Source: Alphaproteobacteria bacterium (GTDB lineage Bacteria; Pseudomonadota; Alphaproteobacteria; Micropepsales; Micropepsaceae). Taken from it: a stretch of DNA of 64,000 nucleotides. Below, one piece after another: positions 1-64,000 of this stretch. Each line of letters begins with the position of its first letter. Positions within the stretch are counted from its first letter, which is position 1. The translations under genes and the position numbers were made by a program. The stretch spans positions 155,345 through 219,344 of the forward strand of contig JANXXU010000006.1 in assembly GCA_025350465.1 (NCBI GenBank), read 5' to 3'. The notes under the pieces are model-generated. The model was not told the origin of the DNA, made no database searches, and saw only the letters and a list, made by a program, of their open reading frames with translations.

Positions 1-679
1 TCGGCGCTGCGACTGCACGTAACGCGGATGCGATGAGATAGGCGCTAGGACGCCCCTCTACCCTACCCATGATCAACCCCAAATTTTATTTTTGCCTGCG
101 TGCCAGGTTGGTACGTTGATACCACCGACAGAACGGCGACCGAATGACATTCCGACGTGAACTTCAGTCGAGGCATCAGTTTGACTCAATTCTGTGGTCT
201 AGTCGCAACAGACTCCGAGGTTAACCCTCAAAGTTTAATTAGATTTGCAAGAAATAGACCAAGCAGAAGATGAGTCCTTCGCGCAGTTCGCGTGTCTTTA
301 ATCATTCGCGATGCTTGCCGCGCTAATCGCCGGAGTCTCAGCCCCAGCCCAATTATGCACGCACTATGATTTATCTCCGCGCAGTGCGCGGTCAGGTTGA
401 AAATTGAACATCGTTCGATTTCACTTTTTCGGCTTGATCAAAAGAAAATTGAGAGCCGACCCGGCAAGTTCGAGGAATGTTTGAACGTTCATCAAAAGAT
501 GGAATAATCTATCTATACATCAGATAAAGGCGCAATAAATTTATAAATAGGTAAAGACATTAAGAAGAGATACGAGTGATTGGGGTGATAGTTAAGAAAA
601 AGGTAAAGTCGATACGCTTGGCGCAAAAAAGGCAAAGCATAGATTTTCCTCTTCTTAAGAGATGTTGACAAGACGCAAG
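1..679. other. AT-rich non-coding stretch
   Basis: No open reading frame worth calling is present on either strand. Base composition is clearly richer in A and T than the rest of the window, most strongly from about 480 to 660 where A-runs are common. A short CGCGCAGTGCGCG palindrome lies near 377-389. I see no tRNA, no clear DnaA-box cluster and no convincing terminator. It could hold the promoter region of a gene outside the window or a small RNA, but nothing in the sequence proves either. Confidence 0.5.
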
Positions 680-2518
680 TTATGTTTGGACCGATGCATC
701 TTCTTCAAGTCTACTTGGTCCGATCGGGGCCACCGTTTCAAGCGGCGTTGGAATCAAGAAACCGGGAATTAGTCCACGCAGAGCGTTGCCGAACCAAACC
801 TGACCCGAAGAGAGATCGTCGATCGTTAGAATGCGCTCTTCGACAACCGGGTTGGCGGCCTCGATCAATTCGCGCCGTAGGCAGCCATCTAGCACGCCGC
901 ACTCAAGTGGCGGCGTCAGCCACCGGCCGTCGCGCTCCACGAAAATCGTACTTCGGCTCCCCTCGGTGATGTCGCCGCGCTCATTTAGGAAGACGACCTC
1001 GTCAGTGCCCAGCGCATCGCGCAGACGCTGCCACTCGCCGTCGTAAATCTCCCGGGAACTGGTTTTGTGATGATAGATCGCTTGGCTCGAATCCGTTTGC
1101 CGGTCGGAGATCGCGAAACGCCACACCGCGCCGGGCTCGTGCAGAGCAAACGGAGAAATGGTGACTTGGGCGTCGCCCCGCGCGTCAAGTGTGAGCCTGA
1201 CCCGCAGTGGTCCTTCCGCCTGCGCTACGGCGGCGACAAGCCGGTCGCGGACCAGACGTTGATCGCAAACGAATCCGAAATAGCGGGCCGAACGAACCAA
1301 CCGCGAAAGATGGCGCCGAAACAGAAAAAAACCTTCGCCGGGGCTCCATCGCAAGGTTTCGATAAGGTGAAAGGACGGCGCCGTTTCCGTGAAGAAACGA
1401 GCCTTGAGCAGGCACTCCGCAAACTCGCTGGCCGGCTCGGAGTCCCAGACGATGCCGCCGCCCACACCCATCTGGACCTTATTGCCGCGAACGGTGAGGG
1501 TACGGATGGCGACGTTGAATGCGGCACGCTGCTTGTCGACATAACCCACGGCGCCGCAATAGACGCCCCGTGGCTCACCCTCGAGCGCGCGAATGATTTC
1601 CATCGCCCGAATTTTGGGTGCGCCGGTCACAGATCCGCACGGATAGAGTGCCCGCGCGATTTCGTGCAGACCTACGCCTTCCTCAAGCTCCGCCGAAATG
1701 CCCGACGTCATCGTGTGGAAGCGCGGGTAGGTTTCCACGGTGAAAAGGTCTTCGACCTTGACCGAACCGATTTTCGCCACGCGCGAAATGTCGTTGCGCA
1801 ACAGATCGACGATCATCAAATTTTCTGCGCGCTGCTTGGGGTCGTGCTTGAGATCGAGTTTCCGCGTCGCGTCGCCGCGCCAATCCGGCGCGCGTGGACA
1901 AGTGCCCTTCATCGGCCGTGCCGTGATGCGCCCGCTCGCGACAGTGAAAAACCGCTCTGGTGAGAGCGAAACGATGTCTTCGTCCGGAAACCGCAGGAAA
2001 CTCGCGGCGCCTGCACGCGAACTCTCGCGCAATCGCGCGTAAAGGCCCAACGCGTCGCCCGCCAAAGTCGCATTGAGCTTGAGTGTGAAATTGACTTGAT
2101 AGACATCGCCATCGGCAATGAGCTTGCGGATGTCGTCGATTCGCGCGCCGTAGGCATGCTCATCAAGGCTCGGTTCGATCGCCGAAAGACGAGGCGTGTC
2201 GGCGCAAAGAAATTCGTCGCGCGCGTCGGGAGTCAGCGTCTCGGATTTCGTGAACAGCGCGAAGCGGAGCAACGGTTGCTCGGTTTTCGGCACAAGGGAC
2301 GCAAGGCGCGGCTCAAATACATAGCCAAGCTCATAGGCGCAGTACCCGGCCGCGATGAGGCCGTTCGCCGCCCCTGCCTCAATTGCGTCGAACGCGGCCT
2401 CAACCCCGCTTGCATCGACGGCTTCAATCATTCGCGCCGGTTCGGTCAGAAGCCGGGCCGGACGGTCTGGCCACGTCGCATCGTCGAAAAGTGCAAAACA
2501 GTCGCCAAATGTCCGCAT
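680..2518 (-). CDS. pabB: Bifunctional aminodeoxychorismate synthase component I / aminodeoxychorismate lyase (PabB-PabC fusion)
   Basis: This 612-residue protein should make p-aminobenzoate for folate from chorismate, with glutamine-derived ammonia supplied by a separate PabA. Residues 1 to about 370 are a chorismate-binding domain with the family signature GSVTGAPKIRAMEII near residue 300. The remainder, from about residue 380, is a fold-type IV PLP domain resembling aminodeoxychorismate lyase, with the likely PLP lysine in HHKTSSR. Fusion of the two steps is a known arrangement in Proteobacteria. The gene is divergent from the small heat-shock gene across about 110 bp. Anthranilate synthase component I is the main alternative for the first domain, but the PabC-like tail argues for PABA synthesis. 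Confidence 0.9.
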   Translation of the reverse strand: MRTFGDCFALFDDATWPDRPARLLTEPARMIEAVDASGVEAAFDAIEAGAANGLIAAGYCAYELGYVFEPRLASLVPKTEQPLLRFALFTKSETLTPDARDEFLCADTPRLSAIEPSLDEHAYGARIDDIRKLIADGDVYQVNFTLKLNATLAGDALGLYARLRESSRAGAASFLRFPDEDIVSLSPERFFTVASGRITARPMKGTCPRAPDWRGDATRKLDLKHDPKQRAENLMIVDLLRNDISRVAKIGSVKVEDLFTVETYPRFHTMTSGISAELEEGVGLHEIARALYPCGSVTGAPKIRAMEIIRALEGEPRGVYCGAVGYVDKQRAAFNVAIRTLTVRGNKVQMGVGGGIVWDSEPASEFAECLLKARFFTETAPSFHLIETLRWSPGEGFFLFRRHLSRLVRSARYFGFVCDQRLVRDRLVAAVAQAEGPLRVRLTLDARGDAQVTISPFALHEPGAVWRFAISDRQTDSSQAIYHHKTSSREIYDGEWQRLRDALGTDEVVFLNERGDITEGSRSTIFVERDGRWLTPPLECGVLDGCLRRELIEAANPVVEERILTIDDLSSGQVWFGNALRGLIPGFLIPTPLETVAPIGPSRLEEDASVQT

Positions 2519-2631
2519 CGGGTCCGCGCGAAACGCCGCTTGATTGGCCGGGGGCCAGGCTTACATGCGGGGTGTATTCGAGCACGGCGGCGGGCGCTAG
2601 TCTAAGGGCGCTCACAAATTTGAGGCTTTGA

Positions 2632-3042
2632 ATGTCGCGACCCGGCCCCTTCGGACACCCCTATTTGCTGGGCTTCGAGGAGATCGAGCGCATGCTCGAG
2701 CGGCTCGCCAAGCAGGCCGAGGCCTATCCACCGTGCAACATCGAGGAGTTGGGCGAAGGCCATTTGCGCATCACCCTTGCCGTGGCCGGCTTTTCCAACG
2801 AGGCATTGTCGATCGTCTTGAGCGACCAGGAACTCAGCGTGCGTGGCGAGCGGCCGCAGACCGAAGAGGATCGTACCTTCCTCTACAAGGGGATCGCCGC
2901 CCGCGGCTTCCAGCGTAGTTTCATTCTGGCCCAGGGCTGGGAGGTCGAGGCCGCCCGCTTGGTGAACGGTTTGTTACGCATTGATCTCAAACGCGTGAGG
3001 CTCGCGCCGGACGTCCGCAAGATCCCGATCACCATCGGGTGA
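2632..3042 (+). CDS. Hsp20-family small heat-shock protein
   Basis: A 136-residue alpha-crystallin-type chaperone expected to hold unfolding proteins in the cytoplasm. After a short N-terminal region (about 37 residues, with the LLGFEEIERMLERL segment seen in the IbpA/HspD group) comes an alpha-crystallin domain, which includes a LTVRGER-like strand (LSVRGERPQ) and a final GLLRIDL segment. The start ATG has a GAGG Shine-Dalgarno-like stretch about 6 bases upstream. It is followed after 124 bp by a DUF1150 gene in the same direction; the hsp20-DUF1150 pair is a common alphaproteobacterial neighbourhood. I could not see a convincing sigma-32 promoter. Confidence 0.9.
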   Translation: MSRPGPFGHPYLLGFEEIERMLERLAKQAEAYPPCNIEELGEGHLRITLAVAGFSNEALSIVLSDQELSVRGERPQTEEDRTFLYKGIAARGFQRSFILAQGWEVEAARLVNGLLRIDLKRVRLAPDVRKIPITIG

Positions 3043-3166
3043 GTTTCGGGTTCCTGGCCGCCGGTCGTTCCAATTTCGCCACACACTTCCCATATAACCA
3101 GCTAGCACCAAGGAACGGGCTGCCTTTTCGGGGCTTTCCGCTGGTGGCTGTAGGAAGGAGTAAACC

Positions 3167-3454
3167 ATGCAGTCGAACCAAAACGAGAACCGCAAATCGA
3201 AGGTCGCGATTCCTCCGTTGGACGCCGAAGAGATCGACCGCCTGATTGGTCGCAACACGGTCTATGTGCGCGAGGTCGGCGTAGACGAGCTCAAGGGCTC
3301 CGGCGTAATCGCGGTTGACGTCTTAGTACCGGCGTCGCAGAAATTCTTTGCACTTCATCTGGCCGATGGCCGTCGCGTTGCGGTCATGGACGACCGCGAC
3401 TTAGCGTTCGCCGCAGCTCGTCAGCACGATCTGGAACCGGTCAGCGTTCATTGA
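3167..3454 (+). CDS. DUF1150 family protein
   Basis: A 95-residue cytoplasmic protein of a family restricted mostly to Alphaproteobacteria. The recognisable part is IYVREV-like VYVREVGVDEL followed by a second half containing LHLADGRRVAVMDDRDLAFAAARQHDL. It has no signal peptide or membrane segment. The start is supported by a strong Shine-Dalgarno sequence, GGAAGGAG, five bases before the ATG. Function is not known; conserved placement next to an Hsp20 gene suggests a stress link, which is inference only. Confidence 0.85.
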   Translation: MQSNQNENRKSKVAIPPLDAEEIDRLIGRNTVYVREVGVDELKGSGVIAVDVLVPASQKFFALHLADGRRVAVMDDRDLAFAAARQHDLEPVSVH

Positions 3455-3483
3455 CGGCCGTCGGCGTTCATTAGCGATTTTCA

Positions 3484-3951
3484 TCACGCCGCTTGATACG
3501 TTGCAGTCGGTTCGGTGAGAAGAGCATAGAGCGCGGCCTTGTCGGGCGCCGCACGCAGTTTTTCGCACATGCCGACATTGCGCATCAGGCGAGAAATGCG
3601 CGCCAACGCCTTCAAATGGTCGGCCCCCGCATCTTCCGGCGTCAACAACAAGAACACGAGATCGACGGGTGCATCGTCGACCGCGTCGAAATCGATGGCG
3701 TCCTCGAGCCGCGCAAAGACGCCTGTTATGCGGTCGAGCTTCGGCAAACGCGCATGCGGGATCGCAACGCCGTGACCCACGCCGGTCGTCGACAGCTTCT
3801 CGCGCTCCCAAAGCGTTTCGAAGATCTTGTCCTCTTTGCCGGCGATGAGCGGCGCAGCGCGTTGCGCGAGATCGACAAGCAGTTTCTTTTTGTTGGCGGC
3901 CTTGAGCCTCTGGAAAACGCCCTGAGGAGCCAAAATGTCTGCGATATCCAT
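3484..3951 (-). CDS. ptsN: PTS IIA-like nitrogen-regulatory protein PtsN (EIIA-Ntr)
   Basis: A 155-residue EIIA domain of the fructose/mannitol type that takes phosphate from the regulatory phosphotransferase chain (PtsP, NPr) and controls other proteins rather than importing sugar. The phospho-accepting histidine is His66 in GVAIPHARL. Length and domain match the family. It is the last gene of the minus-strand run lptC-lptA-lptB-rpoN-hpf-ptsN, the same company it keeps across Proteobacteria. Confidence 0.95.
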   Translation of the reverse strand: MDIADILAPQGVFQRLKAANKKKLLVDLAQRAAPLIAGKEDKIFETLWEREKLSTTGVGHGVAIPHARLPKLDRITGVFARLEDAIDFDAVDDAPVDLVFLLLTPEDAGADHLKALARISRLMRNVGMCEKLRAAPDKAALYALLTEPTATYQAA

Positions 3952-3997
3952 GGCGGCTGACTACGTTGTTTCACAAAGCGGCAATTGGTACCGGCCC

Positions 3998-4579
3998 TTA
4001 GCGCTGCGCTTTTTGCAGCGCCGGGTCGATCCAACCGATATGGCCGTCTGCACGGCGATAGACCACGTTTATTTCCCCATGCGCGCTGTTGCGGAACACG
4101 AGTGCCGGTGTTTCCGCAAGATCGAGCTGCATGACGGCTTCGCCCACTGTGAGCGTGCGCAGTTCCAGCGTCGTTTCGGAAACGACAACCGGCGTAAGCG
4201 AATCGGGTTCCGCCGCGTCGTCATCTTCGCGGGCGATGACGCGCTCGCGCGCCGCGCCCACTGGCAATTCGCCGCGCGCGCCGTTGTGATGGTCGCGCAG
4301 CCGGCGCTTGTACCGACGTAGGCGCTTTTCTATGCGTTCGGCCGCGGCGTCGAAGCTGGCGTAGATATCGGGCGAGCGTCCTTGCGTGTGGAGATGCAAG
4401 CCTGAAGCAAGGTGCAGCGCGCAATCGGCGCGATATTCAAATCCGTCGCGCACGAACGTGACCGATCCGTCAACCGTGCGGTCGAAATACTTGGCGACGG
4501 CCTGTGCCATCCGCGTCTCGACAAGCGTGCGCAAGGCGGTTCCGATGTCGATTTGTTTTCCGGTGACGTTCAACTGCAT
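3998..4579 (-). CDS. hpf: Ribosome hibernation promoting factor, long form
   Basis: A 193-residue protein that binds idle 70S ribosomes and drives their dimerisation in stationary phase or stress. Residues 1 to about 100 are the S30AE/sigma-54 modulation domain (starts MQLNVTGKQIDIG). A variable acidic/basic linker follows, and residues from about 130 form the C-terminal dimerisation domain with the family motif NSAHGEINVVYRRADGHIGWIDP. It sits between rpoN and ptsN, which is the usual place for this gene. Confidence 0.94.
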   Translation of the reverse strand: MQLNVTGKQIDIGTALRTLVETRMAQAVAKYFDRTVDGSVTFVRDGFEYRADCALHLASGLHLHTQGRSPDIYASFDAAAERIEKRLRRYKRRLRDHHNGARGELPVGAARERVIAREDDDAAEPDSLTPVVVSETTLELRTLTVGEAVMQLDLAETPALVFRNSAHGEINVVYRRADGHIGWIDPALQKAQR

Positions 4580-4695
4580 GGCTTTTCGCGTCCTGTTTGA
4601 GAGGAAACGCTTTGCGACCCCGATTCGAAAAGCGCGCTTCTCGCGAAAGGCGGCGGACGTTTAGCCGCGACCCCTTCTCCTGTCAACGACAGGTC

Positions 4696-6216
4696 TCAGG
4701 GGGCGGCGACGCCCTCCGGCAGGCCCATTTCCTGTTTCATACGGCGGCGTTCAACTGACGAGGGAATCCGCATTGCTTCACGATATTTTGCGACTGTCCG
4801 GCGCGCAATATCGATGCCGGTTTTGCGCAAGATTTCAACAATTCTGTCGTCGGACAAGATGGCGCTCGGCTTCTCGCCTTCGATCAGCTCGCGAATATGG
4901 TAGCGTACTGCCTCGGAGGAATGGGTTTCGCCGCCCTCCGAGGAGGCGATCGACGAGGTAAAGAAATACTTGAGTTCGAAGGTTCCACGCGGCGTCGCCA
5001 TGTATTTGTTGGCGGTCACGCGACTCACCGTCGATTCGTGCATGCTGATCGCTTCGGCGATGACACGCAGATTGAGTGGGCGCAAATGCGTGACGCCGTT
5101 GACGAAGAAGCCGTCCTGCTGGCGCACGATTTCCGTCGACACCTTTAGGATCGTTCGCGCTCGCTGATCGAGACTCTTGACCAGCCAATTCGCGGTGTTG
5201 AGGCAGTCGCTGAGGTAGGTCTTCGCATCCTTGCCGCGCTGAAGTGTCTGCGCGTAGTAGCGCGTATTGACGAGTACGCGCGGCAACGTATCGGAATTAA
5301 GTTCGACCTGAAAGCCGCCGGCGGAATTTTCACGCACGAAGACATCGGGCACGACGGGTTGTACCGGCTCGGCGCCGAATTTGAGGCCGGGCTTCGGGTT
5401 GAGTTGTTTGATCTCGGCGATCATGTCGGCGAGGTCTTCTGCCGAGACCTGCGCCACCCGCATCAGCTGTGCCGCATCGCGCTTTGCCAGAAGTTCGAGA
5501 TTGCCGATCACAGCCGCCATCGCGGGATCGAACCTGTTTTTCTCTTTCAGCTGCAACGCCAAGCATTCGCTCAAGCTTCGCGCGCCGACGCCCGTCGGAT
5601 CGAAACTTTGGATCGTCGTCAGCACGCGCTCGACGACGGACTCAGGCACCACCAAATGCTGCGCCGCCATCGTGATGCCGCCGGTCAGGTAGCCTGCTTC
5701 GTCGATCAGGTCGATGAGGTAGGCACCGATTAAGCGGTCGCGTGGATCGGTGCACGCGACGTGCAGTTGCTCGCTCAAATGGTCATGCAGATTTGTCGCG
5801 CGCGCCAAGGTGGATTCCAGCGACATCGCGTCTTCGTCGTCGAAGCGGCCACCGCGCGTGTTCGCATAGGACGACGGCCCTTGGTCGTTCGAAGGCGGTG
5901 CCGCGCGATCGGCGGCGCTGTCTTCGGCATAGACGTTTTCATAGTCGGTATCGAGATCGCGCGATGCGTCGGCCGGCGGCGCGTCTTCGCGCAGAGTGAG
6001 TGCCGCGTCGGCGCCGGCGATTGCCTCTTCTTTGCTCGCATCCTCGCGCGGGGCCGCTTCATCGCGTTCGAGCAGTGGATTCTTTTCGAGTTCCTGTTCG
6101 ACGAACGCGGAGAGTTCAAGGTTCGACATTTGCAGCAGCTTGATCGCCTGCTGCAATTGCGGCGTCATGACCAACGCTTGGCCCTGGCGGAGCTCCAATC
6201 TCTGGGTCAGCGCCAT
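4696..6216 (-). CDS. rpoN: RNA polymerase sigma-54 factor RpoN
   Basis: A 506-residue alternative sigma factor that recognises -24/-12 promoters and needs an AAA+ activator. Region I is the glutamine/leucine-rich N-terminus (LRQGQALVMTPQLQQAIKLL). An acidic region II runs to about residue 125. The core-binding and DNA-binding domains follow, with a helix-turn-helix around HESTVSRVTANKYM and the RpoN box ARRTVAKYRE near the C-terminus. It starts 13 bp downstream of lptB on the same strand, so it is likely cotranscribed with it. No bacterial enhancer-binding protein is encoded in this window. Confidence 0.97.
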   Translation of the reverse strand: MALTQRLELRQGQALVMTPQLQQAIKLLQMSNLELSAFVEQELEKNPLLERDEAAPREDASKEEAIAGADAALTLREDAPPADASRDLDTDYENVYAEDSAADRAAPPSNDQGPSSYANTRGGRFDDEDAMSLESTLARATNLHDHLSEQLHVACTDPRDRLIGAYLIDLIDEAGYLTGGITMAAQHLVVPESVVERVLTTIQSFDPTGVGARSLSECLALQLKEKNRFDPAMAAVIGNLELLAKRDAAQLMRVAQVSAEDLADMIAEIKQLNPKPGLKFGAEPVQPVVPDVFVRENSAGGFQVELNSDTLPRVLVNTRYYAQTLQRGKDAKTYLSDCLNTANWLVKSLDQRARTILKVSTEIVRQQDGFFVNGVTHLRPLNLRVIAEAISMHESTVSRVTANKYMATPRGTFELKYFFTSSIASSEGGETHSSEAVRYHIRELIEGEKPSAILSDDRIVEILRKTGIDIARRTVAKYREAMRIPSSVERRRMKQEMGLPEGVAAP

Positions 6217-6229
6217 GGGTGAGCCATCC

Positions 6230-7042
6230 CTAGAGCGAGAACCGCTCGCCGAGATAGACGCGCCGCACGTCGATATTCGCGACGATTTCTTTCGGTGTGC
6301 CTTCGGTCATCACTTCGCCGTCGTGGATGATGTAGGCGCGATCGATGATGTCGAGCGTCTCGCGGACGTTGTGGTCGGTGATGAGGACGCCGATGCCGCG
6401 CTCCTTCAAGTGCTGCACCAGCTTGCGGATTTCACCGATTGCGATCGGATCGATGCCGGCGAACGGCTCGTCGAGCAGCATGAACGATGGTTGTGTCGCC
6501 AGCGCGCGGGCGATCTCGACGCGGCGCCGCTCGCCGCCGGAAAGCGCGAGCGCCGGCGCTCGCCGCAAATGCTCGATCGCAAATTCGGCCAAGAGATCGT
6601 CGACCAGCTGGCGGCGGCGCTGCCGGTCATGCTCGACCAGTTCCGCAACCGACATGATGTTTTGCTCGACCGTCAGCCCGCGGAAAATCGACGCCTCTTG
6701 CGGCAGGTAGCCAATACCGAGCCGCGCGCGTCGATACATCGGCAACGCCGTGATGTCGTGCCCGTCGAGAAAGATCGATCCGGTGTCGACAGGGATGAGG
6801 CCGGTGATCATATAGAAACACGTGGTCTTGCCCGCGCCGTTCGGTCCCAACAATCCGACGGCTTCGCCGCGCTTCAGTTGCAGCGACACGCCGCGCACGA
6901 CCGGGCGCCGGCGAAAGCTCTTGCCGATCTGATCGGCGACGAGTCCGGTTTGCTCGGCGACCAGGCGCGGTCCGCCGTACTGTCCGCTGTTGTTCGGGTC
7001 GAAGGTCATTACGCCGTTGTCGCCGTGGTACTCGTTACCCAT
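6230..7042 (-). CDS. lptB: LPS export ABC transporter ATP-binding protein LptB
   Basis: The cytoplasmic ATPase that powers extraction of lipopolysaccharide from the inner membrane together with LptF and LptG. Its 270 residues include Walker [10 protein letters not shown], the signature LSGGERRR, and Walker B followed by [13 protein letters not shown]. About 30 residues precede the ABC fold, longer than in E. coli LptB, so an internal start is possible. It lies between lptA and rpoN in one transcription direction. Confidence 0.96.
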
Positions 7043-7110
7043 TGAAGTTTCTCATCAAATCGCGTTTGGCCTTAAAATTGCGTGAAGTCACAACGGGTTG
7101 CTCGCACATC

Positions 7111-7674
7111 CTAGGGTTTTGCCGGCGCTGCGGGCGCGACCGGCTTCTTCGCCGGTTCTTGCGCATTGGTTAAGGTCGGTGCGGTCAACTGTTTCGTCGG
7201 CACGAACAGACCTTCGACGCGCCCCGTTGGTGACGTAAGATTGGCTTGGCCCGACGCGAGGTTGACGACGAGGGAAGAGCCGCGCATGACGTTCTGACCG
7301 TTCGTCAACACGACTTTTCCCGTCAGCGTAACGATGCGCTTCGACACATCGTAGACGGCGTTCGCGCCCGTTGCTTGACCTTGCGCCGACGCGACCACGA
7401 CGTTGCCGTTCGCTTCGATGCGCGAAATCGTTCCTTTCTGGGCGCGGATCGCAAGCGTGTCGGAGCGCAGCCGAAGATCGCCCTGCACCACGTGCACGTT
7501 GCCCTTGTACGTTGCCGTTTCGCCGTTGATGTCGGCGACTGTTGTGTCCGCTTGGATTGCAATCGGTTTGTCGCTGTCGCCGCCCATGCCCGAAAACGGA
7601 TTCGACACGCTTGATCCGGCTGCGTTTGCGGCAATCGTTGCGACGAGAATGGCGAGGGCTGCTTTGATGATCAT
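7111..7674 (-). CDS. lptA: LPS transport periplasmic protein LptA
   Basis: A 187-residue periplasmic bridge protein of the Lpt machine. An N-terminal signal segment (MIIKAALAILVATIAANAAG) is followed by the OstA-like beta-jellyroll repeats (IQADTTVADINGETATYKGNVHVVQGDLRL). The C-terminus ends in a lysine/alanine/proline-rich tail. Its ATG overlaps the lptC stop by four bases (ATGA), indicating translational coupling. Confidence 0.93.
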   Translation of the reverse strand: MIIKAALAILVATIAANAAGSSVSNPFSGMGGDSDKPIAIQADTTVADINGETATYKGNVHVVQGDLRLRSDTLAIRAQKGTISRIEANGNVVVASAQGQATGANAVYDVSKRIVTLTGKVVLTNGQNVMRGSSLVVNLASGQANLTSPTGRVEGLFVPTKQLTAPTLTNAQEPAKKPVAPAAPAKP

Positions 7675-8546
7675 GGGTGCGTTGGCTTCGGCCTTGGGAG
7701 CGGAACGGAAAGTCTAGGAGTCGATGACGACGGCGCCAGCGAAGGCGTCGGCGAGCCCGGAGGCGTGATCGGCGCATCGCTCGGCGCGGTATTGCCGGCG
7801 CTTGTCGGATCGGCGGCTTCCTTGGCCGCGTCCGGATCGCGCGGCGAGGGATAGATGGTCGTCGAGACGCCGCCCGAAAACTCCATGCGGCCGGCCTCTC
7901 TTAATCCTTCGAAACTCTTTGCGGTGATGAGGCCCAGCGGACCTTGGCAATTGATCGGATGCTCACCCCGCAATATGCCGGCGCCGATGTCGTAACGCGC
8001 CACTGTCGTATGACACTCATATCCCTTGTCGGTGAAGATATTGATTGCGTCGTAGAGGTCGAGCGTTTTGGCATCTCCGTCCATCAGGCCGCGCGTCGCT
8101 TCGAGCGCCAGCCAGCTCTTGTCCTGCATCGTGATATCGCCGACGACGTTGTCGAAATTCATTTTCTGCGACTTGCCGGGCGCTTGCGTCGCTGACTTCG
8201 CCGTCACCGTAAAGGGTTGCCCGCGTCCGTCAGTGCCGGTCAGGCGCGGTGCCACCAATTGACGGTCGTCCGCGCCGCCCGTTCGTGGCACATAGGCGAT
8301 CTTGAAATTCTGAGTGTCGCGTCCCAGCGCCGAATAGACGACGACGAGTACGACGAGAGAGAACGCGATAAGCGGCAGCGTGATCTTCATTATCCGCACG
8401 AAGCGGCTGTAGCGTTGTGTCGCGCCCGCGGCCGGACGTCGTTGCTCGCGCCAATTGCGCAGATGAGCGCGCGGTTGCTGCGCCCGCACGGCCGGATCTG
8501 TCGCGATCAAGCGGCCGGTTTCGGGGTCGGTGCGATAATGAGCCAT
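7671..8546 (-). CDS. lptC: LPS export protein LptC
   Basis: A 291-residue bitopic inner-membrane protein that passes LPS from LptBFG to LptA. It has a soluble N-terminal tail of about 55 residues, one membrane helix (MKITLPLIAFSLVVLVVVYSAL), then the LptC periplasmic fold. The last 50 residues are proline/serine/threonine-rich and not part of the usual fold. I chose the ATG at 8546 (MAHYRTDPETG), 11 bp after the kdsD stop; an upstream in-frame ATG at 8582 would overlap kdsD and lacks support. The stop overlaps the lptA start. Confidence 0.88.
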   Translation of the reverse strand: MAHYRTDPETGRLIATDPAVRAQQPRAHLRNWREQRRPAAGATQRYSRFVRIMKITLPLIAFSLVVLVVVYSALGRDTQNFKIAYVPRTGGADDRQLVAPRLTGTDGRGQPFTVTAKSATQAPGKSQKMNFDNVVGDITMQDKSWLALEATRGLMDGDAKTLDLYDAINIFTDKGYECHTTVARYDIGAGILRGEHPINCQGPLGLITAKSFEGLREAGRMEFSGGVSTTIYPSPRDPDAAKEAADPTSAGNTAPSDAPITPPGSPTPSLAPSSSTPRLSVPLPRPKPTHP

Positions 8547-8557
8547 CGGTTGGTCGT

Positions 8558-9565
8558 TCACGCGATGCCTGCGCGCAGACAATCGTGGATATGCACGATG
8601 CCGATGGGTTTCGGCGCGGGCTTGCCGACATCTTCATCGGCGACGACGAAGAGGCAGGTCTTGCGCACCGGGCTCTCGGTCATCAACCGCAGGGCTTCCC
8701 CGCCGAGCGCGGTCGCCCTCACCATCGTCGGGCGCGGCGTCATCACCTCGCGCGCCGTGCGTTTCAACAGTTCGTTCTGCATGTGGCGCCGCAAATCGCC
8801 GTCCGTGATAACGCCGATGAGGCTGCCCGTGGGGTCGACGACGCCGGCGCAGCCGAAGTGCTTCGAGGTCATTTCGACCAAAACCTCGCTCATATGCGCT
8901 TCCGGCGCGACCAGCGGAATCTCAGTGCCGGTATGCATGATATCCACGACGCGCACGAGCCGCTTCCCCAGCGAGCCGCCCGGATGCAGCACGCGATATT
9001 GATCTTCCGTGAAGCCACGCCGCTCCATCAGTGCCACGGCCAGCGCATCGCCCAGCGCCAGCATCATTGTCGTCGAAGTCGTCGGCGCCATCCCCATCGG
9101 GCAAGCTTCGCCAACCGGCGGTAGGATCAACGCGATGTCGGCGTGCTGCGCCAAAGCTGAGTCTCCGCCGCTCGTGATGGCGATCAACGGAATACCGGCA
9201 CGCCGAGTGAAAGCGATGATGTCGGAAAGCTCTTGGGTCTTGCCTGAGTTCGACATCAACAACGCCGCGTCCTTGGCCGTGAAGAAGCCGAGGTCGCCGT
9301 GGCTCGCCTCGCCCGGATGAACGAACTGGGCCGGTGTCCCGGTGGAGGCGAGGGTGGCCGCCATCTTGCCGCCGATATGACCGCTCTTCCCCATGCCGCT
9401 GACGATCACGCGGCCTTCGACGCCGAGTATGGTGTCGACAGCGCGCGCGAAGGCTCCGTCCAGCGACTTGGCAAGTTCGCTCAGCGCCTCGCTCTCCAAT
9501 GCGAGGACGCGCCTCGCTACCTGCAAATCGACGTCGGGAGCGCTTTGAGCCTGGGGCTTTGTCAC
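8558..9565 (-). CDS. kdsD: Arabinose-5-phosphate isomerase (KdsD/KpsF)
   Basis: Converts ribulose-5-phosphate to arabinose-5-phosphate, the precursor of Kdo for LPS core. The 335 residues comprise a SIS sugar-isomerase domain (residues ~35-170, with SGMGKSGHIGGKMAATLAST and a SNSGKT motif) followed by two CBS domains (from ~205, e.g. GVVDPTGSLIGVITDGDLRR). It is the first gene of the lpt run, which fits its role in supplying Kdo for the LPS that the Lpt proteins export. Confidence 0.95.
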   Translation of the reverse strand: MTKPQAQSAPDVDLQVARRVLALESEALSELAKSLDGAFARAVDTILGVEGRVIVSGMGKSGHIGGKMAATLASTGTPAQFVHPGEASHGDLGFFTAKDAALLMSNSGKTQELSDIIAFTRRAGIPLIAITSGGDSALAQHADIALILPPVGEACPMGMAPTTSTTMMLALGDALAVALMERRGFTEDQYRVLHPGGSLGKRLVRVVDIMHTGTEIPLVAPEAHMSEVLVEMTSKHFGCAGVVDPTGSLIGVITDGDLRRHMQNELLKRTAREVMTPRPTMVRATALGGEALRLMTESPVRKTCLFVVADEDVGKPAPKPIGIVHIHDCLRAGIA

Positions 9566-9726
9566 CGTCTATCCTGTGAAGATCAATGGCCCAGCCGATT
9601 TCATTGTGATCGCACCAAGGGGCGCTTTCACAAGCGAAATTCGTGCCAGCTCGGCAGTATGGTCATTCGCCTATGGTGAATCAAGACGAGCGCGGCGGTG
9701 CGGTTAAGCGCCGCTATGCACAACTA

Positions 9727-10338
9727 CTAGTGCGCAAAGATATCCTCAGCCGCCCAGCCGTTGAGATCGAGTGTCGTCCGCGTACCGATGAACGCGAAGC
9801 AAGCGAGCGCCAACTCAAGCCGCCCTTCGCGAATGAGCATCGCCTCGAGCGCCGCCTTCAGTTTGTGCAGGTGGAGCACATCGGACGCGGCGTACGAAAG
9901 TTGCGCGTCCGAAAGTTTGGTTGCGCCCCAATCGGAGCTCTGTTGTTGCTTCGACATGTCGACGTCGAGCAGCTCCTTCACCAAATCTTTGAGTCCGTGT
10001 TTGTCCGTGTAGGTGCGCACGAGCTTCGAAGCAATCTTCGTGCACCACACCGGGTTCGTCGGCGTCTTCAAGTATTTCTGAAACACCGCGACGTCGAAGC
10101 GCGCGTAGTGGAAAATCTTGGTCACGTCGGGATCGGTCATCAGGCGAACGAAATTCGGCGCCGCGTAAGCCTTGCGATCGAAACGCAGGATGTGGCAATG
10201 CCCGTCACCCGCCGACAGCTGCGCGAGGCACAAGGCGTCGCGCTCCGGATGGAGACCCATGGTCTCCGAATCGATCGCGACCGATTTGCCGAAATCGAGT
10301 CCGGCCGGCAGATCACCCTCGTGGAAGTGAATCTTCAT
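9727..10338 (-). CDS. rnd: Short-form ribonuclease D (DEDDy 3'-5' exonuclease)
   Basis: A 203-residue 3'-5' exoribonuclease domain expected to trim structured RNA ends such as tRNA precursors. The DEDDy residues are visible: DSET near residue 23, HYARFD near 78, and the YAASD motif near 150. It lacks the two HRDC domains of full-length E. coli RNase D; this short form is common in Alphaproteobacteria. It stands alone, 161 bp upstream of kdsD on the same strand. Confidence 0.9.
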   Translation of the reverse strand: MKIHFHEGDLPAGLDFGKSVAIDSETMGLHPERDALCLAQLSAGDGHCHILRFDRKAYAAPNFVRLMTDPDVTKIFHYARFDVAVFQKYLKTPTNPVWCTKIASKLVRTYTDKHGLKDLVKELLDVDMSKQQQSSDWGATKLSDAQLSYAASDVLHLHKLKAALEAMLIREGRLELALACFAFIGTRTTLDLNGWAAEDIFAH

Positions 10339-10518
10339 AGGACCATTGTGAAAGAGGCTGCTTAACGTTTCGTTGGTATTTGCCCCAATTGCGATTGTGG
10401 ATAGTGGCCGATCAGCCGGATTGCAAGGCGGAAAGCTTACACGCTCTGTGGTTGCTGCTGGTGCGGTGGAACCTCCGCCTCCTGACGATCGCCTTTGCGA
10501 GAGCGCTTCGCCGTCCCG

Positions 10519-11196
10519 TTATGCTTTTGCCGTTGGTTTGGCGCGCGTCGCATCGACCATGGCGATAAACTCGCTCCGGTCGGCGTTCCAGCTCTCTTTC
10601 AGGACTTCGGTATAGCCGACGGGCAGCCACGGCGCGGCTGCCGAGAGCCTGCGCATGCAGGGCTCGATTTGGTTCTTGGCGACGGGCAGGACGTCGGCCT
10701 CGCCGTTGCGCGTCCAAAGCACAAGCTGATGCGTGCGGCCGGTCGGGATCATGTTCACGCTATGGCGCACGACTTCATGATAGGCCCACGCCAATTGGTC
10801 GAGCGGGCGGACCATCACTTGGCCCTTGCCCGCGAAGCAGGCAAAGCGCGTGCCGACTTGCAGAGGGAAGTCGTCGATCGCGCGAGCTCCGAAATCGGCA
10901 TCGACCTCGCTTTTGATCACCGCGAGATCGCCAAGGCTTGCCAATGCCTTGCCGATCGGATGAGTGGCAAGGCGACGGCGCGTGAGATAGCGGCGTGCGA
11001 GATAAGCGATCCAAGCAACCGCACCGGTGAGAGCAAGATAGGCGGCGATCTGATTCCCGGCCCCTTCGGAGTTGGCGGCGGCCGCAAGACCGAACGCACC
11101 AAGCGCGAGCGCGCCGGCGAGGGCTTTGGCGTCGCGCCACAAGAAGCCGGGCTCGGCTTTGACGACGAGACGATCGATGAAGCTTGTGGCGCTCAT
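10519..11196 (-). CDS. Membrane protein of unknown function, partner of a TIR-like protein
   Basis: A 225-residue protein I do not recognise. Two hydrophobic helices lie near residues 25-43 and 50-68 (LAGALALGAFGLAAAA and AYLALTGAVAWIAYLA); the remaining 150 residues are predicted cytoplasmic and contain mixed alpha/beta sequence. Its ATG overlaps the stop of the upstream TIR-like gene by four bases, so the two are surely translated together. The organisation (two transmembrane helices plus a soluble domain) mirrors its partner. Confidence 0.75.
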   Translation of the reverse strand: MSATSFIDRLVVKAEPGFLWRDAKALAGALALGAFGLAAAANSEGAGNQIAAYLALTGAVAWIAYLARRYLTRRRLATHPIGKALASLGDLAVIKSEVDADFGARAIDDFPLQVGTRFACFAGKGQVMVRPLDQLAWAYHEVVRHSVNMIPTGRTHQLVLWTRNGEADVLPVAKNQIEPCMRRLSAAAPWLPVGYTEVLKESWNADRSEFIAMVDATRAKPTAKA

Positions 11197-12059
11197 ACGC
11201 CGGCTCGCGGTGTTTGCGGGAGGCGCGTCGCTTCGAGGCCTCGCACTTGTGTCAGGAAGGGCTCAAGCGCGCGTTCGGGCGCGGTGGACAATGCAATCGG
11301 CACCGGCGCGCCGCCGGCGTTGAACATGAAGGCATCGCACTTGCCGATCTCCTCCGGCAGCGGCATGGGCAAAACCTGCGCGGTTAGTTGGCGAATTCGG
11401 CCGTAGCCGAGCGGGCGCAGAGTCGGATCGGGCACGAGCATCAAAACGCGCCGCCAATCGGTCGTCGCGGCAACCGCGTTGAGCTCCCACCACGTGCCCT
11501 GGGTGGCTTCCGGCTGGAGGATGACGATTGCCGCCCGCTTTATGAGCGCGAGCACCGTCTCTTGCCAGACGTCGTCGCCGACATAGACGCGTGCGGCCCC
11601 GAGCGGCGCAACACTGTCGCCGGGTTTGCCGATCGCAACCAAGGGGCCGACGCGATGCAAGGCACGCGCGATCTCGCGTTCGTGTGAAGCATTGCGCTTT
11701 ACCGACGCGCCGCTACCGACGCCGCCATGGCGAGCGCCGACGGGCCCGTCGTAGATTTGCCGCTCGTCTTCGAAAAAGGGCCGGAGATAAACGACGGGCG
11801 GACGCAAGTCGCGTTGCATCACCGTCCACCCATCGGCCAAGCGCATGCGTCGGCCGAGGTCGAAGCCCCAGCTACCGCCCATGGCGACGAAAATGCCCCC
11901 CAACAACAAGAACGAAAACCTGTCGGTGAGCGAAACGATCAACCAAAAGGCAAGAATGGCAAGGATGGGCGAAGCCACCATGAGCGCGGCGCCGCCGAAC
12001 TTCGAGCGAATAGGCTGGTGCGCCGCGCCCTTCGGCGCCGGAAGCATCGTCGAAGTCAT
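11193..12059 (-). CDS. Membrane-anchored TIR-like/Rossmann domain protein
   Basis: A 288-residue protein with two transmembrane helices near residues 25-70 and a C-terminal cytoplasmic alpha/beta domain. That domain opens with a VVYLRPF strand, includes a GPLVAIGKPGDSVAPLGAAR segment, and has a TWWELNAV helix start resembling the W..EL motif at the same place in TIR domains. TIR-like family membership is my inference from these patterns. I start it at the ATG at 12059, which has GAGGGGG nine bases upstream, rather than the longer in-frame ORF up to 12212. It is coupled by an ATGA overlap to the following membrane gene. Confidence 0.7.
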   Translation of the reverse strand: MTSTMLPAPKGAAHQPIRSKFGGAALMVASPILAILAFWLIVSLTDRFSFLLLGGIFVAMGGSWGFDLGRRMRLADGWTVMQRDLRPPVVYLRPFFEDERQIYDGPVGARHGGVGSGASVKRNASHEREIARALHRVGPLVAIGKPGDSVAPLGAARVYVGDDVWQETVLALIKRAAIVILQPEATQGTWWELNAVAATTDWRRVLMLVPDPTLRPLGYGRIRQLTAQVLPMPLPEEIGKCDAFMFNAGGAPVPIALSTAPERALEPFLTQVRGLEATRLPQTPRAGV

Positions 12060-12150
12060 TCGCGAAAGCCCCCTCGATCGGCGACACGGGACAAGGATGC
12101 CGCCGGGCGCAGCGTCGGGCAAGAGGCGACGCGCGGGGCCGGGCGCGCCG

Positions 12151-13317
12151 CTAGCGTTTCGCGCCGAGGAGATTGCGTGCCACCACCCATTTGTGCACCT
12201 CGGTCGGCCCATCGTAGATGCGCATGGTGCGCACCTTCGAGGCCATCAGCTGCAGCGGCAATTCCTTGGTCATGCCCATGGCGCCGAAGGTCTGCATGGC
12301 GCGATCGACGACGGTCCAGGCCATCTCGGTCGCGAACGCCTTGATCATGGAAATCTCGAGCCGCACATCGCGGCCTTTGTCGAGCTTCCAGGCGCAATCG
12401 TAGGTCATGAGGCGAGCGGCATGGATTTGAGTTGCGGCGTCGGCGACCCACCATTGGATCGCTTGGCGCTGCGACAAGGGTTCGCCGAAAGTTACGCGCT
12501 GAGGCGCGAACTCGCAGATCATATCGAGCGCGCGCTGCGCCATGCCGATCGACCACGCGGCCATCTCAAGTCGCCGCGTGCCAAGCCGTAGTTGCATCGG
12601 CGCAAAGCCGTTGCCTTCGGTGCCGAGCAGTTTCCAGCCTTCGACCCGGCAATCCTCCAGCGCCACTTCATAGGTGGCGGCGCCGCCGATCATCGCAATG
12701 CGCCTCAGCACGTTGAAGCCGGGCGTTCCCTTGTCGACCAAAAACGCCGAGATGCCGCCGCGCGCGCGTTTCTGCTTGTCGGTCACCGCCATGACAATGG
12801 TGAAGTCGGCGTCGGCGGCGCGGCTGATCCAGATCTTGCGCCCGTTCAACAGCCAGTCGTCGCCGTCGCGTTCCGCGCGCGTAATCATGCCGGCCGGGTC
12901 CGAACCGGCGCCCGGCTCTGAGATTCCGATCGCTGAAATCGTCTCGCCGCGCACGTAAGGCGCTAAGTAGGCCTCGCGCTGGCGCTCGCTGACGGTTGCC
13001 ATCAGCATGCGCAGGTTCGGCGAATCCGGCGGCAACGTATATGGCGTAATAGAGCGCCCCATCTCTTCGTTCACGCCGACGAGCGCAACGTGGGGCAAGT
13101 CCGCGCCGCCGATATCGGTCGGCGCATCGAGACCCCAGAGGCCGAGTTTCTTCGATACGGCGTCGATCCGCTTGCGCTCGGCTTCGCCGATACCCAGTCC
13201 GCGCCCCGCCGCTTCTCGTGCGAGCACGTCGGCTTCAAGCGGCATCAATTCGTCGCGCACGAAGCGGTGCACCAGCTCCTTGAGCATGCGATGCTCTTCC
13301 GACAGTTCAAATTCCAT
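12151..13317 (-). CDS. Acyl-CoA dehydrogenase family protein
   Basis: A 388-residue FAD flavoenzyme of the acyl-CoA dehydrogenase fold, which oxidises the alpha-beta bond of an acyl-CoA thioester and passes electrons to ETF. The N-terminal helical domain (MEFELSEEHRMLKELVHRFV), the central beta domain (ISEPGAGSDPAGM, then WLLNGRKIWIS) and the C-terminal helical domain (QTFGAMGMTKELPLQ) are all present at normal length. The glutamate usually acting as base is not securely assigned by eye, so substrate is unknown. It is single and flanked by tRNA-Leu. Confidence 0.9.
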   Translation of the reverse strand: MEFELSEEHRMLKELVHRFVRDELMPLEADVLAREAAGRGLGIGEAERKRIDAVSKKLGLWGLDAPTDIGGADLPHVALVGVNEEMGRSITPYTLPPDSPNLRMLMATVSERQREAYLAPYVRGETISAIGISEPGAGSDPAGMITRAERDGDDWLLNGRKIWISRAADADFTIVMAVTDKQKRARGGISAFLVDKGTPGFNVLRRIAMIGGAATYEVALEDCRVEGWKLLGTEGNGFAPMQLRLGTRRLEMAAWSIGMAQRALDMICEFAPQRVTFGEPLSQRQAIQWWVADAATQIHAARLMTYDCAWKLDKGRDVRLEISMIKAFATEMAWTVVDRAMQTFGAMGMTKELPLQLMASKVRTMRIYDGPTEVHKWVVARNLLGAKR

Positions 13318-13484
13318 AGCTGCCGCTCCTCACTGCGCCGTACGTTCTACGACGATGCCGTTCGGCCGTACCTTTGCCGTCGGCATCGGTGGCTCGGTCT
13401 TACGTCTGCAGCGAAGGGAGAAACCAATCGTAGGCGAGATGCGCGAATGCAATCGCGCGGTTCATGCGCCGATCGAGAATCCGG

Positions 13485-13569
13485 TGGTGCCCAGAAGAGG
13501 ACTCGAACCTCCACACCTTGCGATACTAGCACCTGAAGCTAGCGCGTCTACCAATTCCGCCATCTGGGC
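13485..13569 (-). tRNA. tRNA-Leu(CAG)
   Basis: An 85-base tRNA including an encoded CCA. The acceptor stem pairs GCCCAGA with TCTGGGC. The D-arm is the class II type (GGCGGAATTGGTAGAC), the anticodon arm is CTAGC-TTCAGGT-GCTAG giving anticodon CAG, a long variable arm follows, and the T-arm is GGAGG-TTCGAGT-CCTCT. Closely resembles bacterial leucine tRNAs in every arm. Confidence 0.97.
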
Positions 13570-13695
13570 CGACCGGAGGGGGCGAGTGATAAGATTGCGG
13601 CTGCCCCAAGTCAACGCGTGTTCCGGCCGCGAACCACACTTCTACAGCGACCTTCTTTTCTCTATCACAGGCGCTTGCGAACGGCGGAGCGAGTC

Positions 13696-14664
13696 ATGGG
13701 CGAGAAGCTGGTTACGGTCTTTGGCGGATCGGGGTTCGTTGGCCGGCATGTTGTTCGTCGCCTGGCAAAAGAGGGCTACCGCATTCGTGTCGTGGTGCGC
13801 CGTCCGGCCGACGCCTATTTTCTTCAACCGCTTGGCGACGTCGGCCAAATCGCCGTTCTGAAATGCGATATTCGCGACGAAGTGCAAGTTGCCGCTCTGG
13901 TCGCCCGCGCCGACGCCGTCGTCAATCTCGTCGGCATTTTGCGGCCCTCAGGCGGTGAGACCTTCGACGCCATTCATGTCGAAGGGGCTGGATCGGTTGC
14001 GGCCGCGGCCGCGAGCGCGGGCGTCAAGCGCTTGGTCCACATCTCTGCCATCGGCGCCGATGCCGAAGCGAAATCGCGATATGCACGGTCGAAGGCCGCC
14101 GGCGAGGCGCGGGTGCGCGCCGCGTTTCCCGCGGCGACGATCTTGCGCCCCTCGATCGTCTTTGGGCCGGAGGATCGCTTCTTCAATCGCTTCGCCGCAC
14201 TGATGCGGCTCGTCGGATTTGTCTTCCCGCTCTTTGGCGGTGGTCGCACGTTGTTTCAGCCGGTCCATGTCGGCGACGTCGCCCGCGCCGTTGCGAATGC
14301 CTTGCGCTCCGATGGGGCGGCTGCGAAGACCTACGAGCTCGGCGGTCCCGTCACCTACTCGTTCAAGGAACTGCTGCACTACATCGCACGCGTCACCGAG
14401 CGAAGGCCGTTGTTCATTCCAATTCCGTTTGCGCTGCTGGATCTTAGCACTCTGTTGATGGGCTGGTTGCCGGGCGTTCCCATCACCTACGATCAGGCAA
14501 AGCTGTTGCGCGTCGACAATGTGGTGAAGGCGGGACGCGACGCGAACAGTGTCGGAACGTTCGCCGATCTAGGCGTCGTGCCGACCGCGGTTGAAGCGAT
14601 CGTGCCGAGCTATCTGTGGACCTATCGGCCGAGCGGCCAGTACGCGGAGCCCCGGGGTGCCTAG
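13696..14664 (+). CDS. NDUFA9-like complex I accessory NAD(P)-binding protein (atypical SDR)
   Basis: A 322-residue atypical short-chain dehydrogenase/reductase like the alphaproteobacterial homologues of mitochondrial complex I subunit NDUFA9. The N-terminal Rossmann motif is VTVFGGSGFVGRHVVRRL. The typical family segments AVVNLVGIL and LRPSIVFGPEDRFFNRFA follow. I prefer the ATG at 13696 because the 26 residues encoded upstream do not look like the family and run over the tRNA-Leu flank. It is convergent with uppP. Confidence 0.88.
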   Translation: MGEKLVTVFGGSGFVGRHVVRRLAKEGYRIRVVVRRPADAYFLQPLGDVGQIAVLKCDIRDEVQVAALVARADAVVNLVGILRPSGGETFDAIHVEGAGSVAAAAASAGVKRLVHISAIGADAEAKSRYARSKAAGEARVRAAFPAATILRPSIVFGPEDRFFNRFAALMRLVGFVFPLFGGGRTLFQPVHVGDVARAVANALRSDGAAAKTYELGGPVTYSFKELLHYIARVTERRPLFIPIPFALLDLSTLLMGWLPGVPITYDQAKLLRVDNVVKAGRDANSVGTFADLGVVPTAVEAIVPSYLWTYRPSGQYAEPRGA

Positions 14665-14702
14665 TCCTACCCAGGGTGCAGTCTCACCCGGGCTGCTTAG
14701 TC

Positions 14703-15521
14703 TCAAATGGGTGTTCCGCGAACGGCGAACCAGCTCAACAGGAAGCCGCCCACGAAGATGCGGTACCAGGCAAAGATGCCGAATCCGTTCTTTGATACGA
14801 ACGTAATGAAGCGCTTCACGACCCAATAGGCGCAGACGAACGCCACGACAAATCCAAGCGCGAGGATGAACAAGTCCTCCACGTGCAGCTCATGCCAGTG
14901 CTTGTATAGCGAATAGACAGACGCGCCCAGCATCGTCGGAATCGCCAGGAAGAACGAGAATTCCGCCGCCGCACCGCGCTCGACCTTCATCAACAGCGAA
15001 CCCATGATTGTAGCGCCCGAACGCGACACGCCGGGCACGAGCGCCAGACATTGGCACAATCCTATTTTGAGATAGAGCGGCAGCGGAAAGTCTTCGACGG
15101 CGTAGTATTGAGGTATCTTGACGACGCGCTCGATGAAGATGATCGCAACGCCGCCGACGATCAGCGCGACCGACACGACGTAAGGGTTGAGCAGATATTT
15201 TTCGATGTAGTCGGCGGTTAGCACGCCGATCGCGGCCGCCGGCAGGAATGCGATGAACAGCCCGAATGCGAAGCGCTGAGCATTTTCGTTGCGCGGCAAC
15301 GCTCGCGTCACTTTCCACAGATACTCGAAATAGATCACGCAGACCGAGAGGATCGCGCCGAATTGGATGAAGACTTCGAAGACATTGCCGTGAACCGCTT
15401 CCAGCCCGAGCAGGCTGCGCACCAAAATCAAATGACCCGTCGAGGAAACGGGCAAAAACTCGGTGACGCCCTCGACGATGGACAGAACGATCGCCGAGAA
15501 GATTTTCCAAACCAGTTCCAT
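14703..15521 (-). CDS. uppP: Undecaprenyl-diphosphatase UppP (BacA)
   Basis: A 272-residue polytopic inner-membrane enzyme that dephosphorylates undecaprenyl pyrophosphate to recycle the lipid carrier for peptidoglycan and other polymers; extra copies give bacitracin resistance. Both catalytic signatures are present: EGVTEFLPVSSTGHL near the N-terminus and PGVSRSGATIMGSLL near residue 165. About seven to eight hydrophobic helices are visible. It diverges from gltD. Confidence 0.96.
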   Translation of the reverse strand: MELVWKIFSAIVLSIVEGVTEFLPVSSTGHLILVRSLLGLEAVHGNVFEVFIQFGAILSVCVIYFEYLWKVTRALPRNENAQRFAFGLFIAFLPAAAIGVLTADYIEKYLLNPYVVSVALIVGGVAIIFIERVVKIPQYYAVEDFPLPLYLKIGLCQCLALVPGVSRSGATIMGSLLMKVERGAAAEFSFFLAIPTMLGASVYSLYKHWHELHVEDLFILALGFVVAFVCAYWVVKRFITFVSKNGFGIFAWYRIFVGGFLLSWFAVRGTPI

Positions 15522-15830
15522 GTCGAGCGGAGCGATACCTGAAGGGGCCGAAATCGCGCGCGACCGTAAACTGGATTGTGCACGTGCGCACCAGGCATTC
15601 GCGCCGCACGTGTGCCGCTGCCTCGCGGCGCAAACCCGACCTCATCGGTCTCAACATAATTAAGACCGTTTCAGGACTATTATTTGGACTTGCTTGCATC
15701 GAAGGGGTCATCAGCAGCGCGCTGCATACCATTTAGGACATAGCATCTGTCATAATTTGCAGCTTTGTCCTTGTTACGCAACAATCGGCACGTATAACGA
15801 TCTTCGACTTTAGAAAATTGCGTGGACGGA
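15522..15830. other. Divergent intergenic region uppP/gltD
   Basis: No gene is visible in these 309 bases. The gltD-proximal half is more AT-rich than its surroundings and is the likely site of the gltDB promoter. An imperfect inverted repeat GGTCT-n11-AGACC lies at about 15647-15667 and could be an operator or short hairpin. I cannot assign -35/-10 elements with confidence. Confidence 0.4.
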
Positions 15831-17279
15831 ATGGCGGAAAACAAGCTTTTGAAGTTCGTGACCACTGGCCGGCAAATGCCGACGAAGCGGCCGGCGGGTG
15901 CGCGCGCCCACGATTTTCAAGAGATTTTTGGCGAGTACATCACTCAAAAGGCTGAGGAGCAGGCTGGCCGCTGCTCGCAATGCGGCGTGCCGTTTTGCCA
16001 GGTCCATTGCCCGCTGCAGAACAACATTCCCGACTGGCTGAAGATGACCGCCGAGGGTCGGCTTGAGGAGGCCTACGAACTCGCTTCCGCCACCAACAAC
16101 ATGCCCGAGATCTGCGGTCGCATTTGCCCGCAGGACCGCCTCTGCGAGGGCAACTGCGTCATCGAACAATCAGGTCACGGCACGGTGACGATCGGCGCCG
16201 TCGAGAAATACATCACCGAGACCGCCTGGAGCCGCGGCTGGATCAAGCCGATCGCGCCGGCACGCGATCTCGCTCGCTCGATCGGCATCGTCGGTGCGGG
16301 ACCGGCAGGCCTCGCCGCTGCCGAGCAGATGCGCGCCAAGGGCTACGCCGTCACCATCTACGATCGCTACGACCGGGCAGGCGGCTTGCTGATCTATGGC
16401 ATCCCGAACTTTAAGCTCGAGAAACCGGTTGTCGAACGTCGCACCAAACGGCTCATCGCCAGCGGCGTCCACATTCGCCAAAACAGCGAAGTCGGCCGCA
16501 ACGTTGCGCTTGGCGAACTTCGCGCTCGCCACGACGCCGTGTTGATCGCGACCGGAGTCTACAAGGCGCGCGACATGGCGGCACCCGGCGTCGGGCTCGC
16601 CGGCATCGTCCCCGCGATGCGCTATCTCACGGCGTCGAACCGCAACGGTCTGGGCGACAAGGTCAAGGAATTCGACAGCGGCGCGCTCAATGCCGCCCGT
16701 CGCAATGTTGTCGTCGTCGGCGGCGGCGACACGGCGATGGATTGCGTGCGCACGGCGGTGCGCCAAGGCGCAAAGTCCGTGACGTGCCTCTATCGCCGCG
16801 ATCGCGAGAACATGCCTGGATCGCTCCGCGAAGTGACGCATGCGGAAGAAGAAGGCGTCGTCTTCTCATGGCTTTCCGCTCCAAAGGCGTTCTTGGGCGA
16901 CAAGCGCGTCAAAGGTGTGCGTGTGATCAAGATGCGTTTGGGCGCGCCTGACGTGAGCGGCCGCCACGTGCCCGAGGAAGTGCAGGGCAGCGAACACAAT
17001 GTCGACGCCGACCTCGTGATCATGGCGCTGGGCTTTGATCCGGAGGATTTGCCGGCAATGTTCGCCGAACCGGCGCTCGCCGTCACGCGCTGGGGCACGC
17101 TCAAGATCGACTACAAGACGATGATGACGTCGCTGCCGGGCGTGTTTGCCGCCGGCGACATCGTGCGCGGCGCTTCGCTCGTTGTTTGGGCGATCCGCGA
17201 CGGCCGCGACGTTGCAGAGGCGATGCACAAATATCTCGAAGCGAAAGCCGCGCCCACAATGCGCGCCGCTGCGGAGTGA
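15831..17279 (+). CDS. gltD: Glutamate synthase [NADPH] small (beta) subunit
   Basis: A 482-residue FAD/Fe-S oxidoreductase that feeds electrons from NADPH to the large GltB subunit for making glutamate from glutamine and 2-oxoglutarate. N-terminal cysteines CSQCGVPFCQVHCP and CGRICPQDRLCEGNC bind the iron-sulfur clusters. The FAD-binding motif GIVGAGPAGLAAAEQM and the NADPH-binding VVVGGGDTAMDC follow. I chose the ATG at 15831 (MAENKLLKF); a GTG at 15822 adds three residues and is equally possible. It precedes gltB by five bases, the reverse of the E. coli gltBD order. Confidence 0.95.
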   Translation: MAENKLLKFVTTGRQMPTKRPAGARAHDFQEIFGEYITQKAEEQAGRCSQCGVPFCQVHCPLQNNIPDWLKMTAEGRLEEAYELASATNNMPEICGRICPQDRLCEGNCVIEQSGHGTVTIGAVEKYITETAWSRGWIKPIAPARDLARSIGIVGAGPAGLAAAEQMRAKGYAVTIYDRYDRAGGLLIYGIPNFKLEKPVVERRTKRLIASGVHIRQNSEVGRNVALGELRARHDAVLIATGVYKARDMAAPGVGLAGIVPAMRYLTASNRNGLGDKVKEFDSGALNAARRNVVVVGGGDTAMDCVRTAVRQGAKSVTCLYRRDRENMPGSLREVTHAEEEGVVFSWLSAPKAFLGDKRVKGVRVIKMRLGAPDVSGRHVPEEVQGSEHNVDADLVIMALGFDPEDLPAMFAEPALAVTRWGTLKIDYKTMMTSLPGVFAAGDIVRGASLVVWAIRDGRDVAEAMHKYLEAKAAPTMRAAAE

Positions 17280-17284
17280 ACCAT

Positions 17285-20200
17285 ATGACCGACTCTGCCG
17301 AACAGGAACTGCAGCGCTATCTGGACAACGCAAAAAAACTCGAAGAGGGCCACGCTTATTCGCCGTCGGACGAGCACGACGCCTGCGGTGTGGGCCTCGT
17401 CGCGGCCGTCGATGGCAAGCCGCGCCGTGAAGTCGTGGTCAACGCGATCAATGCGCTGAAATGCGTCTGGCATCGTGGCGCCGTCGACGCCGACGGAAAG
17501 ACCGGCGATGGCGCGGGTATTCACATCCAAGTGCCGCAGGATTTCTTTTCCGACGAGGTGCGCGCGACCGGCCATGAGTTGGAAGGCGGCCGTATCGGCA
17601 TCGGCATGATCTTTCTGCCGCGCACCGATTATGCCGCGCAGGAGGCATGCCGCACGATCGTCGAAGCCGAGATCTTGCGCTTCGGCTATTACATCTATGG
17701 CTGGCGCCAGGTGCCGGTCGACATCTCCGTCATCGGCGAAAAGGCGAACGCGACGCGCCCCGAGATCGAACAGATCATGTTCGACACCGGAGAGAAAACC
17801 AATGTCGATGCGATCGAGCGGGATCTTTTTCTCATTCGCCGCCGCATCGAGGCAGCGGTGCGCCGCGCCAGCATTCCGAATTTTTACATTTGCTCGCTGT
17901 CGACGCGTTCGCTGATCTACAAGGGCATGTTCTTGGCCGAGCAGCTCTCGACCTTTTATCCGGATTTGCAGGACGCGCGCTTCATCTCGCCGATGGCGAT
18001 CTTCCATCAGCGCTATTCGACGAACACCTTCCCGACCTGGCATTTGGCGCATCCCTTCCGGATGCTCGCTCACAACGGCGAGATCAACACGCTCAAAGGC
18101 AACGTCAACTGGATGAAGAGCCATGAGATCCGCATGGCCTCCGAAGCGTTCGGCGACTACCAGGAAGACATCAAACCGATCATCCAGCCGGGTTCGTCGG
18201 ACTCCGCCGCGCTCGACGCGGTATTCGAAGTGTTGTGCCGCGCCGGCCGCACGGCGCCGATGGCCAAGCTGCTGTTGATTCCGGAAGCCTGGTCGAAGAA
18301 GGGCACCACCATGCCCGACTCGCATCGCGCGATGTATTCTTATGCGAACGCGGTGATGGAACCGTGGGACGGACCGGCGGCAATCGCCGCAACCGACGGG
18401 CACTGGGTCATGGCGGGGCTCGACCGCAACGGCTTGCGCCCGCTGCGCTACACGCTCACCGATGATGGATTGCTGTTCGTTGGCTCCGAAACCGGCATGG
18501 TTGTGTTGCCGGAGGCAAAGATCAAAAAGAAAGGCCGCGTCGGCCCCGGACAGCTGATCGCCGTCGATCTTGTCGAAGGTCGCTTCTACGACGACCGCGC
18601 GATCAAGGACAAATTGGCGGCCGAGCTGCCGTACGAAGAATGGACGAAGAACGTCGTCGATCTCGATCCGATCATAGGACCGGGGCCGGAGCCGCGCCTG
18701 TTCGAAGAAAAGAGCGATCTGCGCCGTCGTCAGCTCGCCGCCGGAATCTCGATCGAAGACCTCGAAATGATCCTCCATCCGATGGTCGAGGATGCGAAAG
18801 AGCCCGTGGGTTCGATGGGCGACGACGCGCCGCTCGCTGTGCTCTCGGCGCAATATCGACCGCTCTCGCATTATTTCCGGCAAAACTTCAGCCAAGTGAC
18901 GAATCCGCCGATCGACTCGCTTCGCGAAGACCGCGTGATGAGCTTGCGGACGCGCTTCCGCAATCTCGGCAATGTCCTGGCGCAGGACAAGAGTCAGGTC
19001 GAAGTCTTCACGCTCGAAAGTCCGGTGATTTCGACCGGAATGTTCATCCGCATGAAGGAGCATTTGATCGGGCGCTTCTATGAAATCGATTGCGTGTTCG
19101 ACATAGGTGCCGAAGGCGGGCGCGATGGTGCGCTCAAGGCGGCGCTCGACCGCATTTGCAAAGAAGCGGAGGAAGCGGTTGCCTCCGGTTATAGTCATTT
19201 GATCCTGACGGACGAGCGCGTCGGCCCCGGCATTGCGCCGATCCCGATGATCTTGGCGACAGGCGCCGTCCACACGCATCTCGTCAAGACGCGCATGCGC
19301 ACGTTCACATCGCTCAACGTGCGTGCCGCCGAGTGCATGGACACGCATTATTTCGCTGTATTGATCGGCGTCGGCGCGACGACGGTGAATGCGTATCTGG
19401 CCCAAGAATGCATCGCCGAGCGTCACGCGCGCGGCCTCTTCGGCAATCGTCGCCTCGGTGAGTGCGTCAAACGCTATCTCGACTCCGTCGATGCCGGCTT
19501 GCTCAAGATCATCTCCAAGATGGGCATCTCGGTCATCTCGTCCTATCGCGGCGGCTACAACTTTGAGGCCGTCGGCCTGTCGCGTTCGATGGTCGCCGAA
19601 TATTTCCCCGGCCTCTCGTCGCGCATTTCCGGCATCGGCCTCAACGGCATCCAGAAGCGCATCGCCAAGATGCACGTGCGCGCCTTCGATGAAGATGTGA
19701 CGGCCCTCCCGATCGGCGGCTTCTATCGCTATCGCAAGGGCGGAGAGACGCACGCCCACTCCGCGCAGTTGATCCACCTGCTGCAGGAAGCCGTCACGCG
19801 CGAGGCTTATCAGACGTTCAAGAAATATTCCGAGATACTGCGTGAATCGCCGCCGACGAGCTTGCGCCATCTCATGGATTTCCGCCCACGCGGACGCACG
19901 CCAATTCCGACGGAAGAGGTCGAATCGATCACCGAGATCCGCAAGCGCTTCGTGACGCCGGGCATGTCGCTGGGCGCGCTCTCGCCCGAGGCGCACGGCA
20001 CGCTCAACATCGCCATGAACCGGATCGGCGCAAAGTCGGACTCGGGCGAAGGCGGCGAGGACCCGTCGCGCTTCAAGGCGCGTCCCAACGGCGACAACGC
20101 GAACTCTGCGATCAAGCAGATCGCCTCGGGCCGCTTCGGCGTCACCGCGGAATATCTGAATCAATGCCGCGAGATCGAGATCAAGATCGCGCAAGGCGCC

Positions 20201-21835
20201 AAGCCGGGCGAGGGCGGCCAGCTGCCCGGCTTCAAAGTCACCGAGATGATCGCCAAGTTTCGCTTGGCGACGCCGGGTGTGACCCTCATCTCGCCGCCGC
20301 CGCATCACGACATTTATTCCATCGAAGATCTGGCACAGCTCATCTACGACCTCAAGCAGATCGCGCCGACCGCGCGCGTCTGTGTGAAGCTCGTGGCCTC
20401 GACTGGCATCGGTACGATCGCGGCCGGCGTTGCGAAGGCCAAGGCCGACGTTATCTTGATCTCGGGTCACGTCGGCGGCACCGGCGCGTCGCCGCTGACT
20501 TCGATCAAATATGCCGGTGTGCCGTGGGAGATGGGGCTCACTGAAGTCAATCAACTGTTGACGCTCAACAATCTGCGCCATCGCATCGTGCTGCGCACCG
20601 ATGGCGGCATTCGCACCGGCCGCGATGTGGTGATGGCGGCGATGATGGGCGCTGAAGAATACGGCATAGGTACCGCCGCTCTCATCGCCATGGGTTGCAT
20701 CATGGTGCGCCAGTGTCATTCCAATACCTGTCCCGTTGGCGTGTGCACGCAGAACGAGGAGCTACGCAAGAAATTCACCGGCACGGCCGAGAAAGTCGTG
20801 AACCTGATGAGCTTCATCGCGGAGGAAGTCCGCGAGATCTTGGCCTCGCTTGGTTTCCGTTCGCTGAAGGAAGTCATCGGCCGCACGGACCTCTTGGGCC
20901 AGTTCAATCGCGGTGCCCACGATCTCGACGACCTCGATCTGAATCCGCTCTTGGTGCAGGCGGATCCCGGTCCGCACCCGCGCTATTGCACGATCGACGG
21001 ACGCAACGAAGTGCCGGACACGTTGGACAAGGAAATCGTGCGCGACGCGCAGCGCTTCCTGGACGACGGCGAAAAAATGCAGCTGACCTACACCGTGCGC
21101 AACACGATGCGCGCGATCGGAACGCGCACGTCGTCTCATATAGTGCGCAAATACGGCATGAAGGGCCTAAGTCCCGGGCAGCTCACGCTCGAACTCCGCG
21201 GCTCGGCCGGCCAATCGCTCGGCGCCTTCGCGGTCCAAGGGCTGAAGCTCAAACTCTTCGGCGACGCTAACGACTATGTCGGCAAGGGCTTGTCGGGCGC
21301 GACCATTATCGTGCGCCCGATGGTGTCGAGCCCGCTTGAGAGCCAAGACAACGTCATCATCGGCAACACGGTTCTCTACGGCGCGACGTCCGGCAAATTA
21401 TTCGCGGCCGGCCAAGCTGGCGAACGATTCGCCGTACGCAATTCCGGCGCGCTCACGGTGGTCGAAGGCTGCGGCTCGAACGGTATTGAATATATGACAG
21501 GCGGCGTTGCGGTTATCCTCGGCGCGGTCGGTGACAATTTCGCGGCAGGAATGACCGGCGGCATGGCGTTTGTCTATGACCTGCACAACGAGATCGCCCA
21601 CCGCCTGAACGTCGACAGCGTAGCCGAGCCAATGCGGCTGAGGTCGCAGTATTGGGAACACTTGTTGCTCGGTCTCATCGAGGAGCATGCGGCCGAAACC
21701 GGTTCGCGGCACGCCAGACGCATTCTCCAGCAATGGGACGTTGAGCGTGCCCGCTTTTGGCAAATCTGCCCAAAGGAAATGCTCACACGCCTCAAGCACC
21801 CGTTGAGCGACGAGGTCGAAGCCGTCCGGGCGTGA
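17285..21835 (+). CDS. gltB: Glutamate synthase [NADPH] large (alpha) subunit
   Basis: A 1516-residue multidomain enzyme. A 33-residue propeptide precedes Cys34 in HDACGVGLV, the N-terminal nucleophile of the class II glutamine amidotransferase domain. A central domain, the FMN-binding synthase domain (GEGGQLPGFKV, SGHVGGTGASP), a [3Fe-4S] site (CIMVRQCHSNTCPVGVC) and the C-terminal GXGXG beta-helix domain follow. The ATG at 17285 lies five bases after the gltD stop, so the pair is one operon. Length is normal for the family. Confidence 0.97.
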   Translation: MTDSAEQELQRYLDNAKKLEEGHAYSPSDEHDACGVGLVAAVDGKPRREVVVNAINALKCVWHRGAVDADGKTGDGAGIHIQVPQDFFSDEVRATGHELEGGRIGIGMIFLPRTDYAAQEACRTIVEAEILRFGYYIYGWRQVPVDISVIGEKANATRPEIEQIMFDTGEKTNVDAIERDLFLIRRRIEAAVRRASIPNFYICSLSTRSLIYKGMFLAEQLSTFYPDLQDARFISPMAIFHQRYSTNTFPTWHLAHPFRMLAHNGEINTLKGNVNWMKSHEIRMASEAFGDYQEDIKPIIQPGSSDSAALDAVFEVLCRAGRTAPMAKLLLIPEAWSKKGTTMPDSHRAMYSYANAVMEPWDGPAAIAATDGHWVMAGLDRNGLRPLRYTLTDDGLLFVGSETGMVVLPEAKIKKKGRVGPGQLIAVDLVEGRFYDDRAIKDKLAAELPYEEWTKNVVDLDPIIGPGPEPRLFEEKSDLRRRQLAAGISIEDLEMILHPMVEDAKEPVGSMGDDAPLAVLSAQYRPLSHYFRQNFSQVTNPPIDSLREDRVMSLRTRFRNLGNVLAQDKSQVEVFTLESPVISTGMFIRMKEHLIGRFYEIDCVFDIGAEGGRDGALKAALDRICKEAEEAVASGYSHLILTDERVGPGIAPIPMILATGAVHTHLVKTRMRTFTSLNVRAAECMDTHYFAVLIGVGATTVNAYLAQECIAERHARGLFGNRRLGECVKRYLDSVDAGLLKIISKMGISVISSYRGGYNFEAVGLSRSMVAEYFPGLSSRISGIGLNGIQKRIAKMHVRAFDEDVTALPIGGFYRYRKGGETHAHSAQLIHLLQEAVTREAYQTFKKYSEILRESPPTSLRHLMDFRPRGRTPIPTEEVESITEIRKRFVTPGMSLGALSPEAHGTLNIAMNRIGAKSDSGEGGEDPSRFKARPNGDNANSAIKQIASGRFGVTAEYLNQCREIEIKIAQGAKPGEGGQLPGFKVTEMIAKFRLATPGVTLISPPPHHDIYSIEDLAQLIYDLKQIAPTARVCVKLVASTGIGTIAAGVAKAKADVILISGHVGGTGASPLTSIKYAGVPWEMGLTEVNQLLTLNNLRHRIVLRTDGGIRTGRDVVMAAMMGAEEYGIGTAALIAMGCIMVRQCHSNTCPVGVCTQNEELRKKFTGTAEKVVNLMSFIAEEVREILASLGFRSLKEVIGRTDLLGQFNRGAHDLDDLDLNPLLVQADPGPHPRYCTIDGRNEVPDTLDKEIVRDAQRFLDDGEKMQLTYTVRNTMRAIGTRTSSHIVRKYGMKGLSPGQLTLELRGSAGQSLGAFAVQGLKLKLFGDANDYVGKGLSGATIIVRPMVSSPLESQDNVIIGNTVLYGATSGKLFAAGQAGERFAVRNSGALTVVEGCGSNGIEYMTGGVAVILGAVGDNFAAGMTGGMAFVYDLHNEIAHRLNVDSVAEPMRLRSQYWEHLLLGLIEEHAAETGSRHARRILQQWDVERARFWQICPKEMLTRLKHPLSDEVEAVRA

Positions 21836-21916
21836 TGGGTCGGCGCCGGCGAACGTGGCGTCTGTTGCGCCCTTGAACTTGCGCTATGCGCGCCCCTCCG
21901 CCTATTTCTCGCATCC

Positions 21917-23056
21917 ATGGATGGAACCCACAGCGAGTCGTCCGGGGCCTGGACGCTGCGTTTGCGGATCGACGGCGTCGAACACGCCGGGCGAGCTACG
22001 ATGGTCGAAACCGTAGTGGAGGCCCTTCCGGGCATACGCTGGGCGCGGGTCGACTACGCACTTGCACACATCGATATTCGCGGCAGGGGACCAATCGACG
22101 AAGCTGAATTGGTTGCCGCTGTTGCAGGCACCGGGTGTACTTTGCGCGCCATGGGGGAAGAAGATCATCCCGAGCCCGACCATTCCGCCAGCGACGACCA
22201 CGACGAGCCGGTCGCCGAACCCGACCGTTCGCCGGATGAGCATGGCGAGGACGATGGTCGAGGCGAGGACGCGCGTGGTGATGACGTTGCTGACGACGGT
22301 GCGCGATCTCTTTCGGATATCTTCCGCAGCGGCTCCGACGACGGCCAGCCTGGAGACACGGCCCCACGCGAGGCCTCCGGCCTTAACATCTTCGGCTTCT
22401 TCGCACATGTAGCGCTTTGGTGCCTTGCGGTCTCCCTGTTGTGGGCACTCGCTTATCGCGTCCTTCCGGTGCCGATGACGATGCCGATGTTCGGCGATGC
22501 GGTCTTCGGAAACGGCGTTCGCAACCATTGGGTATCGCTCGAGCGCATCTCGCCCAATCTTATTCGCTCGGTTATCGCCTCCGAGGACAATGAGTTCTGT
22601 CATCACTACGGCTTCGATTTCGGCGAAATCCATGATGCGCTGCGCGAGGCCCAGAACGGAGGCCGAGAACGCGGCGCCTCCACCATCAGCCAGCAGACCG
22701 CGAAGAATGCGTTTCTCTGGGCCGATCACTCGTGGTTGCGCAAGGCGCTCGAAGCGTATTTCACGTTGGTAATCGAAACGCTCTGGCCGAAGCGGCGCAT
22801 TATGGAAGTCTATTTGAACATCGCCGAGTGGGGCGATGGTATCTACGGGGCGGAAGCCGCCGCGCGTCATTGGTTTCACAAGCCGGCGTCGCGCTTGAGC
22901 GCATTGGAGGCCGCCAGGCTCGCCGCAATTCTGCCGGCGCCGGATCGCTGGAAGGCAAGCCCAGCGGGTCCCTATGTTGTGTCGCGCTCCTACACAATCA
23001 TGGCGCGGGCAAATAGCGTCGATCTCGGTGGCGACGATCGCTGCGCACGGCCGTAA
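21917..23056 (+). CDS. mtgA: Monofunctional peptidoglycan transglycosylase MtgA with N-terminal HMA-like domain
   Basis: A 379-residue GT51 glycosyltransferase that polymerises lipid II. Residues ~185-365 hold the GT51 motifs: SEDNEFCHHYGFD with catalytic Glu near 223, GASTISQQTAKN, and KRRIMEVYLNIAEWG. A single membrane helix spans about 157-181. Unusually, residues ~11-75 match the heavy-metal-associated fold (LRLRIDGVEHAGRATMVE, EALPGIRWARVD, ELVAAVAGTGC) but with the metal-binding MxCxxC replaced by VEHAGR. A linker of ~50 residues very rich in Asp, Glu and His joins it to the membrane helix. The start lacks a clear ribosome site; an in-frame ATG at 22151 would remove the HMA-like part. 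Confidence 0.87.
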   Translation: MDGTHSESSGAWTLRLRIDGVEHAGRATMVETVVEALPGIRWARVDYALAHIDIRGRGPIDEAELVAAVAGTGCTLRAMGEEDHPEPDHSASDDHDEPVAEPDRSPDEHGEDDGRGEDARGDDVADDGARSLSDIFRSGSDDGQPGDTAPREASGLNIFGFFAHVALWCLAVSLLWALAYRVLPVPMTMPMFGDAVFGNGVRNHWVSLERISPNLIRSVIASEDNEFCHHYGFDFGEIHDALREAQNGGRERGASTISQQTAKNAFLWADHSWLRKALEAYFTLVIETLWPKRRIMEVYLNIAEWGDGIYGAEAAARHWFHKPASRLSALEAARLAAILPAPDRWKASPAGPYVVSRSYTIMARANSVDLGGDDRCARP

Positions 23057-23115
23057 ATGGGCCGCAGCCGCTTCACACTGGACGCGCGTGTGCTGATCCC
23101 TCATCTTCCGCGTCC

Positions 23116-23793
23116 ATGCGCCACCTTCACCATTTTGTGCTGTCGCCGTTTTGCCGCAAGGTTCGTCTCGTGCTCGGCGAGAAGAAGCTCACCTTCGATC
23201 TGGTGCCCGAACGGCCATGGGAACGGCGTGCCGAATTCTTGGCGCTGAATCCGATGGGTCAAGTGCCGGTCATGATCGAAGAAAGCGGCGTCGTCATCGC
23301 CGATAGCGGCGCCATCGCTGAATACTTCGAGGAGATTCATCCAGAGCCGTCCTTGATGCCGGCACGACCGCCCGAGCGGGCCGAAGTTCGGCGTCTCGTC
23401 GCGCTCTATGATCAGCTTTTTTTCACCGAGGTCTCCGGCGTCCTGTTGCGCGAAAAGGTCCTGAAGCGCTTTGGCTGGGGCACTGACGGCTCGACCTCGC
23501 CCGACCTCACCGCCATTCGCGCGGCCCTCGACTCCTTGCGCAGACTTTTGGCTTACACCGGCGAGCTTGGTGAAAGGCGCGGTTGGCTGGCGGGGCCATT
23601 GAGTCTGGCCGACTTCGCCGCCGCCGCCCATATTTCATGTATCGATTATCTCGGTGACATCGCTTGGGAGACGGCGCCAGAGGCGAGAGAATGGTATGCG
23701 CGCGTCAAGTCGCGGCCCTGTTTCCGGCCGTTGCTGACCGATCATTTGCCCGGCATGCCGCCGCCGCGCCATTATGCAAACCTGGACTTTTAG
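23116..23793 (+). CDS. Glutathione S-transferase family protein
   Basis: A 225-residue soluble two-domain GST. The N-terminal thioredoxin-like domain has a serine-centred SPFCRKVRL motif and the cis-proline segment GQVPVMIE, followed by ADSGAIAEYFEE for glutathione binding. A helical C-terminal domain from about residue 85 contains LSLADFAAAAHISC. Substrate cannot be inferred. It ends 11 bp before queG and is probably cotranscribed with it. Confidence 0.9.
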   Translation: MRHLHHFVLSPFCRKVRLVLGEKKLTFDLVPERPWERRAEFLALNPMGQVPVMIEESGVVIADSGAIAEYFEEIHPEPSLMPARPPERAEVRRLVALYDQLFFTEVSGVLLREKVLKRFGWGTDGSTSPDLTAIRAALDSLRRLLAYTGELGERRGWLAGPLSLADFAAAAHISCIDYLGDIAWETAPEAREWYARVKSRPCFRPLLTDHLPGMPPPRHYANLDF

Positions 23794-23804
23794 GTGACTG
23801 TGTG

Positions 23805-24917
23805 ATGCAGGCGTTGCGCGAGGCCATCCGCGATCGCGCTCTAGCTGAGGGCTTTGACGCAATCGGCTTTGCGCCCGCCCAGTTGGGGGCCGAAGCTTCG
23901 CAAGGGCTGGTGGAATTCTTACAGGCTGGCTTCCACGGCGATATGGGTTGGCTGGCCGAGCGCTCGCGCGAGCGTGCCCAACCGACCGCGTTGTGGTCGC
24001 AGGCAAAAACGGCGATCGTCGTCGGGCTGTCCTATGCGCCGAAAGACGATCCGATGACGCTGCTCGCACACAAGGAGCGCGGACTCATTTCTGTCTATGC
24101 GCGCGGCGGCGATTATCACGAGGTGATGAAATCCCGCCTGCGGCGCGTGGCGCGGTGGTTGAGCGAGAAACACGACGCCGGCGTCAAACTGTTCGTCGAC
24201 ACGGCGCCCTTGATGGAAAAGCCGTTGGCGATGGCGGCGGGTCTCGGTTGGCAGGGCAAGCACACCAACTTGGTCAGCCGGGATCACGGTTCGTGGCTGT
24301 TCCTCGGCAGCATCTTGACGACCTTGGAGTTGGCCGCCGACGAACCGCATGCGGATCATTGCGGCACCTGTCAGCGTTGCCTTGACGTTTGTCCGACGAA
24401 CGCCTTTCCGGCGCCTTACAAGCTCGATGCGCGCCGCTGCATTTCTTATTTGACGATCGAGCACAAAGGTCCGATCCCGCATGAGCTGCGGCCCCTAATG
24501 GGCAACCGCATCTACGGCTGCGACGATTGCCTGGCGGTCTGTCCCTGGAACAAATTCGCGCACAGCGGTCGCGAAGCGGCCTTTCATGCGCGCATCGAAT
24601 TGAATGCACCGATGTTGGCCCAATTGGCGCAGCTCGACGACGGTGCGTTCCGAAAACTGTTTTCGGGCTCGCCGATCAAGCGGATAGGGCGAAATCGCTT
24701 CATACGCAACGTCCTCATCGCCATCGGCAATTCGGCCTTGACCGCATTGGTGCCCAACGTCGAAGCGTTGTTGAACGATGCGGCCCCGCTCGTCCGCGGC
24801 GCGGCAGTTTGGGCATTGAGCAGGTTGGCCGGCGGCGCGGAGTTCCTGGTGCAAAAGACCGCCCGTCTATCGGTCGAAGACGACGCAACCGTTCGCGACG
24901 AATGGAACAGCGCTTGA
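23805..24917 (+). CDS. queG: Epoxyqueuosine reductase QueG
   Basis: A 370-residue cobalamin- and iron-sulfur-dependent enzyme that performs the last step of queuosine synthesis in tRNA. Two ferredoxin-like clusters are visible: CGTCQRCLDVCPTNAF and CDDCLAVCPWNKFA. The catalytic region KLFVDTAPLMEKPLA and GLGWQGKHTNLVSR is intact. A HEAT-like C-terminal stretch follows. The ATG at 23805 starts MQALREAIRDRA, as in family members; the longer in-frame ORF overlaps the GST gene. It converges with a TPR gene two bases away. Confidence 0.94.
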   Translation: MQALREAIRDRALAEGFDAIGFAPAQLGAEASQGLVEFLQAGFHGDMGWLAERSRERAQPTALWSQAKTAIVVGLSYAPKDDPMTLLAHKERGLISVYARGGDYHEVMKSRLRRVARWLSEKHDAGVKLFVDTAPLMEKPLAMAAGLGWQGKHTNLVSRDHGSWLFLGSILTTLELAADEPHADHCGTCQRCLDVCPTNAFPAPYKLDARRCISYLTIEHKGPIPHELRPLMGNRIYGCDDCLAVCPWNKFAHSGREAAFHARIELNAPMLAQLAQLDDGAFRKLFSGSPIKRIGRNRFIRNVLIAIGNSALTALVPNVEALLNDAAPLVRGAAVWALSRLAGGAEFLVQKTARLSVEDDATVRDEWNSA

Positions 24918-24919
24918 TC

Positions 24920-25639
24920 TCAGCGTTGCTTCGTTTCCATTTTTTCGATCGCTTTGCGCGCGCTTGCGCCCGCATCGCTGTCGGGCGCAGCGGCCAGCAC
25001 GGCGAGGAAATCCTTGCGCGCCGCCCCCTTGTTGCCTTGTTGGACATAGATGAGCCCGCGTTCGACCAGCGCCTCGACATTTGTTGGCTCAAGCAACAAA
25101 GCCTGCGTCACGTCACCGATCGCGCCCTTGATGTTTCCTTGGGCGCGCCGCGCGCCGGCGCGCAACACCAGCGCCTCGACCGACCCGGGTTCCGATGTCA
25201 GCGCCGATGACAGGTCGGATTCAGCGGCTGCCCAATTCTTCAGAGACGCCGATGTGCGTGCGCGATCGACCAAGAATTGCGCCTCGCCCGGCAAGAGCCC
25301 GAGTGCCGCTGTGAACGACGCTTGCGCCAATTCCGGCTGACCGGCCAGGAGCCAGGCATTGCCGGCTTGGCCGAGCAGCATGGCGCGCAGCTCGTTGCTT
25401 TCGACGCCCGGCCGGCGGGCAAGTTCATCGAGACGCCTGGCCGCCTCGCCGTATTCCTTGAGATTGACCAAGGCGACAGCGGCGCAATGTTCGGCCGGAA
25501 TCCCGCCGCCGTCGTCTTTCGCCGCCATCGCGTCTTCGTAGGCTTGATCGGGGTGGCGGTCGGCGACCTTCAGACACGTGTCGTAGGCAAAATTCGCCGA
25601 GGAGGAAACCGCGGCTGCGAAGAAAAGGAGCGTGATCAT
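24920..25639 (-). CDS. Secreted tetratricopeptide-repeat protein
   Basis: A 239-residue protein with a short signal-like N-terminus (MITLLFFAAAVSSSANFA) and helical repeats throughout. TPR-type repeats can be seen around EAARRLDELARRPG, ELAQASFTAALGLLPGEA, WAAAESDLSSALTSEPGS and KGAIGDVTQALLLEPTN. It is probably periplasmic and acts in protein-protein contacts; no partner is suggested by the neighbours. Confidence 0.82.
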   Translation of the reverse strand: MITLLFFAAAVSSSANFAYDTCLKVADRHPDQAYEDAMAAKDDGGGIPAEHCAAVALVNLKEYGEAARRLDELARRPGVESNELRAMLLGQAGNAWLLAGQPELAQASFTAALGLLPGEAQFLVDRARTSASLKNWAAAESDLSSALTSEPGSVEALVLRAGARRAQGNIKGAIGDVTQALLLEPTNVEALVERGLIYVQQGNKGAARKDFLAVLAAAPDSDAGASARKAIEKMETKQR

Positions 25640-25791
25640 GGCGCGAGAGACTCGTCCGTCTTTGCTATGATATCAAGCCTGCGCTTGCCCGCGAACGCAA
25701 CAAAATCGCGGGCACTCGTCGCGACTTGAGGGAGATCAAGGGCTCTTGAGCCGTTGTGGTCCAGCGTTACCAAACATTTGGAGTACCGCTC

Positions 25792-26193
25792 ATGCATCAT
25801 TTTCACGCAATCATGTGGCTCGATCACCGCGAGGCCAAGATTTACGAGTTCAATGCCGACGATGTGCAAAAATTCGTGATTCGCGCGGAAAGCGAAGCCA
25901 CGCACCATATTCATCACAAGGCGGGATCGATCGGATCTGGGCACACGGCAGACGACCAACATTATTTTATGGCAATTGCCAAGGCGTTGGCGCCGGTAGG
26001 CGAAGCGCTTGTCGTTGGACCTGGCTCCGCAAAAACTGCATTCATGCAGTATCTGGCAACGCACGATCCGCGGACTGCGGCTAAGGTAGTGGGTGTGGAG
26101 AGTGTCGATCACCCGACTGACGGCGAGGTCGTGGCATTCGCGCGCAAATATTTCAACGCCAAGGATCACACGTTACCGCAGCGCTCCAGCTAG
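25792..26193 (+). CDS. Bacterial eRF1-domain-like (baeRF / 'translational machinery') protein
   Basis: A 133-residue cytoplasmic protein beginning MHHFHAIMWLDHREAKIYEF, the opening of a small family in Proteobacteria related to archaeal/eukaryotic release factor eRF1 domain 2. The VVGPGSAKTAFMQYLATHDP segment and a C-terminal FARKYFNAKD are also family-like. It lacks a GGQ loop, so peptide release is not expected; the role is unknown, with ribosome association or hibernation suggested only by family relationship. I chose the ATG at 25792; a GTG at 25756 would add 12 residues. Confidence 0.75.
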   Translation: MHHFHAIMWLDHREAKIYEFNADDVQKFVIRAESEATHHIHHKAGSIGSGHTADDQHYFMAIAKALAPVGEALVVGPGSAKTAFMQYLATHDPRTAAKVVGVESVDHPTDGEVVAFARKYFNAKDHTLPQRSS

Positions 26194-26948
26194 AAGCGGC
26201 GGCTTAGCCGCTCGACGGCGCCTTCGAGGCGCGCGATATCCGCGCTCGTCGACAAGCGATGGTCGCCATGCTTCACGAGCTCGAGCGTTACGTCGTCGCC
26301 TTCCAATCTTTCAACCAATCGCAGGGCGTGGGTCCAGGGCACATCTTGATCCGCCATTCCGTGTAGAATGTGAGTTGGCAAGCGGAGTGGTATCGGTCGC
26401 TTCATTAGCAGATGCCGGCGCCCATCTTCGATCAGCGCGCGCGTGATCGGATAGGGATCGGGATCATAGGCAGAGGGGCGCAGCCACTCGCCGGATATTT
26501 CCATCTCGCGCTTTGCCTCGTCCGGCAATTTATCCCAGATCAGTTCCTCCGTGAAATCCGGAGCTGGCGCGATCAGCACCATTCCGGCAACGCGAGCGGG
26601 CCGGACCGACGCCGCGAGTAGGGCGATCCACGCGCCCATCGACGAGCCGACGAGAATAAGCGGGCCGTTCGTCAATTCGTCGATCACGGCCAGCGCATCC
26701 TCGCGCCAGCGTGAGACCGTGCCGTCGCGAAATGAGCCGCTTGACGCCCCGTGGCCGAAATAGTCGAAGCGTGTATAACCGCGGCCGGTGCGGGCTGCCC
26801 ACGCATCCAGGGCCGCCGCTTTGGTCCCGGTCATGTCGGATTTGAAGCCCGATAGCCAAAGAACGCCGGGGCCCGTGGCTTTCGCCGCCCGCTTCAGATA
26901 GGCGATCGTGTGCCCATCGGGCCGTTCGAGTCGCAAGACTTGCGTCAT
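26190..26948 (-). CDS. Alpha/beta hydrolase
   Basis: A 252-residue serine hydrolase. The nucleophile elbow is GSSMGAWIAL (Ser near residue 103), the oxyanion region LWLSGFKSDMTGTKA lies near residue 31, and the likely catalytic His is in KHGDHRLS near the C-terminus. The pattern resembles the ABHD10-like group of thioesterases. Its start lies 26 bp from a divergent glycosyltransferase gene and its last four bases overlap the end of the convergent eRF1-like gene. Confidence 0.88.
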   Translation of the reverse strand: MTQVLRLERPDGHTIAYLKRAAKATGPGVLWLSGFKSDMTGTKAAALDAWAARTGRGYTRFDYFGHGASSGSFRDGTVSRWREDALAVIDELTNGPLILVGSSMGAWIALLAASVRPARVAGMVLIAPAPDFTEELIWDKLPDEAKREMEISGEWLRPSAYDPDPYPITRALIEDGRRHLLMKRPIPLRLPTHILHGMADQDVPWTHALRLVERLEGDDVTLELVKHGDHRLSTSADIARLEGAVERLSRRF

Positions 26949-26974
26949 TGTCAGGGGACGGACTGTTCTGAAGA

Positions 26975-28123
26975 ATGCCGGACGCGAAGGCCATACCTCT
27001 AGTCGTTCTGCAAGTCACCCCCGACCTCAATGTCGGGGGCGCCGAGCGCACGACGGTTGACGTCGCGCGTGCGGTCGCCTTGGCCGGCGGCAAGGCATTG
27101 ATCGCGACCGCGGGCGGCCGACTGGTTGCCGAGGCCGAACGCGCCGGTGCGCGCGTGATCATCGGACCCTACGACTCAAAGAATCCCTTGACCGTCTGGC
27201 GCAACGTTGCGCGCCTGATCGACGTTATCAACGCTGAGCACGTTGCAATCGTTCACGCGCGTTCGCGCGCGCCGGCTTGGAGTGCGATGTGGGCTGCGCG
27301 GCGCGCGGGAATACCCTTCGTCTCGACCTATCACGGGATCTACAAAGCGGGGAATTCGTTGAAGCGTGCCTACAACGCCGTCATGGCGAACGGCGACGTT
27401 GTCATTGCCAATTCGCAATACACCGCCGCGCATGTTTTGGCCGAGCACAAAATCGATCCGTCAAAGCTCGTGACCATTCCTCGCGGCATCGACATCGAGG
27501 CCTTCACGCCGTCCAAGGTAGCGCCCGAGCGCATCGCTAGGCTGCGGGGACAATGGAATCTGGCAGCGGACATGCCGGTCATTTTGTTGCCCGGCCGGCT
27601 GACGCGATTGAAGGGCCACACCACATTCCTTGATGCGTTGGCGAAACTGCCTCATCGCCGCTTCGTCGCCGTGCTCGCGGGCGGCGGTGAAGATCGCTAC
27701 GTCGAGGAGCTCAAACGGCAAGTGGATCGCCTAGGGCTCGCCGCGAATGTGCGTATGCCCGGTCATGTCACGGACATGCCGGCGGCGTACATGGTCGCCG
27801 ATATCGTCGTGTCGCCGTCGACCGTGCCCGAGTCGTTCGGCCGGACGCCTGTCGAAGCGCAAGCGATGGGACGGCCTGTGGTCGCGACGGCGCTCGGCGG
27901 GCAGCTCGAAACGGTGGAAGATTCGGCAACCGGATTCCTGGTTCCGGTCTTCGACGCTGCGGCACTGGCGAGTGCGATCGAACGGGCGCTCGCGCTCGAC
28001 AAGAATGCGCGCGATGCGATGGCGCTCCTCGGTCGCACCCGCGTGCTCGAGCGTTACACTGTCGACGCGATGTGCGCGGCGACGCTCGATGTCTACAAAA
28101 AGCTCCTTGTCCGCCATGGCTGA
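26975..28123 (+). CDS. Glycosyltransferase family 4
   Basis: A 382-residue GT-B glycosyltransferase expected to transfer a sugar in LPS or capsule assembly on the cytoplasmic face. Family features are the N-terminal TPDLNVGGAERTTVDVA loop, the donor-site segment LLPGRLTRLKGHTTFLDAL, and PESFGRTPVEAQAMGRPVVAT with the EX7E-type motif. Its stop overlaps the start of a GT9 gene by eight bases, so the two are translated together. Confidence 0.92.
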   Translation: MPDAKAIPLVVLQVTPDLNVGGAERTTVDVARAVALAGGKALIATAGGRLVAEAERAGARVIIGPYDSKNPLTVWRNVARLIDVINAEHVAIVHARSRAPAWSAMWAARRAGIPFVSTYHGIYKAGNSLKRAYNAVMANGDVVIANSQYTAAHVLAEHKIDPSKLVTIPRGIDIEAFTPSKVAPERIARLRGQWNLAADMPVILLPGRLTRLKGHTTFLDALAKLPHRRFVAVLAGGGEDRYVEELKRQVDRLGLAANVRMPGHVTDMPAAYMVADIVVSPSTVPESFGRTPVEAQAMGRPVVATALGGQLETVEDSATGFLVPVFDAAALASAIERALALDKNARDAMALLGRTRVLERYTVDAMCAATLDVYKKLLVRHG

Positions 28124-29048
28124 GCTGCGCCGGATTCTCGTCATCAAGTTTGGCGCTTTCGGCGATTTCGCGGTGGCGATGGGTTTGTTTCGCGCCATTC
28201 GCGAGTATCACCGCGACGCTCGAATCACGCTGCTGACGACACCGCCTTTCGAAGAATGGGCCGAAGCAGGGCATTGGTTCGATGACGTGTGGACCGACGG
28301 CAGACCGACCGGCCTCAATGCGTACGTCGCTCTTGTTCGGCGTTTGCGCGAGGCGCGCTTCGACCGCGTCTACGACCTGCAGACGAATGGACGCTCGAGC
28401 CTGCTTTACCACGCGCTTCGCCCGAACCCGCCCGAGTGGTCGGGTATCGCCTGGGGTGCATCGCACCCGCACGCCAATCCGCGTCGCGATCTCATGCACA
28501 ATTACGCTTCGAAACGCGAGCAACTCTTGATGGCGGGTATTGCAAATGTTCCGGACACGGACGTTTCTTGGGCGACGGGGATTCCTCTTCGCTTCGAGAT
28601 TGCCAAGCCGTTCGTGCTCCTTGCGCCCGGCGGCGCCGCGCATCGGCCGGCCAAACGCTGGCCCGTCGAGCGCTATGCCTTGCTCGCGTCGGCGCTTTCG
28701 AGCCGGGCATTGACGCCGGTCGTCGTCGGCGGCGAGCAAGAGCGCGAACTCGCCGAAGCGATAAGAAAGGTCGCACCGGACGCAGTGCTGCTGGCCGGTC
28801 AAACCTCGTTCGGTGATCTTGTCGTTCTTGGTCGCGAGGCCGCCCTCGCCGTCGGCAACGACTCGGGGCCCATGCATCTCTTCGCTGCCGCGGGCTGCCC
28901 GATGCTGGTGCTCTTCGGCGGTGACAGTTCCCCGACGCTCTCGGCGCCACATGGCGCGCGGGTACGTACGCTTCAGGCAACGGCGATTGCCGATTTGACG
29001 GTCGAACAGGTGTTGAACGCATTGCCCGAAGCGCGTTCCATTCCTTGA
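28116..29048 (+). CDS. Glycosyltransferase family 9 (heptosyltransferase-like)
   Basis: A 310-residue GT-B enzyme of the ADP-heptose:LPS heptosyltransferase group. It begins ILVIKFGAFGDFAVAMGLFRAI, the acceptor-side loop of the family, and carries LLAPGGAAHRPAKRWPVERYA and VGNDSGPMHLFAAAGCP at the nucleotide-sugar site. Start at 28116 overlaps the GT4 gene by eight bases. The true acceptor is unknown, but GT4 plus GT9 points to LPS core or another surface polysaccharide. Confidence 0.91.
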   Translation: MAELRRILVIKFGAFGDFAVAMGLFRAIREYHRDARITLLTTPPFEEWAEAGHWFDDVWTDGRPTGLNAYVALVRRLREARFDRVYDLQTNGRSSLLYHALRPNPPEWSGIAWGASHPHANPRRDLMHNYASKREQLLMAGIANVPDTDVSWATGIPLRFEIAKPFVLLAPGGAAHRPAKRWPVERYALLASALSSRALTPVVVGGEQERELAEAIRKVAPDAVLLAGQTSFGDLVVLGREAALAVGNDSGPMHLFAAAGCPMLVLFGGDSSPTLSAPHGARVRTLQATAIADLTVEQVLNALPEARSIP

Positions 29049-29114
29049 CTTGGGCGCGGTGGGCAACCAATCTCGCGCCCCTTCGAGAACCTATGAGCAA
29101 CAGGAACCACGCCC

Positions 29115-31085
29115 GTGTCGGCTGAACTCGCGAACGACATCCGTATCACCTTGCCGGACGGCTCGGTGCGGACGACGACGCGCGGCTCGACCGGCGCGGC
29201 TGTCGCCGCCTTGATCGGCCCGGGCCTCGCCAAGGCGGCGCTCGCGGTCAAGGTCAACGGCGAGCTGAAGGACCTCGATTGGCCGATCCCTTTCGACGCC
29301 AAGGTCGAGATCATCACGCGCAAGAGCGACGAAGCCCTCGACCTCATCCGCCACGACACCGCGCACTTGCTGGCACAAGCGGTGCAGGAACTTTATCCCG
29401 GCACGCAAGTCACGATCGGCCCGAACATCGAGGACGGCTTCTACTACGACTTCGCCCGCAACGAGCCCTTCACCCCGGCCGACCTGCCGCGCATCGAAGA
29501 CAAAATGCGCGAGCTGGTTGCGCGCGATTTGCCGACCAAGCGCACGGTCTGGGAGCGCGACAAGGCAGCGAAGCATTTCTTGGACCTCGGCGAGATCTAT
29601 AAGGCCGAGATCATTCGCGATCTGCCGAAGGACGAAGAGGTCCGCGTCTATTATCACGGCAACTGGCACGATCTCTGTCGCGGTCCGCATTTGATGTCGA
29701 CCGGCAAAATCGGCTTGGGCTTCAAGCTGACCAAGATTGCAGGCGCCTATTGGCGTGGCGACGCCAAGAACGCGCAGCTTCAGCGCATCTACGGAACCGC
29801 CTGGCGCGATGAGAAAGAGTTGAACGCTTATATGACGCGCCTCGAAGAATCCGAGAAGCGCGACCATCGCAAGATCGGCAAGGAGATGGATCTCTTCCAC
29901 GTCCAGGAGGAGGCCGTCGGACAAATCTTCTGGCACCCGAACGGCTGGACGATCTATCGCGCGCTGGAAAACTACGTGCGCCGCAAGATTACGCGCGCCG
30001 ATTATCGCGAAGTGAAGACACCGCAACTGATGGACATAAAGCTCTGGCAAGAGTCGGGGCATTGGGAGAACTATCGCCCGCATATGTTCATCGCCGAGGT
30101 CGACGAGGGCGACCACAAAGAAAAGCGTGTGCTCGGGGTCAAGCCGATGAACTGTCCCGGCCACGTGCAGATCTTCAAGCAAGGTTTGAAGAGCTATCGC
30201 GACCTGCCATATCGCCTTGCCGAATTCGGGTCATGCCATCGCTATGAACCGTCGGGCGCGCTGCACGGCATCATGCGTGTCCGCGGCTTCGTGCAAGACG
30301 ATGCCCATATTTTCTGCACCGAGGAACAAATTGTTCCCGAGACCGAGCGCTTCGTTAAATTGCTGAGTGACGTCTACCGCGACCTCGGCTTCGATTCGTT
30401 TTCGGTGAAGCTCGCGACGCGGCCGACGCCGCGCGCCGGTAAAGAGGCCGACTGGGACCGCGCCGAAGCGACGCTGGAACTCGCCTGCCATCGCATCGGC
30501 ATTCCGTTCGCCCTGAACCCAGGCGAGGGGACGTTCTATGGGCCGAAGCTCGAGTTCGTTCTTCGCGACGCGATCGGACGCGATTGGCAATGCGGAACGA
30601 TCCAGATCGACTACGTTTTGCCGGAGCGGCTTGACGCCGAGTACATTGCCGAAGACGGCAATCGCAAGCGCCCCGTGATGCTGCACCGCGCGATCCTGGG
30701 TTCTCTCGAGCGCTTCATCGGCGTGCTCATCGAGCACTACGCCGGCAAGTTTCCGCTTTGGCTGGCGCCTGTGCAGGCGGTGGTGGCGACCATCGTCTCC
30801 GACGCGGACGCCTATGCCGAGGAGGCGACCGCCGCCCTCAAAGCGGCCGGTATCCGCGTTGAAACCGACCTGCGCAACGAAAAGATCAACTACAAAGTCC
30901 GCGAGCATTCGCTGGCAAAGGTGCCATACCTTCTGGTTGCAGGCCGGCGTGAGGCTGAACAGCGCACCCTTGCGGTGCGGCGTCTGGGCTCCGAGGCGCA
31001 AGAAAACCTTGCGTTAGCTGATGTGATTTCTATGCTGCGGTCCGAAGCCGCGCCGCCGGACCTCAAGTCCGGCGGCGTTGCTTGA
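29115..31085 (+). CDS. thrS: Threonyl-tRNA synthetase
   Basis: A 656-residue class II aminoacyl-tRNA synthetase. The order is TGS domain ([13 protein letters not shown]), editing domain ([18 protein letters not shown] and, later, CRGPHL), catalytic core with motif 1 region, MNCPGH zinc/threonine site, motif 2 ([20 protein letters not shown]) and motif 3 ([15 protein letters not shown]), then the anticodon-binding domain. The start is GTG at 29115. The last codons encode PPDLKSGG from a perfect 11-bp palindrome (31051-31077), which looks like an inserted repeat. It is directly upstream of infC. Confidence 0.97.
31051..31077. repeat. Palindromic element in the thrS 3' end
   Basis: A perfect inverted repeat of 11 bases (CGCCGCCGGAC, five-base loop CTCAA, GTCCGGCGGCG) within the last codons of thrS. 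It encodes the C-terminal residues PPDLKSGG. There is no T-run after it, so it is not an ordinary terminator. Palindromes encoding this peptide are a familiar kind of dispersed element in GC-rich Proteobacteria (recalled, not searched here). Confidence 0.7.
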
Positions 31086-31117
31086 TGACCAGCGGATCCA
31101 TAACCAGGGAGAACTGC

Positions 31118-31150
31118 GTGGCAAGCAAAACAGGAGAAGACAATAGTTAG
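31118..31150 (+). other. Ten-codon leader ORF overlapping the infC start
   Basis: GTG-started reading frame encoding [10 protein letters not shown] then TAG. It has its own Shine-Dalgarno sequence AGGGAGA (31106-31112) five bases before the GTG. The infC Shine-Dalgarno AGGAGA lies inside it and its stop codon overlaps the second and third codons of infC. Whether it is translated is unproven; if so, it would couple infC translation to leader translation. Confidence 0.4.
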
Positions 31151-31685
31151 ACGTCCCTACCAATCGGCGATGCCGCCCTCAAAAGATGGGCCGCGCGTGA
31201 ATGAGATGATCACCGCTTCCGAACTTCTGGTGATCGACGATGATGGCGGCAAGCGCGGCGTGATGAGCAAGTTCGACGCGCTCAAGATGGCCGAAACCGA
31301 AGGGCTCGATCTCGTCGAGGTTGCCCCGCTGGCCAAGCCCCCCGTCGTCAAGTTGATGGACTTCGGCAAATACAAATATCAAGAGCAGAAAAAGGCGGCC
31401 GAAGCGCGCAAGAACCAAAAGATCATCGAGATAAAAGAGATCAAGATGCGTCCGATGATCGACGATCACGATTACGACGTGAAAATGCGTTCGATCAAAC
31501 GCTTCTTCGAAGAGGGCGACAAGGTGAAGGTGACCTTGCGCTTCCGCGGTCGCGAAATGGCGCACATGGAAATCGGCATGGAGCTGCTGCAGAAAGTGAA
31601 GCGCGACGTCGATCTGATCGGCAAGATCGAGCAGGAGCCCAAGCTCGAAGGCCGCCAAATGATCATGGTGATGGCGCCGAAATAG
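31143..31685 (+). CDS. infC: Translation initiation factor IF-3, apparent AUA start
   Basis: A 180-residue IF-3, which binds the 30S subunit, prevents premature 50S joining and rejects non-canonical start codons. N-domain (residues ~12-80, [13 protein letters not shown], then [24 protein letters not shown]), linker ([22 protein letters not shown]) and C-domain ([12 protein letters not shown]) are complete. Family members begin with an RRPYQ-type sequence, which here is encoded from 31149; the only codon with a good Shine-Dalgarno (AGGAGA, five bases spacing) is ATA at 31143. The first ATG at 31170 would drop nine conserved-type residues and has no ribosome site. The rpmI-rplT genes that often follow are absent. 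Confidence 0.88.
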
Positions 31686-31754
31686 GCGGCGCCGATCACG
31701 GCACTCCAGCGCCGTCACGGTTCGCGTAGCGGACCGCGACGGCAAATGGATCAG

Positions 31755-33287
31755 TTACGCCGCCCTTTCGACTTCCATCTCCAGTTCCACCGCCAGGCTG
31801 TCGACGTCACGGTAGATCGATGCGACCGCGAGCACGCGTTTGTTTTGCATGAAGCGCAGCACGCAGTCCTTTGCTGCGATGTCGCCCTCGATCGCAATCT
31901 CGTCCCATGCTTCGGCGTGGCCGACATAGTTGATGGGCACGTCGTAGTGCTGGCTCCAGAAGAACGGCACTTGCTCGAATTTCTCCTGTAAGCCCAGCAT
32001 GTTGCGCGCCGCCGTCGCGCCCTGTCGTTGTGCCACGATCCAATGTTCGACGCGGATGTTCGCGCCGCTGTGCGGGTCCGGCCAGCGCGCAATGTCGCCC
32101 GCCGCGAGAATATTGGGGTCGGTCGTTTCCAGATACGCGTTGACGGCGACGCCGCGATCGATCGCGAGCCCCGCCTTTTCCGCGACATCGATGCGCGGGC
32201 GCACACCGACGCCGGCGACCACCAAATCGGCTTCGAGCGCGGCGCCGCTCTTGAGCTTCACGCGTCGGCCTTCGATCGCGACGGCTGAATCCTCGAGATG
32301 GAAGTGGACGCCATTCTCCTCGTGGAGCTTGCGAATGAAATCGCCCATCTGCGGTCCCAGCACCCGTTCCATCGGCCGCTTCTCGGGCGCCACGACATGG
32401 ACCTCGATCTTGCGATTGCGCAACGACGCGGCGACCTCAAGCCCGATGAAGCTGGCGCCGATCACGACGGCCCGCCGTGCGTCTCGGGCCGCGGCGATGA
32501 TCGCACGGCAATCGTCGAGCGAGCGCAGGGTGTGGACGACGGGCCCATCGAAGCCCGGAATCGGCAACCGAATAGGCTCCGCACCGGTCGCCAGCAGCAG
32601 GCGATCGTAAGCAACCTTGCTCCCATTGCCGAGCATGACCTCGCGCGCTCGCCTATCGATATCGGTGACGTTCGCGCTCAAGCGCAGTTCGATTTTGTTG
32701 TCGATGTAGAAGCTGTCGGGCCGCAACGGCAGCCAATCTTCCGGCGCCGTGCCGGCGAGATAATCCTTCGATAGATTCGGGCGATCGACTGGCGCGCCGT
32801 CATCGCTGCTCAGCATGACGATGCTGCCCTGGTAGTGCTCGCGGCGCAGCATTTCGGCCGCCGAAAAGCCGGCCGCGCCACCGCCAACGATCACGATCTT
32901 CTCGGGTGCCTTCGTCGCGGACGTTGTCCGCGTTCTCGGTTGCGCCGCCCGCTTCTGGCCCACGAACACTTTGCCGCCGCGCTGCTCGACCGCCCAGCAT
33001 GAGAGCGGGCTGAGAGCGGGCGCGCGCAATGCTTCGCCCGTGCGCAAATCGAAGCAGGCGTGGTGCCACGGGCATCGCACGGTGTCGCCCACCACGAGCC
33101 CTTCGGCGAGCGGTCCGTGATAATGGGTGCAATGCGCGTCCACTGCGAAGACCTCCGCGCCGCGCCGCGCCAGCAGAATGTCGCTCGCGCCGACATGACC
33201 GACGAACATTCCTCCGTCGGCGAGATCGGTGAGTAGAACACCCTTGGTGAGGTCGGGGCCGCTGGGCTTTGCTTGGTCGTCCGCCAT
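31755..33287 (-). CDS. Rieske-domain FAD-dependent pyridine nucleotide-disulphide oxidoreductase
   Basis: A 510-residue flavoenzyme with an N-terminal Rieske [2Fe-2S] domain (CTHYHGPLAEG ... CPWHHACFD, residues ~50-80) and a C-terminal FAD/NADH oxidoreductase (FAD motif IVIVGGGAAGFSAAEML near residue 130, second nucleotide motif VVIGASFIGLEVAASL near 275, AAGDIARWPD near 405). The architecture matches AIFM3-like or ferredoxin-reductase components of oxygenase systems. Of several clustered start codons I prefer the ATG at 33287, which has GGAGG five bases upstream; the ORF extends to a GTG at 33302. Confidence 0.9.
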   Translation of the reverse strand: MADDQAKPSGPDLTKGVLLTDLADGGMFVGHVGASDILLARRGAEVFAVDAHCTHYHGPLAEGLVVGDTVRCPWHHACFDLRTGEALRAPALSPLSCWAVEQRGGKVFVGQKRAAQPRTRTTSATKAPEKIVIVGGGAAGFSAAEMLRREHYQGSIVMLSSDDGAPVDRPNLSKDYLAGTAPEDWLPLRPDSFYIDNKIELRLSANVTDIDRRAREVMLGNGSKVAYDRLLLATGAEPIRLPIPGFDGPVVHTLRSLDDCRAIIAAARDARRAVVIGASFIGLEVAASLRNRKIEVHVVAPEKRPMERVLGPQMGDFIRKLHEENGVHFHLEDSAVAIEGRRVKLKSGAALEADLVVAGVGVRPRIDVAEKAGLAIDRGVAVNAYLETTDPNILAAGDIARWPDPHSGANIRVEHWIVAQRQGATAARNMLGLQEKFEQVPFFWSQHYDVPINYVGHAEAWDEIAIEGDIAAKDCVLRFMQNKRVLAVASIYRDVDSLAVELEMEVERAA

Positions 33288-33380
33288 CATCGCCTCCATC
33301 ACGATTCGAGGAGCGCATCTAACGCCCCGAACGCGAGGTTGCGAGTAAAAACTTCAGCGGGCAGGAATCGAGGCCGGGAC

Positions 33381-33983
33381 CTAGGGCTTGATTGCGCTTG
33401 TGACCGCGCTGGCGGCGGCGCCCGATAGGTCTTGGAAGGGACCCAGCGGTTTCGTGTCGCGTTTGGTCTCTGTGATTGCCGGCGTGCCCGACCAGAGCTT
33501 GTAAACGACGACACCGTCTTGGATCAGCAGCAACATCTGCGCCTTCCAGCCCGACGACACGGTCTCGCGCTCGAACCCAAGCATGTCGAGCGGCACGTTG
33601 CCGGTGCGGTCGTTTGCCAGCACCGACGGCTCGGCCAGCCAGCCGACGCAGCTGTCGCGTCCGCTCAAGCAGGCGCGCACGGCAGGATCCAAATCTTCTT
33701 GCCGCAGCGATTGTTGCGGTAGGAAACGCGGCACCAAATCGAGATAGTTCAGAACCTTGATGTTCGGTGTCGTATAGGGATTGAGCCCGCGCGCCTTCAG
33801 TTCCTGCACCGTCGTCACGTAGGGCGTGATGCGGTTATAGGCGTCCTCCGCGCTCTGATAGTTCTGGAAGGGGGAATCGGTCGTCTGCGAATTGGACGGC
33901 AGGACCCAGCGCGCACACCCTTGGAGGCTGGCGGCCGCGGCAACGATGGTGAAAATCGAAATGAGGTTACGCGTGCGACGCAT
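33381..33983 (-). CDS. Putative lipoprotein of unknown function
   Basis: A 200-residue protein with a signal peptide and lipobox (SLQGC near residue 23) after a short basic start (MRRTRN), predicted to be a membrane-attached lipoprotein. The mature part has no domain I recognise; the segment LDPAVRACLSGRDSCVGWLAEP carries two cysteines that could form a disulphide. An in-frame ATG upstream at 34052 would bury the signal peptide, so 33983 is preferred. Confidence 0.75.
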   Translation of the reverse strand: MRRTRNLISIFTIVAAAASLQGCARWVLPSNSQTTDSPFQNYQSAEDAYNRITPYVTTVQELKARGLNPYTTPNIKVLNYLDLVPRFLPQQSLRQEDLDPAVRACLSGRDSCVGWLAEPSVLANDRTGNVPLDMLGFERETVSSGWKAQMLLLIQDGVVVYKLWSGTPAITETKRDTKPLGPFQDLSGAAASAVTSAIKP

Positions 33984-34064
33984 CGCAATCACTCGACACT
34001 GATCAGAGGGGCTAGGGTTCGGCATTGTCGCCGCAATCGCCGCAAATGGCAATTTTGCGGTCCG

Positions 34065-35009
34065 CTATTTTCGTACGGCGCGCGGAGCCTTCAACCTGTC
34101 GGGATAGTCGGTGCAGAGCCCGTCGACGCCTAATTCCGCCAAGCGGCGCAAGTCATTGGGTGCATTTACCGTCCATGCGCCTACGGCAAGGCCCTCGTCG
34201 CGAGCTTCACGGAGTGTGTCGGCGGTCACGTCCGCGTAGAACGGAAACCAGCCGTCGGCGCCGGCGGCCTTGGCGGCTTTGATCACGCTGCCGTATTTCG
34301 CGCGATTGAATCCGGCCGCCCAAGGCGCGCCCGTGCGTTCCATCGCACGCAGCGCCTCGAGTTCCGCCTTGGGCGGCGCCCCATGTTCCTTCGGTGGAGG
34401 CGCATCGCCGAACCAGCTCTGCGGCATGGTCGTGAACAAGCAGGTGAGCTTCGGTTCGATCTTTTTTGCCGCGATCAGCGCAGGCCAATCGAAGCCGACA
34501 AGGACGGCGCGATCGATGAATTTTTCCCGCTTCAACACGCGCACCACCGCTTCAGCCATCACCTTGGGGCTCACGGTCCGGCTACGATCGGTGAAATTCG
34601 TCTTGAGCTCGATCCACAATCGCTCGCTGCCGCCGCTGCGCTTGATGAGAAAAATCACGTCGGCAAGGCGTGGAATGTGCTCGCCGTCGCACGGCACATA
34701 GTCGGGATAGCGCGCCGCATAGGCCGTGCCCGGCATCAATCGTCCGATGTCGTAGCTTTGCAATTCGGCGAGCGTCAGGTCCTTGATCAGCGGCCCCGGC
34801 CTGTCGAGCCACGCGCCGTTTGTGTCGCGCACGATCTCGGGTTTCAGCCGGTCGTCGTGAAACACCACCACCGCTCCATCCTTGGCGACGTGCACATCGA
34901 GCTCAAAGCCGTCGACGCCCAGATCGAGCGCGTGTGCGAACGCGGCGAGGGTATTCTCCGGCCGCAGGCCGGCGCCGCCGCGATGAGCGATGTTGAGAGG
35001 TTTCTTCAC
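34065..35009 (-). CDS. ugpQ: Glycerophosphodiester phosphodiesterase
   Basis: A 314-residue GDPD-family TIM-barrel phosphodiesterase that hydrolyses glycerophosphodiesters to glycerol-3-phosphate and an alcohol. The catalytic His-Arg is in IAHRGGAGLRPENTLAAF, metal ligands in FELDVHVAKDGAVVVFHDD, and the closing strand LGVDGLCTDYPDRL is family-typical. It starts with no obvious signal peptide, so it is probably cytoplasmic; the gene symbol is by analogy with UgpQ and the periplasmic GlpQ type is less likely. Confidence 0.87.
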   Translation of the reverse strand: MKKPLNIAHRGGAGLRPENTLAAFAHALDLGVDGFELDVHVAKDGAVVVFHDDRLKPEIVRDTNGAWLDRPGPLIKDLTLAELQSYDIGRLMPGTAYAARYPDYVPCDGEHIPRLADVIFLIKRSGGSERLWIELKTNFTDRSRTVSPKVMAEAVVRVLKREKFIDRAVLVGFDWPALIAAKKIEPKLTCLFTTMPQSWFGDAPPPKEHGAPPKAELEALRAMERTGAPWAAGFNRAKYGSVIKAAKAAGADGWFPFYADVTADTLREARDEGLAVGAWTVNAPNDLRRLAELGVDGLCTDYPDRLKAPRAVRK

Positions 35010-35185
35010 CGCGTGTCAGACCGTGACGTGTCGGGTTCGCGTACCGCGACGGCCGGGCAGGGTCTGTCCGGGCACATGAGTGTTTGCCCCTGTTGAGTTT
35101 CGCGCAGAGAAGCGCGAGGTTTTTGATCGCGGCAATGCTGCTCGAACCTTATCACCCCGAAAGTCGCACGGTGTAGAGCAAACGA

Positions 35186-35659
35186 TCAAATTTCATCGAG
35201 TGCGCGCACTAAAATCCAGACGTTCAGCTCCGGGCGATCCTTTGTACCGCCGCGAATGGCCGAGATTTGCGCCCGCACCCGTCCGCCGCGGTCGAGATAA
35301 GGCGCGAGCGTCGCCGCGTCGCTGCGGGTCAACCTTCCGATCTCGCCTTTCTCCGACACGACCGAGACGGTGTTCGCGTCGCTCGCGTCCTCGCGATGGC
35401 GGATCAATTCGATTTCGTCGCCTTCGCTGAGTTTGGCGATGATCTCCTGGCGCGTCGAGCCGTCGGCGTTTTTCTGCGCCTCGCCCCACACCGCAAGCTC
35501 GACGTCGCTCGCCGGCAGCGTCGTCCCTTCAATCAATTTTCCGCCAAAGGTTTTCGCAACATCGTCGATCGCCTTGTCGCGGCCGAAGCGGCGGCCGAGC
35601 GCATAGACGAAACCGATCGCCAGCGCGATCGCAGCCAGAATGAAAACGAGTCGCAGCAT
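35186..35659 (-). CDS. Membrane-anchored HIRAN-domain protein
   Basis: A 157-residue protein with one N-terminal membrane helix (MLRLVFILAAIALAIGFVYAL) and a HIRAN-type domain from about residue 60 (IELIRHREDASDANTVSVVSEKGEIGRLTRSDAATLAPYL, given here as its two halves: IELIRHREDASDANTVSV and KGEIGRLTRSDAATLAPYL). HIRAN domains normally sit in DNA-repair helicases and recognise DNA 3' ends; a stand-alone one on a membrane is uncommon. The ATG at 35659 puts the helix at the very start. Confidence 0.7.
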   Translation of the reverse strand: MLRLVFILAAIALAIGFVYALGRRFGRDKAIDDVAKTFGGKLIEGTTLPASDVELAVWGEAQKNADGSTRQEIIAKLSEGDEIELIRHREDASDANTVSVVSEKGEIGRLTRSDAATLAPYLDRGGRVRAQISAIRGGTKDRPELNVWILVRALDEI

Positions 35660-35870
35660 CACTTGCACAAGGTGTGATAATAATCGTCGCCGCCAGTTTG
35701 GCTCATTTCCGCGTCGGTGCAACGGGGGCGCGAGCTTTATTTCAAATCGCCATGCTGAGCCGCGTCCCCCCTTAAACCAAATGAGTGGGCTCTATCTCAA
35801 CCATCTCGCATCCGGCATGGCCACGGGAGATTGGAGCGAGCGTAGCATTGCGGCACATTGCACGGAACAA

Positions 35871-37388
35871 TCATTCGCCGGATCGCACGAGCGCGGGCAC
35901 TACGTATCCGGGCAATCCCGTCGCACTGTTGAAGATGTACATTTCGGGTCGCGGCCCATAGGCGCGGAAGTAGATCAGAAAGTCCTTGCCTGCGGGTGTC
36001 GCCAGCCAATTGTGATCCTTCGCCGCGTCGCCGGTGTGATGTGATTGTACATAGATGTCGAGCGATCCATCCTCGTTGAAGTGCAATGCGCTCGTCCTGT
36101 CGTGGCTGCCGACCGGGTTACGCCCTTGCGGCGCAAAAATGTCGAATGTGGTCGGGTCATATATCGTGTACGACCAGAAGCCGTCGACCGGCGGCGTCAT
36201 GCCGGGCGCGAAGTGAATCACATAGTCATGATCGCCGTTCAGGGGCTGCCCGGCCGCGTCGTGGTAGTTGACCGACTGCATGTTGTCTTCCTTCATATTG
36301 CCGGAAAAGCCGAACGCCGCTGCCGCGCCGCGCATCAGATAGTGCTTCTGATAGCGGCCGACGAAGATCGCATAAGGCCAGCCGTTGACGTTGGGTCCAA
36401 GATTGCCGAGCGCGCGATGTAGCATCGGCAGGATCAGACTCTGCGCCTCGATAAGTGCTTGCTGTTTCTCTGCGGGAAGTGCCGCGAAATCGAACGGGCG
36501 TCCTTGCTCCACGCCGAAACCCTTGAGAACCGCTACGGCCTCCGCGTCCTCCGGTGTCGGCGGATTGAGTGGCAGAACCGCCGCAAGGCGCGAGAAGAAT
36601 GTCGCGGGGTCCATTCGTGCGATCTGCTTGGGTACCGTCAGGCTCATGTTCATTGAGATCGCCGGATCGACGACGCCTTTCGGCGGTGTATATCGTGCTC
36701 CTTTGCGCCAGGCCGAAAGCGGTGTCAGCGTCATGCCATCCTGAAAGCGGTGGGCAGACTCCAAACTCGCTTCGTCGAAATCCTGTCCGATCCGGCACAG
36801 GATCATCGCGTGATCGCCGTCGTGTTGGATGCGCCGCACACCGTCCGGCAATTTGCCGTGCCAGTTCGGAGCCGTCAGAACGTAATCGATTGCAATCGGA
36901 TTTGGGTTCGTGCGATTGCCGACGGAGATATTGTCCGCCCACTGATTATGCACGGGGCACACGTAGTAATGACCGGGCCAGGCGGGAAGGTGCCAAACGA
37001 TCGGCTCCCTGCTTAGGTCGAGATAGGCGAGCGAATAGAGTGTGTCCGAGTTTGGCGCGACGCCCATCGTGTTGTCGCGCGTCTGTTGCCGGCGTCCATG
37101 AAAGAATTGATTGACCGGCGCCCACAATTTATTGGGGTCCAGACTCGGCGTCTCGACATTGGTGTATGTCTTCATTGAAACGTCGAAATAAACCGGCGGA
37201 TAGCCGTAGACATATGCATAGACGGCCTGCTGCAGCAGCTGCGACATCGGCTTCGGCATCGCAACCCGGTCGTCGCCGATGCGCAGAACCTGCCCCGGCG
37301 TCTCGTCGGCGGTCGCCCAGCCGCACGAAGCGGCGACAACCAAGCCGGCCGCGATGAAAAATCTGGAAAAAGATGATTTGGATGACAC
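35871..37388 (-). CDS. DUF1254/DUF1214 exported protein
   Basis: A 505-residue protein of the DUF1254-DUF1214 family, widespread in soil Alphaproteobacteria and of unknown function. The GTG start at 37388 (GGAGG eight bases upstream) gives a Sec signal peptide (FIAAGLVVAASCGWATA) ending near residue 30. The DUF1254 domain covers ~45-200 (YGYPPVYFDVSMKTYTN, GVAPNSDTLYSLAYLDLS). DUF1214 covers the C-terminus (GFWSYTIYDPTTFDIFAPQG, SLDIYVQSH). It is divergent from an AraC-type regulator, its probable controller. Confidence 0.87.
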   Translation of the reverse strand: MSSKSSFSRFFIAAGLVVAASCGWATADETPGQVLRIGDDRVAMPKPMSQLLQQAVYAYVYGYPPVYFDVSMKTYTNVETPSLDPNKLWAPVNQFFHGRRQQTRDNTMGVAPNSDTLYSLAYLDLSREPIVWHLPAWPGHYYVCPVHNQWADNISVGNRTNPNPIAIDYVLTAPNWHGKLPDGVRRIQHDGDHAMILCRIGQDFDEASLESAHRFQDGMTLTPLSAWRKGARYTPPKGVVDPAISMNMSLTVPKQIARMDPATFFSRLAAVLPLNPPTPEDAEAVAVLKGFGVEQGRPFDFAALPAEKQQALIEAQSLILPMLHRALGNLGPNVNGWPYAIFVGRYQKHYLMRGAAAAFGFSGNMKEDNMQSVNYHDAAGQPLNGDHDYVIHFAPGMTPPVDGFWSYTIYDPTTFDIFAPQGRNPVGSHDRTSALHFNEDGSLDIYVQSHHTGDAAKDHNWLATPAGKDFLIYFRAYGPRPEMYIFNSATGLPGYVVPALVRSGE

Positions 37389-37487
37389 AGGCTGTTCCTC
37401 CGGGCGAATTCGGTTACCGGCCGAAGATCGCCGTTGAGCAAAACGAACGCTTGACCGAAGGTGCCATCCATTTGACATTTCGCGCCA

Positions 37488-38543
37488 ATGAGCGGCGAGC
37501 GAAATCATCCAGCGACTAAGCATTGGGCGCGCAACGCGACGCTCGGCCATCTCTTGCGCTTGGCTGAATCGTTGGGCACGGATCCGGCGGTCGTAATCGG
37601 CGCCGTCGGCATCGATGCGCGCCTGGCCAACCGTGAGGGGGCTTATATACCCGCCGAACAGATCGTGGACGCGGTGGAATGGATGGCCGCCGATACTAGC
37701 CGCCGCGATTTCGGTTTGCTGATCGCGGGCCGCGTTGACCATCGGCTGTTCGGTCCGCTTGGGTTGTTGCTGGAGCAATGCCGCTCTCTCGCGGAGCTAC
37801 ATACGATGCTCGACCGCTTCCTGCCGCTTCACAACAGCGCGCTCCTGGTTAGCGTTAGTCACGCGCGGCAAGAAACGATCGTGCGTTTCAAGCACGATGC
37901 GCGTGGCATTTTCGAGCCGCGCCATTTTATGGAGGCCACGCTCCTGATCTACGCGCGCATCTGCCGCCTAGTTCTCGGCGCCGATTGGTCGCCAAAGGCC
38001 GTTTGGCTCGCGCATGAACGAATGGCGCGCGATGCCGAGTATCGCCGCGCCTTTCGAGCTCCGGTGCTCTTCTCTCAGACCTTGAACGCCATCGTAATGA
38101 CCGAGCGCGATTTCAAGCGAACTGTTCGCGTGCCCGATCCTGAGCTCAAGACGCAGCTTGAGGCCTATCTCGGCAACTTGAGGCACACTCGCTCAAGCGA
38201 CATCGTGCACAAGATTGCCGAACTCGTGCGTGCCCTGCTGCCGGCCGAGGCCGTCACCATTGAGCGTGTTGCCACGCTGTTGGCGACCTCGAAACGTTCT
38301 TTGCAACGCAGGCTCGCGCTGCTTGACACGTCGTACGCGGAAATCTTGACCGACACCCGAGCCGCAATGGCGCAAGAGTGTCTGCGCAATCACCGCATGT
38401 CCGCGACCGAGGTCGCTGCCCTACTTGGCTATTCGGAATTGAGCGCGCTAACGCGCTTCACTCGCAAACGCCTCGGCCGCTCGCCGCGCGAACTGGCCGC
38501 AGGGCCAACGAAGCGGCGCGCTCGCTTGGGGGGCAGACAATAG
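37488..38543 (+). CDS. AraC-family transcriptional regulator
   Basis: A 351-residue regulator with an N-terminal arabinose-binding-like (OruR/ArgR type) domain and a C-terminal AraC DNA-binding domain. The two helix-turn-helix motifs are around VTIERVATLLATSKRSLQRRL and MSATEVAALLGYSELSALTRF, given here as VERVATLLATSKRSLQ-like and EVAALLGYSELSALTRF. It lies 99 bp from and divergent to the DUF1254 gene, a typical regulator-target layout. Confidence 0.9.
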   Translation: MSGERNHPATKHWARNATLGHLLRLAESLGTDPAVVIGAVGIDARLANREGAYIPAEQIVDAVEWMAADTSRRDFGLLIAGRVDHRLFGPLGLLLEQCRSLAELHTMLDRFLPLHNSALLVSVSHARQETIVRFKHDARGIFEPRHFMEATLLIYARICRLVLGADWSPKAVWLAHERMARDAEYRRAFRAPVLFSQTLNAIVMTERDFKRTVRVPDPELKTQLEAYLGNLRHTRSSDIVHKIAELVRALLPAEAVTIERVATLLATSKRSLQRRLALLDTSYAEILTDTRAAMAQECLRNHRMSATEVAALLGYSELSALTRFTRKRLGRSPRELAAGPTKRRARLGGRQ

Positions 38544-38548
38544 AGTTC

Positions 38549-39445
38549 TCATCTGCCGCCGGTTGCCTTCAAAACCTCGAGCAATCGCTTCGACGCTGCG
38601 TTGAGGTAGCCGCCTTTGCGCACGATCGCCGATACCGGGTTGACAGCAGTAAGGTCGCCCACGCGAATCGTAGCAATTGTCTTGGCCGAGCGCTCTTCCT
38701 TGATGCTGCTCTCGGGAAGAAGCGCGATCCCGAAGCCGGCCTCGACCAACCGCTTTTGAGCGGTAAGGCTGTCGACTGGGGTCCAACGGAAGTCGCCGAT
38801 GCCCCGGATCAAGAACTGCGCGTGAATATGCGAGGCTATCTCGCTTCGATTGGGACCAAGAGGAAAGGCGAGCCCGCGTTCGCCGCGCAGCGCCGCGAGC
38901 GAGCGCACGGCCTTGCCCGCCAACCTGTGATCGCATCCGCATGCCACCATCAGCTTCTCGGGGGCCAAGGCTTCGCAAATCAAATCCGGCGACGGATCGT
39001 CGTGATAACGCAGGCCGATATCCGCTTCGCCGCGGCGCACGAGGTCACTCACCTCCGCGCTCGTCGCCGTGCGCAACGAAAGCTCGACCCCGGGCAATCG
39101 CGCGGAAAAACGCTTCAGCACGCTTGTCAGCTCGGTATTGGCAAGCGTCCCGACGACGGCGAGGGAAACCGTCCCGGCGTCGTCTGAACGAAGGGCCGCA
39201 AGCGCCTGCGCCGCGTCCTTAATCGCCGCAAGCACCCGTTCGGCATGCGGCAACAGAACGCGTCCCGCCTGACTTAATACGGCGCCGCCCGCGACGCGTT
39301 CGAACAACGGCGCGCCCAACTCGGCTTCGAGCAGCGCGATGCGCCGGCTGATCGCGGGTTGTGAGCGGTGCAATTGCTCGGCCGCGCTCGAAAACCCGTT
39401 GGCGCGGTGGATCGTCACAAACGTCTTGAGTGCTTCGGAATCCAA
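38549..39445 (-). CDS. LysR-family transcriptional regulator
   Basis: A 298-residue LysR regulator. The N-terminal winged helix covers residues 1-60 (SAAEQLHRSQPAISRRIALL), followed by a substrate-binding domain (VSLAVVGTLANTELTSVLKRF, GEADIGLRYHDD). I place the start at the TTG at 39445 (LDSEALKTFVTIH), since the ~95 residues encoded upstream in frame do not belong to the family; a GTG about 40 bases upstream is possible. It diverges from an isocitrate-lyase-like gene 115 bp away, a likely target. Confidence 0.85.
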   Translation of the reverse strand: MDSEALKTFVTIHRANGFSSAAEQLHRSQPAISRRIALLEAELGAPLFERVAGGAVLSQAGRVLLPHAERVLAAIKDAAQALAALRSDDAGTVSLAVVGTLANTELTSVLKRFSARLPGVELSLRTATSAEVSDLVRRGEADIGLRYHDDPSPDLICEALAPEKLMVACGCDHRLAGKAVRSLAALRGERGLAFPLGPNRSEIASHIHAQFLIRGIGDFRWTPVDSLTAQKRLVEAGFGIALLPESSIKEERSAKTIATIRVGDLTAVNPVSAIVRKGGYLNAASKRLLEVLKATGGR

Positions 39446-39560
39446 GATAGGCTCGCGCGGCTCATCCGTAAAACTGATCGCCAACACAAATACTATGCAT
39501 TGGACGCATTGGCCAGCCGGCCTTATCTCAGCGGTTGGCCACCAGCCGGGAGATCGGGCG

Positions 39561-40418
39561 ATGTCACAGGGCGAAACGAACACGGCGGCCGAACGCTTCA
39601 AGGCGATGCACACGGCCAAACCGGGCTTCATCATGCCCAACGCCTGGGACGCGGGCAGCGCCATAATCTTGGCCGCCGAGGGCTTCCGGGCGATCGCAAC
39701 AACCAGCGCCGGCGTCGCATTTTCGCTTGGCAAGCCGGACTATGGCGCCGACCCGCGCGTCGCCGTCTCGTGCGACGAGATGTTCGAATGCATGCGCGCG
39801 ATGGTGGCCGCCGTCCGCGTGCCCGTGAACGGCGATCTCGAAGCAGGCTACGGCGACGCCCCTGAAGTTGTCGCCGAAACCATCCGTCTTGCCGTCGCGG
39901 CGGGATTGGCGGGCGGCAATATCGAGGACAGAAACCCAACCGGCTCTGGCCTCTATGACGAGCGCCTTGCGGTCGAGCGCATCGCCGCCGCGCGCCAGGC
40001 GATCAAGGCCGCGCGAAGTGCCTTTGTGCTGACGGCGCGCTGCGACGCATTTCTTGTGGGCTCGCCCGAGGCACTGAAGGCGAGTATCCGGCGCGCCAAT
40101 CTCTATCGCCAGGCGGGCGCCGATTGCCTCTTCACGCCGGGGCCGATCTCGCTTGATGTGGTCTCGACGCTCGTGCACGAAATCGACGGCCCGCTCAACA
40201 TCGTGATGGGCCTCGGCACGTCGAGCGGCAACGCGCACGACCTCATCGCCGCCGGCGTGCAGCGCATCAGCCTCGGCGGCAGCATCGCCCGCTCGGCCCT
40301 CGGCGTTGTGCGCAAAGCCGCGCGCGAACTGCGTGACCAAGGCACGACGACCTACGCCACCGACCAGATCCCGCAAGGCGAGCTCAACACACTATTCGCC
40401 AAATCGCGCGCGGATTGA
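39561..40418 (+). CDS. Isocitrate lyase/phosphoenolpyruvate mutase superfamily protein
   Basis: A 285-residue TIM-barrel enzyme of the ICL/PEPM superfamily (methylisocitrate lyase, carboxyphosphonoenolpyruvate mutase and oxaloacetate hydrolase relatives). It has the metal-site motif NGDLEAGYGD and the GNIEDRNPTG stretch, but lacks the KKCGH catalytic loop of true isocitrate lyases (the corresponding region reads PTGSGLYD), so C-C lyase activity on isocitrate is doubtful. Start ATG at 39561 has GGGAG about ten bases upstream. Divergent LysR regulator next door. Confidence 0.82.
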   Translation: MSQGETNTAAERFKAMHTAKPGFIMPNAWDAGSAIILAAEGFRAIATTSAGVAFSLGKPDYGADPRVAVSCDEMFECMRAMVAAVRVPVNGDLEAGYGDAPEVVAETIRLAVAAGLAGGNIEDRNPTGSGLYDERLAVERIAAARQAIKAARSAFVLTARCDAFLVGSPEALKASIRRANLYRQAGADCLFTPGPISLDVVSTLVHEIDGPLNIVMGLGTSSGNAHDLIAAGVQRISLGGSIARSALGVVRKAARELRDQGTTTYATDQIPQGELNTLFAKSRAD

Positions 40419-40480
40419 TTGCGGCCAACGCCTAAGAAAAATGCGCTGCCGCAAGGTCGCGACAGCGCACTGGCCAAGGC

Positions 40481-40555
40481 TGGTGCTGTTGGTGAGGATC
40501 GAACTCACGACCTACGCCTTACCAAGGCGTTGCGCTACCACTACGCTACAACAGC
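40481..40555 (-). tRNA. tRNA-Thr(GGT)
   Basis: A 75-base tRNA with encoded CCA. Acceptor GCTGTTG pairs with CAACAGC, the D-arm carries AGCGTAGTGGTAGCGC, the anticodon arm is ACGCC-TTGGTAA-GGCGT giving anticodon GGT, and the T-arm is GTGAG-TTCGATC-CTCAC. It lies in the gap between the ICL-like gene and msrA. Confidence 0.97.
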
Positions 40556-40601
40556 GAAATCTTCAGGGCGCCGTATAGCGCAGCGTAGCGGGTGTGGGAA
40601 G

Positions 40602-40671
40602 GCCTGGGAGCGCGGGCATCTTGCCCGCTCTTCTTAATTCTAGGGCGGGCGGGACGCCCGCGCTCCCAGGC
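40602..40671. repeat. REP-like palindromic element (70 bp)
   Basis: Perfect 16-bp inverted terminal arms GCCTGGGAGCGCGGGC (40602-40617) and GCCCGCGCTCCCAGGC (40656-40671) enclose a core that is itself two small GC hairpins (GCGGGC-ATCTT-GCCCGC and GCGGGC-GGGAC-GCCCGC) separated by an AT-rich spacer. Such symmetrical GC-rich elements in an intergenic region resemble dispersed REP/MITE-type repeats. There is only one copy in this window. Confidence 0.75.
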
Positions 40672-40673
40672 AA

Positions 40674-40702
40674 CAAAAAAAGGGACCGAAAGTTTCGGCC
40701 CC
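40674..40702 (-). terminator. Intrinsic terminator downstream of msrA
   Basis: A hairpin GGG(A)CCGAA-AGT-TTCGG(C)CCC lies at 40682-40702; read on the minus strand it is followed by a run of seven T residues. It starts 25 bp after the msrA stop and fits a rho-independent terminator. Confidence 0.8.
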
Positions 40703-40727
40703 TCCAATCTCCGTCAGCTGATTTCCG

Positions 40728-41396
<669 letters not shown>

Positions 41397-41478
41397 CGGT
41401 GCTGCTCCCTATGTTGGTTGAGGCTACGATATAGACACGGCGCCGTGCCAGCCAATCGGCCTGACGGGAAGGTGAAGC

Positions 41479-41655
41479 GTGGTTGAAGGAAAACGACCGG
41501 CAGACGGCAAGGCTGAACGCCTCGCGGCCGCCCTGCGCGCCAACCTCAAACGCCGCAAGGCGCAGGCGAAGGCGCAATCGGACCTCAAACCCCAACCTGA
41601 CACCCGCCCACCGGCATCACGAATTGTGGCGAAAAATGGCGAAAGTGACCGCTAA
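41479..41655 (+). CDS. Small basic protein upstream of murA
   Basis: A 58-residue GTG-started ORF with Shine-Dalgarno GGGAAGG six bases upstream. It is rich in Arg, Lys and Ala (ERLAAALRANLKRRKAQAKA) and likely forms one amphipathic helix. Small proteins with an LRANLKRRKAQ-type core next to murA are a familiar alphaproteobacterial feature (recalled, not searched). Function unknown. Confidence 0.65.
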   Translation: MVEGKRPADGKAERLAAALRANLKRRKAQAKAQSDLKPQPDTRPPASRIVAKNGESDR

Positions 41656-41808
41656 CCGTTTGATCCTAAGCGCCATTGTCGGCAGGGCTCGGCCTGCGTT
41701 AAGACTTGGTCCCGAAACAACGCGGCGCTCAGGCCGCGATTCGGAACCTCCGGAACGAGCGCCCCAACAAAGCGTTGCGAATTCAGTCCGGCCTAGAGGG
41801 GTTGTTGC

Positions 41809-43098
41809 GTGGATCGTATTCAGATTCGTGGCGGGCGTCGCTTGAACGGTGAAATCCGGGTAAGCGGGGCGAAGAACGCGGCCCTGCCGCTGATGGTCGC
41901 GAGCCTCCTGACCGACGAGCCGCTCACGCTCGTCAACGTTCCGCATCTGACCGATATTTCGCAGCTCGCCGAAATCCTGGCCGGCCTCGGCGTCGAGATC
42001 ACCATGAGCGGCAACGGTCATGCGGAGGCCGAGCTTGGCCGCGCGCTGACCATGCACGCGCGCAACATCTCGTCGACGGTCGCGCCCTATGAACTCGTCC
42101 GCAAAATGCGCGCGAGTTTCCTCGTTGCCGGTCCGCTGATTGCACGCTGTCATGAAGCGCAAGTGTCGTTGCCCGGCGGTTGTGCCATCGGAACGCGCCC
42201 CGTCGATTTGCACTTGAAAGGCCTTGAGGCCATGGGCGCGCAAATAGAGCTGAAGGAAGGCTACGTTTACGCGCGTGCGCCGGGCGGTCTGCGCGGCGCG
42301 CATTTTCACTTCCCCTTCGTCTCCGTCGGCGCCACCGAAAATCTGATGATGGCGGCGTCGCTGGCGAAAGGCACGACGATCCTCGAAAACGTCGCGCTGG
42401 AGCCCGAGGTCACCGACCTAGGCCAATGCCTGCTCGCGATGGGCGCAAAGCTCGATGGCCTCGGAACACGCACCTTGCGCATTGAAGGCGTCGATCGTTT
42501 GAAGGGCGCGAGCTACACCGTGCTGCCCGATCGCATCGAGAGCGGTACGTATGTCATGGCGGTCGCCGCGACCGGGGGCGAAGTGGAACTGATCGGCGCG
42601 CGCACCGATCTGATCGCCAGTGTCATTCCGATGCTCGATGCCGCGGGCGTGCACATTTCGCCGACCAATCGCGGGCTGAAGGTTGCGCGCAACGGTGCCC
42701 ACTACACGGGCGTCGACGTGACGACGGAACCCTATCCCGGTTTCCCGACCGACCTGCAGGCCCAGCTGATGGCGCTGATGTCGACGGCGAACGGCGTGTC
42801 GCGCATCACCGAGACCATCTTCGAAAACCGCTTCATGCATGCGCCGGAACTCATGCGCATGGGCGCGGACATCACGATCGATCATCAGACGGCGACCGTG
42901 CGCGGTGTCGAGAGGCTTCACGGCGCGCCCGTGATGGCGACGGATTTGCGCGCCTCAGTCAGCCTCGTCATCGCGGGTCTTGCGGCCGAGGGCGAGACTG
43001 TGATCAATCGCGTCTATCATCTCGATCGCGGCTTCGAGCGCATCGAGGAGAAGCTCGGCGCTGTCGGCGCCGACATCCGCCGCGTCAAGGGAAGCTGA
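41809..43098 (+). CDS. murA: UDP-N-acetylglucosamine 1-carboxyvinyltransferase MurA
   Basis: Catalyses the first committed step of peptidoglycan synthesis, adding enolpyruvate to UDP-GlcNAc; target of fosfomycin. 429 residues with normal family length; begins [16 protein letters not shown] from a GTG. The active-site Cys is present near residue 125 in [16 protein letters not shown], so the fosfomycin-sensitive cysteine form is expected. The [10 protein letters not shown] motif lies downstream. It heads a compact run of genes to yacG. Confidence 0.97.
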
Positions 43099-43106
43099 AC
43101 GCCTGC

Positions 43107-43589
43107 ATGACGTCGCCGTTGCGCCTTCGGGCCGTTGATACGATCGACTTGGCCGTCATCGCCGCGCATTTGCAGGATGCGGTGGCACAAGTTGCGGACA
43201 TGGCCTATCAGCCTGCCCAGCGACGCTTCGCCGTGATGTTCAACCGCTTCATGTGGGAGGACGTTCAGGACGAAGTCGGCGCCGGCGCCAAGGCCGACAA
43301 GGACGCACCCTATCGCCGGGTGCGCTCAGTGCTTCACTTCGACGGCGTCGAGCGCGTGAAGTCGCAAGGCTTGCGCTTGGACCGCAAGGAGGCTGTCGCT
43401 GAAATGCTGACCCTGGCGTTTGAGCCCGCGGGCGAAGTCGCGGGATCGATCACGATGACCTTCGCCGGCGGCGGCGGCATCAAGCTCGAGGTCGAAGCTC
43501 TCGACGCCTGGCTGTCTGATATAAGTCAGCCGTGGCCGACGCCGAATCTACCGCGCCACGGAACCGATGCCGATGAACCGTTGGGCTGA
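43107..43589 (+). CDS. DUF2948 family protein
   Basis: A 160-residue cytoplasmic protein of an alphaproteobacterial family of unknown function, almost always found between murA and hisD as here. Recognisable stretches are LRLRAVDTIDLAVIAAHLQDA and YQPAQRRFAVMFNRFMWE, given here without the full join. It starts eight bases after murA and is surely cotranscribed. Confidence 0.87.
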   Translation: MTSPLRLRAVDTIDLAVIAAHLQDAVAQVADMAYQPAQRRFAVMFNRFMWEDVQDEVGAGAKADKDAPYRRVRSVLHFDGVERVKSQGLRLDRKEAVAEMLTLAFEPAGEVAGSITMTFAGGGGIKLEVEALDAWLSDISQPWPTPNLPRHGTDADEPLG

Positions 43590-43616
43590 TGCTCGCCCGC
43601 GCTGCCGCTGATCGCC

Positions 43617-44909
43617 ATGCCGCTCTGGCTTGACCACACGCAAAGCGATTTCGAAGCCGCCTTCGCGCGCGTGCTGAACGCCAAGCGCGACAGCGCGCAG
43701 GATGTCGATCAAATCGTGCGCTCGATCGTTTCGGACGTGCGTGCGCAAGGCGATCGCGCTCTGTTCGCCTTGACCAAGCGCTTCGACCATTTCGATTTGA
43801 CAAGCGACAATCTGCGCGTCGGCGCGGCGGAAATCGCGGCGGCAAAAAACGCAGTCTCCGCAGATGCACTCGCCGCATTGCGCTTTGCGGCCGGGCGCAT
43901 CGAAGCATTTCATGCCCGCCAGAAGCCTAAGGATGATTCCTACACCGACAGTGCCGGCGTGACGCTCGGCTTGCGTTGGACGCCGATCGACGCGGCCGGT
44001 CTCTACGTGCCGGGCGGTCTGGCCGCCTATCCGTCGAGCGTGCTGATGAACGCGATCCCCGCACGCATCGCAGGTGTGGGCCGTATCGTTGCCGCAACGC
44101 CGGCGCCGGGCGGAAAACTCAATCCGCTCGTTCTTGCCGCGGCCGAGCTTGCGGGTGTGCACGAGATCTATCGCGTCGGCGGCGCACAGGCGATTGCCGC
44201 GCTCGCTTACGGCACGCCGTCGATCAAGCCTGTCGACAAGATCGTCGGGCCGGGAAACGCCTATGTCGCCGCCGCAAAACGTCAAGTCTTCGGCACGGTC
44301 GGCATCGAGTCGATCGCCGGTCCTTCGGAAGTCCTGATCATCGCAGACGCACACAATGATCCCGCCTGGATCGCGTGCGACCTGCTTGCGCAAGCCGAGC
44401 ATGACGAAGCCGCGCAAAGCATCTTGATTACCGACGATGCAAGCTTCGGCAAGGCTGTTGCTGCCGCCGTCGAGAGCGAGCTTCGCACGCTGGCGCGCGC
44501 ATCGATCGCGCGCGCGAGTTGGGATAGGTACGGCGCGATCATCGTAGTGAAATCGCTCGCCGATGCGTCGTCACTTGCCGATCGTCTCGCCGCCGAGCAT
44601 GTGCAGATCGCAACGCGCGATCCCCAACTGCTCGCAGGCAAAATCAAACATGCCGGCGCAATTTTCCTAGGCGCCTACACGCCAGAAGCGGTCGGCGACT
44701 ATGTCGGCGGTCCGAACCACGTGCTGCCGACCGAGCGCTCTGCGCGCTTTTCATCGGGCCTCGGCGTCACCGATTTCATGAAGCGTACGACCGTGCTCGG
44801 TTGCACCGCCGAGGCGCTCGGCACGCTCGGACCGCAGGCGGCAACGCTCGCCGATGCCGAGGGCCTGGGCGCGCACGCGCGCTCGATCCGTATCCGGCTC
44901 AACAGATGA
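43617..44909 (+). CDS. hisD: Histidinol dehydrogenase
   Basis: A 430-residue NAD-dependent enzyme performing the last two steps of histidine synthesis. Family features include [34 protein letters not shown], the [16 protein letters not shown] stretch, a zinc/catalytic segment [20 protein letters not shown] and HVLPT near the C-terminus (each shown in part). Stop overlaps the start of the UPF0262 gene by four bases. It is separated from other his genes, as usual in this class. Confidence 0.95.
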
Positions 44910-45397
44910 CGGGGCCGCAAGGCGACGCGCAACACCTGCGCCTCATCGCCGTCGATTTGGACGAAGCGAGCATTACGCCGCGCGGACCCGACGTGGAGCA
45001 TGAGCGGCGCATTGCTATTTTCGATTTGCTCGAACAGAATTATTTCGCGCCGGCCGGTGCCGATGCCGGCCCATTCAAATTGCGTCTCGCCATCGAAGAG
45101 AACCGCTTGGTCCTCGACGTGGCACATGAAGACGACACGCCGCGTGCCAAGCACATCCTATCGCTGACGCCGTTGAAGCGAGTGATGCGCGACTACTTCG
45201 TTGTCTGCGACAGCTACTATCAGGCGATCCGCACGGCGAGCCCGTCGCAAATCGAAGCCATCGACATGGGCCGGCGCGGTCTTCACAACGAGGGTTCGCA
45301 AGCCTTGATGGAGCGATTGAACGGAAAAATCGCGATTGATCTCGACACCGCGCGGCGCCTCTTCACGCTCATCTGCGCGTTGCACTCGAAGGCTTGA
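44906..45397 (+). CDS. UPF0262 family protein
   Basis: A 163-residue cytoplasmic protein of an alphaproteobacterial family without known function. Family-like segments are [25 protein letters not shown]-like [14 protein letters not shown], and [21 protein letters not shown]. The ATG overlaps hisD by four bases (ATGA). Always placed between hisD and a small phosphatase, as here. Confidence 0.88.
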
Positions 45398-45401
45398 GGC
45401 A

Positions 45402-45866
45402 ATGACGGTGCGTGGGCCCAATGGCGAAGAGTTGCCCGATGCGGTGTTGTTCTCCTGTTCGCTTAACGCGATCCGCTCGCCGATGGCCGCGGCCCTGATG
45501 CGCCATCTGTTCGGCTCCCGCGTCTATATCGAGTCGTGCGGCGTGCGCGCCGGCGTGCTCGATCCGTTGGCGGTCGAAGTGATGGACGAAATGGGCATTG
45601 ATTTGTCGCATCTTCATCCCAAGTCCTTCGAGACGCTGTCCGACACCTCGTTCGATCTTATCGTCACCTTGAGCCCGCAGGCGCGCCACAAGGCGATGGA
45701 AATGACGCGTGCGATGGCGGTCGATGTGGAATACTGGACGATCCCCGATCCGAGCGCCTTCGACGGCTCGCGCGAACAGCGCCTTGCCGCTTATCGCGCC
45801 GCGCGCGATGCAATCTTCAAGCGGCTCAAAGATCGCTTCGCCGCGCGGCCTGCGCCTGAACCATGA
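45402..45866 (+). CDS. Low-molecular-weight phosphatase family protein
   Basis: A 154-residue protein of the low-molecular-weight protein tyrosine phosphatase/arsenate reductase fold. The P-loop is CSLNAIRSPMA (CX5R) near residue 19, and the general-acid loop is expected at WTIPDPSAFD. It starts five bases after the UPF0262 gene. Whether it is a phosphatase or an arsenate reductase cannot be decided by eye. Confidence 0.87.
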   Translation: MTVRGPNGEELPDAVLFSCSLNAIRSPMAAALMRHLFGSRVYIESCGVRAGVLDPLAVEVMDEMGIDLSHLHPKSFETLSDTSFDLIVTLSPQARHKAMEMTRAMAVDVEYWTIPDPSAFDGSREQRLAAYRAARDAIFKRLKDRFAARPAPEP

Positions 45867-45948
45867 ACGGATGCCCTAAAGTGCTTGATTTTATTGTTTT
45901 CGCTGCCATGCTCCCGCGCGCATGACGTAACCCCAAGGCAATGAGTGA

Positions 45949-46167
45949 ATGGCAAAAGAAGAACTATTGAGTTTCGAAGGTACCGTCGTCGAGCTCCTGC
46001 CCAACGCGACGTTCCGCGTGAAGCTCGATAACGACCACATTGTGATTGCCCACACGGCGGGCAAGATGCGCAAGAACCGCATCCGCGTTTTGGCCGGCGA
46101 CAAGGTGACGGTTGAGATGACGCCCTACGATTTGACCAAGGGCCGCATCACCTATCGCATGAAATGA
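45949..46167 (+). CDS. infA: Translation initiation factor IF-1
   Basis: A 72-residue OB-fold protein ([20 protein letters not shown] ... [11 protein letters not shown]) that occupies the ribosomal A site during initiation. Full-length and typical. Located between the phosphatase and maf genes. Confidence 0.98.
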
Positions 46168-46188
46168 TCCTCAGATGAGGCGCTTCAA

Positions 46189-46208
46189 ATGATCCGTGAG
46201 CGGATCAT
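46189..46208 (+). promoter_or_regulatory. Hairpin enclosing the maf start codon
   Basis: Perfect 8-bp inverted repeat with a TGAG loop beginning exactly at the maf ATG and followed by TTTTC. It could hide the start codon or act as a weak terminator after infA. Confidence 0.5.
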
Positions 46209-46791
46209 TTTCATCTTGGCGAGCGCCAGCCCCCGACGCTTTCAGCTCTTGGACCAGATCGGGCTGCGGCCGGACGAGGTGATCGCCGCCGAAATCGACG
46301 AGGCGCCGCGCCCGCGCGAGCTGCCGCGCATCTATGCCGAACGAGTGGCGAAAGAGAAAGCCTCGGCGGTCCGCGCGCGGTTGCCGGCGGCTCACGCCGC
46401 GAGGGCGGTCGTCCTTGGCGCCGACACGGTCGTCGCATGCGGAAGGCGAATACTGCCGAAGGCGGAAGATGACGCCACCGTCACGAAATGCCTGAGACTG
46501 CTCTCCGGTCGGCGTCATGAGGTCCTAACGGCGATCGCGTTGATCGACTCCGACGGTGTCCTTCGCAGCCGCACGGTTTCCACAAAAGTCTCATTCCGCC
46601 GCTTGAGCGATGCGGAAATTGCGTCCTATGTGGAAAAGCAAGAGGGATTGGGCAAAGCGGGCGGCTATGCCGTCCAGGGCCGTGCGGCGGTATTCGCGCG
46701 CGCGATCAACGGCTCCTATACGAACGTGGTCGGATTGCCACTCACCGAAGCCCACGCTTTGCTAACAGCGTGCGGCGTTCGCGCGCCGTGA
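46189..46791 (+). CDS. maf: Maf family nucleotide pyrophosphatase
   Basis: A 200-residue house-cleaning nucleotide pyrophosphatase that hydrolyses non-canonical or methylated NTPs. Family motifs are LASASPRRFQLL, VLGADTVVACGRRILPK and EKQEGLGKAGGYAVQG. Its ATG is buried in a perfect 8-bp hairpin (ATGATCCG-TGAG-CGGATCAT, 46189-46208), so translation may depend on RNA unfolding. Confidence 0.92.
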   Translation: MIRERIIFILASASPRRFQLLDQIGLRPDEVIAAEIDEAPRPRELPRIYAERVAKEKASAVRARLPAAHAARAVVLGADTVVACGRRILPKAEDDATVTKCLRLLSGRRHEVLTAIALIDSDGVLRSRTVSTKVSFRRLSDAEIASYVEKQEGLGKAGGYAVQGRAAVFARAINGSYTNVVGLPLTEAHALLTACGVRAP

Positions 46792-46836
46792 TACACTTGG
46801 CGCAATCGAAACTGCTTCGCATGAAAGCCGTCTGGA

Positions 46837-48351
46837 ATGGGGTCTGAAGTTCTGATCAACGTTGGCGCCGCCGAAACGCGTGTCGCCATCGTCCTCGACG
46901 GCCGTTTGTCCGAGCTGTTCTTGGAGCGCAACGTCGATCCCGGCGCGACCGCGCGCGCTGGCCGCGCTGGCCATCGCCTCCTCGGCAACATCATGCTCGG
47001 TCGCGTGCAGCGCGTCTTGCCGGGCATGCAGGCCGCATTCATCGATCTCGGTCTCGATAAAGCAGGCTTTCTCGCCGCGCGTGAGGCCCGCTGCCTTGCC
47101 GATCTGCCGAGCTTCACCGAACACCCGCAACCCTGCATCTCGAAATGCGTGCGCGAGGGTGAGGCGATCGTCGTTCAGGTCATCAAGGATCCCATCAGCG
47201 ACAAGGGCGCGCGCCTCTCGGCGAATGTGACGCTGCCGGGTCGCTTGGTCGTCCTTGTGCCCAACCAATCGGGCGTCGCGCTCTCGCGCCGCATCGAGGA
47301 TGAAGCCGAGCGCGCGCGCTTGAAGGAAGTCGTGGAAGACATCGCCTTGAACGATCCGCGCGCCGCAAAGGGCGCGGGTTACATCGTGCGCACGGCGGCG
47401 TTGTCGGCGACGGCGGAGGATATCGCGGCCGACATTGCGCGCCTCGGTGACGATTGGCGCACGATCCAAGCGCGCCGCAACATGGCGAAGCTGCCGGCCA
47501 CGATCTATCACGATCTGGATCCCGTCGAGCGCACGTTGCGCGACGGTGTCGACGGCGATACGACGCGCGTATTGATCGACGATCCCGACGCCTTCGCCCA
47601 GGCGCGCGCCTATGCCGTTCGTGCAATGCCGGAAGCGTTACCGAAGATCGAATTGTTCAAAGGTCCCGGCGAAATCTTCGATCTCTTCAGCATCGAAGCC
47701 GAGATGGAGACTCTGTTGCTGCCGCGCGTGAAACTGCCGTCCGGCGGCTGGATCACGCTGGAGACGACAGAGGCGTTGACCGCGGTCGACGTCAACTCGG
47801 GCAGCTACACCGACGCGACGGGCCTTGAACAAACCTCGTTGAGGACGAACACCGAAGCGGCGGCCGAGCTCGGCTGGCAGCTTCGCTTGCGCGGCATCGG
47901 CGGCCTCATCGTCATCGATTTCATTCATTTGAACGAACCTGAGAACATCCAGCAATTGCTCGACGTGTTGACGGCGAGCGTCGCGCGCGATCGCGTGCCG
48001 ACCCAGATTCTGCCGATGTCCGCCTTCGGCCTTGTCGAAATGACGCGCAAGCGCGTGCGCGAGCCGCTCGGCAAACTTCTGACCGAGATTTGCCACCCTT
48101 GCGACGGTCATGGCCGCATCAAGACGGTCGTCACGGTCGCCGGCGAGCTGATGCGACGCATCGAGCGCGAAGCGAAGGCGCGCCCGGGCACCAAGCTTGC
48201 GGCCTACGCCTCGCCTGAAGTCGTGCGCTGGGTCGAGGCGCAGGGCGAGGGTTTGGTCGAACATTTGCGCCGCCGCGCCGCTGCCGGCGTACGCTTTGAG
48301 TCGCGCGCCGAGTTCGATCGCGAGCGATTCGACGTCGGGGCAGACGGGTGA
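46837..48351 (+). CDS. rng: Ribonuclease E/G family protein (RNase G-like)
   Basis: A 504-residue endoribonuclease core lacking the long disordered C-terminal half of RNase E, hence RNase G-like; expected to mature 16S rRNA and start mRNA decay. It has an S1 domain (GNIMLGRVQRVLPGMQAAFI), catalytic aspartates in ALTAVDVNSGS and GGLIVIDFIHL, and the zinc-link CHPCDGHG. The stop codon overlaps the yacG GTG by two bases. Confidence 0.94.
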   Translation: MGSEVLINVGAAETRVAIVLDGRLSELFLERNVDPGATARAGRAGHRLLGNIMLGRVQRVLPGMQAAFIDLGLDKAGFLAAREARCLADLPSFTEHPQPCISKCVREGEAIVVQVIKDPISDKGARLSANVTLPGRLVVLVPNQSGVALSRRIEDEAERARLKEVVEDIALNDPRAAKGAGYIVRTAALSATAEDIAADIARLGDDWRTIQARRNMAKLPATIYHDLDPVERTLRDGVDGDTTRVLIDDPDAFAQARAYAVRAMPEALPKIELFKGPGEIFDLFSIEAEMETLLLPRVKLPSGGWITLETTEALTAVDVNSGSYTDATGLEQTSLRTNTEAAAELGWQLRLRGIGGLIVIDFIHLNEPENIQQLLDVLTASVARDRVPTQILPMSAFGLVEMTRKRVREPLGKLLTEICHPCDGHGRIKTVVTVAGELMRRIEREAKARPGTKLAAYASPEVVRWVEAQGEGLVEHLRRRAAAGVRFESRAEFDRERFDVGADG

Positions 48352-48527
48352 ACGCCCAGAAGACTTGCCCAATCTGCAAGAAGCCGCAGGTTGAGCGCTA
48401 TCGTCCGTTCTGCTCGAAACGTTGCGCCGACATCGACCTGTCGCGCTGGTTCAAGGACGCCTATGCCATTCCGGCCGACGAGCGCGTACCCGACGTGATC
48501 GAAAAGGACGAGGGCGGCGACAAGTGA
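48348..48527 (+). CDS. yacG: DNA gyrase inhibitor YacG
   Basis: A 59-residue zinc protein that binds GyrB. The four cysteines follow the family pattern CPICKK ... RPFCSKRCADIDLSRWF, with an acidic tail (DVIEKDEGGDK). GTG start overlaps the rng stop. Its own stop overlaps the GTG of the next gene in the same way. Confidence 0.94.
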   Translation: MNAQKTCPICKKPQVERYRPFCSKRCADIDLSRWFKDAYAIPADERVPDVIEKDEGGDK

Positions 48528-49375
48528 CGTCCGGCGCAATCCTCCGCGCGGAATTGGCGAATGGCGTGGTGATCGCGCCCGGCGTTTATGACGCCTTGTC
48601 GGCACGCATCGCCGCGAAAGCCGGCGCCAAGGCGGTCTACATGTCCGGCTTCGGCGTCGCCGGCTCGCTGCTCGGCGTCCCCGATATCGGCCTGGTCTCG
48701 GCCACCGAAATGATCGAACGCGTGCGCGCCTTGAGCGCGGCTTGCGCGCCGGCGCCGCTCATCGCCGACGGCGACAACGGCTATGGCGGCCCGCTGAACG
48801 TCGAACGCTTGGTGCGCGCTTACGAGCAAGCCGGGGCCGCCGCCATCCAGCTTGAAGACCAGGTGATGCCCAAGCGTTGCGGCCACATGGACGGCAAGGA
48901 AATCGTCCCGCGCGACGAAGCCGTCGCCAAAATTAAGGCCGCGGTCGGTGCCCGCGCAAAAGATTTCGTCGTCATCGCCCGCACCGACGCGATTAGCGTC
49001 ACCGGCCTCGACGAAGCTTTGCACCGCGCCGACGCCTTCCTCAAAGCCGGCGCCGATATCTTATTCGTCGAAGCGCCGCGCTCTGAGAGCGACTTGCGGG
49101 CCATCGCCGATCGTTTCAAAGGCGTGCCCCTCGTCGCCAACATGGTCGAAGGCGGCAAAACGCCTGCTCTCGATGTGAGGGCGTTGGGCGAAATGGGCTA
49201 CCGCCTCATCCTCTATCCCATCACGGCGCTACTCGCGGTCACGCGCACACTCGAGCGTGTCTACGCAAGCGTTGGCACCGACGGACTCGACCGCGTCTCT
49301 TTCGATGCCTATTGCGGCCTGGTCGGTCTGCCGGCCTATCTCGCCAAGGCGGACAAGCTTGTAAAGCCGCAGTAA
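48524..49375 (+). CDS. Isocitrate lyase/PEP mutase family protein (methylisocitrate lyase-like)
   Basis: A 283-residue TIM-barrel enzyme of the ICL/PEPM superfamily. It has the metal-binding motif ADGDNGYGGPLNVERLV and, unlike the paralogue at 39.6 kb, the catalytic-loop motif KRCGHMDGKEIVP, so it should be an active C-C lyase such as methylisocitrate lyase or carboxyvinyl-carboxyphosphonate mutase. The GTG start at 48524 overlaps the yacG stop. Confidence 0.88.
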   Translation: MTSGAILRAELANGVVIAPGVYDALSARIAAKAGAKAVYMSGFGVAGSLLGVPDIGLVSATEMIERVRALSAACAPAPLIADGDNGYGGPLNVERLVRAYEQAGAAAIQLEDQVMPKRCGHMDGKEIVPRDEAVAKIKAAVGARAKDFVVIARTDAISVTGLDEALHRADAFLKAGADILFVEAPRSESDLRAIADRFKGVPLVANMVEGGKTPALDVRALGEMGYRLILYPITALLAVTRTLERVYASVGTDGLDRVSFDAYCGLVGLPAYLAKADKLVKPQ

Positions 49376-49376
49376 T

Positions 49377-50516
49377 TCAAGCCGATCGGCCGCGCGCTTC
49401 AATCGGCCAGATGTCGACGAGCGTATCGCCTTCGACCACGTGATAGAAGTCATAGAGATTGACTGTCGGGTCGCAATGCGGCGCGCTGCACATGACGACC
49501 GCGCCCGGCTCCATCTTCTTGTCGCCGAGAAAAATGCCGCCCTGCTCGTCGCCGAAGAAGAAATAGGACGCCCCCTCCGGCGCGCCCGAGTGAATCAATG
49601 GTGAGCCGGCTTCTGTCGCAAAGGCTTTCAGCCCGGCATCCGTCGTGACTAAACCTGCCGTGTTCGCGCTGATCACAGTCGTTTGCACGAAAAGCGCGGT
49701 CTCGAACGGCAATGGCGCGCCGTTCGCGATCGTCACCTCGTTGTACTGCTTGTCCATGAAAATATAAGAGCCGGCCTGCAGCTCGGTGAACACCTTCGCC
49801 TCGGCGTCGATGTTGTAGGTGCCCGTGCCGCCGCCCGAGACGATGGGGCAGGCAATGCCGTTCGCCACGATCAAATCGCGCGTTTCGCCCAACATCTTCA
49901 GCGCTTCGAGCGACTTCGTCTTGCGCTCCTCGAAATTCGCGACGTGTTGCAGCTGCCCGGCATAGCCCTGCAATCCCACGAAAATGAGGCCGGACGCCAC
50001 GATACGCTTGGCGAGCTTCAGCGCCGGTTCGCCGGGTGCAATGCCCGTTCGATGCAAACCGATGTCGACATCGACGATCACCTTGAGCGGGCGCTTGCTC
50101 TCTCGCGCAGCTCGCGCAAAGCCATCGACGCCGATCTCGCTGTCGGCGACGGCCATCAAATCCTTGACGCGAGCATTGAGTGCGTCGAGCCGGGCGAAGC
50201 CTTGCGCAGTGACAATCGGCGATGTGACCAACAATCCGTCGAGCCCGCTGTCGGCGAGCGCCTCGGCCTCGCCCAATTTGGCGCAGCAAACGCCGAGCGC
50301 GCCCGCCTCGATCTGCCGCCGGCCGATGGTGGCGGACTTGTGCGTCTTTGCATGCGGCCGCAGCTTCAAGCCGCTGCGCCGGCAGTGTTCCTGCATGGCG
50401 GCGACGTTGCGATCGAAGGAGGCGATATCGAGCACCAGCGCGGGCGTCGCCAATTGCAGGCGCCCGTTTGGCTTTCCGATAAGCGCTGAGTTCGGACTGT
50501 GAAGCGCGGCGGCCAT
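49377..50516 (-). CDS. DSD1-type PLP enzyme (D-serine dehydratase / D-threonine aldolase-like)
   Basis: A 379-residue fold-type III PLP enzyme. The PLP-binding lysine is expected in LRPHAKTHKSATIGR near residue 55, with an N-terminal alanine-racemase-type barrel (VIVDVDIGLHRTGI, GLQGYAGQLQH) and a C-terminal D-serine dehydratase-like domain containing SAPHCDPTVNLYD, where His and Cys would bind zinc. The ATG at 50516 is preferred to one 60 bases upstream. Convergent with the ICL-like gene. Confidence 0.88.
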   Translation of the reverse strand: MAAALHSPNSALIGKPNGRLQLATPALVLDIASFDRNVAAMQEHCRRSGLKLRPHAKTHKSATIGRRQIEAGALGVCCAKLGEAEALADSGLDGLLVTSPIVTAQGFARLDALNARVKDLMAVADSEIGVDGFARAARESKRPLKVIVDVDIGLHRTGIAPGEPALKLAKRIVASGLIFVGLQGYAGQLQHVANFEERKTKSLEALKMLGETRDLIVANGIACPIVSGGGTGTYNIDAEAKVFTELQAGSYIFMDKQYNEVTIANGAPLPFETALFVQTTVISANTAGLVTTDAGLKAFATEAGSPLIHSGAPEGASYFFFGDEQGGIFLGDKKMEPGAVVMCSAPHCDPTVNLYDFYHVVEGDTLVDIWPIEARGRSA

Positions 50517-50653
50517 GATGACATCCCAGCAGAGAAATGTGGAACTCGACGTAGCAACAATTGGAGCCGCCGACAATCCTGCCCGGTTCCGCGCCAGCCG
50601 CTTGTGACGATCATCGAAGCTATGACAAGCTTGAACGGCACAGGAGAACCGCC

Positions 50654-51658
50654 ATGGACTACACCCGCCTCGGTCACACCGGTCTGAAGGTTTCGCGCAT
50701 CTGCTTAGGTTGCATGACCTACGGCAGCCCGAAGTGGCGCGATTGGATATTGGATGAAGCCGCCTCTCGGCCGTTCTTCAAGCAGGCGGTCGATCTCGGC
50801 ATCAACTTCTTCGACACGGCCGATATGTATTCGCTGGGCGCCAGCGAAGAAGTCACCGGGCGCGCGCTCAAGGAAATGGCCAAGCGCGATCAAATTGTCA
50901 TCGCCACCAAGGTCTGTTCGCCTATGGGCAAGGGGCCGAACGAACGCGGCCTCTCGCGCAAGCACATCATGGAATCGATCGACGCGAGCCTGAAGCGCCT
51001 CGGCACAGACTATGTCGATCTCTATCAAATCCATCGCTGGGATTACGACGCGCCGATCGAAGAAACCGTGGAGGCGCTGAGCGACGTCGTGAAATCGGGC
51101 AAAGCGCTTTACATCGGCGCCTCGTCGATGTTTGCGTGGCAGTTCATGAAGGCGCTGGGATATCAGCGCGCCAACGGCCTCGCCAAATTCGTCTCCATGC
51201 AAAACCACTACAACCTCGTCTACCGCGAGGAGGAGCGCGAGATGATGCCGCTCTGTCTCAGCGAAGGCATCGGCACCATTCCGTGGAGTCCGCAGGCGCG
51301 TGGCTTCCTCGCCGGCAATCGCAAACCCGGCGACAATCCGAAGAAGAGCGGCGGCATATCGAACGCCGAAACCGCGCGCGCGAAATCCGACGATTTCGCG
51401 CACATGCTCTATTACACCGATCGGGACTTCGAAATCGTCGAGCGCGTGACCTCGATCGCCAAGAAGCACGGTCGCCCGAACGCGCAGGTGGCGCTCGCCT
51501 GGCTGCTGCAGAAGGGCGTCACCGCCCCCATCGTCGGCGCCTCGAAGCCGGGCCAACTCGACGATGCGGCAAACGCGCTGACGCTGAAACTCGACGCGGA
51601 AGACGTGAAGGCGCTCGAAGAGCCCTACCGCCCGAAACGCGTCATGGGCCACGTCTAG
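50654..51658 (+). CDS. Aldo/keto reductase
   Basis: A 334-residue (beta/alpha)8 NADPH-dependent oxidoreductase. Catalytic Asp/Tyr are in FFDTADMYSLGASEEV, with a Lys in IVIATKV and His in LYQIHRWDYD, all in family positions. CAGGAGA lies about seven bases before the ATG. It resembles the YajO/ AKR general-aldehyde group; the natural substrate is unknown. Confidence 0.92.
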   Translation: MDYTRLGHTGLKVSRICLGCMTYGSPKWRDWILDEAASRPFFKQAVDLGINFFDTADMYSLGASEEVTGRALKEMAKRDQIVIATKVCSPMGKGPNERGLSRKHIMESIDASLKRLGTDYVDLYQIHRWDYDAPIEETVEALSDVVKSGKALYIGASSMFAWQFMKALGYQRANGLAKFVSMQNHYNLVYREEEREMMPLCLSEGIGTIPWSPQARGFLAGNRKPGDNPKKSGGISNAETARAKSDDFAHMLYYTDRDFEIVERVTSIAKKHGRPNAQVALAWLLQKGVTAPIVGASKPGQLDDAANALTLKLDAEDVKALEEPYRPKRVMGHV

Positions 51659-51661
51659 CTT

Positions 51662-51686
51662 ATCTTCCCCCCTTGCGGGGGAAGAT
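51662..51686. terminator. Bidirectional terminator or palindromic repeat
   Basis: Perfect 10-bp inverted repeat ATCTTCCCCC-CTTGC-GGGGGAAGAT between two convergent genes, starting four bases after the aldo/keto reductase stop. It has no long T-run, so it may be a palindromic repeat used as a terminator. Confidence 0.55.
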
Positions 51687-51700
51687 GGATGCCGTCGCGA

Positions 51701-52219
51701 TCACGGCGCGGCGTGTACCTTGCCGCTGATCTCGCCGTCGTTGAATTTGTTCGTGTGAATGTTGAACACGACCTTGCCCGATTTCATGGCGGTGACGAAA
51801 TCGCCGAACGAAACCGACGAACTCAAAATCTTTGCACCCTCGGCGTAAGCATAACCCGTTCGCGTGTAGGTGAAGCCGTCGGCGGTCGGCGCGTAATCCG
51901 GTGCAATCGGAAACGGCAGCAGCAACGAAACGTCGCCGTTCGCCGCATAAAGATGAAGGTGCATCGGTCCAACCGGCGCATGCGCCAGGTGAACGGCAAA
52001 GTCGCCTGGCAAAATTCCCGACACCTTCAGCGACACATCGACGGTTTGCTTGTCCATATGGACGACGATCTTGGCGTCCCCTGTCGCGGTCGAGCCCGTG
52101 TTTGTGGGCTCTTTGTCGCCGCGCAACGTCGCCGCGAACATCAGATCGGCGCCATAGGCGGACGCGGTTGCCGCGAGCACGACCGCGATGGCGGCAAAAG
52201 AAATCTGTACTAAGCGCAT
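51701..52219 (-). CDS. CHRD-domain exported protein
   Basis: A 172-residue secreted protein with a clear signal peptide (MRLVQISFAAIAVVLAATASAYG) followed by a CHRD domain (LMFAATLRGDKEPTNTGSTATGD at its start and HTNKFNDGEISGKVH at its end), the domain named after chordin. Segment AVHLAHAPVGPMHLHLY is rich in histidine. Role unknown; probably periplasmic or extracellular. Confidence 0.82.
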   Translation of the reverse strand: MRLVQISFAAIAVVLAATASAYGADLMFAATLRGDKEPTNTGSTATGDAKIVVHMDKQTVDVSLKVSGILPGDFAVHLAHAPVGPMHLHLYAANGDVSLLLPFPIAPDYAPTADGFTYTRTGYAYAEGAKILSSSVSFGDFVTAMKSGKVVFNIHTNKFNDGEISGKVHAAP

Positions 52220-52302
52220 GGAATTCCCCCGTGGCGCATGGGCCGCGCAGATTCCATCGCCGAAGAAGGGCATCGCTGGCCAATCACGTTCTGGTTAGGG
52301 CC

Positions 52303-53157
52303 CTACGCGCCGAACGTCACCTCTGAAAAAGCCGTGACGAGGCGATACCCGATGCGCTGGTAGATCTTGTTCGTGATCGCATTGTCCGCATCGGTGAAGA
52401 GTGTGCACCAACGCCCCTGATCGAGCGCGCGCTGGGTTAGCGCCGCCGTCATGGCTTGCGCATAGCTGCGGCTGCGCTCATCCGGCGGCGTATAGATTGC
52501 GAGCACCCGCGCGCCGTCTTTCCCGATCGGCAGAACGACGCCATGCCCGACCGCCTTACCCTCAACCGTCCAATCGAACAGGACCCCTTTGTCGAGCCAT
52601 CCTTCGACGCGCCTTGCGGTGAGCGTGGGCTCTCGTTGCGCCAGAGGAGCATTCACATCGATGGCGAAAGCACTCTCCCACGCGACGTGACGGGCGAGAT
52701 TTGCGCGCGCCGCCGGCTTGAGTTGGCCCGAAATGTTCGTTGGCGGCACAATCTCTCCTGCCTGGTACAGCAGCCGTTTCTTCCCCCCGTCGGCGCGCAC
52801 GCCGGTTCTGTGCGTCCAATTCGCGGCAAAGGCTTCCGCGATCGCACTCTCGCCGCCGACGCCGGTCAACTTGAGTCCGCGGGCCACGAGCGCATCGGCA
52901 AGCGCCTCGACTCCCTCAAGTCCGCGTCCCGCCTGCGCAAGATTGAGACTGTATGGCGACGTCCTCAGCACACCGAGCACAAGAGCATCGTCCACCCACA
53001 CCGCCGCGCGCAAATGATCTTGCTCCGGCGTTGCCACCATACGCTCGACCACGCCGAGGAACACATTGTTGACGACCGCGCGCGCGCCAATCGGCGCTAT
53101 CACCGCCGCCGCGAACGCCTTTGCCTCGTCGTAGAAGGTGACCCGCGCGGCCGTCAT
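52303..53157 (-). CDS. GNAT-family N-acetyltransferase
   Basis: A 284-residue protein with a C-terminal GNAT fold, shown by VLAIYTPPDERSRSYAQAM (acetyl-CoA loop) and TDADNAITNKIYQRIGYRLV (final strand-helix). The N-terminal half is a second, degenerate GNAT-like region. It overlaps the upstream acyl-CoA dehydrogenase stop by four bases. Substrate unknown. Confidence 0.85.
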   Translation of the reverse strand: MTAARVTFYDEAKAFAAAVIAPIGARAVVNNVFLGVVERMVATPEQDHLRAAVWVDDALVLGVLRTSPYSLNLAQAGRGLEGVEALADALVARGLKLTGVGGESAIAEAFAANWTHRTGVRADGGKKRLLYQAGEIVPPTNISGQLKPAARANLARHVAWESAFAIDVNAPLAQREPTLTARRVEGWLDKGVLFDWTVEGKAVGHGVVLPIGKDGARVLAIYTPPDERSRSYAQAMTAALTQRALDQGRWCTLFTDADNAITNKIYQRIGYRLVTAFSEVTFGA

Positions 53158-54425
53158 TCCGCCTTCCGGTTTTTCCCCATGAAGCCGAAGAGGTGTCCGG
53201 CGACGTTGCGAATCTGAATTTCGTCGGAGCCTTCGGTGATGCGATAGCGGCGGTGGTGGCGATAGATGTGCTCGAACGGCTTGTGCCGCGAATAGCCCAT
53301 GCCGCCATGCACCTGCATCGCCCAATCGGCGGCGTTGCAGGCGAGCCGGTTGCCCTTGTAGTTGCACATCGAGACCTTGTCGGAGAGATAGAGCTGGATC
53401 TCGGGTCCCGTCAGGCGATCCATCTCCCACGCCGTGTGATAGATCATCCAGCGCACCATCTCGCACTCGGTCTGCAGTTCGACGAGCGGCCATTGGATCG
53501 CCTGATTGGTGGCGAGCGGCTTGCCGAACGGCTTTCGCGCGAGTGCGTAATCGACGGATTCGTTGACGCAATACTGCGCGACGCCGACGCCGGAGGCGGC
53601 CTGGCGAATGCGGTTCTCATGGACGAAGTGCCGCGCCAGCGACAATCCGTTCTCTGGCGGACCGAAGACCGCGCTGTCGGGCACCCAAACATTCTTGAAG
53701 CTCACATGCGCGTGGTCGGTCGGCATGTTGAACGTCCAATAATAGAATTCGATCTTCACGCCCTCCGACTTCATCGGCACGAGAAAACAGGTGATGCCCT
53801 TGGCGTCGCCGTCTTTGCCGCTGGTTCGCGCAAAGACCATGTCGTGCGACGCGGTGTGGACCCCGGTGTTCCAAAATTTCTCGCCGTTGATGCGCCACCC
53901 TTGGCCCTCGCGCACCGCGCGCGTTTCCATCCAGGTCGCATCCGAGCCGTGCTTCGGCTCGGTCAATCCAAAAGCCGGTCGGTGCGTGCCCTTCAACATG
54001 CCTTGGACGAATTCGTCCCTCTGTGCCGGCGTGCCGAAATCGCGAAACATCAGCACTTGCGGAAAATTGCCGACGACCGAACTCTCGTTCTGCAAGTCGT
54101 TGTGCAAGCCCAGACCCTTCGCCGCCAAGTGCTCGCGGATGATCGCCATCGCCAGATTGCCGATGTTCTTGCCGCCGTACTCTTCCGGCAGGGCAAGCCG
54201 CAGGAGTCCCGCCTTGTCGGCGCGCCGCCGCATCTCGCGCAGCAATTCTTCCCATTCCTTGCGCGGCAGCCCGTCATGATCCCAGTCGGTGCGCGCATGT
54301 TCGCGCCGGTGGTCGAAAAAGCGGATGTTGTCGTCTTGTTGTTCGAGCGGCTTGATCTCGCGTTCGATGAAGTCGTCCATGCGGACGAGCAAGTCCTTGA
54401 CGTTCTGCGGAATGGTGAAATCCAT
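53154..54425 (-). CDS. Acyl-CoA dehydrogenase family protein
   Basis: A 423-residue acyl-CoA dehydrogenase with the ACAD10/11-like N-terminus MDFTIPQNVKDLLVRMDDFI. It carries LTEPKHGSDATWMET and WRINGEKFWNTGVH in the FAD domain and QVHGGMGYSRHKPFEHIYRH at the C-terminal helices (shown in part). Stop overlaps the following GNAT gene. The paralogue at 12.2 kb belongs to a different subgroup. Confidence 0.9.
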   Translation of the reverse strand: MDFTIPQNVKDLLVRMDDFIEREIKPLEQQDDNIRFFDHRREHARTDWDHDGLPRKEWEELLREMRRRADKAGLLRLALPEEYGGKNIGNLAMAIIREHLAAKGLGLHNDLQNESSVVGNFPQVLMFRDFGTPAQRDEFVQGMLKGTHRPAFGLTEPKHGSDATWMETRAVREGQGWRINGEKFWNTGVHTASHDMVFARTSGKDGDAKGITCFLVPMKSEGVKIEFYYWTFNMPTDHAHVSFKNVWVPDSAVFGPPENGLSLARHFVHENRIRQAASGVGVAQYCVNESVDYALARKPFGKPLATNQAIQWPLVELQTECEMVRWMIYHTAWEMDRLTGPEIQLYLSDKVSMCNYKGNRLACNAADWAMQVHGGMGYSRHKPFEHIYRHHRRYRITEGSDEIQIRNVAGHLFGFMGKNRKAE

Positions 54426-54519
54426 GAGGGCGCTCCTAAAGCCAATGTTTTGATGGCCGGACTTTAGCGAGCGTGCCGGGCGATTGACAGGGCGCCAACC
54501 CCTGCGCCAATCAGTGCCC

Positions 54520-54954
54520 ATGCGCCCAGAGCCGTTCCGCATGCAACGTCAGGTCTATCCCTATTTCCGCCGTGTCATTGCGCGCTTCAGCGACATGGAT
54601 TCCGAGGGCCATTTGAACAACGTGGCGCTCGCCTCGTTCTACGAAGACGGCCGGGTTTCATTCTTGCGCGGCTTGACGGGCGACGAACGGCGCAACGGTT
54701 TTCGCTTCGTCATCGCCAACCTCGATATCTCCTACCTCGCCGAGGCGCAGTATCCGGGCGACTACGATGTGGGCTTGGGCGTGACCAAGATCGGCAACAC
54801 CTCGTTCGGGTTAGGCGGCGCGCTCTTCATCGGCGGCCATTGTGTCGGCGTCTGCGACACGACGCAGGTCGTTGTCGGTGCGCCGGGGCCGATGCCCGTC
54901 CCCGCAACGCTGCGTCAGGCGCTGGAAATCAAGCTGCTGCGCCGGTATGGCTGA
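54520..54954 (+). CDS. Acyl-CoA thioesterase, 4HBT hotdog fold
   Basis: A 144-residue hotdog-fold protein with the 4HBT-type start RFSDMDSEGHLNNVALASFYE, whose Asp and the GH-NN segment are the active-site signature (shown here at its full 20 residues: RFSDMDSEGHLNNVALASFY). Probably hydrolyses an acyl-CoA. ATG at 54520 is preferred over a TTG at 54484. It is divergent from the acyl-CoA dehydrogenase, so both may act on the same acyl chains. Confidence 0.85.
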   Translation: MRPEPFRMQRQVYPYFRRVIARFSDMDSEGHLNNVALASFYEDGRVSFLRGLTGDERRNGFRFVIANLDISYLAEAQYPGDYDVGLGVTKIGNTSFGLGGALFIGGHCVGVCDTTQVVVGAPGPMPVPATLRQALEIKLLRRYG

Positions 54955-55178
54955 GCATCGTCGCCGCCAATTCCGGCCCGATCATTGATCGGCGAGGGCT
55001 CACTTGAACCTGCGGCCCATCGCCAAGGTACCTGGCGCCGCGGCCTTCGGGCGGGCCTTTACGTTTTGCTAACCGGTTTCTGCCTTAGCGCGACCTTAAT
55101 CCGATCCCCTTAGCCTCCACCGGTTCGGCTGCGGGAAAGATCGGTGCAGTCCGGCCGCCGAACCGGATTGATGTTTCG

Positions 55179-56609
<1,431 letters not shown>

Positions 56610-56723
56610 CCCGACGCGCGGAATCCTTTTTTGCCGACGATGTTGACAAGCCAACGGTGCGAGCGTAGAAGCCGCGTCCCTTGCGCGGAGAAATCCGCGC
56701 GACAACGAAACGAAGAGCAGCGA

Positions 56724-56819
56724 ATGAACGGCTTGAACAAACAAACCATGTCGAACGTCGGCGGACGAAATCCGCTGTGCGTCGGCACGTACGCTGCTCG
56801 CGGAGGCGCGCCCTTGTAA
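56724..56819 (+). CDS. Candidate short leader ORF (31 residues)
   Basis: ATG-started reading frame ending LCVGTYAARGGAPL. The stop codon TAA sits in the seven-base loop of a perfect 8-bp hairpin (GCGCCCTT-GTAACCC-AAGGGCGC, 56808-56830), followed by a small 5-bp hairpin (GGTCC/GGACC, 56834-56849) whose last two bases compete with the terminator stem that follows. This layout is what an attenuation leader would look like. Alternatively it is a chance ORF behind the histidine kinase gene. Confidence 0.35.
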   Translation: MNGLNKQTMSNVGGRNPLCVGTYAARGGAPL

Positions 56820-56847
56820 CCCAAGGGCGCATCGGTCCGAATTTGGA

Positions 56848-56882
56848 CCCCTCCCGAGCCGAGCGCTCCGGAGGGGTTTTTT
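56848..56882 (+). terminator. Rho-independent terminator (possible attenuator)
   Basis: CCCCTCC pairs with GGAGGGG (7 bp) around a CGAGC...GCTC inner stem, followed by six T residues. It may end the histidine kinase transcript or act as an attenuator for the downstream Y RNA operon. Nearly identical in sequence to the terminator at 61600-61630. Confidence 0.8.
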
Positions 56883-57140
56883 GTTGCCTCGACGGGTGTT
56901 CGGCCATGTGACCTGCAGGGTTCGGCGACGCCGAACCGAAGGAGACCCGGATCCTTAGGCATCGCTCGCGGTTTCGCGGGCGGCCGAAGCGCGGGGCCTG
57001 CCGGAGGGAACGGGCGAGAGCATTGCTCTCGCGGCCACCGATGGCGGGGCGGACAAATCAGGTCCGCTTGTCCGTCCGCAATTTGAAAGAGGCCGGAGAC
57101 CAAGAATTCGTTCGATAATTTTCATCCGTTTACGGAAATA

Positions 57141-57271
57141 CCCACGGCGAAGGTGGCTGCGGTTGCGATACTTGGCGTCGGTCGGAGGTTCGAGTCCTCC
57201 CGCTTCGAAAGGGGCGTAGCTCAGCGGCACGAGTAGGCCAAGCAGCCTCGATCACACCCCTTCGCCGTGGG
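57141..57271 (+). ncRNA. Y RNA 1 (divergent member, permuted tRNA-like)
   Basis: A 131-base unit closed by a perfect 13-bp stem CCCACGGCGAAGG/CCTTCGCCGTGGG (57141-57153 with 57259-57271). Inside are GGCTG/CAGCC and CTTGG/CCAAG pairings, a T-arm GGAGG-TTCGAGT-CCTCC (57184-57200), an acceptor-like hairpin CGCTTC-GAAA-GGGGCG (57201-57216) closed by a GNRA tetraloop, and a D-arm TAGCTCAGCGGCACGAGT. Order is T-arm, acceptor, D-arm, the reverse of a normal tRNA. It lacks the TGGTGAA/GTTCC internal loop shared by units 2-4. Confidence 0.78.
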
Positions 57272-57278
57272 TGACTGA

Positions 57279-57423
57279 AAGCTGGTGGTGAAGAGATCTG
57301 TTACTTCGCTAACCTATGGGTCGCGGGTTCGATCCCCGCCGGACAGCGTTACCGTCCGTAGCTCAGCGGTAGAGCAATAGGAGCCTCGCAAGGGGCAGTA
57401 CAGTCTCGCCTGTTCCCCAGCTT
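57279..57423 (+). ncRNA. Y RNA 2 (YrlA-like, permuted tRNA mimic)
   Basis: A 145-base unit. Outer stem AAGCTGG/CCAGCTT (7 bp), a conserved asymmetric loop TGGTGAA opposite GCCTGTTCC, and an inner stem GAGA-(T)-CTGT-(T)-AC paired with GTACAGTCTC. The enclosed tRNA-like part is T-arm GCGGG-TTCGATC-CCCGC (57323-57339), acceptor hairpin CGGACAG-CGTTA-CCGTCCG (one C-A mismatch), D-arm GCTCAGCGGTAGAGC, and a GCCTC-GCAA-GGGGC hairpin. By analogy with bacterial YrlA it should bind the TROVE protein encoded downstream. Confidence 0.85.
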
Positions 57424-57503
57424 GCCCGCCGAAGCTTTAGCGGAGGCGGGCGATTTATTCTGTTCCAGATTTCGGTCTGCGCGCGAGTGCGGGCTGTTCG
57501 AAA
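57424..57503 (+). other. Spacer between Y RNA 2 and 3 with GC palindrome
   Basis: 80 bases holding a GCCCGCC ... GGCGGGC 7-bp hairpin with the core CGAAGCTTTAGCGGAGG. A related sequence follows Y RNA 4 (CGTAGCCTTTTGGCGAAGG). These look like copies of one small palindromic element or of a 3' trailer. Confidence 0.55.
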
Positions 57504-57643
57504 GCCGGTGGTGAAGAGGTCTGTTACTTCGTTCAGCCGAAGGTCGTGAGGTTCAACTCCTCGCCGGAGGGCGCAAGCCTTCCGTAGCTCAGCGCAGAGC
57601 GGCGGCGCCCGCAAGGGCAGTACAGCCTCGCCCGTTCCCCGGC
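57504..57643 (+). ncRNA. Y RNA 3 (YrlA-like, permuted tRNA mimic)
   Basis: A 140-base unit with outer stem GCCGG/CCGGC, loop TGGTGAA opposite GCCCGTTCC, inner stem GAGG-(T)-CTGT-(T)-AC with GTACAGCCTC, T-arm TGAGG-TTCAACT-CCTCG (57547-57563), an 8-bp acceptor hairpin CGGAGGGC-GCAA-GCCTTCCG with a GNRA loop, a D-arm GCTCAGCGCAGAGC with a short loop, and GCCC-GCAA-GGGC. Relative to unit 2 the stem bases change on both strands together. Confidence 0.85.
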
Positions 57644-57658
57644 GAATACATCGCGGCG

Positions 57659-57802
57659 GCGGTGGTGAAGATGTCTGTTACTTCGTTGAAACCGAGCGGG
57701 TCGCGGGTTCGAATCCCGTCGGGTGCGCCATTGTGCACCCGTAGCTCAGTGGTAGAGCAGCAGGGGCGATGAGCCCCAATAACAGCATCGCCCGTTCCCC
57801 GC
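57659..57802 (+). ncRNA. Y RNA 4 (YrlA-like, permuted tRNA mimic with GCCA loop)
   Basis: A 144-base unit with outer stem GCGG/CCGC, loop TGGTGAA opposite GCCCGTTCC, inner stem GATG-(T)-CTGTTA paired with TAACAGCATC, T-arm GCGGG-TTCGAAT-CCCGT (57703-57719), a 7-bp acceptor hairpin CGGGTGC/GCACCCG, D-arm GCTCAGTGGTAGAGC and a GGGGC-GATGA-GCCCC hairpin. The acceptor loop reads GCCATTGT, so a discriminator base plus CCA follows the 3' acceptor strand as in a mature tRNA. It ends about 70 bases before the TROVE start codon. Confidence 0.86.
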
Positions 57803-57874
57803 TTGCTGCGCCGTAGCCTTTTGGCGAAGGCGGGCCGTCCGCGTATCTTTCACACTAAATCGAGGGAGGGCCTT

Positions 57875-59203
57875 ATGGCCAAGCTGAACATCTTCAAGCG
57901 CCGCAAGGCCAAGACCCACGAGGGCGCGCCCGCGCGCGAATTCGGACCGGAGCAATTGCTGCGCCGTTCGATCATGAACTGCATGCTGTGGGAGGACGAA
58001 TTCTATGAAGACGGCGTCACCATCGCCGATCGCATTCAAGCGCTCGTACCGAAGGTCGCGCCGGAGACCGTGGCGCAGATCGCGATCGACGCGCGTGAAA
58101 AATCGAAACTGCGCCATGCACCGCTTCTGCTCGTGCGCGCGATGGCCGCGTCCGAGAAGCACCGCCCGTTGGTAGCCTCGACGCTTGAGCGCGTCATCCA
58201 GCGTCCCGACGAGATGACCGAGTTTCTTGCGATCTATTGGTCGGACGTTATCGGCCCGCTGCAGCAGCGCAAAAAGCGCCCTGTGCCGGCGCAGGTAAAG
58301 AAAGGTCTCGCCAAGGCCTTCGCCAAGTTCGACGCCTATCAGCTGGCGAAGTATGACCGCGACGGGCCCGTGAGCTTGCGCGACGTGCTCTTCCTCACGC
58401 ACGCAAAGCCTGCGAACGCCGAGCAGGAGAAGATCTGGAAGCAGCTCGTCGACGGCACATTGGCCTCGCCCGACACCTGGGAGGTGTCACTCTCGTCGGG
58501 CGCCGACAAGAAGGAAACGTTCGAGCGTCTGATCGCCGAGAAGAAGCTCGGAAGCCTCGCGCTTCTGCGCAACCTGCGCGGCATGCTCACGGCCGGCGTC
58601 GCCAAGCGCACCATCGCCGGCGCGCTCGACGACATGCGCACCGACCGCGTGCTGCCGTACCGCTACATCGCGGCGGCCCGCTACGCGCCTGATTTTGAGC
58701 CCGAACTCGAAAAGGCGATGCTTCGCTCGCTTGAGGGCCATCCGAAGATCGAGGGCGCGACGCGCATCCTGGTCGACATTTCAGCCTCGATGGACGCGGC
58801 GATGTCGGCGCGCTCTGAGATGTTGCGTGTCGATGCAGCCTGCGGCCTTGCGGTTCTCGCGCGCGAGATCTGCGACGACGTGGAGATCTTCACCTTCTCC
58901 AACGAGGTGAAGAAAGTACCGCCGCGTCGGGGCTTCGCGCTGCGCGACGCCATCGTGCAGAGCCAGCCGCATATGAACACCTACCTCGGCAAGGCGGTTC
59001 AGGAGATCGATCAAAAGGACGTGCGCCTCATCGTCTTCACCGACGAGCAGTCGCACGACGCCGTGCCGGCGCCGAAAGGCGAGGGCTACATGATCAACGT
59101 CGCCTCGAACCGCAACGGCGTAGGCATCGGCGACTGGACCCGCGTCGACGGCTTCTCCGAAAGCGTGATCGACTGGATCATCGCCGGTGAGAAGGAAGAG
59201 TAG
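57875..59203 (+). CDS. rsr: TROVE-domain RNA-binding protein (Ro60/Rsr orthologue)
   Basis: A 442-residue ring-type protein related to the animal Ro60 autoantigen, which binds Y RNAs and misfolded RNA ends and, with polynucleotide phosphorylase, directs RNA decay. The HEAT-like TROVE ring covers ~20-270 (LLRRSIMNCMLWEDEFYEDG, then YRYIAAARYAPDFEPELE). A C-terminal von Willebrand A-like domain has the MIDAS motif LVDISASMDAAMS near residue 297 and FTDEQSHD. It is somewhat shorter than Ro60. The start ATG has GAGGGAGGG seven bases upstream. It follows four Y RNA units and precedes rtcB. Confidence 0.93.
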   Translation: MAKLNIFKRRKAKTHEGAPAREFGPEQLLRRSIMNCMLWEDEFYEDGVTIADRIQALVPKVAPETVAQIAIDAREKSKLRHAPLLLVRAMAASEKHRPLVASTLERVIQRPDEMTEFLAIYWSDVIGPLQQRKKRPVPAQVKKGLAKAFAKFDAYQLAKYDRDGPVSLRDVLFLTHAKPANAEQEKIWKQLVDGTLASPDTWEVSLSSGADKKETFERLIAEKKLGSLALLRNLRGMLTAGVAKRTIAGALDDMRTDRVLPYRYIAAARYAPDFEPELEKAMLRSLEGHPKIEGATRILVDISASMDAAMSARSEMLRVDAACGLAVLAREICDDVEIFTFSNEVKKVPPRRGFALRDAIVQSQPHMNTYLGKAVQEIDQKDVRLIVFTDEQSHDAVPAPKGEGYMINVASNRNGVGIGDWTRVDGFSESVIDWIIAGEKEE

Positions 59204-59236
59204 GGAATAGGCTCCCACCGTCTCGGCGGCTCCTTT

Positions 59237-59281
59237 CCTCCCCCGCAGGCAAGCGGGGGAGGGGGACCGCGCAGCGGTGGA
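59237..59281. repeat. Palindromic REP-like repeat upstream of rtcB
   Basis: A perfect 10-bp inverted repeat CCTCCCCCGC-AGGCAA-GCGGGGGAGG (59237-59262) is followed by GGGGACCGCGCAGCGGTGG, itself with a CCGC-GCA-GCGG hairpin. This composite looks like a dispersed intergenic element of GC-rich alphaproteobacteria (recalled, not searched). It could also stabilise or terminate part of the rsr transcript. Confidence 0.65.
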
Positions 59282-59354
59282 GGGGGCGACGCACGCACCG
59301 ACATCACCTAATTTCATCACAGAGGAGCGAGCAAAATATGCTTCGCTAAGTGCC

Positions 59355-60542
59355 ATGTACGAAGTCATCCAATCCAAAGGCAAGCCGATCAAGGCGTGGA
59401 TCGCCGGCGTTCCGCTCGAAGATGCGGCGCGCCAGCAGCTGATCAACGTCGCCGCTTTGCCGTTCATTTTCTCGCACGTCGCCGTCATGCCCGACGTGCA
59501 CTTCGGCCGCGGCGCAACGGTCGGCTCCGTCATCCCGACCAAGGGCGCGATCGTGCCGGCCGCGGTCGGCGTCGACATCGGCTGCGGTATGGCGGCGGTG
59601 CGCACGAACTTGCGTGCGGTCGATTTGCCGGACTCGCTGAAGGACATCCGCCGCGACATTGAGAAGGCGGTGCCCGTCGGCCAGGGATCGCACAAGGAAG
59701 TGCCGCGCGAAGCGGAACGTGTGTGGTATTCGCACCTGAAGCGCCGCTACGAAGATATCGAGGCCAAGCACAAGGCGATCGCCACGCAGAAATCGTCGGC
59801 GCTTCAGATCGGCACGCTCGGCGGCGGCAACCACTTCATCGAGATCTGCCTGGATGAGGAAGATCGCGTGTGGGTGATGCTGCATTCGGGCTCGCGCAAC
59901 ATCGGCAACCGCATCGGGACGTACTTCATCGCGCAGGCGAAAGAAGAGATCGAGCGCATGGGAGTCACCTTACCCGACCGCGATCTCGCCTGGTTGGTCG
60001 AAGGCTCGGACCTCTTCGACGACTATGTCGAAGCAGTCGGCTGGGCCCAGGACTACGCGAAGGCGAACCGCGTCGCGATGATGGAAGCGGTGCTCGGCGT
60101 GTTGCGCGAACATTTCCCGCAACTCGTCGCCGGCGACGTCGCCGTCAACTGCCACCACAACTATGTCGAGCGCGAAGAGCATTTCGGCGAGAAGGTGTGG
60201 TTGACGCGCAAGGGCGCGGTGCGTGCGGGCGCGGGCGACCTTGGCATCATCCCGGGCTCGATGGGCGCGAAGTCCTTCATCGTGCGAGGATTGGGGAACG
60301 AGGACTCGTTCCACACCTGCTCGCACGGCGCGGGTCGCAAGATGTCGCGCACCGCCGCGAAGGAACGCTTCACGCTCGAGGATCACGCGAAGGCGACCGA
60401 AGGCGTCGAATGCCGTAAGGACGGCGGCGTCCTCGACGAAACGCCGATGGCCTACAAAGACATCGACGCCGTCATGGCCGCGCAATCCGACCTCGTCCAA
60501 ATCGTCCACACGCTGAAGCAGGTCGTGTGCGTGAAAGGATGA
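59355..60542 (+). CDS. rtcB: RNA-splicing ligase RtcB
   Basis: A 395-residue GTP- and Mn-dependent 3'-phosphate RNA ligase that reseals broken tRNA or rRNA. Metal and catalytic residues are in DIGCGM (Cys ~77), GTLGGGNHFIE, LHSGSRNIG, and the guanylated His near residue 324 in SHGAGRKMSR. No rtcA cyclase, archease or rtcR regulator is present nearby. The ATG at 59355 matches the usual N-terminus. Together with Rsr and the Y RNAs it forms an RNA quality-control and repair locus. Confidence 0.95.
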   Translation: MYEVIQSKGKPIKAWIAGVPLEDAARQQLINVAALPFIFSHVAVMPDVHFGRGATVGSVIPTKGAIVPAAVGVDIGCGMAAVRTNLRAVDLPDSLKDIRRDIEKAVPVGQGSHKEVPREAERVWYSHLKRRYEDIEAKHKAIATQKSSALQIGTLGGGNHFIEICLDEEDRVWVMLHSGSRNIGNRIGTYFIAQAKEEIERMGVTLPDRDLAWLVEGSDLFDDYVEAVGWAQDYAKANRVAMMEAVLGVLREHFPQLVAGDVAVNCHHNYVEREEHFGEKVWLTRKGAVRAGAGDLGIIPGSMGAKSFIVRGLGNEDSFHTCSHGAGRKMSRTAAKERFTLEDHAKATEGVECRKDGGVLDETPMAYKDIDAVMAAQSDLVQIVHTLKQVVCVKG

Positions 60543-60558
60543 ACATCAAACGGCCGGT

Positions 60559-60591
60559 CGCCGCATTTGATCTTGTGGCGGCGCATTTTTT
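60559..60591 (+). terminator. Terminator downstream of rtcB
   Basis: CGCCGC pairs with GCGGCG around a 13-base loop, followed by CATTTTTTA, 17 bases after the rtcB stop. It should end the RNA-repair operon. Confidence 0.7.
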
Positions 60592-61261
60592 ATGGTCGCG
60601 CGGCGTCGACGATCAGAAGGAGCGGGCGGCCAAGGTACTTCACCGCCCACGGAATTTCCGCAACTAGCACATCGTCGACCACGTAGTCCCGCGCGCGCAG
60701 ACAGCGAAACCCCGCATCGTCCATGCGGTTGAGGTAATCGTCGGTCGAGTGAGGCTCCGCCCCCAGGCGGTACTCGACGCTGTTTTGTTCGAAATTTGCT
60801 TCGACCCCTGCGCGCGCGATCTCGGGATGAAAGGCTGAAAACACAAACCGCCCGCCGCGGCGCAGCACCGCGAAAGTCTCGCTGAAGAACGTGGAGAGAT
60901 TCGTCAAATGCTCGGACACGAGCGAACAGAGCAGCGCATCGAACACGGATCGCTCCAGCGGAAGTTCGCTGTTCAGGTCGGCCTGCGCGAGCATCGCGCC
61001 GGGTACGGCGTGTTGAGCGGCGCGCAGCATACCCATCGAGAAATCGAGGCCGACGGCAACCGCTCCCGCCGTCGCAATGGAGCGCAGATTGATTCCGGTG
61101 CCGCAGCCGGCATCGAGAACGCGCTCGCCAGCGCGCGGCCCTAAATGTGCGATCGCATACCGCCGATCGAGAGCAACGAGCGGATTCGGCGTGCGGTCAT
61201 AGCTTGGCGCCCAAAGGTCATAGCCGTTGCGCACGCCCGGTCTCTCGACCCTTTTGCTCAT
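60590..61261 (-). CDS. Class I SAM-dependent methyltransferase
   Basis: A 223-residue methyltransferase. Motif I VLDAGCGTGINLRSIA binds SAM, VAVGLDFSMGMLRAAQ is motif II, and FDALLCSLVSEHLTNL follows. The start ATG at 61261 gives the usual N-terminus GYDLWAPSYD; in-frame sequence upstream is not family-like. GGAGG lies eleven bases upstream. Substrate unknown. It converges with rtcB. Confidence 0.9.
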   Translation of the reverse strand: MSKRVERPGVRNGYDLWAPSYDRTPNPLVALDRRYAIAHLGPRAGERVLDAGCGTGINLRSIATAGAVAVGLDFSMGMLRAAQHAVPGAMLAQADLNSELPLERSVFDALLCSLVSEHLTNLSTFFSETFAVLRRGGRFVFSAFHPEIARAGVEANFEQNSVEYRLGAEPHSTDDYLNRMDDAGFRCLRARDYVVDDVLVAEIPWAVKYLGRPLLLIVDAARP

Positions 61262-61473
61262 CGCACCACAGCCTCCGGAGAAAGCGATTGAAGAATGCAC
61301 GCGCCGTGCAGGGCCGTCGAGGGCGCCTTGTCGTTTCTCGGTCACAGCGATGAACACCTGGCCGCCAGCATACCTCCCATGCCTTGACTTAGTGAATCCC
61401 CAAGGGTACCAACGCGACCCATTGGCGCGAAGCATGGTGTTTCGCGCCTCTTTCTCACAGGCCCAGGATCTAG

Positions 61474-61572
61474 ATGAACACGGCTGTTCTCAAGATTTCC
61501 GCCACGTCGCGTGTCGCGTTTTGCGCGCTGCGACCGGCGGGCATTTCGGCTTGTGAGGGAGCCATGGCTTAG
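61474..61572 (+). CDS. Candidate short leader ORF upstream of MATE gene (32 residues)
   Basis: ATG-started ORF with Shine-Dalgarno AGGA five bases upstream, encoding a peptide beginning MNTAVLKISATSRVAF and containing ALRPAGISAC. Its stop codon is immediately followed by hairpin GCGAAT-CAATTTT-ATTCGC (61572-61590) and then a terminator at 61600. The gene order leader ORF, hairpin, terminator, efflux pump is typical of ribosome-mediated attenuation, but stalling is not shown by the sequence. Confidence 0.45.
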   Translation: MNTAVLKISATSRVAFCALRPAGISACEGAMA

Positions 61573-61599
61573 CGAATCAATTTTATTCGCCGCCTGCCG

Positions 61600-61630
61600 C
61601 CCCTCCCGAGCCCGCTCCGGAGGGGTTTTT
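61600..61630 (+). terminator. Rho-independent terminator (possible attenuator) before the MATE gene
   Basis: CCCCTCC pairs with GGAGGGG (7 bp), with an inner GAGC/GCTC pairing, followed by TTTTTG. It lies 61 bases before the MATE start and is almost identical to the terminator at 56848-56882. Confidence 0.78.
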
Positions 61631-61690
61631 GTTTTGCCCTCCCTTCCGAGTTCGGAGCGATTTCGACGGGCGAAACGAAGAGCTAATTCC

Positions 61691-63112
61691 ATGTTGAACA
61701 CCATGACCACCTTTTTTGACTCCTCCGAGGCCGCCCGCTCCAATCGGCGCGAGATGCTGAAACCTTGGTTCGACGAATCGCGCGCATTGTTGAAGCTGGC
61801 CGCCCCGCTGATCGCCATGCATTTGGCCCAGATCGGCTCGATCACGGCCGACATCATCATGGTCGGCCCGCTTGGCAAGGAATCGCTCGCCGCCACCGGC
61901 GTCGGCGCGGTGCTGTTCTATCTGACGTGGCTCATCGGTTACGGCCCGGTCGCCGCCGTGTCGCCGATCGTTGCGCAGATCTTGGGCGCACATCCCAACG
62001 ACCGGGCGCGCACGCGCGCGGCCGTGCGCATGGGGCTCTGGGCGATCGGTCTGATGTCGATCCCGCTGATGGTGGTGCTCATCTGGGCAAAGCCCGTGCT
62101 GTTGCTGCTCGGACAGGATCCGAAGGTCGTCGCACTCGCGGAGACGTGGGTGCACATGGTGGCCTTCGGTCTGCCGTTCTCGCTTGGCTTCGGCGTGTTG
62201 CGCGGCTTTGCGACGGCGATCGGCCGACAGCATTTCGTTTTGTTCGTGAGCCTCGGCGTCGTGCTGGTCAACGTTGCGCTCAACTACGTGCTGATTTACG
62301 GCCATTTCGGTGCGCCCGCATTGGGCGTGCAGGGGGCGGGTATCGCCAGCGCGACGGCCTATGCCTGCGCGTTCTTCACGATGCTGGCGGTCGTGTCGTT
62401 CACGCCGGCGTTCAAGAAGTATCACGTGCTGCATCGCTTCACTCGTCCCGATTGGGCGAAGTTCGCCGAGGTCTTCCGCTTGGGCGTTCCGATGGGCATT
62501 TCCATGATCTTCGAGGCGATGCTGTTCAACAGTGCAACGCTGCTCATGGGAACGTTCGGTGCTGCATCGGTCGCCGCGCATTTGATCGCGCTCAATATCG
62601 GTTCGGTCACCTTCATGGTGCCGCTGGGCATCGGCATTGCGGCGACGGTGCGTGTCGGCCTCGCGGCCGGTGCTCGCAATCACGAGGGCGTACGCGTAGC
62701 GGGCTACACGGCCATCGCCTTCGGCGCCGGCTTCATGTTGCTCTGCGCCGTCGTGATCGCCTTGTTTCCTGGGCAGCTTGCCGCGCTCTACATCGCGGCA
62801 GACAACCCCGCGAACGCGGAAGTCATGCGTCTCGTCGTCCCGTTCCTCTACGTCGCCGCCGTGTTTCAAGTGTTCGACGCGCTGCAGGTGACGGGGCAGA
62901 TGTCGCTGCGCGGCTTGAAGGACGCCAACGCGCCGGCGTGGATTGCGGGCCTTAGTTATTGGCTTGTCGGCTTCACGTCGTGCGTGATCTTCGGCTTCTG
63001 GTTCGGACTGCAAGGCTTCGGCGTGTGGATCGGCTTGGCGCTCGGCCTCGCTGCAGCCGCAACCGGCATGGTCGTTCGCTTCGAAATTCTGTCGAAGCGA
63101 AACCTGCGCTAA
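61691..63112 (+). CDS. MATE-family efflux transporter
   Basis: A 473-residue NorM-type multidrug and toxic-compound efflux pump with about twelve transmembrane helices in two pseudo-symmetric halves. The family opening LLKLAAPLIAMHLAQIGSIT and helices such as GYGPVAAVSPIVAQILGAHP are present. A 35-residue soluble N-terminus precedes the first helix. The ATG at 61691 starts MLNTMTTFFD, with AAGAG upstream. A terminator-like hairpin upstream suggests controlled transcription. Confidence 0.92.
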   Translation: MLNTMTTFFDSSEAARSNRREMLKPWFDESRALLKLAAPLIAMHLAQIGSITADIIMVGPLGKESLAATGVGAVLFYLTWLIGYGPVAAVSPIVAQILGAHPNDRARTRAAVRMGLWAIGLMSIPLMVVLIWAKPVLLLLGQDPKVVALAETWVHMVAFGLPFSLGFGVLRGFATAIGRQHFVLFVSLGVVLVNVALNYVLIYGHFGAPALGVQGAGIASATAYACAFFTMLAVVSFTPAFKKYHVLHRFTRPDWAKFAEVFRLGVPMGISMIFEAMLFNSATLLMGTFGAASVAAHLIALNIGSVTFMVPLGIGIAATVRVGLAAGARNHEGVRVAGYTAIAFGAGFMLLCAVVIALFPGQLAALYIAADNPANAEVMRLVVPFLYVAAVFQVFDALQVTGQMSLRGLKDANAPAWIAGLSYWLVGFTSCVIFGFWFGLQGFGVWIGLALGLAAAATGMVVRFEILSKRNLR

Positions 63113-63216
63113 CGCTTTTCCTCCCTCGTGAGTTCACGGGGGATATAACGTTACCCCTCGGACTTCCGCTATCTTGACCCCGCCCTATGGGTCCCCACCT
63201 GCAAATTGGCAGACAA

Positions 63217-63993
63217 TCAACTGACGCGTTCGCGATCCATTGCGCGGTCCGCACGTCGATGGAGGAACACAAGTCGATTCAAGCCGGAACGCACATTTGG
63301 TGCGTCTAGGACGAGGGCCATCCGAAAGACTTGAAACAAATTGACCGCAGTGATTATCAATGCGTCGATTGCTTCGTCCTTCGCTACACCCCATTTCATC
63401 AGCAATGCGAGTAAGAGCACGCACACACCGTAAATGAACGCTGCCTGCGCCCATAATCTGAAACGTTCCAAAAACTCGTCGGAGCTCACTCTCTTTTCAG
63501 AGCTGAAAAACGTTTGCCCGCTGTGGAGCCCTTCTAAGCAAAGTTTGTACAGAACATAATTATTCGCTGCGACACAGAAGGTGCCGCCAACGACACAAAA
63601 AGCCCAATCCCTCGGGTTCACCCATATGGGCCATAAGATTAGCGGCAATCCAAACGTTGGAAGCGATAACGTAACCTGGGCCCATTTGGTCCATCGGCTG
63701 CGGATACCCGATATGTCAATTTGCGAAAAAACGTTGAGGTAATATTTTATGACCACCAGCGTCGCGACCCACGTTGCTAGACGACCCCAAAAATTTCCCC
63801 AAAAGTCGCCGACATCAAACTGAACAATCCCCTCTTGCCTTAATTGCGCAAGCAGTGGCCATGGTTGAAAAATGTTAAGATCCATCGCAGTCAAAAAAGC
63901 GAAGGAAAGCAGCGTCAAATAGTAATACAATATTGCTACGCGTGCCTTGTTGACCATCCATCGGAAACTCTGGATGCGGCCGTCATCGCCCAC
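63217..63993 (-). CDS. Membrane protein of unknown function, 5' end possibly outside window
   Basis: At least 258 residues with four to six hydrophobic helices (e.g. ILYYYLTLLSFAFLTAMD, ATWVATLVVIKYYLNVF, AAFIYGVCVLLLALLM). I do not recognise a family. The only start visible is GTG at 63993 without a ribosome site, with no in-frame stop in the seven remaining bases, so the true start may lie beyond the window. Base composition is clearly lower in GC and codon use differs from neighbours, suggesting acquired DNA. Confidence 0.65.
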   Translation of the reverse strand: MGDDGRIQSFRWMVNKARVAILYYYLTLLSFAFLTAMDLNIFQPWPLLAQLRQEGIVQFDVGDFWGNFWGRLATWVATLVVIKYYLNVFSQIDISGIRSRWTKWAQVTLSLPTFGLPLILWPIWVNPRDWAFCVVGGTFCVAANNYVLYKLCLEGLHSGQTFFSSEKRVSSDEFLERFRLWAQAAFIYGVCVLLLALLMKWGVAKDEAIDALIITAVNLFQVFRMALVLDAPNVRSGLNRLVFLHRRADRAMDRERVS

Positions 63994-64000
63994 TAATTTC

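What the first reader, a model, noticed from the sequence alone, without database searches (positions are those of the whole stretch)
57141..57802. Four tandem Y RNAs with permuted tRNA mimics directly upstream of a TROVE-RtcB operon
Each unit shows T-arm, loop-closed acceptor hairpin, D-arm, enclosed by a stem from its own ends. Bacterial YrlA RNAs are known as tRNA mimics near Rsr genes, but four copies in a row upstream of rsr, with one divergent member, is more than the usual one or two. Different units could tether Rsr to different partners.
Basis: partly seen in the sequence, partly recalled or inferred. Interest (0 to 1): 0.93.

Follow-up and report, generated by a model that had tools for sequence, protein, structure and literature searches.

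The report
Tandem Y RNAs with permuted-tRNA heads
Just upstream of a bacterial Ro60-type gene and an RNA-ligase gene lie four tandem units predicted to fold into small RNAs with rewired-tRNA heads, and in a search of 96 related genomes strong matches to such units turned up only in genomes that hold the Ro60-type gene or, in one case, a remnant of it; they likely serve as exchangeable adaptors that would connect the Ro60-type protein to tRNA-handling enzymes.

Summary
Window 57141-57808 carries four tandem units upstream of a TROVE gene (57875-59203) and rtcB. A covariance model trained without the window or its genus scores them at 124, 108, 95 and 35 bits; the next hit in 64 kb scores 9.8. 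Their stems covary across relatives. Units 2-4 share a near-invariant base, GGUGGUGAAG...CUGUUACUUCG / GUUCCCC; unit 1 lacks it.

Four in a row is ordinary here: 32 of 43 Bradyrhizobium-type loci score four. In the order, hits of 40 bits or more are in 18 of 96 genomes: all 17 with TROVE, plus one with a TROVE remnant. None of the four units reaches the Rfam YrlA cut-off.

Less ordinary: the arrays mix heads. Some are tRNAs permuted at the anticodon loop (u4 closely copies the genome's own tRNA-Arg(ACG)); in relatives some are permuted in the D loop, and others lack a tRNA part.

Best reading: trans-acting Y RNAs predicted to tether Rsr to tRNA-elbow-binding partners such as PNPase. Transcription, Rsr binding and partners are untested. 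The primary Y RNA papers could not be read.

The parts
57141..57271 (+). Unit 1: divergent tRNA-mimic RNA with a 13-bp perfect closing stem (CCCACGGCGAAGG/CCTTCGCCGTGGG). It lacks the GGTGGTGAAG/GTTCCCC base of the other units.
   Evidence: R1 34.6 bits E 1.7e-9; found in 4 genomes of the genus, window included, with 3 compensatory pairs in the closing stem
57184..57233 (+). Unit 1 head: T arm 57184-57200, acceptor hairpin 57201-57216, D arm 57217-57233
57281..57422 (+). Unit 2: Y-RNA-type RNA, head permuted at the anticodon-loop position, plus a 3' GNRA-capped hairpin
   Evidence: R1 124.4 bits E 2.1e-37; fold
57284..57308 (+). Unit 2 base, 5' strand GGTGGTGAAGAGATCTGTTACTTCG: predicted Rsr-binding element (GAGA-u-CUGU pairs with ACAGUCUC)
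   Evidence: near-invariant across the 26 units of A2, which were chosen by this motif
57323..57375 (+). Unit 2 head: T arm 57323-57339, acceptor hairpin 57340-57358, D arm 57359-57375; anticodon-stem-like CCTAT/ATAGG
57412..57418 (+). Unit 2 base, 3' strand GTTCCCC
57503..57643 (+). Unit 3: Y-RNA-type RNA, same base; head T arm 57547-57563, acceptor hairpin 57564-57584, D arm 57585-57600
   Evidence: R1 95.3 bits E 2.4e-28; fold
57652..57808 (+). Unit 4: Y-RNA-type RNA, same base; head closely matches the genome's own tRNA-Arg(ACG), with NCCA kept in the acceptor loop
   Evidence: R1 108.1 bits E 2.6e-32; tRNA comparison
57703..57758 (+). Unit 4 head: T arm 57703-57719, acceptor hairpin with GCCA in its loop 57720-57741, D arm 57742-57758
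57875..59203 (+). TROVE protein, an Rsr/Ro60-type ring protein by predicted fold
   Evidence: PF05731 E 1.7e-20; AlphaFold model pLDDT 80.8, pTM 0.59, matches D. radiodurans Rsr 2nvo at Foldseek E 1.9e-13
59355..60542 (+). RtcB RNA ligase family protein
   Evidence: PF01139 E 6.6e-130

Best explanation
The four units are predicted genes for small trans-acting RNAs of the Y RNA kind, three of which share a conserved base predicted to bind the neighbouring Rsr (TROVE) ring, while each carries a permuted-tRNA head that would likely dock a tRNA-handling partner such as PNPase, so that the array would work as a set of exchangeable adaptors for one ring protein.

Shown here: the four units and their predicted folds, covariation of the stems, co-occurrence with TROVE, the shared base of u2-u4, the tRNA-like heads with different acceptor sequences, and the Ro60/Rsr fold prediction.

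Inferred: that they are transcribed and cut apart; that the base binds Rsr (from its conservation and from the co-occurrence); that the heads recruit PNPase or tRNA-modifying enzymes (from reports on YrlA and the Deinococcus Y RNA); that different heads mean different partners (the weakest step). Unit 1 lacks the base, so it is predicted to act without this way of holding Rsr, for example as a free competitor or bound by another protein.
For: Model built without the genus finds all four units. Compensatory changes in base, T arm and acceptor.

In the order, hits of 40 bits or more are in 18 of 96 genomes: all 17 with TROVE plus G106, which keeps a four-unit array, rtcB and only a 43-residue C-terminal match to TROVE. 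In an overlapping set of 61 genomes such hits fall in exactly the 12 TROVE-bearing ones.

In two genomes of the genus, L044 and L048, an ammonium-transporter gene separates the distal unit from rsr, so those units cannot be only an rsr leader.

The predicted fold matches Rsr and Ro60, and the genome encodes PNPase. A BLASTN of u2 against 72,556 plasmid records finds only two Methylosinus records; in the one opened, the hit lies between a Ro60-like gene and rtcB.

Literature passages: Rsr and YrlA bind PNPase in Salmonella (PMC9879122); the YrlA head is modified by DusA and TruB and its basal stem tethers Rsr (PMC8394870).
Against: No expression data; no promoter-like site found (of little weight). 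The base differs from the Rfam YrlA base: the Rfam hits on u2 and u4 align only model positions 23-85, that is, the head. PNPase binding is reported only for other Y RNAs. Nothing shows that the heads have different partners; they could be redundant. In a rough sort, 74 of 290 hits had no T arm, so a tRNA head is not universal in these arrays. Single-sequence folding of u2 is not significant (z -1.2). At the laxer limit of E 0.001, 36 of 61 genomes have some R1 match, so 24 genomes without TROVE have weak ones, at most 37.7 bits; I did not check what these are.
Confidence: 0.72

Rival explanations
1. Redundant dosage copies: all units tether Rsr to the same partner, and the variety of heads is drift after duplication.
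For: The T loop and D arm, the parts that would contact partners in a tRNA elbow, are among the best conserved parts of the heads, while acceptor sequences vary freely.
Against: Many Bradyrhizobium loci keep the last two unit types in the same order at similar distances from rsr. Arrays mix two permutation types and non-tRNA heads, which is more than drift of one design.
Confidence: 0.4
2. Cis-acting leader: the units sit in the 5' leader of the rsr mRNA, and Rsr binding to them regulates its own operon.
For: The last unit ends 66 bases before the rsr start codon in the window, and the array is on the same strand.
Against: In same-genus relatives L044 and L048 an ammonium-transporter gene lies between the distal unit and rsr. 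In Methylosinus the array lies after the Ro60-like gene, before rtcB. Genome G106 keeps the array after losing most of rsr.
Confidence: 0.15
3. Permuted tRNA genes: precursors whose ends are joined by the neighbouring RtcB and which mature into working tRNAs, as in the red alga Cyanidioschyzon.
For: The junction sites, D loop and anticodon loop, are two of the four types described for algal permuted tRNA genes (PMC3978253 passages). NCCA stands at the start of the acceptor loop in 12 of 49 distinct 7-base acceptor hairpins against 0.84 in shuffles. An RtcB gene is next door. ARAGORN reads tRNA genes across some related units.
Against: The outer stem is a conserved base rather than a known splice motif. 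The anticodon-stem pairing of u4 is poor (by reading). Most arms of the D-loop class have short loops such as tetraloops in place of an anticodon loop (by reading). The genome has ordinary tRNA genes, tRNA-Arg(ACG) included.
Confidence: 0.04
4. Decoys: the heads compete with real tRNAs for anticodon nucleases or tRNA-processing enzymes during stress while RtcB repairs cut tRNAs.
For: Suggested for YrlA in the discussion of PMC7790460 (passages). The heads resemble real tRNAs, u4 closely tRNA-Arg(ACG). They lack a normal anticodon loop, so an anticodon nuclease could bind without cutting.
Against: It does not explain the conserved Rsr-type base or the co-occurrence with TROVE. A downstream rtcB on the same strand was found in 37 of 83 loci only, though some contigs end early.
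Confidence: 0.12

Closest known systems
YrlA (Rfam RF02553), the bacterial Y RNA of Salmonella and others
   Same: tRNA-like head with T, acceptor and D arms permuted at the anticodon-loop position; encoded beside rsr and rtcB
   Different: Base sequence differs (GGUGGUGAAG/GUUCCCC against CGAAUGC/ACUUGUCG in the Rfam consensus); extra 3' hairpin; below the Rfam cut-off; several different units per array instead of the yrlB-yrlA pair
D. radiodurans Y RNA with Rsr and PNPase (RYPER), seen in passages of PMC4726728 and PMC7790460 only
   Same: Neighbouring ring protein of the same fold family; proposed tether role
   Different: No direct binding data here; in this window three units with the base stand next to one ring gene
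Circularly permuted tRNA genes of Cyanidioschyzon merolae (types I and II; PMC3978253 passages)
   Same: Junctions in the D loop or in the anticodon loop; 3' half before 5' half
   Different: Here the new ends run into a conserved base stem, and no mature tRNA is expected
rtcR-rsr-Y RNA-rtcBA operon of Methylosinus trichosporium plasmid pOB3b_01 (L213)
   Same: Four Y-RNA-like units between the Ro60-like gene and rtcB, including an anticodon-loop and a D-loop permuted head
   Different: Uses the YrlA-type base CGAAUGC; has rtcR and rtcA, whereas RtcR was not found in the window's genome

Membership tests
YrlA (Rfam RF02553) | Reaches the family's gathering score of 69 bits | tested here: not met
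   u4 39.9, u2 34.6, u1 31.1 bits, u3 not listed; no YrlA match at the cut-off in 11 related loci or L213
YrlA (Rfam RF02553) | tRNA-like module of T, acceptor and D arms | tested here: met
YrlA (Rfam RF02553) | Base stem with the consensus's conserved CGAAUGC / ACUUGUCG element | tested here: not met
   Hits on u2 and u4 cover model positions 23-85 only; u1 aligns over the whole model at 31.1 bits but without the AUGC element; base of u2-u4 reads GGUGGUGAAG/GUUCCCC
Bacterial Y RNA (functional class) | Bound by an Rsr/Ro60 protein | not testable with these tools
   Needs a pull-down or gel shift
Bacterial Y RNA (functional class) | Genomic association with rsr | tested here: met
   17 of 17 TROVE genomes of the order, plus one with a TROVE remnant; 0 of the other 78 at 40 bits or more; the search scored 30 candidates per genome
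Bacterial Y RNA (functional class) | Stem formed by 5' and 3' ends plus a separate head | tested here: met
Rsr/Ro60 (TROVE) protein family | TROVE domain and ring-plus-vWA fold | tested here: met
   PF05731 E 1.7e-20; Foldseek to 2nvo E 1.9e-13 and 1yvp E 2.6e-12, TM about 0.6 on a predicted model; NCBIfam has no match
RtcR-controlled RNA repair operon | RtcR regulator in the genome | tested here: not met
   No PF06956 match in the genome (98% complete); the E. coli control rings
Permuted tRNA genes | 7-nt anticodon loop recoverable after joining the halves | tested here: inconclusive
   Judged by reading folds: short loops in the D-loop class, poor anticodon stem in u4; but ARAGORN calls tRNA genes across four related units
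Known anti-phage defence systems (PADLOC) | Model match of TROVE or RtcB | tested here: not met
   No match for either protein

The most novel reading that the evidence does not exclude
The arrays are modular adaptor kits. One Rsr ring is served by several RNAs that pair a common grip with different tRNA-shaped heads, made by circular permutation of real tRNAs at either the anticodon loop or the D loop, so that a single RNA-surveillance ring can be aimed at different tRNA-handling enzymes; the heads were captured from cellular tRNA genes (tRNA-Arg in this window, a Leu-like one in a relative), and the same head designs appear on two different grips.
Probability: 0.3. Interest if true: 0.85.

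Novelty: new variant of a known kind. Interest (0 to 1): 0.62.

Why it matters
How a Ro60-type ring chooses its RNA and enzyme partners is an old open question, and, to my knowledge, most bacterial work rests on organisms with one or two Y RNAs. Arrays with three to six different units on a shared base, in bacteria that grow in culture such as Bradyrhizobium, and a four-unit array in Methylosinus, would let that question be tested by deleting or swapping single heads. The arrays also offer natural examples of tRNA folds opened at two different sites. Practically, the annotation tools I ran miss or misname such units: Rfam YrlA reached its cut-off in none of the loci tested, and ARAGORN calls some of them tRNA genes.

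Tried and rejected
Reading the units as tRNA genes or tRNA pseudogenes: rejected, because ARAGORN lists none in the window at this place and the halves are in reversed order inside a conserved outer stem.

Isotype assignment: I compared the 5' and 3' parts of 15 heads with tRNAs, ten with 42 tRNAs of the window's genome only, five with those and 28 of Bradyrhizobium BTAi1. Only u4 stood out by score (Arg-ACG, 41; the best that any tRNA of the genome reaches against another isotype is 40). One head of L035 scores an ordinary 31 but its top four matches are all Leu and it has a long variable arm. The rest are ambiguous, so I do not claim an isotype for u1, u2 or u3.

Automatic sorting of 290 hits into head classes was too crude to give class counts: it misfiled several units of known structure. 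I cite single examples and the 20-unit alignment instead.

RNAalifold on the D-loop class proposed a different pairing in the gapped part. I tested my own structure by counting (94.0% paired against 86.5% in shuffles, 14 of 31 pairs with two-sided changes), but its D-stem helix has no compensatory pairs, so that helix rests on 94.9% pairing only.

Unit 1 covariation rests on four sequences. Two of the five measures (pairs with two-sided changes, further pair types) do not beat shuffles (69 and 216 of 500); the other three are reached by 2 of 500.

Unit counts per locus depend on contig ends, overlap rules and cut-off: at 40 bits, Bradyrhizobium-type loci with four units fall from 32 to 22 of 43. 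L047 shows a fifth unit (G003, 76.2 bits) that the table does not list.

Viral contigs: no exact match to the base motif. Two B. japonicum small-RNA papers, passages only: PMC5082802 holds no 'tRNA', 'TROVE' or 'RtcB' in its main text; PMC4842269 holds no 'tRNA' (TROVE and RtcB not searched there).

Literature: 10 searches. Four main primary papers or reviews on bacterial Y RNAs are not held (one search tried another id), so earlier reports of such arrays cannot be ruled out.

Full report
What is there. Between a histidine-kinase gene (ending 56609) and a TROVE gene (57875-59203) the window holds four tandem units on the + strand: u1 57141-57271, u2 57281-57422, u3 57503-57643 and u4 57652-57808. 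In each, a T arm is followed by an acceptor hairpin whose two strands are joined by a short loop, then by a D arm. This is the order of a tRNA opened at the anticodon loop with its old ends joined. An rtcB gene follows TROVE (59355-60542).

Independent test. I aligned 26 units from other genera, folded the alignment (25 pairs, 14 with compensatory changes) and built a covariance model, R1, that contains no sequence of the window or its genus. On the window it gives 124.4, 108.1, 95.3 and 34.6 bits for u2, u4, u3 and u1; the next hit is 9.8 bits. A count on the alignment gives 98.0% paired cells (82.8% in shuffles) and 96 cells with two-sided changes (27.6 in shuffles), with 0 of 500 shuffles as high. 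The 26 units had been chosen with a motif first seen in the window, so the motif itself is not independent evidence.

Anatomy of u2-u4. The base is GGUGGUGAAG-N4-CUGUUACUUCG on the 5' side (counting the bulged U) and ACAG-N-N-UC-...-GUUCCCC on the 3' side. In u2, u3 and u4 the pairs GAGA/UCUC, GAGG/CCUC and GAUG/CAUC change on both sides, next to a bulged U (sequence). After the D arm comes a further hairpin: GNRA-capped in u2 and u3, GAUGA loop in u4.

Unit 1 is different. It is found in four genomes of the genus, the window included, with an unchanged T arm and a D arm CGUAGCUCAGCGGCACGAG, and with a closing stem whose sequence changes while the pairing stays (97.5% of cells; three pairs with two-sided changes). 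It lacks the GGUGGUGAAG/GUUCCCC base. With only four sequences, two of five covariation measures are not above shuffles.

tRNA identity. The 5' part of the u4 head is identical to the genome's tRNA-Arg(ACG) over 25 aligned bases, apart from two bases missing in the D loop. The 3' part matches at 28 of 33 and includes the GCCA end, which in u4 lies in the acceptor loop. A head in the same-genus locus L035 (the same contig as L047) has a long variable arm, and its top four tRNA matches are all Leu, though at an ordinary score. Other heads are ambiguous. Among 49 distinct 7-base acceptor hairpins (at least 6 pairs) from the scanned alphaproteobacterial loci, 12 loops begin with NCCA; shuffled loops give 0.84 on average, at most 6.

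How usual are arrays? Searching 85 sources gave 325 matches at E 0.01 or better. I tallied those of 34.6 bits or more, the level of u1, in 84 loci: 288. Of 43 Bradyrhizobium-type loci, 32 have four units, 9 three, 1 two and 1 one. Of 24 other alphaproteobacterial loci, 3 have six, 2 five, 7 four, 6 three, 4 two and 2 one. Of 6 same-genus loci the counts are 6, 4, 3, 3, 2, 2. Of 10 Acidobacteriota loci they are 5, 4, 3, four with 2, two with 1 and one with 0; the last has 74 bases upstream of TROVE. Several loci are cut by contig ends, and matches anywhere in the locus are counted. Four in a row is therefore ordinary here.

Co-occurrence. In the whole order (96 genomes held) TROVE is found in 17. 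R1 hits of 40 bits or more are in 18: those 17 and G106. G106 holds four units (39-134 bits), an rtcB gene and only a 43-residue C-terminal match to TROVE. In that search, with a limit of E 1e-7, weaker hits (35-37 bits) occur in two TROVE-less genomes and, in the window's own genome, at tandem tRNA genes. The search scores only 30 candidates per genome, so weak units may be missed. In a 61-genome sample, which overlaps the order, hits of 40 bits or more were in exactly the 12 TROVE genomes; at the laxer limit of E 0.001, 24 TROVE-less genomes also had matches, none above 37.7 bits, which I did not examine.

Not only a leader. In same-genus loci L044 and L048 an ammonium-transporter gene (PF00909) lies between the distal unit and the proximal unit plus rsr. 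In Methylosinus the array lies after the Ro60-like gene and before rtcB.

Other heads in related arrays. Reading and folding single units shows at least four designs on the same base: the anticodon-loop permutation; a D-loop permutation, in which GGUAGAGC (or similar) opens the head and UAGCUCAG closes it, around an anticodon-like arm with a short loop, the T arm and the acceptor; about 190-base units with only a T arm; and short units with no tRNA part. Twenty D-loop units were aligned. My structure gives 94.0% paired cells against 86.5% in shuffles and 14 of 31 pairs with two-sided changes, 0 of 500 shuffles; the D stem itself varies too little to covary. Both permutations stand side by side in Acidobacteriota locus L116. 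The window itself has no D-loop unit.

A classical operon with the same design. BLASTN of u2 against 72,556 plasmid records found two Methylosinus trichosporium OB3b records only. In the one opened, the hit lies in rtcR - Ro60-like gene (PF25045, PF05731) - gap - rtcB - rtcA. The gap holds four units, which I delimited by eye and folded: a short one, an anticodon-loop head, one without a recognised tRNA head, and a D-loop head. Their base carries CGAAUGC, the element of the Rfam YrlA consensus, not the base of the window. R1 finds only one of the four (68.5 bits), and Rfam none at its cut-off. Thus similar heads occur on two different bases.

Protein side. The TROVE protein matches PF05731. 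Its AlphaFold model (pLDDT 80.8, pTM 0.59, 18 sequences) matches TROVE and Ro60 structures first: 9kop, the Thermus phage Ro60 9l5y, then D. radiodurans Rsr 2nvo at E 1.9e-13 and Ro60-RNA complexes. The genome encodes PNPase but no RtcR was found. A downstream rtcB on the same strand was found in 37 of 83 loci; its relatives come in two kinds, 64-76% and 32-34% identical to the window's.

Mechanism. Published work, seen as passages, says that Rsr and YrlA bind PNPase (PMC9879122), that the YrlA head is modified by DusA and TruB and that the basal stem holds Rsr (PMC8394870). By analogy the base of u2-u4 is predicted to hold the TROVE ring, and the heads would dock partners that recognise a tRNA elbow. 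I think it most likely that the array supplies several adaptors for one ring; whether they have different partners is open. All steps after the predicted RNA structures are inference.

Novelty. The class (Y RNAs beside rsr and rtcB, tRNA-like heads) is known. The base variant, the multi-design arrays, the D-loop permutation and the close copy of tRNA-Arg(ACG) are not in the passages I could read. The primary Y RNA papers were not available, so I claim a new variant, not a new kind.

Noticed in passing
L111:5520-5665; L116:5831-5978; L039:6393-6542; L213:3783-3906: Y-RNA-like units whose tRNA head is opened in the D loop and keeps an anticodon-like arm; a second permutation type beside the anticodon-loop type.
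   Followed up: partly
L213:3355-3906 (Methylosinus trichosporium plasmid pOB3b_01): Four Y-RNA-like units, with no listed feature in the collection's gene table, between the Ro60-like gene and rtcB in an rtcR-rsr-rtcBA operon.
   Followed up: partly
L210:10675-11620 (genome G106): A four-unit array and rtcB remain although only a 43-residue C-terminal piece of TROVE is left.
   Followed up: partly
L063:5521-5598; L114:3638-3706; L116:5830-5915; L210:11014-11103: ARAGORN names parts of these units as tRNA-Phe, Asn, Arg and Asn genes, a likely source of false tRNA annotations; Rfam also calls those of L114 and L116 tRNA.
   Followed up: no
L045:5878-5951: A real-looking tRNA-Gln(TTG) gene lies between the last Y-RNA unit and rsr.
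   Followed up: no
G000:C39:64982-65140: Rfam YrlA and model R1 weakly hit the junction of two tandem ordinary tRNA genes, which suggests how a permuted head could arise from neighbouring tRNA genes.
   Followed up: no
window 57420-57455 and 57805-57835: Palindromic CCGCCGAAGC...GGCGG-like elements between units 2 and 3 and after unit 4, perhaps processing or terminator-like repeats.
   Followed up: no
L120:371-2219; L114:2793-3921; L117:4343-5544: Acidobacteriota TROVE loci also hold several units, some over 1 kb from rsr, many with low scores.
   Followed up: no
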